Shown here one piece after another: positions 1 to 41,288 of a stretch of 41,288 nucleotides of DNA. Under the pieces are notes generated by a model. The model was given only the letters and a program-made list of their open reading frames with translations, was not told where the DNA came from and searched no databases. The translations under genes and the position numbers were made by a program. Each line of letters starts with the position of its first letter. Position 1 is the first letter of the stretch. The stretch covers positions 1 through 41,288 of IMG/VR virus record IMGVR_UViG_3300025168_000193, one strand, 5' to 3'. The DNA is from a virus.

Positions 1-1
1 C

Positions 2-3000
2 AAGACTTTTTCTTTAGTCCCCGAATTTATGCAAGCTGCAAATGATGTATTAAGTCAGGATTTACCAGCAGATGCAAGAAGAAGAGTAACAAAAGAGAGT
101 GTTATAGGTACAGTATTAGGAGGTAGCTTAGGCATATTATCGTATGGTACAGGGTTAGTAAAAGGGGAGGCTATTAATGCGGCTCAGAGGCTAGAAATTG
201 GAGCAGCTGGGTTTATTAGCGAGGTTTTCTTATTTACAGCAGGTGATTCATACCTAAGAGGCGAGTCTGTTACTTGGGAGAAGTTTGAACACGCAGCTTT
301 TACAGTAGGCGGATTAAAAGTAGGTGGCGGATTTAGAGGAGCCATAATGAAAGGCAAGGCTCCATTTGCAGAAGATGCGAGAGATATAGGCGAGGTTTCA
401 AAAATAGGATTGAAAAAAGTAGGTGTTGATGTAGATAAAATTTTAGAAAAAACAGAGATTACCATTGAGCTAACACCTGAAGAGTTGGAATCATTGCTTA
501 CAGCGGGTAGTTTTACTCCAGAAACAGCAGCTGAAATAGGCTATTTTACTACCGAGGCTGCTGGTGATTATCTAAAAGGTTTATCTGGACCAGAAAGGTC
601 GAAGCTAATTAAAAACAAAAAAATCCCAGTTACATTAAAAGAAAAGATAGTTGAAATTGTTACAGGAAAACGACCAGAATTCTTACAGAAGATATCAGGC
701 GTTAAGACAACAGAAAATTCAGATGGCACAGGCTCTGTTACTATCCTTAATGAAAGAGGCGAGGTATTACAAATAGAGCAGTTTTCAAGTTCATCACGAG
801 CTAAGGATGTAGGTACTCGTATATGGCAGAATATAGAAACAGCTAAGAAGTTTGCAGACCTTGCTGGGCTTCCAATAGAAAAACGTGGGGCTCTTGAAAA
901 CAAAATGAGTGCTAGGAATCTTGTTTCTTCTAAGGTTAGTGAAGCAATGATTACCCTTCCAGAGTTTAGAAGCGCAGACCAGAAAAAGCTTGTAGCACAG
1001 TTTGATGAAATATCAGAGCAGTTTGTAGAGCGAGAAGCTAAAAAGGTAGCAGAGGCAGAAGCTAAAGAGCCTACAGAGGAGGTTACAGAAAAGGTTACAG
1101 AAGAGGTAGCGCCTAAAGAGGATGTTGTAGAAAAGGTGGATGTAGAAAAACCTGCACCAACTGGTAAGGCAGCGGTGCCGAAAGACGCAGCCGATTTGCC
1201 AAGAGATATAATCGATGTGTATAGCGAGGGGGGTGTTCAGGATTTACAAAAAGAGTTTCCTGATATCGATACAGATGCGGTAGCTCCAATACTGGATAAT
1301 CTTTTTGCTGAATATGATGCTGGGGAAAAAAGCGGTGAGGGAGTTCGTTATGAAGTTTTGAAATCAATAAAAAAAGAAGCAGAAAAGATTGGTTATACGT
1401 TTGAGATTCAAATATCCGACGGAAGGAGCTCCCCGTTTTTTTACTTTAGAAAAAAAGATATTCCAATTAATCAAATTGAGTTGAGGAAAGAGAGGGATTT
1501 GAGGGAAAGTGAAAGAAAAAATGAGGAAAGAAAAAAGAAAAATATAAAAGAAGCTGAAAAGCTGACTTCTGAAAGCAGAATACTGGAGGGCGAACTTCGA
1601 AGTAAAATAATAAAAGGCGAGGGTGGCAAGTTTAAAAAAGACGATTTAAAGGTATTTGAAGATGAGGCAAAACTGAGCGATAAGGAGTTTTTTAAAAAGG
1701 TTTTTGAACGTCAGTTAAGAGCAACTGAGTTATCATTTGGTAAAACAGGAGTTACGAGGCAGCAGTTGACTAACGAAATAGCTCCCTTGGAAAATATATT
1801 ATATTCAGACAGAAAGGATATAGTTGATTTTTATGAAAAATACCCATTAGTAATGTACAGTAGGATGCGAGAGCTTCAAGCATTGTATTCAATTTTGGCT
1901 AACAGGGAAGTGGTTATGCATTACGAGAACATAGATATTGATAATCCTAAAGAGTATCAGCGTTTGTCGCCTATGTATGATAGATTAGAGAAAGCTCGAA
2001 TGGTGTGGGATAAGAGAAAAGTGGATGCTGCAACAAGGGAGGATTACGAAAGAGCCGAAATATATAGGAAGCTATCGGATACCATAAAAAAGGGAATCGA
2101 TAAGGCTTTTAATGCAGTTCTGTTTAAAAAGGATTTGAATAAAATCCTAAAAAAGCTCGATATAGAGCCAATAAAAGGGCAGGTAGTTGGAGATAAAGAT
2201 GTGTTATACCAGAAGCAAGATACAGAATTAGATAAGTATTGGGGAGGTTTATTAAGAGGACAACCTGAATCGCAAAGAAGAGTTACTGTAAGAAACTATA
2301 GTTCTGCTGGCGCAGAAGCAGCGAGGTTGAGAGCTATAGATATGCTGGGCGAAAAAAATGTAGGCGAAATACAGCAGACACGGGATATGCGAGGGCAGTC
2401 TGAGTTTATATTTTCAGCTACAAAACCAGAGGTAGCACCTACACCAGAGGCAGAGCCTACGTTGAAAGGTATGGTTCCTTACGAGAACATACGTTCAAAG
2501 AAAGATTTAGCAGTTGCACTGGAGGATATCTTCAACATTTCTAAAGAAAAAGCACAAGCCGATGCTGAAATATTCGATTCCGTAGCAGAAACGTGGGCAT
2601 CGAAAAGACCAGGAAAAACAAAAGAAGATTGGTATAAAGAGAAGATAGCACAAATACGACAAGGCTTAATAGGGGGCGAGGAGATATTATATCAGGAAGT
2701 AGGACCAGGCTTAGATATTTACGAAACTGCAACAAAAGCATTAGCTAAGATAAAACAAAACAAAGCTACATCTCAGCAGTGGAAGAGTATGCTTTTAAAG
2801 AATGGTGCAAAAAAATCTGAAATGGATTTCATTGGGCTAACTGACTTCCTACTTGACAATCCTAAGCTTACTAAAGAGCAAATATCCGAGTTCTTGAGCG
2901 AGAACAAGCTAGAGGTTATAGAGGTATTGAAAAGCGGCACGCCAAATAAAGATAAAAGAGAACTAGATAAAACTGTAGGCGAGATAGAGGAGCTGACTGC

Positions 3001-6000
3001 TACAGAGATACCAAACCTCTTAGAAGAACTGGATGCAGAGTATCCATACACCCCCTTTAGTGACGTAGCTTCGACTATAGCAGACTCCTTCGATAAGACT
3101 CAGGTGCTTACGAGCGACCCTCTTCCTGGAGAAAAAGCTTTTAAAATTGATTTTGTTAAAAGAGCTATAACCGCTGAAGACAAAGCACTTAGAGTACGCG
3201 AGATGGAAAAGCTTTCAAAAAACCTGGGGTATGAAAACATAGATGATTTCATTAAAGATTCTATGATATCTTATTTGGAAAATAAAAAAGCAAGGTCAGA
3301 GGAGGCTTTCGACACTGCGAATCGGCTTGGATATTTACAAGAAGTAAAAAATGAAGGAGCAAAAGAAATAGCATTAGTAGACTATATAAGAAGCCTTCTT
3401 CCTAAAGATTATAAAATAAAACTTGAACGTAGACCTGTAGTTCACGATGGCGGTGCTAAACTTATTAGCAATATTAAAAGTAGTCTAAGGACAACATACA
3501 ACGAAGAAAAGGTTACAAGCGCAGACCAGCTATTAGGAAAAGGAAAAGTTTTTTCGCCTGAGTTTAGGGAGGATGTTTTAAGAGAGCTCGATAAAGCTTT
3601 AAGGAGGAGTTCTTTAGCAACACAGCAAAACTGGGAGATAAATACATTTATAAATGATAACAAGCCCCCAACCAAAGATATGTTTAAAGTCCCAGAAGCG
3701 GATGATATGGAAGCGATGGGTGCAAAATTAAATTTAGCAGGGAAGGAACTTGCACCATATGAAAAATATATAGATTGGTCTGAAAAAGGAGAAGACGGAA
3801 AACCAGGGGTATTCAAGTATCTATCAAGTGTAGGAACGAAGGATAAAATCGGTATGGAACGAGAGATGGGTCTTAGCAGCACTTCGGAATTAGTTATTGA
3901 TGCCTTTGAGAAACTAAAAAAAGCACAAGAAACAAAAAGGGAGTTGCGAAAAAAAATAGGGGAAGATAATCTAGGCGAAGATGCTAGGTTTGGAGCCTAT
4001 TCATTAGCAGGTGGCAAGAAATATCGAGAAATGCTTTTCTTGACACCACGCCCAAAACAAAAAAGTGTACCTAACGTGCATTGGACTGAAGATAACGTTA
4101 TGGCACATATGCGTTGGGATGAAAGGTCGGATATAGAAAGAAACAGGGTAATGCACATTGGTGAGATTCAAAGCGATTGGATGAATCGGGGAAAGGCTGG
4201 AGGCTTTAAGCTAACGACAGAAGAAAATAGGGAAAGGACTTTAATAATTCGTGAAAGTGAAAAAGAAATAGAGCGGATAATATACAACGAGGCTTTATAT
4301 GCGAAAGGCAAGAAACTCGAAGAAGTGCAAAAAAGACTAAGCGACTTGAGGGAATTGGTATCTAATTTGCGTGAATCGACAATGAGTGACGGGGATACAC
4401 CACGTTTGGCTTTTCATAAGGACTGGTATGTGGTTGTATTGCAACGAGCAATAAAATATGCTGCAGATAATGGCTTCGATAGGGTAACGTGGGATGAAGG
4501 AATAACGGAAGCTATACGTAGTGGTGGAGGCAGAGACGATAACCCTATTTTAACAAGAGTTAAGGTAATGCTTGGAGATGATGGAAACTTATCGGTATCT
4601 TATAAAAAGGCAGATAGAGAAACTGGGGTTACTGAGCCAGATGATATGGAGCTACTTGGATTTGATAAAGAAACACAATCAGCAGAGCCAAGGACAAGTA
4701 TGGTTTTTAAAGATACCCCAGAGCTCGAAAAAACTTTTGGAAAGAAAGCAGTTAAGCAGATAATCAATGAGCTCCGTTCCCAAGCAGCAAAAAGAGGGGA
4801 ATGGATAACAGTAGAGCTAGATGAGCCTACAATGATAGGATGGGAGACAAGACGAAACTTCTATGATGTTATTCTACCAAGTGCTGCAAAAAAGATAGGC
4901 AAAAAGTTTAATTCCAGAACAGGTAAAACTGAAGTGCTTACAGGTACAAAAAGGGGTAGGGAAAGTATGGGTAGGGGTTTCTGGTTTAAGCATAAAGAAG
5001 GCACAGCACCTGCACACTATATAGATATAACACCTCAAGTAAAAGAGTACTATAGCTCAAGCAAGCTGTTAAGGCAAGACAAAAAAGCTGCAATAACTTT
5101 CGATAAAGAAGGAAAGGCTATTATATCTGCGCTTACAAATCCTAATTTTGTTTCCCCATTACACGAGCTGGTTCATATGTTTGATTCGGATTTAAATATA
5201 AGGGATGCACAAAATGTATTAGATTGGGCAAAAGAAAAAACGTGGAATATTAATACAAGAGAGAGGTTTGCCAGGGCTTTTGAATTGTATTTAGAAGAAG
5301 GGAAAGCTCCGAATGCAAAATTGAAAAGTGTATTTGAGAAGTTTAAAACTTGGCTTAAGGATGTATATAAAGGTGTAATTCGCTACCTTGGTAAAGATGT
5401 TAAGCTTACTGATACAATAAGAGATATATTCGATAGGGTATTAACGCCAGAAGAAAAAGGAAGGATATCTGAAAAGATAGAAGATGTAGTAGAGGGCTTC
5501 GGTGGATTGAAAAGATTCGCCCAAAAAGGAGAAAAAGGACCACTATTCCAAGATGGAGGAAAGAAGCTTACTGCCTTTCAGTTAAAAAAAGCAATGATAA
5601 AAACTGTTGCTGAAAGAGCAGAGCGGGTAGCAAAAGAATCTGGGATTCGAGATAAGAAAGACCTTATTGAAGCCCTGAAGAAAGAATATCCAGGCAACTC
5701 TAATGTTAATAAAGGAATGAGAATCTTTATTGATACCAACCAGGATGTTATAATTAAAAAAATGGGGAAGGTTAGTGTCGATATACCTGAAAAAAAGGTA
5801 ACAGAAGAAGAGGCAAGAACCATTAATTTTCTTAGAACATTAGATGCTTTCGAGTATGGGGTTCCAATAGAAGATATAAAAGCAGGGAAGCTAGAAGTTA
5901 ATCTTCCATCTTTTAAAGCGGCTCGTACCTTTAAGGCGAAAAAAGCAAAAGCAAAATCAGAAAAATTGCAATCAGAGTTTGATAAGCTACAAAAAGAAGC

Positions 6001-9000
6001 GGGATTACCAATAAAAGAAATAGATGCAATAAAAAATAAAAAAGCCAAAGACAGGACAGCTGCTGAAAAGAAAAAGCTTAATCAGTATAGTAACTTTGTA
6101 GATAGAAAAAGACCAAAAGAGATTAGGAGAGAGATACGGGAACAGCAGAATATAATAATAAATGAGAATTCGAGCAGCGTAAAGCAATCCTTAAAAGACA
6201 CATTTAATAACAAGGTTAGCAAAGCAATAGAGACTATGGAATCCCAGATAGCAAAAGGGGAAGATGTTAATCTTGATATGTTAAGTGCTAATAGAATAGC
6301 AAAAGCCGTAATGGCAGTTGTGGGGGATATAAATTATGCAATAGATTCGGCTGCAAGTTTCTTAAAAGGGTTAGATAAAAATAGGAATGACAAAAAAGTT
6401 ACGCCTGCCAAGCTAAAAGATATCGTACTAGAAGAGCTTGGTTTTGATAAAGAAAAAGATAGGTTAAGGCAAGCATTAGGTATAGAAGATAAAAACCGTT
6501 CAGAGATAGGCGAGTTGTTTGATATGCTCGATAATGAGTTAGGCAATGTTCCAAAAGGCACAGACCTTGGCAATATAAAAACAAGAATTATAGAGTTTGC
6601 TAGTAAAAAATCTGTTGAATTCAAAGCTACGAACCTAAGAAAAAAAGAACTTGCAAGCTTAATATCTAAGTTGAAAAAAGCAAAAACCCCAGATTCACTT
6701 AGAGAATCTATGGAGGACTTAAAAGAGCTTATGAAGAAGATAGCTGCAAGGAACATATACCAAAACCTTGATAAGCTACACGCAAAAGCTAAGAAAAATT
6801 ATAAGAAAAATAAGTTTCTTGATTCATCTGGCTTTCAGAATGACGTGAGAGAGTTCTTGTTATTAAAGGCATCAGATATACCTACAGAAATGCTGTTTAA
6901 TTATATGGATGTGTTATCAGAGCTAAGCGTATCTGATAGGCTTCCTGTAACTACAGCATCAAAAGTTCAAAATTTTAACCTGGCTACCGCAGCAGTCAGA
7001 GAGAAAAAACTACAGGAAATGGCTCTCGATGCCTTAGAGGCGGCAGAAGCAAAAGAAGGTAAAGAAAGTGAAACTCAAGAAAAGTTAAAGGCTGTTCTAA
7101 AGGAGGAGGCAGATATTAAAATAACAAACCTAGATGTTGATAAGTCGATGTTAAGCAAGATGGGTAGGGATATTTATGATGATATAAAAAGCATAACCTT
7201 TGATGAAATGAAAGAGCTTAGTACGGGACAGCTTAAGGTTTTAAATAATGGATTAACTCTTTTGGGTCAAGGTCGTTTAGCGCCAAAGCTTGTAACAGAT
7301 GTATTAGATAAGGTTATTATTCCTAATAGAATTGCCAAGGATGCAAAAAAGGGAATGGCTGGTTACATAAAAGATGAAGCAGGGATAAGCAAGACTTTTG
7401 CTAGCGATATTTTTGATTACTTCAATGGTTTAGCCGAGCCTACTATTGAGAACAAAGAGAAGCTAGCTAGTACTCTAAGTAGATTATCCCCAGATTTATT
7501 AGATAAGTATTTTAGAAATGCTAATGGAGCTCTTTTTTCAAGTATCTATAAGCCACTCGAAGCAGCACATAATGAAGTTCAGCAATTCACGGATAAAGAG
7601 GGTAGTGAAATAAGGATAGCATATAGAGATTTAGCCAGCCCATTAATAAGAAAAATGGGTAAAATATCCCCAAGAGTTTTTGGTGGGCTAAAAAGTAGAA
7701 CTCGCTCCAATATAAAAATCGATATGCTGATGAAGCAAATTGAGTTTGAAGCAGAGGGTGGCGAAGGGAATGTTTTTAGAAAAATATTTGGAGAAGAAGG
7801 CGGAGATACAGGACTTGCTATAAGTAAGTATCGTGGCTCAGAGGCAGAAGCTTTACTTTTAAAAGATGTCTATGAAAAACTACCAAGAAAAAATGGGGAT
7901 GTAGATTGGAAAACTGTTGAAAGCAGCTTAAGTAAGGGAGAGAAAAAGCTTATAGGTATACTAAGAAACATTTTCGATAACGAGTTGCTTGAAAAAGCAA
8001 TAGATGCCAATCTATATGGAAGGGGAGAGCCCTTAAAGAGGATTTCTATGTATAGCCCTAGAAGAAGAATGGAGACAGGGGATGCTGGAAAACAGGCAAC
8101 AGGAGAAGAGCAGTTAAAAGAAATACTAGGAGAAGCATCGTATGAGACGCCAGTAAAAAGCACTAAGGCTTCAGCAACTTATGAAAGAAAAAAAGGGGAA
8201 GAGACACCTTCAAGATGGCTGGATATAGATGCGATATCTAATGCTCACAGGGCTATATTCCAAATAAATAGAGATTATTTCTTGGGAAGAGTTATAAAGC
8301 AAACATTCAATGCACTTGATATATTAGAAAAAGGAAGCGGTAAAGATACCGCAGAGCAAAGAATCTATTCGCAATTAAAAGAATCCCTAAGGGCTACCTT
8401 GAAAGGGGAGTTTTCTGTAAGTGGTACTTTAGGAGAAAGAAGGCTTTCACAACTAATTAAAACAAGGGCAAGACACATAGCCCTTGCACGCCCTTTAAGA
8501 CCTATCATAGAGGCGGGAACTAACCTTACAAGAATTGTAACGCACCCAGAGATATCTAATATGGAAGCCCTAAAAGCACTTGGGGAATTGACAGATAAAA
8601 ATAAAAGAACAGAGTTTAACGCTATTTTGGCTGAAATAAAAAGCCCTGTACTTAGAAGGATAGGAACTTATACTGGCGAAACAGATGCGTCGAAAATAGA
8701 AAGCGGGCTACAGTACATTAAGGAGCAAGGAGTTAAGCCAACTACGAGAAAAGTTCTGCCAGTTTTAGAAGGTAGCGGAACAAAAACAAGATTAGCAAAA
8801 GGAGCAGGTCAAGAAATAAAGGAAAGAGTTTTAGATTTTATGCAGTTGTCTACTATGAATCAATTAGGGGAGGCTGTTAATTCTACTATAATTAGAGCAG
8901 GGGATGCTCATACTGTAAGAATGGCTTGGCTAGGTGCTTTAAAAACAGAGTATAAAAAACAAACAGGCAAAGATGTAACTATAGATACATTTAAAAATGA

Positions 9001-9997
9001 AATGAAAAACAACCCTACTGCTATGAAGCAAGCAGTTGATGTAGCAGAAAGAGTAGCCGCAGAGACACATATAGGCTCATCCCCTTTATCTCAGCCTACA
9101 ATTATGAAGCGTGGCACTGAAGTAGGGAAAGGCAAATGGGGAAAAAGCGATACCTTTAAGGAGTTAAATTATTTTTTAGGCTCGTTTGGACTTCACGAAA
9201 GTATGAGGTTTTCTGTATTGCTACGTGACTTTGTAAAGGGAGGCAGTAAATCTTCTAGGGCAGAGTCGGCTTGGCAAATGGGCGGTATGATTGGAGGAAA
9301 TATGTTTTATCTGTTTGGTACTCAGATTTTATTAAATGCTGCACTCGTAGGTGTGCTGAAGTTTTTTGGAAAGGAAGAAAGCGAATGGTCGAAAGATTAT
9401 TCTAAAAGGCTATCTAAGCAAATAGAAAGTGGCGAGTATTGGGTAAAAAACTTTTCTATGGCAACTCTTCAGCTTTTAATAGGTAAGTATGGTACGGTAT
9501 ACAGATACCCTCTTGCTATAATAGCAGAACATATGAACAAGCTTAGGTACGAGAAAGGTTTAACTTTCGATAAAAACAAAGAGTATGATGAATTCTTAAA
9601 TGCTATTGCATACAAAGCTAATGCAGAAGATTTGTCCGATATCGATATGATGCGTTTTGCAGGTGCAATTAATGTTGTAGCTGATGGGTTGGAGTATAAA
9701 AGAATAACAGAGATAATATCTAAAGTTAGTAAGGGAGAAAAGTTAAGAGCCGATGACCAAGAAAGATATTTAAGATTAGTTGTCTTAAGGGCAGTTATGA
9801 ATGCTACATTAAGCGCACCTATAAGCGGAGAGCTTAATAGGGCTTTTAAGAAAGGGATATCAAAAGCGAAAGGAAGTTATACAACTGGAAGCTCAAAAAG
9901 CATAATGAATTCATTTGGCTTTGGTAGTTCAAGCAAAGAGCGAGGCACAAATAGGGGCGGACAAGATAGAAGCGTAAAAAGAGGGACAGGAAGATAA
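2..9997 (+). CDS. Giant phage polyvalent protein with zincin domain (5' partial)
   Basis: The frame is open to the left edge, so the true start may lie outside; the first ATG is at base 29 and residue numbers count from it (3322 aa). Visible in order: a glycine-rich hydrophobic N-terminus (about 25-105); an acidic Glu/Lys/Val linker (about 335-393); a module with QQWKSMLLKNGAKKSE and GLTDFL (about 890-990); a domain with HWTEDNVMAHMRW, EIQSDW and NGFDRVTWDEG (about 1350-1491); a zinc-metallopeptidase site H1712-ELV-H1716 with probable third ligand E1752 in ERFARAFELYLEEG; long Lys/Glu-rich helical stretches; and a hydrophobic segment near 3081-3114. The QSDW/GFDRV and zincin modules are recurrent in large polyvalent proteins of phages, which are thought to be delivered into the host with the genome. 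Packaging and injection here are inference. The gene fills almost a quarter of the window and is followed by virion-type genes. Confidence 0.85.
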   Translation, partial: KTFSLVPEFMQAANDVLSQDLPADARRRVTKESVIGTVLGGSLGILSYGTGLVKGEAINAAQRLEIGAAGFISEVFLFTAGDSYLRGESVTWEKFEHAAFTVGGLKVGGGFRGAIMKGKAPFAEDARDIGEVSKIGLKKVGVDVDKILEKTEITIELTPEELESLLTAGSFTPETAAEIGYFTTEAAGDYLKGLSGPERSKLIKNKKIPVTLKEKIVEIVTGKRPEFLQKISGVKTTENSDGTGSVTILNERGEVLQIEQFSSSSRAKDVGTRIWQNIETAKKFADLAGLPIEKRGALENKMSARNLVSSKVSEAMITLPEFRSADQKKLVAQFDEISEQFVEREAKKVAEAEAKEPTEEVTEKVTEEVAPKEDVVEKVDVEKPAPTGKAAVPKDAADLPRDIIDVYSEGGVQDLQKEFPDIDTDAVAPILDNLFAEYDAGEKSGEGVRYEVLKSIKKEAEKIGYTFEIQISDGRSSPFFYFRKKDIPINQIELRKERDLRESERKNEERKKKNIKEAEKLTSESRILEGELRSKIIKGEGGKFKKDDLKVFEDEAKLSDKEFFKKVFERQLRATELSFGKTGVTRQQLTNEIAPLENILYSDRKDIVDFYEKYPLVMYSRMRELQALYSILANREVVMHYENIDIDNPKEYQRLSPMYDRLEKARMVWDKRKVDAATREDYERAEIYRKLSDTIKKGIDKAFNAVLFKKDLNKILKKLDIEPIKGQVVGDKDVLYQKQDTELDKYWGGLLRGQPESQRRVTVRNYSSAGAEAARLRAIDMLGEKNVGEIQQTRDMRGQSEFIFSATKPEVAPTPEAEPTLKGMVPYENIRSKKDLAVALEDIFNISKEKAQADAEIFDSVAETWASKRPGKTKEDWYKEKIAQIRQGLIGGEEILYQEVGPGLDIYETATKALAKIKQNKATSQQWKSMLLKNGAKKSEMDFIGLTDFLLDNPKLTKEQISEFLSENKLEVIEVLKSGTPNKDKRELDKTVGEIEELTATEIPNLLEELDAEYPYTPFSDVASTIADSFDKTQVLTSDPLPGEKAFKIDFVKRAITAEDKALRVREMEKLSKNLGYENIDDFIKDSMISYLENKKARSEEAFDTANRLGYLQEVKNEGAKEIALVDYIRSLLPKDYKIKLERRPVVHDGGAKLISNIKSSLRTTYNEEKVTSADQLLGKGKVFSPEFREDVLRELDKALRRSSLATQQNWEINTFINDNKPPTKDMFKVPEADDMEAMGAKLNLAGKELAPYEKYIDWSEKGEDGKPGVFKYLSSVGTKDKIGMEREMGLSSTSELVIDAFEKLKKAQETKRELRKKIGEDNLGEDARFGAYSLAGGKKYREMLFLTPRPKQKSVPNVHWTEDNVMAHMRWDERSDIERNRVMHIGEIQSDWMNRGKAGGFKLTTEENRERTLIIRESEKEIERIIYNEALYAKGKKLEEVQKRLSDLRELVSNLRESTMSDGDTPRLAFHKDWYVVVLQRAIKYAADNGFDRVTWDEGITEAIRSGGGRDDNPILTRVKVMLGDDGNLSVSYKKADRETGVTEPDDMELLGFDKETQSAEPRTSMVFKDTPELEKTFGKKAVKQIINELRSQAAKRGEWITVELDEPTMIGWETRRNFYDVILPSAAKKIGKKFNSRTGKTEVLTGTKRGRESMGRGFWFKHKEGTAPAHYIDITPQVKEYYSSSKLLRQDKKAAITFDKEGKAIISALTNPNFVSPLHELVHMFDSDLNIRDAQNVLDWAKEKTWNINTRERFARAFELYLEEGKAPNAKLKSVFEKFKTWLKDVYKGVIRYLGKDVKLTDTIRDIFDRVLTPEEKGRISEKIEDVVEGFGGLKRFAQKGEKGPLFQDGGKKLTAFQLKKAMIKTVAERAERVAKESGIRDKKDLIEALKKEYPGNSNVNKGMRIFIDTNQDVIIKKMGKVSVDIPEKKVTEEEARTINFLRTLDAFEYGVPIEDIKAGKLEVNLPSFKAARTFKAKKAKAKSEKLQSEFDKLQKEAGLPIKEIDAIKNKKAKDRTAAEKKKLNQYSNFVDRKRPKEIRREIREQQNIIINENSSSVKQSLKDTFNNKVSKAIETMESQIAKGEDVNLDMLSANRIAKAVMAVVGDINYAIDSAASFLKGLDKNRNDKKVTPAKLKDIVLEELGFDKEKDRLRQALGIEDKNRSEIGELFDMLDNELGNVPKGTDLGNIKTRIIEFASKKSVEFKATNLRKKELASLISKLKKAKTPDSLRESMEDLKELMKKIAARNIYQNLDKLHAKAKKNYKKNKFLDSSGFQNDVREFLLLKASDIPTEMLFNYMDVLSELSVSDRLPVTTASKVQNFNLATAAVREKKLQEMALDALEAAEAKEGKESETQEKLKAVLKEEADIKITNLDVDKSMLSKMGRDIYDDIKSITFDEMKELSTGQLKVLNNGLTLLGQGRLAPKLVTDVLDKVIIPNRIAKDAKKGMAGYIKDEAGISKTFASDIFDYFNGLAEPTIENKEKLASTLSRLSPDLLDKYFRNANGALFSSIYKPLEAAHNEVQQFTDKEGSEIRIAYRDLASPLIRKMGKISPRVFGGLKSRTRSNIKIDMLMKQIEFEAEGGEGNVFRKIFGEEGGDTGLAISKYRGSEAEALLLKDVYEKLPRKNGDVDWKTVESSLSKGEKKLIGILRNIFDNELLEKAIDANLYGRGEPLKRISMYSPRRRMETGDAGKQATGEEQLKEILGEASYETPVKSTKASATYERKKGEETPSRWLDIDAISNAHRAIFQINRDYFLGRVIKQTFNALDILEKGSGKDTAEQRIYSQLKESLRATLKGEFSVSGTLGERRLSQLIKTRARHIALARPLRPIIEAGTNLTRIVTHPEISNMEALKALGELTDKNKRTEFNAILAEIKSPVLRRIGTYTGETDASKIESGLQYIKEQGVKPTTRKVLPVLEGSGTKTRLAKGAGQEIKERVLDFMQLSTMNQLGEAVNSTIIRAGDAHTVRMAWLGALKTEYKKQTGKDVTIDTFKNEMKNNPTAMKQAVDVAERVAAETHIGSSPLSQPTIMKRGTEVGKGKWGKSDTFKELNYFLGSFGLHESMRFSVLLRDFVKGGSKSSRAESAWQMGGMIGGNMFYLFGTQILLNAALVGVLKFFGKEESEWSKDYSKRLSKQIESGEYWVKNFSMATLQLLIGKYGTVYRYPLAIIAEHMNKLRYEKGLTFDKNKEYDEFLNAIAYKANAEDLSDIDMMRFAGAINVVADGLEYKRITEIISKVSKGEKLRADDQERYLRLVVLRAVMNATLSAPISGELNRAFKKGISKAKGSYTTGSSKSIMNSFGFGSSSKERGTNRGGQDRSVKRGTGR

Positions 9998-10027
9998 TCT
10001 TATCGATGATAAGAGTAAAAAAAACAT

Positions 10028-10035
10028 TATATTTG
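10028..10035 (+). promoter_or_regulatory. Bacteroidota-type -7 promoter element (TATATTTG)
   Basis: The octamer matches TAnnTTTG, the -7 element recognised by the Bacteroidota primary sigma factor. It lies in the short gap after the giant gene and 16 bases before the next ATG, so it probably drives the four following genes. No clear -33 TTG is visible at the expected distance. Confidence 0.6.
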
Positions 10036-10051
10036 TTTAAATATTATTATA

Positions 10052-10192
10052 ATGCCTTTATTGCGAGGAAGTTCAGACAAGGTTGTAAGTAGCAACATTA
10101 GCGAGTTAAAAAATAGCGGCTACCCCCATAAGCAAAGCATTGCTATTGCCCTAGACAAAGCAAAAGAAAAACGAAAAAAAAATAAAAAATAA
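10052..10192 (+). CDS. Small conserved basic phage protein (46 aa)
   Basis: The protein reads MPLLRGSSDKVVSSNISELK and continues with GYPHKQSIAIALDKA and a Lys-rich tail. This pattern (MPLxxGSS, SxNIxE, GxPxKQAxAxAL) is a widespread short family found in many phages, often near structural genes. Its function is unknown. The stop codon overlaps the next start (TAATG), suggesting translational coupling. The start is chosen because it is the only ATG in frame and lies just downstream of a TATATTTG promoter element. Confidence 0.75.
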   Translation: MPLLRGSSDKVVSSNISELKNSGYPHKQSIAIALDKAKEKRKKNKK

Positions 10193-11145
10193 TGGCTCAG
10201 TTTCAAGCTTCATTAGTTAATCCAATAGACCAAAGTTTCGGTGCTGTTATAGATACAGCTTGTTCTCAATTAACAATTACGGACTATTCTAATTACTTAC
10301 AGTTTACGGAAATGTCTGGGACAATAGCTGTAAACTATGCAAGCAATGTGATTAATGGTGCAGGCACAGGCTTTTTAACAGAGGTAGTACCAGGTCAGAA
10401 GATTAGTATTAAGGGTGTTATTTATACAGTTAATACAATTACCTCTAATGTTCTAATGGACTTAACTGCCCCATATGCAGGCGTATCGGATACATCTACA
10501 AAAGTATATGAAAACCTACAAGAAGGAGGTCACGATGCATCGGACTTTACAAAGTATATTAAGATTACCGTACTAGACCAAGGTGGCGGTTCTTATATTT
10601 TTACTTCATTCCCAGACCCAACTACGGGTTTATATGGTAGCCAAAAAATAGACCCTCCCAGTGTTACAACTAATATAAGTGTTAATTATAATTTAAGTTC
10701 AGGCGATGGGGTGTACCAAGTAACCTTGTGCGTAGTGCCTACTTTTAATGCAGCCGATACATATCAGGCTAATGATGATTATGTTGTATATGGAGCTAAG
10801 TTTTATAAATGCATCCAAGCAGGGGTAGGTCAGGTTCCAGATACGGCAACAGCTTATTGGACAGAGGTAGCAGAAACCGATTTATCTAATAAGTATTGTA
10901 CGTTTGGAAGCGTAGTTGTAATATGTAACTTAAATAAGTGCATAGAAGAAAAAACACTAGAATCTTTTTGTACAGTTAGGGAGTATGTATGTGATGATGA
11001 TATACTATGCACCAATAAGCGTTTCTTAAAAACTATGAAGCTCTTTGTAATAAGAGAAGCAATCACAGTATCTAATCAAAGAGGCGCTTATAATGATATA
11101 AAAGATATGATAAGTCTTTCAAAGACGCTTTGTAAATGTTGTTAA
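10192..11145 (+). CDS. Putative phage structural protein with carbohydrate-binding-like module (317 aa)
   Basis: Probably a virion or appendage protein. Residues about 45-100 hold a beta-rich module (GTIAVNYASNVINGAGTGF, then VVPGQKISIKG) like those repeated in phage tail and adhesion proteins. Residues about 195-225 (YQANDDYVVYGAKFYKCIQ followed by AYWTEV) resemble the short aromatic modules of chitin/carbohydrate-binding family 5/12, common in phage tail-tip proteins. The C-terminal ~80 residues are rich in Cys and charged. It is the second gene of the TATATTTG-driven unit and sits directly before an Ig/PKD-like protein. The assignment as structural rests on position and composition; no specific tail role can be named. 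Confidence 0.5.
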   Translation: MAQFQASLVNPIDQSFGAVIDTACSQLTITDYSNYLQFTEMSGTIAVNYASNVINGAGTGFLTEVVPGQKISIKGVIYTVNTITSNVLMDLTAPYAGVSDTSTKVYENLQEGGHDASDFTKYIKITVLDQGGGSYIFTSFPDPTTGLYGSQKIDPPSVTTNISVNYNLSSGDGVYQVTLCVVPTFNAADTYQANDDYVVYGAKFYKCIQAGVGQVPDTATAYWTEVAETDLSNKYCTFGSVVVICNLNKCIEEKTLESFCTVREYVCDDDILCTNKRFLKTMKLFVIREAITVSNQRGAYNDIKDMISLSKTLCKCC

Positions 11146-11146
11146 T

Positions 11147-11866
11147 ATGGCAAATTTAACTTTATCTGATATAATCCAAGGGGGGAAAGCCTACATTGCT
11201 AATAATATTAGTAAGGTAGTTAAGAAGGAGGTTTTTGGTATGGGGAAATGTGAAGCAACATACGGTAGTTTATTTAAGGCTTACCTTATTACTGATGCCC
11301 TTTCAAGACCAAACACTTATACTGGACCCCAGCAAGATTGCTTACAATCCGAATTGTTAAATCAGATTATGACACCTTCTAATTTACAAGGGATTCCAGG
11401 AATTAATCAAAACCCTTTCGACGCTGGAACTCCTCAAGAGCCAGGCTTAGCACCGCCACCACACCCAGGCACGGCTAGCTCTACGCCTTCAGATGGTATA
11501 GTTGTAGATATAGGAGCTCCTGCACCACCAATACCTATGTTTTGCTCTGTGCGACGTGGAGATTATGTGTGTTCTGGAGAAGAGAGTCTTGGTCAAGTAA
11601 CTCATTTGACTACGGTATCTGGAGGAACAGCGCCATATACGTATCTTTGGAGTTGCTCGGCAAATACATCATTACCTGTAGCCCAACAGGGTTTGTGCAG
11701 CTTATTGAACCTTATTAACCCTACAAACCCTATAATGGTAACGACTGGGATAGCTTTTGAAAAAGGGTATACATTTACAGTGGTAATAACAGATTCAAAA
11801 GGCGCTACTTGCACAAAGACAATAGACTATGATGATAAAAGTTGTCATAGTGGACTGTATGGGTAG
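11147..11866 (+). CDS. Putative structural protein with PKD/Ig-like fold (239 aa)
   Basis: The C-terminal ~100 residues look like a PKD or Ig-like beta-sandwich: GGTAPYTYLWS near the start of the domain and KGYTFTVVITDSKGATCTKT near its end are the usual signature strands (YxWS and VxVTDxxG). The middle is Pro-rich (APPPHPGTASSTP), a likely flexible linker. Such domains decorate phage virions and may bind host surface carbohydrate; that role is inferred. The start follows the previous stop by one base, so the genes are probably co-translated. Several Cys residues in the sandwich could form disulfides after release from the cell. Confidence 0.5.
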   Translation: MANLTLSDIIQGGKAYIANNISKVVKKEVFGMGKCEATYGSLFKAYLITDALSRPNTYTGPQQDCLQSELLNQIMTPSNLQGIPGINQNPFDAGTPQEPGLAPPPHPGTASSTPSDGIVVDIGAPAPPIPMFCSVRRGDYVCSGEESLGQVTHLTTVSGGTAPYTYLWSCSANTSLPVAQQGLCSLLNLINPTNPIMVTTGIAFEKGYTFTVVITDSKGATCTKTIDYDDKSCHSGLYG

Positions 11867-11888
11867 ATAAATTATAAATAAATTATAA
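11867..11888 (+). repeat. Perfect tandem 11-bp AT repeat before the fibre gene
   Basis: Two exact adjacent copies of ATAAATTATAA begin immediately after the preceding stop codon and end 10 bases before the next ATG. The tract may keep the start region unstructured, which helps initiation in Bacteroidota where Shine-Dalgarno pairing is little used. That role is inference. Confidence 0.7.
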
Positions 11889-11898
11889 ATAAAAAGAA

Positions 11899-13587
11899 AT
11901 GGCAACAGATTTATTAACTCCAACGCAATTAGGGTTTAGCATTTCGACATCAGATATAACCAAATATAGTGGTAGTACGCTTACTAATATTACATACAAC
12001 CCAGACCTTGGTGCTGATTCAGTTTTTACTGGAATCGATAACGAACTTGGTAGCTTACAAACTCAGATTACTGCGATACCAGCGCCAACAACAACGACTG
12101 CACAAATAACAACTTATAGCGGAACACCTACATTTGGTTGTTTTTCTTTTGTAGGGACAACCTTGGATGCTATTATTAATGAATTAGGCTTACAGATATG
12201 TATTAACAATGCATCTATATCGGCTCTTAACACAACTAATATAGCAATAGGTGCAGCGACACCTGCGTTTAATGTAGCGCCATATCCAGCAGGTCCAGCT
12301 GCTACAACCGCAGATGAGTGCTTTATAGCTATTAATTCTGCGATAACAACTTTCAACACTACCAAAGTTAATGTAACAGATATGACTCAGATATTAGAGT
12401 CTGCATTTACTGCGTGGTGTATTAGCGGAGCCACTTCTGTATCTTCATTACCTTTTGGCGTAGTGATAGCAAGCGGAGTTTTTTATAAAACAACTACTAC
12501 GGGTGGGACTGTTACAATAGCAGGTGCTACAGTTACATTACCAGCAAGCAGAGATAATTATATTAGAGCGAATGTATCTACATTAACATATACTGTAAAT
12601 TCAGTTACAATAGGAGCTGCAGAACCCGCATTATTAACTAACGAGATAAGGGTAGCCTATGCACTAACAGATGCGGTAACAACAACCTCTTTAATTGATA
12701 AAAGAGATTTGGCTGCAACTGGTAGCTCAAATATAAAAGATGATGCAATAACTTCGGCTCACATTGCAGCTGGAGCTTTACCTTCAACAGTACTGATAGC
12801 ATCTGGAGCAGTAGCAGGTGCTTATCCTTTTGCAGACGTAACAGTAACAGATAGAGGGATTGTAAGTACTATAACATCTCCCGTAACAATTACTGCACCA
12901 GCTAATCAGGATGTATTATGGTATGATACCGCAACAACCAAATGGGTAAATAGCGCCATTATAGGTAGCGTATTGCCTTCGGGGGCTGCTCTTAATAATG
13001 TTCTTACGTGGAATGGTTCTGCGTGGATAGCACAAGCACCGATTGCTTTTACCGCAATTCCTTTAAGCGGAACAACCGCACCTATTACTGGAGATTTGCA
13101 ATTTGCAACAGGCGTTAAGCTTTATACAGGAACATCAGAGATAATTCTTAATACTGCAAGCATACAGATAAACGGAGCATTACTTGATATAACCTCTACT
13201 AACCTTACTTGTAGTTCAGCGGCTACGTTTAGCGGTAGTATGTTTTTATCGGATTCAACTGCCCCAGGCGCACCGACAGCATCAAGTGTTACTATGTGGG
13301 CTGACGATTTGAACGGAGTAGCAGGCACAGATTCGTTACATATGCTAACTGAAGATGGAACGCAATACGCAATGGGAAGCAGTATGGGTATCGGAACACT
13401 TACACCAAACTCGTTTTCTATACTTGATATGCAATCAACAAGCAAGGGGATACTAATACCTAGAATGACGACAGCTCAAGTTACTGCCATTGCTACACCA
13501 ACAGAAGGGTTGTTAGTATACAATACGACAACTCAGAAATTCAATCACTGGAATGCAGCTACATTGGCGTGGACTCCATTCCCATAG
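11899..13587 (+). CDS. Tail-fibre-like protein (562 aa)
   Basis: A low-complexity Thr/Ala/Ile/Ser-rich protein typical of a trimeric fibre, with a conserved C-terminal module: ILDMQSTSKGILIPRMTTAQ, then EGLLVYNTTTQKFNHWN and a Trp-ending tail. This module (STSKGxLIPRMT ... GLLVYNTTT) is frequent at the ends of Bacteroidota phage fibres and host surface proteins. Residues about 165-275 contain a module (GVIASGVFYK ... ATVTLPASRDNYIRANVSTLTY) similar to phage baseplate/fibre beta-rich repeats. It is probably receptor-binding or neck/tail decoration. A related C-terminal module occurs in the protein encoded at 39375-40103. Confidence 0.65.
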   Translation: MATDLLTPTQLGFSISTSDITKYSGSTLTNITYNPDLGADSVFTGIDNELGSLQTQITAIPAPTTTTAQITTYSGTPTFGCFSFVGTTLDAIINELGLQICINNASISALNTTNIAIGAATPAFNVAPYPAGPAATTADECFIAINSAITTFNTTKVNVTDMTQILESAFTAWCISGATSVSSLPFGVVIASGVFYKTTTTGGTVTIAGATVTLPASRDNYIRANVSTLTYTVNSVTIGAAEPALLTNEIRVAYALTDAVTTTSLIDKRDLAATGSSNIKDDAITSAHIAAGALPSTVLIASGAVAGAYPFADVTVTDRGIVSTITSPVTITAPANQDVLWYDTATTKWVNSAIIGSVLPSGAALNNVLTWNGSAWIAQAPIAFTAIPLSGTTAPITGDLQFATGVKLYTGTSEIILNTASIQINGALLDITSTNLTCSSAATFSGSMFLSDSTAPGAPTASSVTMWADDLNGVAGTDSLHMLTEDGTQYAMGSSMGIGTLTPNSFSILDMQSTSKGILIPRMTTAQVTAIATPTEGLLVYNTTTQKFNHWNAATLAWTPFP

Positions 13588-13606
13588 AATAGTTAATTAA
13601 ATTAAT

Positions 13607-13614
13607 TATATTTG
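13607..13614 (+). promoter_or_regulatory. Bacteroidota-type -7 promoter element (TATATTTG)
   Basis: Exact TAnnTTTG match in the gap after the fibre gene, 15 bases before the chosen ATG. It probably gives separate expression to the two small genes before the terminator. Confidence 0.55.
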
Positions 13615-13629
13615 TTAATAATAAAAATT

Positions 13630-13860
13630 ATGACTAAAAAAACTACAAAAAAAGCCCCAGCTACTCCTAAGGTTACAAAACCAAAGAGCAAGCTAGGCGA
13701 TATGGAAAAATCTTTAAACGATACCTTAAGTTTGATAGGAGCAGAAAAAAAGATTTTAACTGGAAACAATTCTGGTACTAAATACCAGTTTCTCAGTAAT
13801 GCTGAAGCTAACTTAATACAAGCATTGCACTATATAACAACTACAAAAAATATGAAATAA
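13630..13860 (+). CDS. Small Lys-rich protein of unknown function (76 aa)
   Basis: Not recognised. The N-terminus is strongly basic and Ala/Pro/Lys-rich (MTKKTTKKAPATPKVTKPKS), followed by a helical part ending in NAEANLIQALHYITTTKN. The ATG at MTKK is preferred over an upstream in-frame TTG because it sits in an A-rich context 15 bases after the promoter element. The stop overlaps the next ATG by one base (TAATG). A DNA- or RNA-binding tail or virion-associated role is possible but not shown. Confidence 0.6.
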   Translation: MTKKTTKKAPATPKVTKPKSKLGDMEKSLNDTLSLIGAEKKILTGNNSGTKYQFLSNAEANLIQALHYITTTKNMK

Positions 13861-14159
13861 TGCATATAGTAAACGGAACTACAGTAGATGCAGCGTGGAC
13901 TGATACTATTCTTATTGGTGATGGTGTAGCGTGGCAAACACATTTACAAGGCGCTAGCGTACAAAAAGTAGGAGGAACCTATATACCTAATGCAAATAGT
14001 GGGAGGTTTCCTTCGATTACTAAGCTTAGACTTGGTATGGTAGATGGAACTTCAGTTGATATTGAATTACAAGAAGTAAGCAACCAGGCTACTTGGAATA
14101 CAGGTACTCAGTTTGCATTAGATACGGCTATCGCAGATATACAAGGCTGGTTATTATAG
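13860..14159 (+). CDS. Small phage protein, probably structural (99 aa)
   Basis: Not assigned to a family. The sequence is beta-rich with short repeats of small residues (IVNGTTVDAAWTDTILIGDG), a middle section with KLRLGMVDGTSVDIELQEV, and a helical end ALDTAIADIQGWL. Start is coupled to the preceding gene by a TAATG overlap, and a bidirectional terminator follows. Position at the end of the virion-type block suggests a minor virion or assembly protein. Confidence 0.6.
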   Translation: MHIVNGTTVDAAWTDTILIGDGVAWQTHLQGASVQKVGGTYIPNANSGRFPSITKLRLGMVDGTSVDIELQEVSNQATWNTGTQFALDTAIADIQGWLL

Positions 14160-14202
14160 GAATATTGCTCGCACCTTTCTTCTTCATTCCAAGCCACAGC
14201 AA

Positions 14203-14241
14203 AAACCCTCAAGGATTACTCCAAGAGGGTTTGTTGTTTTT
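14203..14241. terminator. Bidirectional rho-independent terminator between convergent blocks
   Basis: Stem AAACCCTC/GAGGGTTT (8 bp) with an inner GGA/TCC pairing and a TTAC loop. On the + strand it is followed by GTTGTTTTT; on the - strand the stem runs into TTTTTG. It lies between the rightward virion-type genes and the end of the leftward block, exactly where both transcripts need to stop. Confidence 0.8.
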
Positions 14242-14317
14242 AGCCATTATTTGGTATAACACAGTGAAATGAATAACCTAATAACCCTTGCGGAAAGAAT
14301 GGCTAAAAATGCGTTTA

Positions 14318-14336
14318 AATGCCCTTAAGCGGCATT
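14318..14336 (-). terminator. Possible weak terminator hairpin at the end of the lysis block
   Basis: Stem AATGCC/GGCATT with a 7-base loop overlaps the stop codon of the holin-like gene and is followed on the - strand by an AT-rich tract that includes ATTTTT. It is shorter than the terminator 80 bases further on and may act with it or be incidental. Confidence 0.3.
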
Positions 14337-14586
14337 AGAATAGTTTAAGTAGTTCTTTTAGCTGCGAAATATCTATCAGCCCGCCCAATAGTGCAGCTAG
14401 TAGAACAATTGGAATAAGCGATGCTGCAATTTCCATATAAGGAATTTTACCTTGTGCGCCTAAGTCTGTTCCTTGTGTTTTACTAATAGCGCCACCCAAA
14501 AGAGTATGGTCTGCTACCTTTAGTGCAACATTTTTTACTTTACCTAATAACACTTTCATTGCTAGTTTCATAATTAATGGATTCAT
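14335..14586 (-). CDS. Holin-like small membrane protein (83 aa)
   Basis: A short protein with one clear membrane segment near residues 48-72 (MEIAASLIPIVLLAALLGGL), a basic amphipathic N-terminus and a short charged C-terminus. Size, topology and position directly downstream of a lysin-like gene fit a holin, which would permeabilise the inner membrane to trigger lysis. The family itself was not recognised, so this is context-based. It has its own TATATTTG element just upstream, consistent with separately timed late expression. Confidence 0.5.
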   Translation of the reverse strand: MNPLIMKLAMKVLLGKVKNVALKVADHTLLGGAISKTQGTDLGAQGKIPYMEIAASLIPIVLLAALLGGLIDISQLKELLKLF

Positions 14587-14599
14587 AAGTTAATAGTTA

Positions 14600-14607
14600 C
14601 AAATATA
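14600..14607 (-). promoter_or_regulatory. -7 promoter element (TATATTTG) for the holin-like gene
   Basis: The + strand reads CAAATATA, giving TATATTTG on the coding strand, 13 bases before the ATG of the holin-like gene and ending next to the stop codon of the lysin-like gene. Confidence 0.55.
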
Positions 14608-15204
14608 CTAATTACTCTTGAAGTCGTCTATATTCATAAGAGTATAGGTAAGCCCTTCCCCCCAAACCTCTTCTGATTCCTTACATATTTGTATGAATAT
14701 ATCGTATAGGTATGGGTTAGCAGTTACCTGACAACCTGCGCTCCATTTATCAACTTGCGTGCTTTCATTCTTTGAACTAGCCCTATGGTGGTTAATTCCA
14801 AAAAACCCAGTATCTGATTTACCACTATCTAAATCAATCACATCATCTTGATTAGAATCTCTTATGACTGTAACTTCTTTTCTTTGAACCAGCGCATCGT
14901 ATTTCCCCTGATGCTTACCTACCTTCCAAGCGCCACGATATTGCCCTTCTTTTAAGATTGCAGTACCTTTTACATTCATTGGGCTTCCAAGCCAGTAAAC
15001 ACCAGGGTCTGTAGTTCCCTGTCTCCAGAAAGAACTCCAATACCCTTTGTATTTCCAAAACATAACAAATAAATCATTGAACTTGTTTACGTTAGATACA
15101 TCTCTTATGCCAACGTAGTTTATGTTTAAGGGCTTTGAATCGTTTTCGAATACGGTATACCCTTTAAGGGTCATCGCCTTTATTACTTCATTTATTGTTA
15201 TCAT
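14608..15204 (-). CDS. Putative YkuD-like peptidoglycan-acting lysin (198 aa)
   Basis: The C-terminal half contains GFFGINHHRASS followed by DKWSAGCQV. The second His, 14 residues, then Ser-x-Gly-Cys matches the catalytic pattern of the L,D-transpeptidase (YkuD) fold, HX14-17[S/T]xGC, in which the Cys is the nucleophile acting on peptidoglycan peptides. Phages use such folds as cell-wall hydrolases, so an endolysin acting on the murein stem peptide is likely. The N-terminal ~100 residues include FWRQGTTDPGVYWLGSPMN, a conserved segment of this phage group. No signal peptide is seen, so export would need the adjacent holin. The start ATG is preceded by an A-rich tract. Confidence 0.6.
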   Translation of the reverse strand: MITINEVIKAMTLKGYTVFENDSKPLNINYVGIRDVSNVNKFNDLFVMFWKYKGYWSSFWRQGTTDPGVYWLGSPMNVKGTAILKEGQYRGAWKVGKHQGKYDALVQRKEVTVIRDSNQDDVIDLDSGKSDTGFFGINHHRASSKNESTQVDKWSAGCQVTANPYLYDIFIQICKESEEVWGEGLTYTLMNIDDFKSN

Positions 15205-15210
15205 AATTTT

Positions 15211-15621
15211 TTATTCTACGAGCCAATCAAGGTATATATCTACAAGAGGAAATTGACTTCTGTCGAATTCCAAACCTTCAAACTCATCAATTGTTATCTT
15301 AAAAAAATCTACATTGTTTTCAATTTCAAGAATAGGTTCTAGTTCTTTTGAAAATTTATCTTTTGAATTATCGTCTTTAAATAAAAATGTTCTGCCATCT
15401 TTATCTAACTTATAACCTATCTGGCTCTTTTCATCTTTAATTCCATATTCATCCAAGAGCTTAAATCTTGAATCGTTTATGTTCTTATATAGGTTTTGCA
15501 GCTTAGTTCTATTCTTGCTATTTGCATAAAATATTTTAACTGGTAAATTAGGTTTGCTCATCTCTAGCATATTGATAGATTCGAACAACGATAATACTTC
15601 ACTGTTTTTTATTGTACTCAT
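15211..15621 (-). CDS. Conserved phage protein of unknown function (136 aa)
   Basis: A charged, mainly helical protein with the order LLDEYGIKDEK, a short beta part with YKLDKDGRTFLFKDD, then helix KFSKELEPILEIEN and an end FPLVDIYLDWLVE. This arrangement resembles small proteins recurring in phages (DUF1617-like layout), but I cannot assign it firmly. It sits between the HTH protein and the lysin-like gene, separated from each by a few bases. Confidence 0.6.
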   Translation of the reverse strand: MSTIKNSEVLSLFESINMLEMSKPNLPVKIFYANSKNRTKLQNLYKNINDSRFKLLDEYGIKDEKSQIGYKLDKDGRTFLFKDDNSKDKFSKELEPILEIENNVDFFKITIDEFEGLEFDRSQFPLVDIYLDWLVE

Positions 15622-15622
15622 T

Positions 15623-15895
15623 TTATTTATATATTTTTAATTTACATTTTAATCCGTAAGCTAAGCATAGCCTTTTTAATAAGGCTATACCTATATACGG
15701 AGCTTCTTTTCTTTCTTCGTAGTTCTTAATGGATGCTGGTCTTAATCCGACTTTTTCTGCCAAAACAGATTGTGTATCCTTTAAGAAGGAAGTCCTCAAC
15801 ATAACAAGCATACTTTTTAAATCTGCATCTGTGTTGGCTTTATCGCCTTCGTGAATGTTGACTTCAATCCAAAAATTTTCATTTTCATTACTCAT
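15623..15895 (-). CDS. XRE-family helix-turn-helix regulator (90 aa)
   Basis: The C-terminal half has a lambda-repressor-like helix-turn-helix: TQSVLAEKVGLRPASIKNYE, followed by a third helix LLKRLCLAYGLKCKLKI. An acidic 35-residue N-terminal extension precedes it. It probably binds DNA and regulates phage genes; it lies just upstream of the lysis genes and may control them, which is inference. It is the only clear XRE protein in the window apart from the HTH-like protein at 16509-16883. Confidence 0.65.
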   Translation of the reverse strand: MSNENENFWIEVNIHEGDKANTDADLKSMLVMLRTSFLKDTQSVLAEKVGLRPASIKNYEERKEAPYIGIALLKRLCLAYGLKCKLKIYK

Positions 15896-15910
15896 TAGTT
15901 GTGGGTTTAA

Positions 15911-16318
15911 TTAAAAAGGAACTTCATCGCTTTCGCTTTTATTGTCTACAGTTGTTACTGTTTCCGTAGCTGTAGCTTGAGGCGCTTGGTTTTGAGTATT
16001 GTCATCGGCAATAAATAAATCAAAATCTTTATATGCAGATAAACCATTACTACTTTTCTTCTTGCCTAAATATACAAGCTTTATATAGGTTCCAATCTTT
16101 ACTTCGGAAAGCAACCGTTTTAATACTGTTGTATCCCATACATTATACTCTGTACCATCAGGGCTTTTTATAGAATACACAGTTTGATTATGAACCCCTA
16201 CTCCGCTTTTTACGTTTTCGAGGTGTCCTTCTAGTTCTGGAATGTCTTCGCATTTCCAGTTTACATCATTGTAGCTTCCTTCTTCATTTTTAGAAACTTT
16301 ATTCCATTGTGTTGACAT
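15911..16318 (-). CDS. OB-fold ssDNA-binding-like protein with acidic tail (135 aa)
   Basis: A compact beta-rich domain of about 105 residues (WKCEDIPELEGHLENVKSG ... IKLVYLGKKKSSNGLSAY) is followed by a Gln/Thr-rich linker and ends in SDEVPF. A C-terminal acidic tip ending in PF is the hallmark by which single-stranded DNA-binding proteins recruit replication and repair partners. The fold assignment to OB is inferred from size and strand pattern. It probably coats ssDNA during replication with the primase-helicase encoded further upstream in the same block. Confidence 0.55.
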   Translation of the reverse strand: MSTQWNKVSKNEEGSYNDVNWKCEDIPELEGHLENVKSGVGVHNQTVYSIKSPDGTEYNVWDTTVLKRLLSEVKIGTYIKLVYLGKKKSSNGLSAYKDFDLFIADDNTQNQAPQATATETVTTVDNKSESDEVPF

Positions 16319-16360
16319 AGTTTTAGTTTTTATAGGTTAAACATTAATTAATTACTCGCT

Positions 16361-16564
16361 TTATGACCCCTTTCTTATTAGGTCAATTTCTTTTTTTAAA
16401 TCATTAACTGATTTGTTATGCTTTACTAATATTGTCCTGACCCTTCTGGCAGGTGCTAACATATCAGATACCTCAAGCTTGGCTAAATCTTCCTCAGTCG
16501 ATACGAGCTCAAGAATTAAGCTCTTTAGTTTTCCCAAAAGGTCTCTTTCTTTTATTGCGCTCAT
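16361..16564 (-). CDS. Small histone H1/Hc1-like helical protein (67 aa)
   Basis: Two helices with pattern EEDLAKLE ... PARRVRTILVKHNKS and VNDLKKEIDLIRK. This resembles the short Hc1/histone H1-like proteins of Bacteroidota (DLAK, then RxRK, then LxKxxRKE), though the usual long Lys-rich tail is missing. A nucleoid or DNA-binding role is therefore possible but weakly supported. Its N-terminus overlaps the 3' end of the upstream HTH gene by 56 bases in another frame. Confidence 0.5.
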   Translation of the reverse strand: MSAIKERDLLGKLKSLILELVSTEEDLAKLEVSDMLAPARRVRTILVKHNKSVNDLKKEIDLIRKGS

Positions 16565-16883
16565 CCACTTTTACTATTAGTTGTCTCTCGTATTTGTTTG
16601 CAAATGCTTTTTCTTCGGGCAAAAGTACAATAGTTACCCTAATATTTATACCTAACGATTCTGCAATCATTAGTGCCTCCCATTGCTTCATTCTATTTCT
16701 TTTAGAAGAAGGGTTGGCGGTATTCAAATACGTTCTGGAATTACTATAATCTATTCCAAGCTGCTCGCAAAGTTGATATAAGGACACATTAAGGCTTTTA
16801 AGCCGTTTCTTTATCTGTTTCCTTAACTCCTTCGAGCACAATATTATGTCTATATTCCTGTTCTCTTTTGATAACAATTTCAT
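16509..16883 (-). CDS. HTH-like DNA-binding protein overlapping both neighbours (124 aa)
   Basis: Residues about 17-85 look like a lambda-repressor-type domain: ELRKQIKKRLKSLN, YQLCEQLGIDYSNSRTYLN and KQWEALMIAESLGI. The first helix of that domain is encoded inside the preceding gene, so the 86-base overlap with it appears real; the far end overlaps the next gene by 56 bases. The ATG used gives a short N-terminal extension; a start closer to the domain at a non-ATG codon cannot be excluded. The C-terminus is basic (RNKRKRPFGKTK). Likely a phage regulator. Confidence 0.55.
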   Translation of the reverse strand: MKLLSKENRNIDIILCSKELRKQIKKRLKSLNVSLYQLCEQLGIDYSNSRTYLNTANPSSKRNRMKQWEALMIAESLGINIRVTIVLLPEEKAFANKYERQLIVKVDERNKRKRPFGKTKELNS

Positions 16884-17079
16884 TTACCTTATATAGAGGC
16901 AAGTCTATAACAACTTCTTTGCCTCCTATAACATAAGCTACAGTTTTACCTAGATAGGTATCGGTTAAAGGCTTGTTTTCAAACCACTCTCGGAAATATA
17001 AAACATTGGAAAGATTAATCAGGTGATTATCTAATGCTTCTCCCTTCTTACTTGTCACTGGCACAATTAACCAAATCAT
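16798..17079 (-). CDS. Conserved-type small protein of unknown function (93 aa)
   Basis: Not recognised. The sequence alternates short strands and helices (IWLIVPVTSKKG, NLSNVLYFREWF, TVAYVIGGKEVVIDLPLYKV) and ends in charged residues, suggesting a small cytosolic alpha/beta protein. It is the first gene after a TATATTTG element 19 bases upstream and so probably heads the transcript that carries the HTH, SSB-like and lysis genes. Confidence 0.6.
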   Translation of the reverse strand: MIWLIVPVTSKKGEALDNHLINLSNVLYFREWFENKPLTDTYLGKTVAYVIGGKEVVIDLPLYKVNEIVIKREQEYRHNIVLEGVKETDKETA

Positions 17080-17098
17080 AACTTATACTTTACGGTAA

Positions 17099-17106
17099 CA
17101 AATATA
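17099..17106 (-). promoter_or_regulatory. -7 promoter element (TATATTTG)
   Basis: CAAATATA on the + strand gives TATATTTG reading leftward, 19 bases before an ATG and in a 50-base intergenic gap. It probably starts a leftward transcript from the 93-aa gene toward the lysis genes. Confidence 0.6.
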
Positions 17107-17129
17107 ATAAAAATATAAACAAATAGCTA

Positions 17130-17462
17130 TTATATTTTTCTTTCCAATAGCCACGTATTGTAATCTCCCATAAATTTTGTGCTGCTTTTTAGAAATCTTA
17201 ATTCTGCGCCATTATAAGGCGGGTCGTTATCTAGTAAAGCTACGCTTGCACAATCAATTAGTTCTGATAACATCTTCGCTTCACATTCTTTTAAATGTGG
17301 CATATCGTTATCTAAAACCTTTTTTTGTACAATATCCAGCTTGCTTTCTCCCTTTACTTGATATCCTTCCTGCTTTAATACTTCTATAAACTTTCGCTTA
17401 AATTTAAAACAAGACCTAAACATAATATCTAGGTCTTCATCCTTCTTTATTTTCATTATCAT
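17130..17462 (-). CDS. Helical phage protein of unknown function (110 aa)
   Basis: A charged helical protein with FRSCFKFKRKFIEVLKQEGY near the N-terminus and a mid-protein segment CEAKMLSELIDCASVALLDN. No family recognised. Its ATG overlaps the preceding stop codon (ATGA), which ties its translation to the small membrane protein upstream. A second ATG two codons further in is an alternative start. Confidence 0.6.
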   Translation of the reverse strand: MIMKIKKDEDLDIMFRSCFKFKRKFIEVLKQEGYQVKGESKLDIVQKKVLDNDMPHLKECEAKMLSELIDCASVALLDNDPPYNGAELRFLKSSTKFMGDYNTWLLERKI

Positions 17463-17755
17463 TTTTCAAGTTTTATAATTATTAAATATATTATGTAAGA
17501 TGAGATGCTTCCTATAAACATATACCCAGATAATAAAACATCTATGGTATCAAACACTATATAGTAAGCTGGTATAGCGGCATAAAACCCCATACATAAA
17601 GGGCATTTGAATATATGGGAAAGAGCCCACCAAAAACCATTTCCTTTATTTAGGTATTTAAACTTAATATCCTCTCTTAAGCGTTCAAATAATGAACTCT
17701 TTGTCAATCCGTAACTTAACCCTGCGGTTATTAAAATAAACTCAATCATTGTCAT
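17459..17755 (-). CDS. DUF1360-like small integral membrane protein (98 aa)
   Basis: Hydrophobic segments near residues 3-16, 55-72 and 74-95 with a central CPLCMGFYAA motif after FWWALSHIFK. The CPxCxGF(W/Y) signature between membrane helices is characteristic of DUF1360-type small membrane proteins found in phages and bacteria, whose function is unknown. It is coupled to the downstream gene by an ATGA overlap and overlaps the resolvase gene upstream by 14 bases. A role at the membrane, such as exclusion or lysis timing, is only a possibility. Confidence 0.6.
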   Translation of the reverse strand: MTMIEFILITAGLSYGLTKSSLFERLREDIKFKYLNKGNGFWWALSHIFKCPLCMGFYAAIPAYYIVFDTIDVLLSGYMFIGSISSYIIYLIIIKLEK

Positions 17756-18221
17756 ATTTTTTTAAATATTCGGCTATTAATATCGCATCCGCAGTAGCTA
17801 AGGTTACTTTTAAATGTGGATGCATCTGCTGCGCTAGTCCTTTTTGTCTATTCTTGAAATGCGTCTTGCTTTCTTCTTTTCCTCTTGGTTGTATGCTTAA
17901 GCCTTTCTGCCACGTTCTCGGAGGAACATCTAAAAATGGTATCATATTCGCAATCAACAAACCTCTTAGAAACCCATAGTTCTTTCCAAACTTAAACATA
18001 CTTGAAACCCCCTGTCCAGGCATTGCGCCTACCTTCTCTAGCATTGCAAGAGTGCTTGTACTAGGTACGCCATAGCAGGCTTTTTGCAGTATAATATTTG
18101 CATCGTGTTCGGTATCTGGCATTTTGTATGCTTCAGTTACCAAATTACCATCAGCTTTTATTTTAATAGTACAAAAACCTCCTGATTGACCTGGGTCTAT
18201 ACCTATATATAATGTCTTCAT
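17742..18221 (-). CDS. RuvC-like Holliday junction resolvase (159 aa)
   Basis: An RNase H-fold nuclease of the RuvC type. Visible catalytic acids: D9 in GIDPGQSGG, E62 in LEKVGAMPGQG and D145 in ATADAILIAEY, in the order expected for RuvC (DPG, then E, then ADA). The segment SMFKFGKNYGFLRG and the WQK following it are also typical of phage RuvC-like enzymes. It should cleave four-way and branched DNA formed during recombination-dependent replication, before packaging. Length matches the family (about 150-190 residues). It lies in the same leftward block as the primase-helicase and nuclease genes. Confidence 0.85.
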   Translation of the reverse strand: MKTLYIGIDPGQSGGFCTIKIKADGNLVTEAYKMPDTEHDANIILQKACYGVPSTSTLAMLEKVGAMPGQGVSSMFKFGKNYGFLRGLLIANMIPFLDVPPRTWQKGLSIQPRGKEESKTHFKNRQKGLAQQMHPHLKVTLATADAILIAEYLKKYDND

Positions 18222-18231
18222 AACTTTTTCT

Positions 18232-18324
18232 TTAAATTAATATCCATCGAGTTATTAAAAAAATAATCGAGGCTATACTTATTACAGCTAGTATATTCAA
18301 TATTTTTTCAACTATTTTTTTCAT
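18232..18324 (-). CDS. Tiny single-pass membrane protein candidate (30 aa)
   Basis: Reads MKKIVEKILNILAVISIASI and ends in IIFLITRWILI: a Lys-positive start and one membrane helix. The start overlaps the end of the upstream tiny gene by 17 bases and the stop falls 10 bases before the resolvase start, so it fills an otherwise empty gap in a tightly packed block. Its size makes the call uncertain. Confidence 0.35.
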   Translation of the reverse strand: MKKIVEKILNILAVISIASIIFLITRWILI

Positions 18325-18457
18325 CTTTTTTTTGAAATAGCACATACTTAATTAACTTTAAAGCTGATTTTGTCAAAGTTTGCGCCCTGCTTAAATTTAT
18401 TAATACTGAAAAGACATATATTAATACGCACCATTGTAAAATTTCGTTTACCCACAT
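18308..18457 (-). CDS. Small single-pass membrane protein candidate (49 aa)
   Basis: N-terminus MWVNEILQWCVLIYVFSVLI forms a membrane helix, followed by a basic cytosolic tail (LTKSALKLIKYVLFQKKDEK). The start lies 5 bases after the stop of the preceding gene, which fits the packing seen across this block. No family recognised. Confidence 0.45.
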   Translation of the reverse strand: MWVNEILQWCVLIYVFSVLINLSRAQTLTKSALKLIKYVLFQKKDEKNS

Positions 18458-18462
18458 ACCGT

Positions 18463-18648
18463 TTAATATAATTCGATTAGTTTTACAAATATGGAAATAT
18501 CATCGTCTTGTGTGATGGTGTGATTAAAGTGTCCTTTAGTTGTACGTATTTCAAAATTCAAAGTATCTGAATACCTATCATATTTATATGAGAAATCAGA
18601 TAGTGATTTATATAAAGCGTCTATTATTTTTTTATGCCTTTCGTTCAT
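18463..18648 (-). CDS. Small protein of unknown function (61 aa)
   Basis: A small alpha/beta protein: helix RHKKIIDALYKSLSDFSYKY, then strands DTLNFEIRTTKGHFNHTI and a helical end ISIFVKLIELY. No family recognised. It follows the lipoprotein gene by 3 bases and precedes a tiny membrane protein by 5 bases, so it is probably co-transcribed with the methyltransferase. Confidence 0.55.
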   Translation of the reverse strand: MNERHKKIIDALYKSLSDFSYKYDRYSDTLNFEIRTTKGHFNHTITQDDDISIFVKLIELY

Positions 18649-18651
18649 TTT

Positions 18652-18834
18652 TTATTTTTTTATATCTTTCCATTTTACTATTTGCCCTTCGCTTAGCTTA
18701 AGCTTTGTTTCAAGTATTATTACTTCTTTATTTTTCACTCCTATTATATGAAACCTTGTAGGAGTTAATTGTTGTACTACTTCATATTGAGGCGAGCAGC
18801 TCGTTAATGTAAGTAGGAACATTATTTTTTTCAT
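18652..18834 (-). CDS. Small phage lipoprotein (60 aa)
   Basis: The N-terminus MKKIMFLLTLTSCSPQ is a short lipoprotein signal: two Lys, a hydrophobic run and a lipobox LTSC with the acylated Cys at position 13. The mature part is about 47 residues with two beta-like segments (FHIIGVKNKEVIILETKLKL). Phage lipoproteins often block receptors or injection by competing phages (superinfection exclusion); that role is inferred from class, not shown. The start overlaps the methyltransferase stop by one base (TAATG). Confidence 0.6.
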   Translation of the reverse strand: MKKIMFLLTLTSCSPQYEVVQQLTPTRFHIIGVKNKEVIILETKLKLSEGQIVKWKDIKK

Positions 18835-19547
18835 TAAAACAGTTTTAATTGTTGTTGTTCTCTTTTTACTCTATCATCCGCATTTTCAAAATGGGTATCA
18901 TCTACTTCACAAGCTACCCAATTTCTATTATTCTTTTCACAAGCCATAAGATGCGAGCCGCTACCTGCAAATGGCTCTAGTACTACATCCCCTTCATTGC
19001 TATATTGCCTAAGTAATATTCCTAATAATGGCAAAGGTTTTTGACAGCTATGTATTTGCATTTTGCTATTAACCTTCGCATCAAATATCACATCAGATAT
19101 AGCCTTGCTAGGAACTGGTGGCTTGCCCTTAAAAGCTACGACTATTTTTTCATATTGTCTCCTAAAATGATACCCAAGTCCAAATTGATTTTTTACCCAT
19201 ATCATTACAGCCTTTATGTCAAAACCAGCTGCTTCCAAGACCGTATAGTAATGCCTATCAACTTTGTATCCGCTAAACAGATAAGCAACCGAGTCGTTTT
19301 TTAAAACCCTATATAGTTCTTCGGCAATAGGGGTAAACCATTTTTCCCACTCATCATCTTGAATTTCGTCATTGGCAATAGGGGCGGTTCCATATTTTTT
19401 TTTTGCAGCCTCTCGTTGCGGTACAAAGTTTACACCATAAGGAGGGTCTGTGAGTATAAGGTCGATTGATTCCTTTGGTAATTTTTTCATCAACTCCAAA
19501 CAGTCAATATGGTGTAGTTTATTTATTTCAACGGGTCCTAATTTCAT
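18834..19547 (-). CDS. Orphan DNA adenine-type methyltransferase, beta class (237 aa)
   Basis: A SAM-dependent DNA methyltransferase. The catalytic motif DPPY is at residues 34-37 (ILTDPPYGVN) and the SAM-binding FxGxG motif comes near residue 197 (LEPFAGSGSHLMAC). DPPY before FxGxG defines the beta class, which methylates exocyclic amino groups, here most likely N6-adenine. CQKPLPLLGILLRQYS upstream of FAGSG is also typical. No restriction endonuclease is adjacent, so the enzyme probably protects phage DNA from host restriction or marks it for regulation. The recognition site cannot be read from sequence. Its N-terminal codons overlap the primase-helicase 3' end by 20 bases. Confidence 0.9.
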   Translation of the reverse strand: MKLGPVEINKLHHIDCLELMKKLPKESIDLILTDPPYGVNFVPQREAAKKKYGTAPIANDEIQDDEWEKWFTPIAEELYRVLKNDSVAYLFSGYKVDRHYYTVLEAAGFDIKAVMIWVKNQFGLGYHFRRQYEKIVVAFKGKPPVPSKAISDVIFDAKVNSKMQIHSCQKPLPLLGILLRQYSNEGDVVLEPFAGSGSHLMACEKNNRNWVACEVDDTHFENADDRVKREQQQLKLF

Positions 19548-21354
19548 AATCTTTTGGGTTTGTGTCTAGTGCTCTCGGAACCAAATCTGGTCCCAGCTCT
19601 AGGACTTTATCTAGAGTGTTTCCGCTTTCTCGCTTATTTACAAACCGAGCATACACTAAGCTTTTATCATATACATAATCTTTCTCTTCTCCCATTAGGG
19701 TACTTTCTTCCTTATTAATTATTTGACTTAGGCAGAAATAGGCATCACAATTATCCCTTATTTTTTCTCCTCCCCTTACGTACAGAGACACATCTCTAAC
19801 GTGACCAGATACGCCTTTGGTTATGTGATTAATTAAAATTACAACAACATCTTTATCTTTGGCTAGTTGTTTTAGTTGCTTGGTAATTTCAAAAGCAGTG
19901 AACGATTCACTTTCGCCTACGGATGCCATAGAGTTCATACTGTCAACTACAACAAGGGCTACTTTTTCATCGTAATCTTCCCCAATATCGTTTATGACGT
20001 TTTCCATATCTGAAGGGGATAAATTATTATTATCGATTAAGTAAAATTTATTTTTAAGAACTTGGTTAAATTCTTTACCCATTTGTTGAGCCTCTTCGTC
20101 AGTAATTAGCCCTTTTTTTACTTCTTCTTTTAAATCTCGGTTAAACAACATTCTAAAAGCTCTAATAAAAGATTGCGTAGTAGACATCTCCATATTAAAA
20201 TATGCAATAGGCATACCAAATCGCATACAGTTTTGTATTCCCATCCACATTGCTAATAGGCTTTTCTTTGTTCCTCCTTTTCCTATAATAGAATAAAGGT
20301 TCCCTCTCGCTAACCCTCCATCTAGGTCAGCATCCCATTCGTCTACAGTAGTAGGTATGTACCTGCTGTTTTTTATAGAATCGATTACAGAAAAAGTTAA
20401 TGTATCTACGGGCTTTATGTTTATTTTATCTGGCGCATTCTTACTAACAGTCTTCATAGCAGAACTAATAAGGCTATTAAACTCTTGGGGGCTAAAGTCT
20501 TTCCCGTTTTGATTTTTAGTTTGTGTAAATATGTGTCGCATAATATCGGTAGCCTCGTTTCCTTTTATCCCCTTAGTTGAAAATAACTTGCAAGCTTGTT
20601 TAAATAGTGTGTTATTTCTTTGTCCGTTTTGGGGTAATGAAAAAAGCGATGTGCTATCCTTATCGAATTTTTTGGATTGCGCTTCATAGCTAGATGCCCC
20701 TTCGAATATTTTTATAAGATGTTCGTTAGGCTGTATTTGAATTTTATCGGTATCGAATATTTTACAATCTTTTGCATATTCAGTTATATTACTAATTGGT
20801 TCTCCCCAAAAAACTTTATATGGTATGTATATTTTATATAGTCCACTTTTTTTATTTACAGAAAATGGTAATCTTATTACTCTGTTTTTATTATAGATAG
20901 AATAGTCTACGCAATCAATGTTTTTTGTTATAGCTTGAACGAATTTTTTAATTTTATCTGGAAGGTCTATAGAAAATTCTCCGCTTATGTTAATAAGGGA
21001 TGAGTTGATTCCTACGTGAAAACCTTTACTCCCAGAGAAGTACGCTGGGAATGTTGATGGGTTCAAGCTGCTCATTTCAGCTAACTGCTTGATAAATTTA
21101 ATTGCTTCTGTCCTGGCTCCTTCAATATCATCTTCTTTATCAAAATCTACCCATATATTATCTATTGAAACTGCACCACTAAAATCGGCTACAGTTTTTT
21201 TTTCTGTCACATATCTAAAGAAGTCTTTATCGAATCTGTAATGACTTATATATCTTTCGTGCTTTGATTTGTATATTTTTATATCTTGTAAAAGGACTAT
21301 GTTACCCCTATTTTTTATATCTTTTTCTATTAGCTCAACATATTGATTAATCAT
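19528..21354 (-). CDS. AEP primase-RecA-type helicase fusion (608 aa)
   Basis: A bifunctional replication protein. N-terminal archaeo-eukaryotic primase features: metal-binding D70 and D72 in IWVDFDKED, YFSGSKGFHVG (about 105-115), D150 and RLPFSVNKKSGLYK. A middle linker helical region follows. The C-terminal half is a RecA/DnaB-like ATPase with Walker A GKGGTKKS near residue 355, Walker B VALVVVDSMNS, and ILINHITKG. It should unwind DNA at the fork and synthesise primers. Only the two bases before its ATG separate it from the DnaA-like gene upstream. No separate DnaB or DnaG is needed if this works as in other phages with fused AEP-helicases. Confidence 0.85.
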   Translation of the reverse strand: MINQYVELIEKDIKNRGNIVLLQDIKIYKSKHERYISHYRFDKDFFRYVTEKKTVADFSGAVSIDNIWVDFDKEDDIEGARTEAIKFIKQLAEMSSLNPSTFPAYFSGSKGFHVGINSSLINISGEFSIDLPDKIKKFVQAITKNIDCVDYSIYNKNRVIRLPFSVNKKSGLYKIYIPYKVFWGEPISNITEYAKDCKIFDTDKIQIQPNEHLIKIFEGASSYEAQSKKFDKDSTSLFSLPQNGQRNNTLFKQACKLFSTKGIKGNEATDIMRHIFTQTKNQNGKDFSPQEFNSLISSAMKTVSKNAPDKINIKPVDTLTFSVIDSIKNSRYIPTTVDEWDADLDGGLARGNLYSIIGKGGTKKSLLAMWMGIQNCMRFGMPIAYFNMEMSTTQSFIRAFRMLFNRDLKEEVKKGLITDEEAQQMGKEFNQVLKNKFYLIDNNNLSPSDMENVINDIGEDYDEKVALVVVDSMNSMASVGESESFTAFEITKQLKQLAKDKDVVVILINHITKGVSGHVRDVSLYVRGGEKIRDNCDAYFCLSQIINKEESTLMGEEKDYVYDKSLVYARFVNKRESGNTLDKVLELGPDLVPRALDTNPKDYEIRTR

Positions 21355-21356
21355 AT

Positions 21357-21830
21357 TTATGCATTTACAGTTTCATTATTTTTTTCATTTAGGCTACCTA
21401 GTCGTTCAGTGTACATTTTTATTTTATTAGAAAGCGCATCTCGTCTGCGTGTTAGCTTTTTGATTTTATGCTTTATAATAATTGGGTTGTATTCTGTTTT
21501 TATAATAAAAACCGCCTCTACACCCTTAAATACATCTCTATATGCAGTACTATATTCAGCATACAGACCTATTTCATCTTTGTGTTTCTGCAAGTGGTGT
21601 ATAATAGATGCGTGACTTGATATGTTTAAGAGCTTTGCTATTTCGTTTAGGTTCATACCTAAATAGTCTCGTGCAATTACACAGAATATTCTTCTTGCGT
21701 GGACTATGTACCTAAACCTAGCATCTCCCTGCATTAGTTCAAAAGCAACTTTTGTCTTGTCCTTTATAACATCTATTAATATTATAACCTCAATTGCTTT
21801 TTCATCTTCTTCTGTTAGTTCAGTTTTCAT
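21357..21830 (-). CDS. DnaA domain IV-like origin-binding protein (157 aa)
   Basis: Residues about 38-84 (ARRIFCVIARDYLGMNLNEI, then AKLLNISSHASIIHHLQKHK) match the C-terminal DNA-binding domain of DnaA: helix, helix-turn-helix, then a H-x-[ST]-[IV] recognition loop followed by a basic helix, as in the RDHSTVLHA signature. The AAA+ ATPase domain of DnaA is absent, so this is a stand-alone binding domain with an acidic N-terminus and a coiled-coil-like basic C-terminus. It probably recognises the phage origin and loads the adjacent primase-helicase, or titrates host DnaA sites; both are inference. Confidence 0.7.
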   Translation of the reverse strand: MKTELTEEDEKAIEVIILIDVIKDKTKVAFELMQGDARFRYIVHARRIFCVIARDYLGMNLNEIAKLLNISSHASIIHHLQKHKDEIGLYAEYSTAYRDVFKGVEAVFIIKTEYNPIIIKHKIKKLTRRRDALSNKIKMYTERLGSLNEKNNETVNA

Positions 21831-22089
21831 TTAGTAGTAGATTATCTTCTGGTTGTATTTCTATATATCTTACTTCTTCTATTTCTATTTCGCCAATTTT
21901 ATACCCATACCTTTGTGGGTTTCTATAAAAGTGACTTAGCATTTGACCTTCATTCGGGACATAGCGTTCATAATAATCGCACCATTGGCAATCACATATT
22001 GCAAAACCTAACATAACTTGCCCAGTTGTTTTTGAATATGCTCGCATAAACGCAAACATCATCAACCTGTATCCGAACTTTTTTTCCAT
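21820..22089 (-). CDS. Cys-containing small protein of unknown function (89 aa)
   Basis: An N-terminal hydrophobic/basic stretch (FGYRLMMFAFMRAYSKTTGQ) leads to a CDCQWCDYY cluster that could bind a metal with other ligands, and the C-terminus is acidic. Not recognised. It overlaps the SNF2 helicase 3' end by 28 bases and the DnaA-like start by 11 bases, showing tight packing inside the replication block. Confidence 0.55.
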   Translation of the reverse strand: MEKKFGYRLMMFAFMRAYSKTTGQVMLGFAICDCQWCDYYERYVPNEGQMLSHFYRNPQRYGYKIGEIEIEEVRYIEIQPEDNLLLNEN

Positions 22090-23714
22090 TTTACTATAGC
22101 ATCTTTTACAAGCTTATCGTAAGCGTTTTCAAACTCTATTGTTTCTTTTCCATTATCTATAGCTTTACTTATATCTTCTGATTTTTTCAATATCATATCA
22201 TAAATTGACTCATCTACCGAACTACGGCATATAGTATAGTAAACATTAACAGTATTCTTTTGTCCTATTCGGTGTAGCCTATCTATTGCCTGCTGAAGCT
22301 CAGAGACAGTTAATGGGAAATTGCAGAATAGGACATCGCTAGCTACTTGAAGATTAATACCAACTCCAGCAGCTTGCATATTTCCAATGAAAATTTTACA
22401 GGAATCATCTTTCATAAACTTATCAATATTCTCTTGTCTTTTATCTGAACTCATACCACCATATACACTTACTGCGTGTTCCTTGAAGTGATTCTGAAGC
22501 ATTTCTCTTGGTTCATTATAAGATGTAAACACTACTACTTTTTTATCATTGTAAACAATATTTTCTATTAGCTCGATAATGTTTTTAATCTTACTCTTTG
22601 TTGCTATAATGTTTAGTGTATGTATAGAGCCATCAAATCCTTCGCTTTCTTCTTCGACTATCTTGTTTATCTTTTCAGAATACTCTTCCGTATAGTCAAG
22701 GAAATCAAAATAATATTTCGTGTATACCTTATCTGGTAAATCAGTACAATCGGACTTTATTTTACGAATCATAAAGTTACTTATTTTAACCGATAACTCA
22801 AAAAGGTTCTTTCCTTTCATAACTTGTACGCCTCCCCATTGGTTTATGTAGCTTTGGGTATACCTATCTATATACTTCCTATAATTAGCGCCTAAGGGCT
22901 GTTTAGAAAGCTTTAAATAGGCAAACAAGTCATCTGGCTTATTCCATATCGGAGTACCCGTTAAGAAGCTTATTTTAGCTTTGCAGCTTTTTACTATTTT
23001 TGCTATATACTTATGCCTTTTACTTTTGCAGTTTTTTATATTGTGAGCTTCATCTAAAATTATATGGTTAAAGTTTCTTAGTTGCAGCTCCCCTAAAAAC
23101 TTTTTAAGCATATCGTAATTAATAATTAAATAGTATTCGTTACTAGACCTAATGGTGTTTTTCTCCTTGCTATCATAGACGCTTATTTCATTTTTATCTA
23201 CTCCCCATTTTATTAATTCATTATACCAGTTCCATTTGCAGATAGCAGGGCAAACTACCAATGTTAAAAACCCCTTGTTTTCATTGCGGAGTATCTCTGT
23301 AACCGCAATGGTGGTAATTGATTTCCCTAAACCTTGCTCAAATGCCAATAGGTTATGTTTGTTTGATATCATAGGGCAAATAGCATCAACCTGGTGTCGA
23401 TATAGTTTTGTACAAAAAGGTAGCTTGTTAATTTTCCCATAGTATGGAGATAGTTTTTGGCTATAGCTTTCTTTTAGTGATGAATAAATCAACTTTCTTT
23501 CTTCTTGAAAAGCTGAAGACTTTACAAACGAAGGGAAGCAATACTGCAAAAATGCAAATAAAGATACTCGGCTTGTTTTTAAAAGGCTAGCATAAAGAAC
23601 CCCATTTTCAAAAGTAAACCCTAAGCTTTCCGAGATATCGAGTTCCTCTGGGAACCATCTATCTTTTGAAAAGATAATAGCGTTTTCTTCTTTATCTACG
23701 GTTATTCTCCCCAT
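22062..23714 (-). CDS. SNF2-family DEAH helicase/translocase (550 aa)
   Basis: A superfamily 2 ATPase of the SNF2 group. Motif I is EQGLGKSITTIA with the P-loop Lys at residue 131, motif II is LDEAH (220-224), motif III is FLTGTPIWN, and the second RecA domain has VVFTSY, AGVGINLQVA and QQAIDRLHRIGQ, the latter two being motifs V and VI typical of SNF2 enzymes. Such phage proteins translocate on double-stranded DNA to remodel protein-DNA complexes or drive recombination and replication restart. The first ~100 residues form a poorly conserved N-terminal domain. All motifs needed for ATPase activity are intact. Confidence 0.9.
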   Translation of the reverse strand: MGRITVDKEENAIIFSKDRWFPEELDISESLGFTFENGVLYASLLKTSRVSLFAFLQYCFPSFVKSSAFQEERKLIYSSLKESYSQKLSPYYGKINKLPFCTKLYRHQVDAICPMISNKHNLLAFEQGLGKSITTIAVTEILRNENKGFLTLVVCPAICKWNWYNELIKWGVDKNEISVYDSKEKNTIRSSNEYYLIINYDMLKKFLGELQLRNFNHIILDEAHNIKNCKSKRHKYIAKIVKSCKAKISFLTGTPIWNKPDDLFAYLKLSKQPLGANYRKYIDRYTQSYINQWGGVQVMKGKNLFELSVKISNFMIRKIKSDCTDLPDKVYTKYYFDFLDYTEEYSEKINKIVEEESEGFDGSIHTLNIIATKSKIKNIIELIENIVYNDKKVVVFTSYNEPREMLQNHFKEHAVSVYGGMSSDKRQENIDKFMKDDSCKIFIGNMQAAGVGINLQVASDVLFCNFPLTVSELQQAIDRLHRIGQKNTVNVYYTICRSSVDESIYDMILKKSEDISKAIDNGKETIEFENAYDKLVKDAIVKWKKSSDTG

Positions 23715-23716
23715 TA

Positions 23717-24028
23717 TTATTCGTTTACTTCTCTTATAGCCTTGTATACATATCGCTCTATTACATCTGTATCGTAATCTTCCGATACGCTATCTACGGT
23801 TACATCGTATTTTTTTGTACTTGTGTCGTATTGGACATCGCCTTGAGCAACCACTCTGTTATGATTGTAAACATACGACCAGCTTTTTATTCCTTCTGTG
23901 GCTGAATAGGATTCCTCATCGAAAACTACAGGAGGAGATGCATCACAATCGCAACTATAGGATGTTCTGCCACAACTCATACATTCATCGTCTTGGTATT
24001 CTTCCCATATGTCATCTTCGTAGCTCAT
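23717..24028 (-). CDS. Acidic zinc-knuckle protein of unknown function (103 aa)
   Basis: A Cys cluster CMSCGRTSYSCDCD near residues 17-30 could hold one zinc. The remainder is strongly acidic and Tyr/Val-rich (EDYDTDVIERYVYKAI). It follows the SNF2 gene start by two bases on the upstream side and is probably co-translated with it. No family recognised; a protein-interaction or DNA-mimic-like role could be imagined from the acidity but is not supported further. Confidence 0.55.
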   Translation of the reverse strand: MSYEDDIWEEYQDDECMSCGRTSYSCDCDASPPVVFDEESYSATEGIKSWSYVYNHNRVVAQGDVQYDTSTKKYDVTVDSVSEDYDTDVIERYVYKAIREVNE

Positions 24029-24056
24029 TGTGTTGGTTTTTTATTTTAGCTAATAA

Positions 24057-24371
24057 TTATATCCAGTCAAAATCTATTATATCTCTTTTTATTTCTTCTT
24101 TTTTTCGAGCTCTTTTTTCATAATTGATACCCCTTAGTTCTGGGTCTTCGCTTTGTAGCTTTGCCCTTATTCTGCGTATGGTCTCGTATGCAGTTAATTT
24201 CCCTGATGACATTATGTTGAAAAAGGTATTAGTAGGTACGGTTTTTATATCTACACCTATTTCTTCTTTCCATATTAAGCATACTAAAAGGTTATCGTTA
24301 TCCCTTGACTTTGGATAGTTGGTTAGGGTATCTATAACTTTGTTTTTTGCAGTTGAGCTTAGGTTAATCAT
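24057..24371 (-). CDS. Conserved phage helical protein (104 aa)
   Basis: Contains LTNYPKSRDNDNLLVCLIWK, MSSGKLTAYETIRRIRAKLQ and PELRGINYEKRARKK. This layout (PKSRDxDxxL, then SGKLTxxETIRRxRxKLQ, then PELRGxxY) recurs in small phage proteins found in replication and recombination blocks. Function is unknown; the basic arginine-rich helix before the end suggests nucleic-acid binding. Located between the SNF2 helicase and nuclease genes. Confidence 0.6.
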   Translation of the reverse strand: MINLSSTAKNKVIDTLTNYPKSRDNDNLLVCLIWKEEIGVDIKTVPTNTFFNIMSSGKLTAYETIRRIRAKLQSEDPELRGINYEKRARKKEEIKRDIIDFDWI

Positions 24372-24375
24372 AATT

Positions 24376-24879
24376 TTAGTTTAAGTAAATTTGTGGAGCT
24401 AAAAACCTAGAAAACCTTCCTTTTGAATTTGAAGATACTGTTTCATTACCAATTGTAGATTTGCCATTTTTTTTATCTATTTCGTATGTATAAGTTGTAT
24501 TAGATATTTTGGTTTCAAATGTTACCATTATACATTCTTCCTTATCTGATGCATCCTTTACACTAAAATTATCAAGCTCCTCTTTTGTAATCTCTTTTAT
24601 AGGTCTACTAACTTTCCACGCTTCAGTAATTAGCATTAGAGCCACTACATCTTTTTCTTTACACATTTTTGCTACCGCATCGCCAAGCTTATCTTTTGTT
24701 GTATTGTCTTTTAATAAGTGGTTAATTGGTATTGCCCCCATTATTAGCTCGTTAGATATTTTTTCTTTCTCTACAAACAATATAAGCGAACTTACTTCGC
24801 CATCTAGCTCAAACAATCTTTTCATTGTGGATATAATATCATCCCGCCAATCGTTTATATTTATAATTTTATTTACCAT
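24376..24879 (-). CDS. Phage protein of unknown function (167 aa)
   Basis: Helical N-terminal half (DWRDDIISTMKRLFELDGEV), a middle with VALMLITEAWKVSRPIKEI and a beta-rich C-terminal part (CIMVTFETKISNTTYTYEID). No family recognised. It overlaps the end of the RecB-like nuclease gene by 11 bases, so it is probably produced together with it. Confidence 0.55.
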   Translation of the reverse strand: MVNKIININDWRDDIISTMKRLFELDGEVSSLILFVEKEKISNELIMGAIPINHLLKDNTTKDKLGDAVAKMCKEKDVVALMLITEAWKVSRPIKEITKEELDNFSVKDASDKEECIMVTFETKISNTTYTYEIDKKNGKSTIGNETVSSNSKGRFSRFLAPQIYLN

Positions 24880-25762
24880 AATGATATTTATTTATAAATT
24901 GCGAACAGAAAGGAGCCACAGAACAATATCCTTCACACCTTATATCCTTGCCTTCCCTTAACTCAACTACTAAGGCTCTTTTCTTAGCCTCTTTTTCAGT
25001 AAGGAGTTTGATATGGTTTTTAGCATCCTCTTCTGTTTCGCAAATTTTTAACGCACGTTTTTTTGTTGGGTCTTTTACTGCATAGGTATTAGGTTTAGAC
25101 CATCTTTCCCTTTCGTTACATTCAGGCAACTCATCCCCATCCATTGCTTGTATATGTTCCGACATTTTTCTATTGATATACTTCTCCATTGCGGCTGCAG
25201 AGTATACTGGTAAATCGACTTCTGCTATTTGTTTTTGCGGATACTTACCTGTTGAGAAGTTTCTATCTGCCTCAGACCTCTTCCAATCTTTTAGAATAGC
25301 TATAATCTTAATAGCTTTAACTTCGTATCCAATAGCACGTAGCATATGTGCATAGCAGTTTAATTGTGCCTCCCATTGCCAATGGTCAGGAGAAAATGTT
25401 ATGTTCCAAGAAGAGGTAACTTTGAAATCGTAAAGCGTTTTAGTTTTCTTGTCATAAAGGTCAGCAGTCCCGCTTAATACTTTTCCCATTAGCTTATATT
25501 CTAACGATACTTCCGATAAGTAATCTTCTACTCCTTCTGCTGCTCTTTCTATTATACTATGAGTTGCACTCCCAAACAAAGCCCATACCATATCAATTGC
25601 ATCTTCTTCTATTTCATCGTAATGCTTTGATTTTAAAACCCTTACTCTTGGGCTATCTATTAATTGCGTAACAGATATATCGCCTGTCCTATGGTATTTA
25701 TCGTTTCTAATTGCCTTTACTAAAGGTTCTGGTAGGTTGTATTTATTAGTTAGCTTTCCCAT
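24869..25762 (-). CDS. PD-(D/E)XK nuclease, RecB/Cas4-like (297 aa)
   Basis: A RecB-family nuclease fold. Motifs in order: GSATHSIIE with H68, GTADLYD with D101, YDFKVTS with D112-x-K114, and a downstream QLNCYAHML, which together form the metal site and the QxxxY motif of this family. The C-terminus carries a Cys cluster (CEGYCSVAPFC), reminiscent of the iron-sulfur clusters of Cas4/AddB nucleases, although a fourth ligand is not obvious. It likely resects DNA ends for recombination or degrades host DNA. Start overlaps the HNH gene by 13 bases. Confidence 0.8.
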   Translation of the reverse strand: MGKLTNKYNLPEPLVKAIRNDKYHRTGDISVTQLIDSPRVRVLKSKHYDEIEEDAIDMVWALFGSATHSIIERAAEGVEDYLSEVSLEYKLMGKVLSGTADLYDKKTKTLYDFKVTSSWNITFSPDHWQWEAQLNCYAHMLRAIGYEVKAIKIIAILKDWKRSEADRNFSTGKYPQKQIAEVDLPVYSAAAMEKYINRKMSEHIQAMDGDELPECNERERWSKPNTYAVKDPTKKRALKICETEEDAKNHIKLLTEKEAKKRALVVELREGKDIRCEGYCSVAPFCSQFINKYHYGK

Positions 25763-26010
25763 TTTCCTAGTATCTTTAAATGTTTATTTTTTACTTCCTT
25801 ATTAAATTCTTTAGAGCTTTCTGCTTTATTATGACAACTCCTACATAGTCCTGCTAAGTTCTCTATGTAGTCTTTTGTTTTGCTTCCTCCCATTCCTCTT
25901 GGTTCTATATGATGGACATCCACAGCAGGACTGCCACACATCTCGCATAAAGGAGTATCTTGCTCTCCTATTTTAAAATGCTTAGTGTATATTTTGGTAT
26001 GTTTTTTCAT
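25750..26010 (-). CDS. HNH endonuclease (86 aa)
   Basis: A compact HNH nuclease with zinc ligands C22-x-x-C25 and C56-x-x-C59, the catalytic pair H33-H34 in DVHHIEPRG, N51 in IENLAGLC and H60 in CRSCHN. This is the standard HNH (beta-beta-alpha metal) architecture with nothing else attached. In phages such enzymes nick DNA for packaging, recombination or mobility. It overlaps both neighbours by short stretches within the nuclease cluster, so a recombination role alongside the RecB-like protein is likely; mobility as a free-standing homing enzyme is an alternative. Confidence 0.85.
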   Translation of the reverse strand: MKKHTKIYTKHFKIGEQDTPLCEMCGSPAVDVHHIEPRGMGGSKTKDYIENLAGLCRSCHNKAESSKEFNKEVKNKHLKILGKWES

Positions 26011-26351
26011 TAATACTCTACTATTTTTGCAAGTGCCTTACAACCTACTATTATACCATTACTTCTAACTGGTTCATCTACAACATAGATATCGTTTCTT
26101 GTTTTTCTCAAAGAGTTAGCCGCAATGGCGGATACTATTAGTATAGTTCCTTCTGTTTCTTCAGGCAGACCAGCTATAACTCCGAACACAGTTTTATTGA
26201 CTGGAACTCTTGTGCCCTCTACCTCTAGATACTCTATGAGTTTTCTGGTTGTAGAACATCGTGCAGTTCCGTGTCTTGGAATTTGTATAACACCCTTGTT
26301 GGTAATTATAGAAATGTCGTGAAGTGTATAGTTTAATATTTTAGTTTTCAT
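26010..26351 (-). CDS. Conserved small protein of unknown function (113 aa)
   Basis: Begins MKTKILNYTLHDISIIT and contains VNKTVFGVIAGLPEETEG, TILIVSAIAANSLRKTRNDI and NGIIVGCKALAKIV. The layout (N-terminal NxTLHDI, GLPEExEGTxxIVSxxxA, R-D, then IIGCxxL) recurs in short proteins of phages and actinobacteria with no known role. The ATG used lies only 5 bases beyond a TATATTTG promoter element, so the mRNA is probably almost leaderless; a longer reading from an upstream TTG would run through the promoter and is rejected. Confidence 0.65.
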   Translation of the reverse strand: MKTKILNYTLHDISIITNKGVIQIPRHGTARCSTTRKLIEYLEVEGTRVPVNKTVFGVIAGLPEETEGTILIVSAIAANSLRKTRNDIYVVDEPVRSNGIIVGCKALAKIVEY

Positions 26352-26356
26352 TAGTA

Positions 26357-26364
26357 CAAATATA
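26357..26364 (-). promoter_or_regulatory. -7 promoter element (TATATTTG) giving a near-leaderless mRNA
   Basis: CAAATATA on the + strand; the element ends five bases before the ATG. With the usual start point about 5-7 bases after TAnnTTTG, transcription would begin at or next to the start codon. It probably drives the nuclease, helicase and primase genes downstream. Confidence 0.55.
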
Positions 26365-26393
26365 ATAATAATACTTTTAATAGACAATAGTGT

Positions 26394-26609
26394 CTAAATC
26401 CTCACGTAACCTTTTGCATTACAGTTAAGGCAATCTTTTAGTCTAAGATTATCTAATCCTATAGTGCCCAAACCTTTACACTTTTCGCAGTCTTTTAAAA
26501 CATCACAATGCTCCTGACAGTCAGCGCATCTTTTTTGTTCTGGAACTATTTGAGCTCCACAACAATTAGACCAACTGTCATCGAAAGGTATATCGTTATA
26601 GCTTTTCAT
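26394..26609 (-). CDS. DnaJ-type zinc-finger-like small protein (71 aa)
   Basis: Three Cys-pair groups: CCGAQIVPEQKRCADCQEHC, CEKCKGLGTIG and CLNCNAKGYV. The last two match CxxCxGxG and its degenerate partner, as in the zinc-binding region of DnaJ, but no J domain is present. Likely a small zinc-binding protein of unknown purpose. Its ATG lies just after an A-rich run. Confidence 0.6.
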   Translation of the reverse strand: MKSYNDIPFDDSWSNCCGAQIVPEQKRCADCQEHCDVLKDCEKCKGLGTIGLDNLRLKDCLNCNAKGYVRI

Positions 26610-26620
26610 TTTCTGTTTTT

Positions 26621-26905
26621 TTACCCGTCACAAAATGGGATTATTTTAGATGTGCCTGTTTGTTTTTGGTGCATCAATTCCACTTTAGCAGATGTGATAG
26701 CGGTTTTAAATTGGGAGTTAGCCATTTGAGCTAACTTTAAATCTCCACTATTAACAAAGTCTTGGAACATAATGTCTGCCATCACAAGAGATTTATCACG
26801 TAAGCTCCCTATGGTTGTTGTTCTTTTAGCTGCATTATCTTGTGCAACTTGAATAATGGATGCCTGCTTTTTTGTAGCTCCACTTGCTTTTTTTGTTCGT
26901 GCCAT
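26621..26905 (-). CDS. Small basic helical protein of unknown function (94 aa)
   Basis: Lys/Thr/Ala-rich N-terminus (MARTKKASGATKKQASIIQV) followed by a helical segment (LAQMANSQFKTAITSAKVEL). The basic tail could contact nucleic acid; no family recognised. Lies between two zinc-finger proteins in the accessory part of the leftward block. Confidence 0.55.
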   Translation of the reverse strand: MARTKKASGATKKQASIIQVAQDNAAKRTTTIGSLRDKSLVMADIMFQDFVNSGDLKLAQMANSQFKTAITSAKVELMHQKQTGTSKIIPFCDG

Positions 26906-26924
26906 TTTAATATAGTTTAATAGT

Positions 26925-27386
26925 TTATTTTGAGGGAACTTGTTTACTCTCTCCCTCTTGAGAGTTTTTTATTAATCTGTGTAGTTTTACTTGCCTTCTT
27001 TTAATGGCTATTAAATCAGAAGGTATCTGCGAAACTTCTAAAGGAATAACGTTATTTCTGTTATCTGTTAAGAGCTTTACTATATATTTATCAGATAATG
27101 TTTGCACTTCTTCTTGTTGTTTTATCAATAACCTATCTTTATCGTATTGGTAATAACGCACCCTACCATATTCTCTTACTTTATCTTTGTTATCCTGTCT
27201 CCATTTCTTATGCGCTCTTGCCTTTGCTTTGCTATATTTATACTCATACCTATCTTTGTTCTTTAATCTCCACTCTTTAATTTTTTTTAACTGACGAATC
27301 TTTGCACACCTTAGGCATCGAGTAGCAAAATCGCTTATAACTATACTGCTATCCATACAGTCCAAACATTTTTTATTTGTTTCCAT
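26925..27386 (-). CDS. Zinc-ribbon, Lys/Arg-rich phage protein (153 aa)
   Basis: N-terminal CLDCMDSS ... TRCLRCAKIRQ forms a CxxC/CxxC zinc site, followed by a very basic helix with repeated W-x-x-x-N-K/D patterns (IKEWRLKNKDRYEYKYSKAK, then KKWRQDNKDKVREYGRVRYY). This resembles the DNA-binding helical regions seen in phage HNH-associated proteins, but no HNH core is present. DNA or RNA binding is likely; the target is unknown. Confidence 0.6.
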   Translation of the reverse strand: METNKKCLDCMDSSIVISDFATRCLRCAKIRQLKKIKEWRLKNKDRYEYKYSKAKARAHKKWRQDNKDKVREYGRVRYYQYDKDRLLIKQQEEVQTLSDKYIVKLLTDNRNNVIPLEVSQIPSDLIAIKRRQVKLHRLIKNSQEGESKQVPSK

Positions 27387-27421
27387 AGGTTAATCTGTGT
27401 ATCTACTTGTTATCATTCTTA

Positions 27422-27823
27422 TTAAAAACTAACTGTTATTAGTTTCTCTTTGAAATCAAAAGTTACCCATTGCACCTTAAACATATCCCCACTGTCTGAA
27501 TTCCTATCGCTATCTATTTTCCATTCCTTTAAATCTACCTCTATTTCATTTTCCATATTCTCGGTCCCGTAGAAGTAGTCTGCCATAATTGTTAAATCAA
27601 CCCTTGTTGCATAAGCACTTATATCTTTTACCCCCCAAGACCTCATTTCTATTGTAAAGTCCCAATCCACATTACAAGACACCGTATATGTAGTTAGGAA
27701 GTTTTCTTTGTTCATTTTTTTATGATTAGATGCTATCTTTTCAAGTACATAAGATTTTTCCTCGCATAATTCAACATCGAAGTTATCCTCAGAGTATTGG
27801 TTTGTAAAAGTTTGTGTTCTCAT
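27422..27823 (-). CDS. Acidic beta-rich protein of unknown function (133 aa)
   Basis: An acidic protein with alternating strands (YTVSCNVDWDFTIEMRSWGV ... MFKVQWVTFDFKEKLITVSF). No family recognised. Its start overlaps the stop of the small membrane protein by four bases (ATGA), suggesting the two are made together. Confidence 0.55.
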   Translation of the reverse strand: MRTQTFTNQYSEDNFDVELCEEKSYVLEKIASNHKKMNKENFLTTYTVSCNVDWDFTIEMRSWGVKDISAYATRVDLTIMADYFYGTENMENEIEVDLKEWKIDSDRNSDSGDMFKVQWVTFDFKEKLITVSF

Positions 27824-28038
27824 TTTTTTAATTTTAATAATTCAAGTAGCTTTTTGTTTTCTTGATGCGATTCTAGTAACTGCCAATGACAATTGGTGGT
27901 GCGTTGTTTCCAATCGCTTAGTTCTATTTCTAATTTTATTGGGTAGTAATGTATAGCCGTATTCCATACTCCCCAAGTGTATACTCCTATGACAATTAAC
28001 ATTAAGAGTATTGCTTGTATTTCAGATAGTTGTTTCAT
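27820..28038 (-). CDS. Single-pass membrane protein with coiled-coil-like tail (72 aa)
   Basis: One membrane helix near residues 9-30 (AILLMLIVIGVYTWGVWNTA) followed by a charged helical tail (LESHQENKKLLELLKLKK). The topology resembles Rz-type or spanin inner-membrane subunits, but the gene is far from the lysis genes and no outer lipoprotein partner is nested here, so that is not claimed. Coupled by ATGA to the next gene. Confidence 0.55.
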   Translation of the reverse strand: MKQLSEIQAILLMLIVIGVYTWGVWNTAIHYYPIKLEIELSDWKQRTTNCHWQLLESHQENKKLLELLKLKK

Positions 28039-28042
28039 CTTC

Positions 28043-28195
28043 TTATTGTTTAAGTTGCTTTAGTCTTGCTGGTATAACAAACTTACAGTTACAGTTCCAA
28101 CAGCATCTACCATTATTTACAGGTTGTGCATTGTGACTCCACAGTTCCATCCCTGCGTCATCATCTATTTTGTTATTACATATTGAGCACTTCAT
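28043..28195 (-). CDS. Small phage zinc-ribbon protein (50 aa)
   Basis: Starts MKCSICNNKIDDDAG and continues through LWSHNAQPVNNGRCCWNCN, ending in KFVIPARLKQLKQ. CxxC, then GHNA/SHNAQPV, GRCCxxCN and VxxARL is a common short phage zinc-ribbon family of unknown function. The stop precedes the next gene by four bases. Confidence 0.75.
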   Translation of the reverse strand: MKCSICNNKIDDDAGMELWSHNAQPVNNGRCCWNCNCKFVIPARLKQLKQ

Positions 28196-28259
28196 CTTTG
28201 TGATTGTTATAATCATTAATAAATTCTGCGATAAGTTTGTTAGTTTCTGTTGTTGTCAT
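28176..28259 (-). CDS. Tiny acidic peptide candidate (27 aa)
   Basis: Reads MTTTETNKLIAEFINDYNNH and ends in KDEVLNM. It starts three bases after the preceding gene and overlaps the zinc-ribbon start by 20 bases in another frame. It may be a leader coupling translation to the zinc-ribbon gene. Too short for more. Confidence 0.35.
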   Translation of the reverse strand: MTTTETNKLIAEFINDYNNHKDEVLNM

Positions 28260-28262
28260 ATC

Positions 28263-28700
28263 TTATATAATAATATCTTCACTACTCAGGTACGGATTAA
28301 ATATTTCGTCTGCAATATCCATATCCTGAATAGCAAAGCGTGTTACCGATTCTATGTAGTTTGAAAACTCTTTAGTTTTTAACTCTGTTGTCGATTTAAC
28401 TATCTCTATTTCCTCGCTTGTTGCGGGGTCTATAATTACATCTGCCAAGAACTTTCGTTTAAAGTAATGGCTTAGCGTTATAACATTTAGGTCATCAAAG
28501 CCTCTTTCAAGCAGTACCGCCATTATCTTCCTCAGTATCCCATAGTATAGGCTGTTTTGCTCTACCGACCTTTTTTTACCAGACGTGTGTTCAATGTTTA
28601 CAAAGATTTTTTTACCACTTATTCTTTGCAGATAAGAGGTAAGTTTATCTTTTTCGTCAATGAATAACTTTCCGTTTTCTGTACTTGCTTTAAATAACAT
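28263..28700 (-). CDS. NinB-like recombination protein (145 aa)
   Basis: The segment KKRSVEQNSLYYGILRKIMA, then FKRKFLADV, matches the R-x-x-x-QN-x-x-Y/W pattern with a following LK-x-KF of NinB-type phage proteins, which act with RecFOR-like or annealing functions in phage recombination. Length fits (about 140 residues). The assignment is by motif only and could be a related family of unknown role. It is two bases from the peptidase gene upstream. Confidence 0.5.
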   Translation of the reverse strand: MLFKASTENGKLFIDEKDKLTSYLQRISGKKIFVNIEHTSGKKRSVEQNSLYYGILRKIMAVLLERGFDDLNVITLSHYFKRKFLADVIIDPATSEEIEIVKSTTELKTKEFSNYIESVTRFAIQDMDIADEIFNPYLSSEDIII

Positions 28701-28701
28701 C

Positions 28702-29952
28702 TTAATAATCGAATTCGTTATCTTTTTGGTTATAGTATGGGTTTGCTTTTAAGTAATTCTCGCAATTAATACAAAAAAACTTTTGCTCAATCGTATCCCA
28801 ACTAGTAAATTGCTTACCCATATCACATTTGCAAAATGTACCATTATTTTTTTCTATCGCATCTGGTGTGTCTATCTCTCGCCAACATCCTTCGCACCAA
28901 TATTTTCCGTGTTCTGTCAGCTTGTGCAGCGCATCAACTGGTCTATCATCTTTTAAACATTTAGGACAAAACAATTCTTTTTCTTCAAAGTCGTCTTGAA
29001 TAATCTCTTCCTCTTCTTTAGCCTCTCGGAGATACAGAGATGCTTGCTCTTGTTTTCTTTTTTCTTGATTTTCTCCATAGCTTGAAAAATATTTACTTCC
29101 ATACATTCCGTACATAGAAGATTGGTTTTCCCATAGCCGTATGGGTTCGTCTTTGTACTTGTGTCTCCAGGCTTTTTTACCGCATTGAGTTATTATAGCT
29201 GAAACCATATCAGAACACCTAAAAACGCTTGTTATGTGAACCACCTCGCTATCTGAATGGGGGTCAAAGTATCCACAACTCATATTAGCAACACAGATAT
29301 CCGCTTTTTTCTTTACGTTTGTTACATCTGTACTCCCCCCTGATGTTTCCTTATATCCAAACTGCTTTAAAATTGGCTCAATTTCATTTGAAAATTCATC
29401 CGAATACAATTTTACATTGTTGATTTCATTTACAAAATCCTTATTTCCCTTTCTGTCGCATTGTAAAGCAAACCCACAGTCCTCAAAGAATGAAGCAGGG
29501 GCTCGGCTAGAGCCAACCAGACCTATTTCTTCTTCAGCAAAAAATGCAGCTTTGATTACTTTGTGTTGAGCAATCATCTCTAGGGTTATAAAAACGCCTA
29601 CCTTGTCGTCTCCGCCTATCCCTTTTTGCTCAACTTCCTCTCCGCCAAAAGCAAACAGCCAACCATTGTGCTCTTTGACTGCAAAGCTTTTGTGAAAACT
29701 ATGAACAGTATCTGTGTGCGATACAACGCAGGGATACTTTTGCTTTTTATTAATCTTGCCTCTTGTGACAAAAATATTCCCTTCTTTTTGGTATACATCA
29801 AAATTAGCTTGCTCTTTTTCTGGTAATGACTTTTTTATGTTTTCCAATCTCATCATTATGGATTGGCGAACCCTCCCCTCTTCTCCAGATTCAGATTGAA
29901 CACTAAGAATATTTCTCAGCATCCTAACTCTTTTTACATCTCTGTTTTTCAT
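28702..29952 (-). CDS. M20/M28-like di-zinc metallopeptidase with C-terminal zinc ribbons (416 aa)
   Basis: The N-terminal ~250 residues carry every ligand of a co-catalytic di-zinc exopeptidase: H79 and D81 in VSHTDTVH, D115/D116 in GIGGDDKVG, the E140-E141 pair in FFAEEEIGLVGS, D166 in QCDRKG and H232 in FDPHSDSE. This is the M20/M28/M42 clan arrangement. A charged linker follows, then CPKC ... CEGC and CKC ... CINC ribbons that could bind two zincs and target the enzyme to DNA, RNA or protein. A phage-encoded aminopeptidase of this type may process host or phage peptides or act as a protease-dependent takeover factor. Substrate unknown. Confidence 0.75.
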   Translation of the reverse strand: MKNRDVKRVRMLRNILSVQSESGEEGRVRQSIMMRLENIKKSLPEKEQANFDVYQKEGNIFVTRGKINKKQKYPCVVSHTDTVHSFHKSFAVKEHNGWLFAFGGEEVEQKGIGGDDKVGVFITLEMIAQHKVIKAAFFAEEEIGLVGSSRAPASFFEDCGFALQCDRKGNKDFVNEINNVKLYSDEFSNEIEPILKQFGYKETSGGSTDVTNVKKKADICVANMSCGYFDPHSDSEVVHITSVFRCSDMVSAIITQCGKKAWRHKYKDEPIRLWENQSSMYGMYGSKYFSSYGENQEKRKQEQASLYLREAKEEEEIIQDDFEEKELFCPKCLKDDRPVDALHKLTEHGKYWCEGCWREIDTPDAIEKNNGTFCKCDMGKQFTSWDTIEQKFFCINCENYLKANPYYNQKDNEFDY

Positions 29953-29982
29953 ATATATAGTTATTAGTTAGAATTAATTGAA

Positions 29983-31674
29983 TTATTGTTTACGTATATC
30001 TGCTAGATATTTTGGTTCTTCTTCCCTGATGGATTCTTTATGGGTTTGGGTAAAAGTTTTTAAGACCCACCCAGTCCCCCATATGTAATATGAGTCATCC
30101 TTTAATACTAATCTCCCAGTGTGTTTACACCTAGTAGTATAGCGTCGATTTGCATAATCTTTTGTTCCGTCTAATCTTACTACCTCATCGCTGTTGTTAG
30201 GCGATACGTATCCTTTATGGTACTTAGATTCTAATGCTATTTCGACAGGGATAACATAAGCTGAATTAACTGCATCTATGTATGTTTCAGTATGGCTACA
30301 ATCTATAAAATCGTAATCCCCATCTTTATTTATCCACTCTGATGCCTCATCAGTAGGGATGTATGTTCCGTGGTATCCTGAGTATCTTGAAGTATCTTTA
30401 AATAGCTGACAATCGTATAGCTCAGAGAAGTAGCCTGAATTTAATGGTACAAAATCATCTTCATAGCTTGAAAACTCTACATCGTCAGTTAGAAAGTAAG
30501 ATTGGTGGTGTTTACATCTTTCTGCCTCGCCATATGGTGCATACCCATCGTGGTCATCTACATACACGACATCATCGTCGGTTGTTTTTAATAAATCATC
30601 CGTATTTATTATAGAACGCCTACGAAGGTCTGTCTCGCCATTTTCGCCTCTTAACTCATCATCGCCTTCATCCTCGTTATTCGTTATTATGCCTGATATA
30701 TCACAATATCGATAAAACGTATCGCAATATGGGTAAAAGTTATCAGGCGGTGATACGCTGATATCCCAGTTTTGGTTTATTGTATCATCTGTTTCAGGGT
30801 CGATAAACGTATCATTATCATACGATTGCTCTTCTTTGTGAAGATATCCTTTTTCTTTTGCCCAATTCGTAAATTTTGTAACATCTGAATCTCTTATTGT
30901 GTAAATCCTATCCATTAATTTTGTATTGCAATTCGTTTTCCACAACAAGGCTCTCCCAGAAACTAATCCATCTTTTTTCAAAATTAACATAGAGCAACTT
31001 GAACTATTGACATACATTGTCATATAATGATTCTTATAATCGTATCGCATACACGAACTAAATAAGCTTCCATTCTCGCCCCACTCTGAATAATAGTTAG
31101 CGTCTAGATAGCCCCATAAGATATCGTCTCCATTTACCTGAACCATTTCTTCATCGTCTTCTACAAAGAACCCTTTAAAAGCGTTTACAAATCTTTCGTT
31201 TTTTGTATCTGTTAGTACGTAAGCAGCTAATCCATCTTTTGTAAATATTTTATGAATCAGCCTCCCTATTTTTGTAGTGGTTCTATGTTTATCAAACTCT
31301 TCAGAATATGGGTCATTAACAAACCTCCAATATTCATCCCAATCTTTTACCCCCTCATACTGAAGCAAGTCAGTTTTCTTATCTTCGCTAAGCTTTTTTT
31401 GAGCCATCCTGACAGGTAAGAATATATAATCTCCAAATCCCTTATCTGGGTTGGCTTTTATATGTACTGTCTCTACATAGGATACGATTCCTTTTGAGCC
31501 GTTTTCTACCCTTATAAAGTTAGGTTGCTTAACTTGATAATATTTGCAACTTACATCGTCATAAGTTTGTCCATTTCTTGCTCTTCTTAAGAAAGAAGAG
31601 ACAGAGTTAGCGGGACAATTTGCTAAAAAGGAACGCATTTGTGAATCGCATTTCAATCTAATTGTTGAATTCAT
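29983..31674 (-). CDS. Large conserved phage protein of unknown function (563 aa)
   Basis: The first ~290 residues contain SLFSSCMRYDYKNHYMTMY, SCSMLILKKDGLVSGRALLW and LMDRIYTIRDSDVTKFTNWA, a conserved block I associate with hypothetical proteins of large phages; its role is unknown. The rest is acidic with repeated short Tyr/Asp/Cys/His motifs (DDDVVYVDDHDGYAPYGEAE, and CKHHQSYFLTDDVEFSSYED), a pattern that looks like repeated small modules. The ATG at 31674 lies in an A-rich context and is preferred; an in-frame ATG at 31710 would add 12 residues. It is one of the longest genes in the accessory part. Confidence 0.6.
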   Translation of the reverse strand: MNSTIRLKCDSQMRSFLANCPANSVSSFLRRARNGQTYDDVSCKYYQVKQPNFIRVENGSKGIVSYVETVHIKANPDKGFGDYIFLPVRMAQKKLSEDKKTDLLQYEGVKDWDEYWRFVNDPYSEEFDKHRTTTKIGRLIHKIFTKDGLAAYVLTDTKNERFVNAFKGFFVEDDEEMVQVNGDDILWGYLDANYYSEWGENGSLFSSCMRYDYKNHYMTMYVNSSSCSMLILKKDGLVSGRALLWKTNCNTKLMDRIYTIRDSDVTKFTNWAKEKGYLHKEEQSYDNDTFIDPETDDTINQNWDISVSPPDNFYPYCDTFYRYCDISGIITNNEDEGDDELRGENGETDLRRRSIINTDDLLKTTDDDVVYVDDHDGYAPYGEAERCKHHQSYFLTDDVEFSSYEDDFVPLNSGYFSELYDCQLFKDTSRYSGYHGTYIPTDEASEWINKDGDYDFIDCSHTETYIDAVNSAYVIPVEIALESKYHKGYVSPNNSDEVVRLDGTKDYANRRYTTRCKHTGRLVLKDDSYYIWGTGWVLKTFTQTHKESIREEEPKYLADIRKQ

Positions 31675-31728
31675 TATTGTTTTTTTATTCGTAATAAATG
31701 GTCTTCGCATTGTTTATCTCACCCATAA

Positions 31729-31748
31729 CTTGCGAGTCCTCAAGCAAG
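31729..31748. other. Small hairpin in a 190-base gene-free gap
   Basis: CTTGC/GCAAG stem with an inner GA/TC pair lies upstream of the 563-aa gene. Nothing else convincing was seen in the gap except very short reading frames. It may be a 5' leader structure or RNA processing site; no T-tract follows on either strand. Confidence 0.25.
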
Positions 31749-31862
31749 CCGTTCCCATTGTCCGTTTTTCATTAAGACTATTTGTGAATGCAGGAATATT
31801 TTAATATGCTTTCCTCTTAACGCATAACGAAGCCAACTTTATTACGAGATTAAACTTACAGC

Positions 31863-32195
31863 CTAACTATCTGGCTGATAAACCTTAGCACGCTCACCTA
31901 AATACTTGAAGGTTGCATATAACGTATCGTGCTCCTTAACGATATTTTCGTCAACTGCTACCTCTGTATTTATAGCCTCTTGAAACGTCACAAAACCTGT
32001 CTTACGATTTTTTACGCTACCAAGTGATACCCAGTGCCACTGGTCTTCTTGCTTATTTCCTCCAACATTTGCATTTGCTCTAACTAAAACAAAAGGTCGA
32101 TTAGAGCTTGTTTCTAGCGTATAGAACTTGCTCTCTGAAGTTTCAGTTATGGCTTTTACATCCACTGGTGGAAGTATGTTTACAATTTGTATCAT
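31863..32195 (-). CDS. Small phage protein, possible paralog of the next gene (110 aa)
   Basis: Beta-rich: FYTLETSSNRPFVLVRANAN, then QWHWVSLGSVKNRKTGFVTF and a helical end. The WHWVSLGS segment parallels WCWVSPGS in the neighbouring protein, each followed by a similar F-x-x-x-x-A helix, suggesting duplication. The inner ATG (MIQIVNIL) is preferred over one 11 codons upstream because of its A/T-rich leader. Function unknown. Confidence 0.55.
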   Translation of the reverse strand: MIQIVNILPPVDVKAITETSESKFYTLETSSNRPFVLVRANANVGGNKQEDQWHWVSLGSVKNRKTGFVTFQEAINTEVAVDENIVKEHDTLYATFKYLGERAKVYQPDS

Positions 32196-32251
32196 AACAT
32201 ATTTTTTTAAATTAGTACTATGTATCAACCTTCGCCTGATACCATTGGCGA

Positions 32252-32569
32252 TTACTGTTCTAATGCTTTATAAAACATAGCTGGATTCAAGCAAAATGAA
32301 AATAAATCAGATTGGCTATCGAATCTTACTACTGCATTTTTTTCATCAAGAAGTGCTCGTCTTAAAATTTCATCAAAATCACTATGACCTTGACAATAAT
32401 TCATATCGCTACCTGGCGATACCCAACACCATTTTCTATTAAATCTAATTAGTATAAAGACAGTGACTTTGTCTGTATGTATTCTTGTAGCTAATCCGTA
32501 ATAGTCGTCTGTATGACAGGATTCTGCTTTGACCAGATACTTATCTGGGAAATCTGAATTTATTTGCAT
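32252..32569 (-). CDS. Small phage protein, possible paralog of its neighbour (105 aa)
   Basis: Contains YYGLATRIHTDKVTVFILIR, then KWCWVSPGSDMNYCQGHSDF and a helix DEILRRALLDE. The order strand-strand-WxWVSxGS-helix is shared with the 110-aa neighbour. No family recognised. Five bases separate its start from the preceding gene. Confidence 0.55.
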   Translation of the reverse strand: MQINSDFPDKYLVKAESCHTDDYYGLATRIHTDKVTVFILIRFNRKWCWVSPGSDMNYCQGHSDFDEILRRALLDEKNAVVRFDSQSDLFSFCLNPAMFYKALEQ

Positions 32570-32574
32570 AATAT

Positions 32575-32922
32575 TTATAGAATTACTAATTGTGAGTTGT
32601 TACTTGACAATGCCCCAACAAGAGCAGTGTTTTTACAGGTATGCTTGAAACAACACGAAAGGACATTATGGGTATTACTTCTTTTGGTTACTCGATTCCC
32701 AGATTTATCGTACCAAACCTCAGGCATACCATCTCTTTTTATTACTTTAGGTTTGTAAACTGGAGGCATTTTTTCTAGCAAGACAACATCTATCTTACCT
32801 GTGCTAAGGGTAGTTTCTCTTACGACAACTACCTGAACACCTTCGGTTGTGCAAGAGTAATGTCCATTTGCTTCCTTTGTTGCGATTAGGATATCTCCTA
32901 CCTTAAATATATTCTCTTTCAT
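32575..32922 (-). CDS. SH3-like small protein of unknown function (115 aa)
   Basis: The N-terminal FKVGDILIATKEANGHYS resembles the start of a small SH3-like barrel, followed by strands QVVVVRETTLSTGKIDVVLL. A Cys/His-containing C-terminal part (CCFKHTCKN) could bind metal. No family recognised. Start preceded by an A-rich tract. Confidence 0.5.
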   Translation of the reverse strand: MKENIFKVGDILIATKEANGHYSCTTEGVQVVVVRETTLSTGKIDVVLLEKMPPVYKPKVIKRDGMPEVWYDKSGNRVTKRSNTHNVLSCCFKHTCKNTALVGALSSNNSQLVIL

Positions 32923-32945
32923 TTTTGTTTTATTTATTTAGGTCT

Positions 32946-33434
32946 TTATTTTTTACATTTCTTACAATACACATTTGGGTATGCGATAAATACTCCATCG
33001 TCTACAGTATCGGTAGGCTCTCCGCACCCAAAACACCGTACTTTACGATAGAATCTTCCGATATCTTTATACCATTTAATAAATTCAATAGCTGCTAAGA
33101 AAATTGATTCTTTTTTATCTTTTCCATTGGTTGAGTCGTCTTGCATTAAAGAAAACCCACTACCCACAGCATCTTCAATAAGACAATAATTCCCAGATAT
33201 TGTAAAAGGATACCCTTTAGATTCAATCTCTTCCACCAGAGGCATAAGCCATTTCCAAGAGGTCTTGTATAAGGCAGGTATTCTTATGCATTTCTCGTCA
33301 TTTCTTATCTCAACAGAACACCGCTCTTTCGAATCTGAAGGAACAAGGTCGCTAGTATGTACATTTACCCAGACATACTCTGTCCCACACGTCTCTAATC
33401 CCATAAATTCGGCAATAAGTTCGATGTCTTTCAT
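32946..33434 (-). CDS. Phage protein with C-terminal zinc ribbon (162 aa)
   Basis: N-terminal ~75 residues resemble the short phage domain MKDIELIAEFMGLETCG ... YKTSWKWLMPLVEEIESKGY, often seen in phages infecting Bacteroidota. The C-terminus has CFGCGEPTDTVDD ... VYCKKCKK, a zinc ribbon. The ATG at MKDIEL is 11 bases after the preceding stop and is preferred; an upstream in-frame ATG would overlap that gene by 28 bases. Confidence 0.6.
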   Translation of the reverse strand: MKDIELIAEFMGLETCGTEYVWVNVHTSDLVPSDSKERCSVEIRNDEKCIRIPALYKTSWKWLMPLVEEIESKGYPFTISGNYCLIEDAVGSGFSLMQDDSTNGKDKKESIFLAAIEFIKWYKDIGRFYRKVRCFGCGEPTDTVDDGVFIAYPNVYCKKCKK

Positions 33435-33445
33435 AGTTTTGTTTT

Positions 33446-33631
33446 TTAACCTACTCTTCCGCATTTCGGACATTGCTCATCAGGGTATAACATAAAATTG
33501 CTACAATGCGAGCATTGATTCACTTTATCTATAGGTACATAATATGTAACCTTGTCAACAATAAAGCTATATCCTAATAGCCAAAAGGTATTAGCCTCAC
33601 GTACCTCGTTATTTTCAATTATTATATCCAT
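33446..33631 (-). CDS. Small zinc-ribbon protein (61 aa)
   Basis: A short beta part (FWLLGYSFIVDKVTYYVPID) ends in a compact zinc ribbon CSHCSNFMLYPDEQCPKCGR. It is the first protein gene downstream of the 129-base tRNA-like element. Function unknown; such ribbons usually bind nucleic acid or protein. Confidence 0.6.
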   Translation of the reverse strand: MDIIIENNEVREANTFWLLGYSFIVDKVTYYVPIDKVNQCSHCSNFMLYPDEQCPKCGRVG

Positions 33632-33651
33632 TGTTTTTTTGTAAATGATAG

Positions 33652-33780
33652 TAGCGCAGTAGGGAATCGAACCCTAATTTCTGATGGTACTTCCTCTTGC
33701 TTGCTTGCTTATTAAAGCCTAGCAAAGAGACGTGCATATTTCAACACTCCAGCTTCCTATTCCAATTAGAAGACTGCGCC
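33652..33780 (-). ncRNA. tRNA-like RNA with expanded anticodon/variable region (129 nt)
   Basis: Clear tRNA features: 7-bp acceptor GGCGCAG/CTGCGCT, D-arm stem TTCT/GGAA with loop AATTGGAATA (A14, A15, GG and A21 equivalents present), and T-arm TAGGG-TTCGATT-CCCTA joined directly to the acceptor. No CCA is encoded. Between D and T arms lie 76-77 bases instead of about 22. A possible anticodon stem CTGG/TCAG brackets the extra DNA, with GTT in anticodon register on the 5' side, and the insert contains a strong hairpin beginning CTCTTTGCT and closing with AGCAAGAG. This could be a tRNA with a very short insertion, a degenerate tRNA or a tRNA mimic. Confidence 0.5.
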
Positions 33781-33796
33781 AAATACTGACATAGTA

Positions 33797-33922
33797 CTAC
33801 CCCCCCAGACTCAAAAATATAAAAGATAAAAGAGCCACAAGGGATAGCATTATGAATTTAAACACATTGACAACTTTAAACTTAGGCGTGTCAATTGCCC
33901 GAATAATTGAATGTAGTATCAT
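33797..33922 (-). CDS. Tiny single-pass membrane protein (41 aa)
   Basis: Cytosolic-looking start MILHSIIRAIDTPKFKVVNV followed by one membrane helix FIMLSLVALLSFIFLSLGG. Starts 10 bases after the previous tiny gene and ends 16 bases before the tRNA-like RNA. Part of a run of three tiny membrane proteins. Confidence 0.5.
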   Translation of the reverse strand: MILHSIIRAIDTPKFKVVNVFKFIMLSLVALLSFIFLSLGG

Positions 33923-33932
33923 AATAAATTTA

Positions 33933-34022
33933 TTAGGTAGTTAGGGTTCCGATTAAAGCCAGTATTAACCAGAAGATAGTTAGCATCACCTGGTCAAATG
34001 TCCATTGATTATTGTTTTTCAT
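33933..34022 (-). CDS. Tiny single-pass membrane protein (29 aa)
   Basis: Polar start MKNNNQWTFDQVM then a membrane helix LTIFWLILALIGTLTT. Start lies five bases after the previous stop, behind an A-rich tract. Resembles the 28-aa neighbour in layout (charged/polar start, Trp, one helix), suggesting a common type. Confidence 0.5.
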   Translation of the reverse strand: MKNNNQWTFDQVMLTIFWLILALIGTLTT

Positions 34023-34027
34023 TTTTT

Positions 34028-34114
34028 TTATTTTAAATATGCGATTACCAATAATGTGACCCAAAAGCCCACTAGCATCAGTTGGTAGGTCCAGAAATCT
34101 TTATCTTCTTTCAT
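34028..34114 (-). CDS. Tiny single-pass membrane protein (28 aa)
   Basis: Reads MKEDKDFWTYQLMLVGFWVT and ends in LLVIAYLK. The ATG overlaps the upstream stop (ATGA), a strong sign of real, coupled translation. Function unknown. Confidence 0.55.
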   Translation of the reverse strand: MKEDKDFWTYQLMLVGFWVTLLVIAYLK

Positions 34115-34317
34115 TGCTCTGTTATTGTTACGTCAATTTTCAATCCTGTCGCCTCACTAAGGCGTTTCCCTATCTCTTCAGAGAAATCTTCAAAGGCGCA
34201 GTTGTTTTTGCCATCAGCTCTGTAATAGTACAGATACACTCCCTTGAATATGTATTCAGATGAAATACGTTGCAACTCGCAAAGTGCTTGTAACTCATAG
34301 TCGGTGTAGTATCCCAT
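34111..34317 (-). CDS. Small protein, paralog of the gene at 34618-34848 (68 aa)
   Basis: Ends with FSEEIGKRLSEATGLKIDVT, nearly repeated in the neighbour as ISEEIEECLRDATGLRIDVL; both are preceded by a short YxYYxxD/YTYKDK stretch. The pair appears to have arisen by duplication. No known family. It is coupled by ATGA to a tiny membrane protein. Confidence 0.6.
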   Translation of the reverse strand: MGYYTDYELQALCELQRISSEYIFKGVYLYYYRADGKNNCAFEDFSEEIGKRLSEATGLKIDVTITEQ

Positions 34318-34330
34318 CTTTAATTATTTT

Positions 34331-34615
34331 TTAATATACCCACCATATCTTATCTGGTGTTCGTTTTTGATTATCGAAATCACGGTAAATCTTACCTACA
34401 AACATAACAGGAGTGTCATCTAAGCCGTACTTACCTGCTCCATCAGAATCCCCTAGCTTGTAATGAAATACAACCTCAGAGATAATACCCTCAAAGTCAT
34501 CCTCCTTGTAGCCGTACTTCTTCATCCAGATATATGCATCAGTTAAGTACACATTGTACGTCTTGTTCATATAAACCAAATATGGCTTTTTAGATACCTT
34601 CTGATTTTCTTCCAT
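34331..34615 (-). CDS. Phage protein of unknown function (94 aa)
   Basis: Alpha/beta protein with YMNKTYNVYLTDAYIWMKKY and FHYKLGDSDGAGKYGLDDTP, ending in Lys and Trp (PDKIWWVY). No family recognised. Lies between the two paralogs with a 2-base gap on one side and 13 on the other. Confidence 0.55.
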   Translation of the reverse strand: MEENQKVSKKPYLVYMNKTYNVYLTDAYIWMKKYGYKEDDFEGIISEVVFHYKLGDSDGAGKYGLDDTPVMFVGKIYRDFDNQKRTPDKIWWVY

Positions 34616-34617
34616 AG

Positions 34618-34848
34618 TTATTCATTTAATGACTCGTAATGTATATCTGAATTATCTGTAATTAATACGTCAATACGCAAGCCTGTCGCATCCCGTAAGC
34701 ACTCTTCTATCTCCTCCGAAATAGCCTCAAGGTCATACAGAGTCCGCTCTAGCTTTTTATCCTTGTAAGTATATAAGCCTACGTCTTTTAGAACATAGTA
34801 ATGACAAGGCTTACACTCTGGAAAATCACACTTCTTATTGATTGCCAT
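34618..34848 (-). CDS. Small Cys-containing protein, paralog of the gene at 34111-34317 (76 aa)
   Basis: N-terminal KKCDFPECKPCHYYVLKDVG has Cys residues that could bind metal. The C-terminal ISEEIEECLRDATGLRIDVL matches the neighbouring paralog. The ATG two bases after the stop of the tiny upstream gene is preferred; an ATG at 34908 would add 20 residues and overlap that gene. Confidence 0.6.
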   Translation of the reverse strand: MAINKKCDFPECKPCHYYVLKDVGLYTYKDKKLERTLYDLEAISEEIEECLRDATGLRIDVLITDNSDIHYESLNE

Positions 34849-34850
34849 AG

Positions 34851-34949
34851 CTAAACGTATTTTAATAAAAGAATCCAAAAACCTAAATTCAGGATGATAA
34901 TTATACATATCTTAAGGTAAACACCTTCCTCTTCTTCTTCTTGTTCCAT
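34851..34949 (-). CDS. Tiny acidic-start membrane protein (32 aa)
   Basis: Reads MEQEEEEEGVYLKICIIIIL and continues as one membrane helix to a short basic end. Its ATG overlaps the stop of the 64-aa membrane gene by one base (TAATG) and its stop is two bases from the next start, so it fits the coupled packing well. Confidence 0.5.
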   Translation of the reverse strand: MEQEEEEEGVYLKICIIIILNLGFWILLLKYV

Positions 34950-35143
34950 TATCTGTAGTTTTTAAAACTTCGTGATACTTCTATTATTGACCATAATACA
35001 GCCAGATTCATTAAAAGAATAAGTGCAAATGGACCGAAATCAAAAACACGCCCCTTGAAAATTGCGTGATACGCACAGAAATCCATCACAAGCATCATAC
35101 AAGGCAAGACACGTAGATATATTATCCTAATAGCTTGTCTCAT
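34949..35143 (-). CDS. Two-helix membrane protein (64 aa)
   Basis: Hydrophobic segments near residues 8-28 (IYLRVLPCMMLVMDFCAYHA) and 35-55 (FDFGPFALILLMNLAVLWSI), with basic ends. Probably inserted in the inner membrane. No family recognised. The start overlaps the upstream stop (ATGA). Confidence 0.6.
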   Translation of the reverse strand: MRQAIRIIYLRVLPCMMLVMDFCAYHAIFKGRVFDFGPFALILLMNLAVLWSIIEVSRSFKNYR

Positions 35144-35304
35144 AATAATTCTATTGTAGTTATCGTATCACCAAATGAATCAACACAAGCAATTACATCA
35201 GGGCGAGCACATCGCATACTAGCAACTTCGTAGCTAGGAGTATAGCACTCAATGTCCTGAGTGTTAGTGTACAAATAGTACTCTCTTATATTAGTATCTT
35301 CCAT
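35140..35304 (-). CDS. Small acidic protein of unknown function (54 aa)
   Basis: Begins MEDTNIREYYLYTNTQDIEC and ends in CVDSFGDTITTIELL; contains three Cys. The stop overlaps the next ATG (ATGA). It is the first gene after the second tRNA-like RNA. No family recognised. Confidence 0.6.
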   Translation of the reverse strand: MEDTNIREYYLYTNTQDIECYTPSYEVASMRCARPDVIACVDSFGDTITTIELL

Positions 35305-35324
35305 CTTGATTAATTATTAGTTAG

Positions 35325-35400
35325 CTGATGCGTAGGAATCAAACCTACACGACACTATTGAATAACATCGCTACCATAACATCACAGTTACGCGCTATCA
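35325..35400 (-). ncRNA. Second tRNA-like RNA of tRNA length (76 nt)
   Basis: A T-arm GTAGG-TTTGATT-CCTAC joins directly to 3' GCATCA, which pairs with 5' TGAT-A-GC (one bulged A). A hairpin CGATGTT/AGTGTCG closes a 7-base loop ATTCAAT with T at the U33 position, TCA in the anticodon register and A after it. A second hairpin GTAAC/GTTAT occupies the D-arm region, but the usual GG sits outside it. The T-loop has T in place of the conserved C56, and the anticodon stem uses several G-T pairs. Possibly a degenerate tRNA or tRNA mimic; a UCA suppressor is conceivable but unsupported by codon use. Confidence 0.4.
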
Positions 35401-35435
35401 CTTTGACATTTTTAATATTAGCCAAATGATAAGCA

Positions 35436-35470
35436 AACAAAAAGGGGAGCATCCTTTCGGATAACTCCCC
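35436..35470 (-). terminator. Strong rho-independent terminator
   Basis: On the - strand: GGGGAG/CTCCCC stem with an inner ATCC-GAAA-GGAT tetraloop hairpin, followed by TTTTTGTTT. It ends the transcript of the gene at 35524-36231 before the tRNA-like RNA and accessory genes. Confidence 0.85.
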
Positions 35471-35523
35471 CCAAAATCCATCGGTGAGGTAATTGTTGCA
35501 TTCGTGAAATAAAACGTATCCTT

Positions 35524-36231
35524 TTAGCGCTTAGCTTCTTGTTGAAGCTTGTTCTTCAAGGCATCTCGCGACGGTTTGGTTGAGTGAGTGGCATCTTTGC
35601 GATACTGTAACTCATCCGTTGTACCATCTAGGTAATTTTGATATTGTTGCGGGTTTCTACGCAATCCCAAAATTCCCTTGTGAGCAGTTAGCACTTGCAA
35701 ATCCATAGCTATCTCTAGGTTTGAATTTAAGACAGAAGATGTAATCTGATTGAAAGCCCTTTTATCCACCAGATTCTGTTCCTTTTTATAGGCAGATTCC
35801 GACCCATCATTTCTGATGTTGAGACCTTTCGTTACTTCTTCTTCTGTATAGGTTCTATCGTGTGCGGTTGTTCCTTTCGTGAACACCTTGTTTGCATCGA
35901 GCAAATCGATTGTTTGCGTACAAGCTGTCAATTCAGTTACTTCGCCAGATTTTGAAACTTCAATCTGTTTGATAGTTACTTCAGCAATCCATTTAGCATC
36001 CTTTATGTTGCGGATAGCCTCTTTGGCTTTGGCGGAATTCTCCCGCTCTAACTCTTTCTTTTCTTTCAGATGAACAGCTATCGCTTCAGTATCAAACGTT
36101 TCGTTTAGCTCCTTTCTAAAGGATGCCATCGCTTCGTTCATTAGCTTTATTTGTTCTTCAGGAGTTAAGACTTTGTTAGACTTAGTATCCTTTACAAGTT
36201 TTGACTTAATTGTTGTGTTTGGGTTTTTCAT
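35524..36231 (-). CDS. First leftward gene, unknown function (235 aa)
   Basis: A charged helical protein: Lys-rich start (TIKSKLVKDTKSNKVLTPEE), helices FRKELNETFDTEAIAVHLKE and ENSAKAKEAIRNIKDAKW, and a C-terminal part with LTAHKGILGLRRNPQQYQN. No family recognised. The start at MKNPNTT is preferred over an upstream ATG that would read through a GAAA-tetraloop hairpin. It is monocistronic: the divergent control region lies upstream and a strong terminator downstream, suggesting an abundantly or early expressed protein. Confidence 0.6.
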   Translation of the reverse strand: MKNPNTTIKSKLVKDTKSNKVLTPEEQIKLMNEAMASFRKELNETFDTEAIAVHLKEKKELERENSAKAKEAIRNIKDAKWIAEVTIKQIEVSKSGEVTELTACTQTIDLLDANKVFTKGTTAHDRTYTEEEVTKGLNIRNDGSESAYKKEQNLVDKRAFNQITSSVLNSNLEIAMDLQVLTAHKGILGLRRNPQQYQNYLDGTTDELQYRKDATHSTKPSRDALKNKLQQEAKR

Positions 36232-36246
36232 TTGTTTGATTGTTAT

Positions 36247-36258
36247 AGCCTTTCGGCT
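36247..36258 (-). promoter_or_regulatory. Leader hairpin AGCC-GAAA-GGCT
   Basis: A 4-bp stem with a stable GNRA-type GAAA loop lies 15 bases before the ATG of the 235-aa gene, in its likely 5' leader. It may stabilise the mRNA or position the start. Confidence 0.35.
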
Positions 36259-36436
36259 TTCGATGTACCAGATGATACAAAGGTTAGGCAAACAATTACA
36301 CAACTACGTTTGTAGTATTTCACCGATAAACGGGATTTTGATATTCACATAGGCATTAGGGTTAAAAGGTTCACGTTCATTTCACTAGTACAAGTATAGG
36401 CATAATAACAATACGAAACACATTAGCACCCCTTTA

Positions 36437-36458
36437 GTTATTAACAAGTTATTAACAA
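36437..36458 (+). repeat. Tandem 11-bp iterons (GTTATTAACAA x2)
   Basis: Two perfect, adjacent copies. The core TTATTAACA matches the DnaA box TTATCCACA at seven of nine positions. Candidate binding sites for the phage DnaA-domain-IV-like protein or host DnaA. Confidence 0.6.
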
Positions 36459-36462
36459 TTTC

Positions 36463-36474
36463 ATACAAGCTACT
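36463..36474 (+). repeat. 12-bp direct repeat, copy 1 (ATACAAGCTACT)
   Basis: Identical to the copy at 36565-36576, about 100 bases away in the same orientation. Possible protein-binding site in the control region. Confidence 0.55.
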
Positions 36475-36564
36475 GGGTAAAGCTAAATAGTATGTCAATA
36501 ACAGTACTAGCCCTAAACAAGTACTTTGCATAGGTTGGTACTATGCTATAAAAAAAGGATTGTT

Positions 36565-36576
36565 ATACAAGCTACT
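36565..36576 (+). repeat. 12-bp direct repeat, copy 2 (ATACAAGCTACT)
   Basis: Identical to the copy at 36463-36474; here it runs into the TACTATG motif that recurs twice more in the region. Confidence 0.55.
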
Positions 36577-36854
36577 ATGTTATACCTAATAAGGCAATTT
36601 TTTTTTTCGCCAAGCTGGGGGCGCATAATGCAACCATATACCCCCACTCGAAGGATTAGGTAGGGGGTGGGTTTCGTATATGCGTATTGTGGTTTTGGTT
36701 ATTTTACGCTTCTCGCTTTATTTGAGGGGTCGTCTTTGCGTTGAATTAGCATTTTGGTATGTGTGTATAGCTTTTAGTATTTTAATAGCCTAGGGGGCTT
36801 AATTAGCTATTGGTTTTTAATTTGTGGTAATAGCTCTATTAGTCTATTAGCTAA

Positions 36855-36948
36855 TTAGTATATATATATATATATATATTATATATTAGTATATTAGTAT
36901 ATTAGTATATATATATATATATTATATATTAGTATATTAGTATATTAG
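36855..36948. repeat. Duplicated (TA)n-TTAG unit, about 47 bp each
   Basis: Two imperfect direct copies (beginning at 36855 and 36902) of TTAG, a (TA)n run, ATATATTAG and two TATATTAG steps; they differ in TA number. The tract is almost pure A/T, so it should melt easily, as expected of an origin unwinding element. Flanked by TTAGCTAATTAG palindromes. Confidence 0.7.
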
Positions 36949-36974
36949 CTAATTGCTAATTAGGACAAATATAG

Positions 36975-36993
36975 TACTATGTGATGCATAGTA
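36975..36993. promoter_or_regulatory. Operator-like inverted repeat upstream of the terminase promoter
   Basis: TACTATG-TGATG-CATAGTA, a perfect 7-bp inverted repeat about 30 bases before the -7 element. TACTATG also occurs at 36539 and 36573. Likely repressor or activator site. Confidence 0.45.
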
Positions 36994-37022
36994 GCACATA
37001 CATAGAGTTTTAAAAATATTAC

Positions 37023-37030
37023 TATATTTG
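37023..37030 (+). promoter_or_regulatory. -7 promoter element (TATATTTG) for the terminase, near-leaderless
   Basis: Exact TAnnTTTG five bases before the ATG, so the transcript should begin at or next to the start codon. Confidence 0.65.
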
Positions 37031-37035
37031 CAACT

Positions 37036-39327
37036 ATGGGTTTATCTTCCTCTTCCATTAGCGTTAAGAAAACCTCACTAGAACTTGATAGGAGATTAGA
37101 ATTCTTATACGACCTTTACAATTCCGATATACCCATTGGGGATAATAAAAAAAGTTTACTAGAGAAGCACGGCTATATAGAAATCGTTGATGATTATAAG
37201 CCTAAGATACCTGTTACCATTAACAAGGCATTGAATACTGATGATACAGTAAAGAGCGAGAATGAGCAGATAGCAGATAGCTTTGTAGATGTGGTAGATG
37301 AAACCACGACTCACGATGAAGTACTTACCATTGATGAGTATGATAACAAACAAGATTTCAAGTATAAAGGCAAAAAGGAAATTAAGACTAGCGAGTGGAA
37401 ACCTGCTGAACAGGAAACTCTTAACTACCCTAAAGAATTTGTAAGGTGGATAGACAGCATTAATACTGGTTTTGCTAATAGGATTCCCTATGAGAGATTT
37501 AACCTTTACGTTCAGCAGTCGGAAATGTGGTTAGCAGAGAACACTTCTTATTCCGATTACAACACAATGGAAACCCAGCTTGACTTTGCAAGAGACGAAA
37601 AAAGAAGGTGTACAGAAAACTCTCTTTACTTTCTAAACAAATATCATCTTCTAAAAGAGGGGGATGTAGCAGGTGGTGGAAGAAGATTTAAAGCGTGGGA
37701 GTGCCAAGAGGTAGTTTGTTATTTATTTGACTGCGGTTACAATATCCTTATAGGGAAACCAAGGCAGATAGGATTTACTTCTACTATTGGTGGCTTATGT
37801 GAAAAGAAAATAATATTCCATAAATCTTACTTTGTTAAGTTTATTACCAAATCTCTACAAAAAGGTATTGAGATATTTGAAGATAAAATAAAATTCCCTT
37901 TATACCACATTCCAGACTGGATGCGCCCTACAGTCAACAATGACAGAGATAACTTATTACGTTTATTCTATCGCCCAAAAAAAGGGGAGATAGGGGGTGT
38001 TGATTCAAAACTAGAAGTAGTGGCTCCATCAACTACGGCAATTAACGGTGGTGCTCCTAACCTAGTAGCCCTTGATGAAGTTGGCTTGATAGATATCCTT
38101 GGCAAGATGATGAATGAAGGGAGACCTGCATTGTACTGGGTTGATGATAATGGAAAGATAAAAATGAGGCGGCAATTAATAGCTTGGGGTACAGGGGGAG
38201 AAATGTCAGGCGGGGGTAGAGAATTTGAAGTAGAGTTCAAGGCGGCAAGAGAAGCCTGGAAGGAAAGGAATTTCCATTATGGTATAATCCCTGTTTTCTT
38301 TGATGCGTTTTCAAAACCTGGCGTAGATGAAAAGTTCTATGACCAAGAAAAAAAGTTCTATTATTCCAAAGGAGATGATTCTGCAGTTCAGTTCCACCAA
38401 CACTATCCAATGACAATGGATGATATGTTCCTTGTTTCAAGTGAAACCCTGTGGTCTGTAGAGAAAATTAATCAAAGCATTAAGAAAATAAAAAATTTAG
38501 AAGCCTTAGTAAAACCAAAAATGGGGTTCTTCGAACCAGATTTTGATTACAACAGGGCTGAAGGAGAAAGCAGTGATGTTCCTTTCCACATAAAAGGAGC
38601 AACCTTTGTACCTACAGAAGATGATGACCCTAGGGCTACTGTTACTATTATAAAACACCCTGAAAGAAATTGGAAAAACAGGTACTATCAGGGAACAGAC
38701 CCTGTGTATACAGAAACAGGTCATTCCCTTATGGCTTCTGCAATATGGGATAATGTAGAAGGAAGCCCAGTGGCTTGTTTGAATTTTAGAACCCCAGATT
38801 ATAGGTATTGCTACCTACAAACACTTTTGCTTGGGTTATACTACGACCCACATAGAAGCAGAAACCTTGTAGAATCAAATGTAGGGAGTGGCTTTATGGA
38901 CTATGTAGATGCCAGGGGGCATTATAGGGTTCTCGTTCCAAATAATATGCTCTCAGCGCATTTAAGAACAACAATGGGGCAAAGGCTTGGAATCAACAAA
39001 AAAGGCAATACAGCAAGGTTTATTTTAAATAAGATTCAAGAAATGCTTGAAGTGTATGGAGATAATATTCTTATAGAAGATTTTTGGATACAACTAAAAA
39101 CCTTTGTTAGAAAGGTAAGCTCATCAGGTAATGAAACATTTAGAGTAGAAAATCCAAAGTATTACCACGATGATGTCATTGATGCGGTTGTATATGCTTA
39201 CATATGCGGGCAAAGTTTTACTCACTTAACACCAATGGAACCAGAGACAGTAAAAATGAAGAAAGTGAAAAATAAACTTTCATATGATAACAATTTTAAC
39301 CTTGTTTTTAAAAAAACAATGATATAA
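37036..39327 (+). CDS. Terminase large subunit (763 aa)
   Basis: The DNA-packaging ATPase-nuclease. After a ~190-residue N-terminal extension comes an ATPase domain with a deviant Walker A, GKPRQIGFTST (about 240-250), which lacks the usual Lys before Thr, and Walker B LVALDEVG (about 342-349). The nuclease domain has GTDPVY (about 551) and YHDDVIDAVVYAY (about 709-721), giving the RNase H-like acidic residues. It would cut concatemers and pump DNA into proheads at the portal. The longer N-terminal part is acidic and probably a linker. No small terminase subunit is visible beside it. The promoter element is five bases upstream. Confidence 0.88.
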   Translation: MGLSSSSISVKKTSLELDRRLEFLYDLYNSDIPIGDNKKSLLEKHGYIEIVDDYKPKIPVTINKALNTDDTVKSENEQIADSFVDVVDETTTHDEVLTIDEYDNKQDFKYKGKKEIKTSEWKPAEQETLNYPKEFVRWIDSINTGFANRIPYERFNLYVQQSEMWLAENTSYSDYNTMETQLDFARDEKRRCTENSLYFLNKYHLLKEGDVAGGGRRFKAWECQEVVCYLFDCGYNILIGKPRQIGFTSTIGGLCEKKIIFHKSYFVKFITKSLQKGIEIFEDKIKFPLYHIPDWMRPTVNNDRDNLLRLFYRPKKGEIGGVDSKLEVVAPSTTAINGGAPNLVALDEVGLIDILGKMMNEGRPALYWVDDNGKIKMRRQLIAWGTGGEMSGGGREFEVEFKAAREAWKERNFHYGIIPVFFDAFSKPGVDEKFYDQEKKFYYSKGDDSAVQFHQHYPMTMDDMFLVSSETLWSVEKINQSIKKIKNLEALVKPKMGFFEPDFDYNRAEGESSDVPFHIKGATFVPTEDDDPRATVTIIKHPERNWKNRYYQGTDPVYTETGHSLMASAIWDNVEGSPVACLNFRTPDYRYCYLQTLLLGLYYDPHRSRNLVESNVGSGFMDYVDARGHYRVLVPNNMLSAHLRTTMGQRLGINKKGNTARFILNKIQEMLEVYGDNILIEDFWIQLKTFVRKVSSSGNETFRVENPKYYHDDVIDAVVYAYICGQSFTHLTPMEPETVKMKKVKNKLSYDNNFNLVFKKTMI

Positions 39328-39336
39328 TAAAATTCT

Positions 39337-39344
39337 TATATTTG
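39337..39344 (+). promoter_or_regulatory. -7 promoter element (TATATTTG) for the fibre genes
   Basis: Exact TAnnTTTG in the gap after the terminase stop, 30 bases before the next ATG, in an A-rich leader. Confidence 0.6.
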
Positions 39345-39374
39345 TAAAAACACAATAATTTTAACACTTAACTT

Positions 39375-40103
39375 ATGGCAGTTTCAGGAAATTTACGTAA
39401 TGCATTAGATGTGGCGCTAACAACGCAGAACAATTCTAATGAAATCATTAAACTCATAGAGGGAGGTCACGCCCACTCTGGGGGTGTAATTAATTCTGTA
39501 CAAACCAATGATGGCTCTGGGGGGTTTACAGGAACTAGCACTTTCAAGTTTGCATCAAACGTATTAACACTCACATCAGCATCGTCGCAAATTGGTATTG
39601 GGGTTTCAGTAGTTGGAGAGCAGGCGCAGCTCGAACTTGGAGGCACTGACGCTGGGTTAATTATGAACAGATTAACCGATGTTCAACAAAATACTTTATC
39701 AGATGCAGCAATAGCAGGTATGCAAATATACAACTCATCTGAAAATAGAGTAAAGGTACATAATGGAACATTCTTCCAGGGTCTAACAACGGCAGCTGCA
39801 ACATTAACAGATGCAGGAGAAATTGATTGGGATGCAACAAAAGAAGTGGTTACTTTAAGTATGCTTACGGCAACTGGTGCAAGAACAATTAATAACCCTA
39901 CTAATTTAATAAATGGGGGTACTTATGTAATTATATTAAAACAGGATGCACTAGGGTCGCTTACTGTAACTTGGGGTGGTAATTATAAATGGAAAGGTGG
40001 AACTGCGCCAACGCTGACTGCAGCTGGTGATGCAGTAGATATCATTACGTTCATTACGGATGGCACAAATATGTATGGTGTGGATTCTTTAAACTTTAGT
40101 TAA
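39375..40103 (+). CDS. Fibre-like structural protein (242 aa)
   Basis: N-terminal helical part (LRNALDVALTTQNNSNEIIK), then beta-rich repeats, a module LELGGTDAGLIMNRLTDVQQ ... GMQIYNSSENRVKVHNGTFF, and a C-terminal beta domain (VVTLSMLTATGARTINNPTN). The middle module is related to the C-terminal module of the 562-aa fibre-like protein. Probably a virion appendage or decoration protein. It ends one base before the LamG gene, so the two are likely made together. Confidence 0.6.
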   Translation: MAVSGNLRNALDVALTTQNNSNEIIKLIEGGHAHSGGVINSVQTNDGSGGFTGTSTFKFASNVLTLTSASSQIGIGVSVVGEQAQLELGGTDAGLIMNRLTDVQQNTLSDAAIAGMQIYNSSENRVKVHNGTFFQGLTTAAATLTDAGEIDWDATKEVVTLSMLTATGARTINNPTNLINGGTYVIILKQDALGSLTVTWGGNYKWKGGTAPTLTAAGDAVDIITFITDGTNMYGVDSLNFS

Positions 40104-40104
40104 A

Positions 40105-41288
40105 ATGTTAAAACCCTTTGGTTTTTTTGGTTTTAGTGGTATTCCATTTGAAAACACCTACTCATTAGAGTTTGATGGAGTAAATGAATATTTAACAACA
40201 CCTGCGAAAGTAAACTTAGGAGTAAATAGTACTATCTCTTATTGGTTTAAAGGTGGCACAAATGCAAATAATACACTACTTGGCGAAGATGATAATCAAT
40301 ATGATTATGTTGTTCAGTTAGCTACAGGAACAGGTCAAGTAGCTTTTAGAGTTGGAACTAAGTACTCAACTTGGGTAGGAGTAACAGAGTTGAGTGATAA
40401 TGCGTGGCATCACTACGCTTTTGTAAGAAATAGTACGTCTGCTGATTTATATGTCGATGGAAGTTTAAAAACAAAAACAGTAGTAGGTGTATATGATGGA
40501 ACTGATACAACATTCCACGTATTAGGCGCGCAAGGAAATTTCGCATTACCAATAGATGGTTTTATAGATGAATTTTCTGGATGGAATAGCGCATTAAGTG
40601 CTGCCAATGTAACAGCCTTATATAATTCAGGCTCTCCTACGGACTTAAAGGACACATTAGTAAGTAATCCTATTGTATGGTGGAGAAATGGAGATGGTAC
40701 TGCATTGTTTAGAAATGCAGAATGGGATATACCAAACGAAATGGCATCTGATTATTTTTCTCAGTATTCAATGGAGTTTGATGGGGTTGATGATTCAATA
40801 GAAATTGGTGCAGCATCTTTAGGAATTACTGGCGCAATCTCTGTTTCTTGTTGGTTTAAAATTCCCACAACAAATACTGGTGGTGGTGGAACAAATATTC
40901 AAGCGTTAGTAGTTGAAGATGAAACTGGTGGAGTAAATAGAAACTGGAATTTACTGTGGAGAGGAACTGGTTATAATGTCATTTATTGGAGCATTTATGC
41001 ATCAGATGGCAATTACTATGGTAATACATCAACTGGCTTTACTCCTAATGATGGGAATTGGCATCATTTATTAGGCACATACGATGGAACTACAACTACG
41101 AATGGAATTAAATTATACATTGACGGAGTATTAAATCATCAAGCAACATCAGGTGCATCAGGTTTAAGAGCAACATCTACAGTTGAACCAACGATAGGTA
41201 GTTTGACTTCTGCTGCAGGTTGGTTTTTTCAAGGTAATATAGATGAAGTTTCAGTGTTCGATGCAGTAAAAGTGCCATCAGATGTTTC
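40105..41288 (+). CDS. Tandem LamG/concanavalin-fold adhesin (3' partial, 394 aa visible)
   Basis: Two LamG-like jelly-roll domains in tandem. Each starts YSLEFDGVNEYL or YSMEFDGVDDSIEIG and has the conserved strand and His region: ISYWFKGG ... DNAWHHYAFVRNSTSADLYV, and VSCWFKIP ... GNWHHLLGTYDGTTTTNGIK, ending with DGFIDEFSGWN and GNIDEVSVFD. LamG domains bind carbohydrate or glycoprotein, so this is probably a receptor-binding or surface adhesin of the virion. No signal peptide. The frame is still open at the window edge, so further domains are expected. Confidence 0.75.
   Translation, partial: MLKPFGFFGFSGIPFENTYSLEFDGVNEYLTTPAKVNLGVNSTISYWFKGGTNANNTLLGEDDNQYDYVVQLATGTGQVAFRVGTKYSTWVGVTELSDNAWHHYAFVRNSTSADLYVDGSLKTKTVVGVYDGTDTTFHVLGAQGNFALPIDGFIDEFSGWNSALSAANVTALYNSGSPTDLKDTLVSNPIVWWRNGDGTALFRNAEWDIPNEMASDYFSQYSMEFDGVDDSIEIGAASLGITGAISVSCWFKIPTTNTGGGGTNIQALVVEDETGGVNRNWNLLWRGTGYNVIYWSIYASDGNYYGNTSTGFTPNDGNWHHLLGTYDGTTTTNGIKLYIDGVLNHQATSGASGLRATSTVEPTIGSLTSAAGWFFQGNIDEVSVFDAVKVPSDV

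Follow-up and report, generated by a model that had tools for sequence, protein, structure and literature searches.

Which kind of gene occupies the minus strand between positions 33652 and 33780 of the window (the whole stretch of 41,288 nucleotides from IMG/VR record IMGVR_UViG_3300025168_000193), where an RNA with the outline of a tRNA lacks a recognizable anticodon arm? Read 5' to 3', the element has the structure GGCGCAG-T-C-TTCT-AATTGGAAT-AGGA-(78 nt)-TAGGG-TTCGATT-CCCTA-CTGCGCT-A (Table 1). All seven pairs of the acceptor stem can form (one of them is G-U), and U8, a D-arm with GG and a T-arm with a TTCRA loop are present, as in a decoding tRNA. CCA is not encoded, which is true of many tRNA genes. 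In 300 first-order Markov shuffles of the whole window (both strands) the combination of acceptor, U8, D-arm and T-arm was found 0.013 times per shuffled window, and acceptor plus T-arm alone 0.61 times. The canonical arm geometry described in the initial annotation was thus upheld, and its proviso that the three arms might have arisen by chance was not, given this expectation and the tRNA-Glu character of the D-arm (see below). A second contig, IMGVR_UViG_3300001450_000936, matches this region at 99.9% identity and has the same element, which therefore does not stem from an assembly slip in one record.

Table 1. Location of the tRNA-like element, its parts and neighbours in the window, and of related features in other phage records (L numbers denote records)
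Feature	Location	Strand	Remarks
Whole tRNA-like gene, tRNA-Glu-derived (positions 1 to 73)	33652..33780	-	assigned by arm pattern and D-arm match
5' acceptor strand GGCGCAG, positions 1-7	33774..33780	-	7/7 pairs with 33653-33659
U8, C9 and D-arm TTCT-AATTGGAAT-AGGA with A14, G18G19	33755..33773	-	common to ordinary phage tRNA-Glu(UUC)
78 nt in place of anticodon arm and variable loop, from A26 up to the T-stem	33677..33754	-	no recoverable anticodon arm
CTGG, putative stem, 5' half	33749..33752	-	one base off positions 27-31; at background level
Small predicted hairpin GUGU-UGAAAUAU-GCAC	33732..33747	-	not significant against shuffles
Larger predicted hairpin, including AAGC tetranucleotide repeats	33693..33730	-	z of the 78 nt, -0.29
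TCAG, putative stem, 3' half	33681..33684	-	not above background
T-arm TAGGG-TTCGATT-CCCTA	33660..33676	-	T-stem fully paired, TTCGA loop
3' acceptor strand CTGCGCT and A73	33652..33659	-	A73 at 33652; CCA not encoded
41-aa hydrophobic ORF	33797..33922	-	ends 16 nt upstream of the RNA gene
61-aa ORF, CxxC...CPKCG zinc-ribbon-like motif	33446..33631	-	starts 20 nt downstream of the RNA gene; sub-threshold zinc-ribbon matches
R1 tRNA genes, contigs	L046:5023-5142, 5215-5333, 8991-9105; L115:12095-12210; L038:1441-1556; L064:8968-9083; L087:3530-3645; L011:4145-4268
R1 tRNA genes, Aeromonas phage APT65 (OP491958.1)	84396-84518, 84110-84223, 81362-81474
R1 motif array and Ro60-like vWA protein	L167:1590-1872 and 1872-3278 (APT65); L046:5393-6940; L191
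Skunavirus armless tRNA-likes	L004:896-943, L192:628, L193:491, L194:417, L196:393, L197:552		unannotated as RNA in the records examined

ARAGORN with introns and Rfam, both proposed as checks in the initial annotation, did not recognize the element. ARAGORN, run with and without introns in several modes, reported no tRNA there at its normal threshold. Lowering the threshold in the intron, mitochondrial and tmRNA modes yielded only spurious candidates at 50-60%. Rfam assigned no family at the gathering threshold or up to E 10, and the element scored 14.4 bits with the tRNA model RF00005, below the cut-off of 29. These results could speak for a chance resemblance in a sequence that never descended from a tRNA, an idea that is hardly credible in view of the low expectation for the combined arms and had already been disfavoured by a D-arm identical to that of phage tRNA-Glu(UUC). 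Assignment to a known Y-RNA-like or tmRNA-like family, suggested by the tRNA-like domains of both, is very improbable: no YrlA or tmRNA match above chance was detected at the element up to E 10, and a 9.5-bit match to the permuted-tmRNA model covered 17 positions that coincide with the T-arm. Moreover, the element has C3-G70 as against the alanine G3-U70 of tmRNA, and neither a Ro60/TROVE nor a phrog_850 gene was found in the window's record, which may be incomplete.

The D-arm pointed to the origin of the element. A scan of 2.9 million viral contigs for the D-arm TCTAATTGGAATAGGA followed by the T-loop motif GGTTCGA returned 14 stretches. One is the near-identical copy of the window element; the others are 13 ordinary tRNA genes, of which 12 are tRNA-Glu(TTC) and one was called as tRNA-Leu(GAG). 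The full D-arm TCTTCTAATTGGAATAGGAA was also present in several ordinary tRNA genes from the viral-contig scan, and the ordinary tRNA-Glu(UUC) of Cellulophaga phage phi38:1 carries TCTTCTAAATGGAATAGGAA, one base off. Since TCTTCTAATTGGAATAGGAA is the signature of ordinary phage tRNA-Glu(UUC), the element is derived from such a gene, a descent that the initial annotation had not proposed. The simplest reading is that the source was a tRNA-Glu gene of a Bacteroidota phage. This is supported by a 575-aa protein of the window, which has kin among the proteins of Cellulophaga phages and huge phages, and the host is probably a marine member of the Bacteroidota. The ordinary genes (phi38:1 and IMG/VR contigs L130, L134, L138 and L142) share with the element the D-arm, U8, the canonical T-arm and the 7-bp acceptor, but in them a normal anticodon arm of 17 nt, containing CTTTCA, stands where the element has its 78 nt. 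In the phi38:1 record the tRNA-Glu(UUC) gene (L129:395-470) and a tRNA-Pro gene (314-386) are both missing from the annotation, the tRNA-Glu being covered by the entry for a hypothetical protein.

The distance of 78 nt between D-stem and T-stem compares with about 22 nt in a normal tRNA. The initial annotation had recorded this expansion, which is real, as 76-77 nt, and had suggested that extra DNA may lie inside the anticodon loop. Whether the 78 nt contain an insert resembling an intron, removal of which would give a normal tRNA-Glu, was examined by a splice test, in which one block was removed and the remainder had to form a 5-bp anticodon stem with a 7-nt loop and U33. No solution was obtained, even though the variable loop was allowed to range from 3 to 22 nt and the frame was tried at four offsets. 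When one mismatch was allowed, the arm CTGGA-GTGTTGA-ATCAG with 4 of 5 pairs and a 55-nt insert could be drawn. This best candidate lies one base off the tRNA frame (positions 27-31 would be GCTGG), contains an A-A mismatch and would read GTT, not TTC; arms with 4 of 5 pairs and U33 occurred in 78% of shuffled middles. The CTGG/TCAG stem seen earlier is thus present in the sequence, but out of frame and at shuffle level. The presumed strong internal hairpin did not hold up either, as 73 of 200 shuffles folded as well as the 78 nt (z -0.29); the whole RNA gave a z of -1.05. The remark that the insert is too short for a group I intron was right: it is far below that size, and no Rfam intron match was found at the element. 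No copy of the 78 nt was detected elsewhere in the window. The sequence TTGAAA in the small hairpin is complementary to the tRNA-Glu loop TTTCAA, a weak observation for a 6-mer within 78 nt. Because the splice test failed and the hairpins are no better than those of shuffled sequences, the anticodon arm is replaced, or diverged beyond recognition, and not cleanly interrupted. Of the phrase "tRNA mimic or insertion remnant" the descriptive sense survives, whereas a clean insertion is unsupported.

Interrupted-looking tRNAs do exist in other phages. A scan for the D-loop TCTAATNGG with GGTTCGANTCC downstream of it at an atypical spacing gave at least 120 viral stretches, and among the matches listed a structural filter retained 21 tRNA-like genes of other phages, spanning 96-160 nt and rejected by ARAGORN. 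A clean splice solution was found for 14 of these 21, each on a shuffled background of 0.35-3.4%, and none for seven. One tRNA-like gene (L093:7552-7671) has a second T-arm-like sequence, AAGGTTCGAATCCTT, nested in its middle, as though one tRNA had been partly inserted into a second. In a further one (L105:8247-8360) the internal hairpin loop TGGAAG is complementary to a downstream CTTCCA, a possible pseudoknot.

Eleven inserts in phage tRNA genes, from contigs L011, L038, L046 (three), L064, L087 and L115 and from the isolate Aeromonas phage APT65 (three), could be aligned as one RNA family, designated R1. The inserts are about 43-50 nt long, lie in the anticodon stem or loop, and their host tRNA genes were missed by ARAGORN. 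The 4-bp hairpin of the motif is paired in 44 of 44 alignment cells, and each of its four pairs shows two-sided changes; its loop opens with UG, and C(A/U)GCA stands about 5 nt further on. The contig inserts interrupt the anticodon stem at 28|29 or 29|30; once R1 was removed, a perfect anticodon arm was left in all eight contig cases, with Asp, His, Thr, Glu and Arg anticodons restored. Of the APT65 inserts (read by eye), one restores the stem but leaves C33, and two lie in the anticodon loop, where the junction is ambiguous. The window element does not belong to this family as judged by sequence: its insert scored 2.9 bits with the R1 model on its own strand and has no hairpin with UG and C(A/U)GCA. 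This low score, together with the failed splice test, makes an interrupted tRNA-Glu improbable.

R1 motif arrays were also found directly upstream of a gene for a vWA protein, PHROG 850 (Pfam DUF2828/DUF7788). The six best PDB matches of its AlphaFold model, which is of modest confidence (pLDDT 64), were Ro60 structures, the first being that of Thermus phage phiLo, so the protein is predicted to be Ro60-like. PHROG 850 was present in 6 of the 25 records searched and an R1 match, four strong and two weak, in all six. This co-occurrence is no more than suggestive, since the motif had in part guided the choice of records. The partners of bacterial Ro60 are Y RNAs, and YrlA has a tRNA-like domain (PMC7790460). 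The R1 inserts may be spliced, or they may serve as Ro60-binding sites of tRNA-Y RNA chimeras; both are candidate readings. RtcB was absent from the four records searched. The window contains neither the R1 motif nor PHROG 850. No description of R1 inserts was found in a limited search of the open-access literature, and the family looks more important than the window element itself.

The RNA gene fits exactly between two small ORFs of the same strand (Table 1). Relatives were sought in IMG/VR through the terminase, the helicase, a peptidase and the 575-aa protein, and only the near-identical IMGVR_UViG_3300001450_000936 was recovered. Searches that combined the element's acceptor with a longer middle gave one unrelated-looking element of a 299-kb phage among viral contigs (L006) and, among genome contigs, five GC-rich sequences that match by chance and are not tRNAs. 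With the same D-arm and an expanded middle the window's copy was found; the other hits were judged from their spacing and CTTTCA-type loops to be tandem ordinary tRNAs.

Two readings carry most of the weight. The first, a tRNA-shaped non-decoding RNA gene that arose from phage tRNA-Glu(UUC) and was kept as a tRNA mimic, is tentatively favoured over the others discussed here, at somewhat less than even confidence. It accords with acceptor, D- and T-arms that showed no defect at any position checked, in contrast to the missing anticodon arm, with the lack of a splice solution that 14 of 21 odd phage tRNAs (among the matches listed) do possess, with the tRNA-Glu(UUC) signature, with the Bacteroidota-phage kinship and with the exact fit between the flanking ORFs. 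It is weakened by its single lineage, by the unremarkable fold of the 78 nt, by the missing CCA (common as this is) and by the fact that a recent tRNA-killing replacement would look identical. Such a relic, a tRNA-Glu gene that was inactivated when a single replacement or rearrangement struck its anticodon region and whose other parts have not yet decayed, is a serious and only slightly less likely alternative. The restriction to one lineage, an insert without significant structure that includes an AAGC repeat tract, and the loss of anticodon arms from other phage tRNAs agree with it, and the intact state of all other tRNA features does not.

Comparison with other phages bears on both readings. 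In Lactococcus skunaviruses a tRNA-like gene of 47-48 nt, with acceptor, D- and T-arms and no anticodon arm, was found in 6 of 8 records. Its acceptor has changed with pairing kept (AGCAGTA/TACTGCT, AGCGGTA/TACTGCT and AGCAGTA/TGCTGCT), and such conservation across diverged phages argues against a mere relic. In these genes the arm is absent, whereas that of the window element is replaced. A 17-nt deletion has taken the anticodon arm of tRNA-Pro in skunavirus Phi43 (L194:177-230) and left the acceptor, D- and T-arms, which is a precedent for a relic. The 299-kb phage IMGVR_UViG_3300050014_000823 (L188) has a 57-nt armless tRNA-like at 32182-32238 and a 104-nt expanded one at 97360-97464. Phages have thus more than once lost or replaced an anticodon arm and kept the remaining arms intact. 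This recurrence argues for function in some cases, but is no proof of it for the window element.

If the element is a mimic, the anticodon arm and variable loop of tRNA-Glu(UUC) would have been replaced by the 78 nt, not merely interrupted. The RNA would be transcribed together with its small-gene neighbours, cut by RNase P at the acceptor, supplied with CCA by the host enzyme and retained as a stable molecule. It could then occupy tRNA-handling proteins that act on the acceptor/T-arm side, while offering no anticodon to decode or cut. The likeliest benefit would be as a decoy that diverts host or defence enzymes acting on tRNAs, or as a scaffold carrying the loop domain. If expressed, such a phage RNA would keep the parts of a tRNA held by enzymes and dispense with the part used by ribosomes and anticodon nucleases, which suggests a decoy against tRNA-based defences. 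The wider proposal, that the element is a decoy or scaffold RNA and one case of recurrent anticodon-less phage mimics directed against such defences, is speculative and rather unlikely as it stands. Genes of this kind are probably under-counted, because standard tRNA finders miss them.

Two cellular RNAs invite comparison. The pseudo-tRNA tRNA-Other of Bacillus cereus functions outside translation and has been proposed as the tRNA-like element of a larger RNA (PMC3399842); it resembles the window element in being tRNA-shaped and non-translational, but is cellular and retains an anticodon arm with a Trp anticodon. The bacterial Y RNA YrlA has Ro60/Rsr as partner, whereas the element's record has no such protein and the element no Rfam match. 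YrlA is a bacterial precedent for a mimic: its tRNA-like domain is left uncut by a tRNA-cleaving nuclease of Salmonella, and it has been suggested that it could act as a competitor of tRNA for enzymes (PMC7790460).
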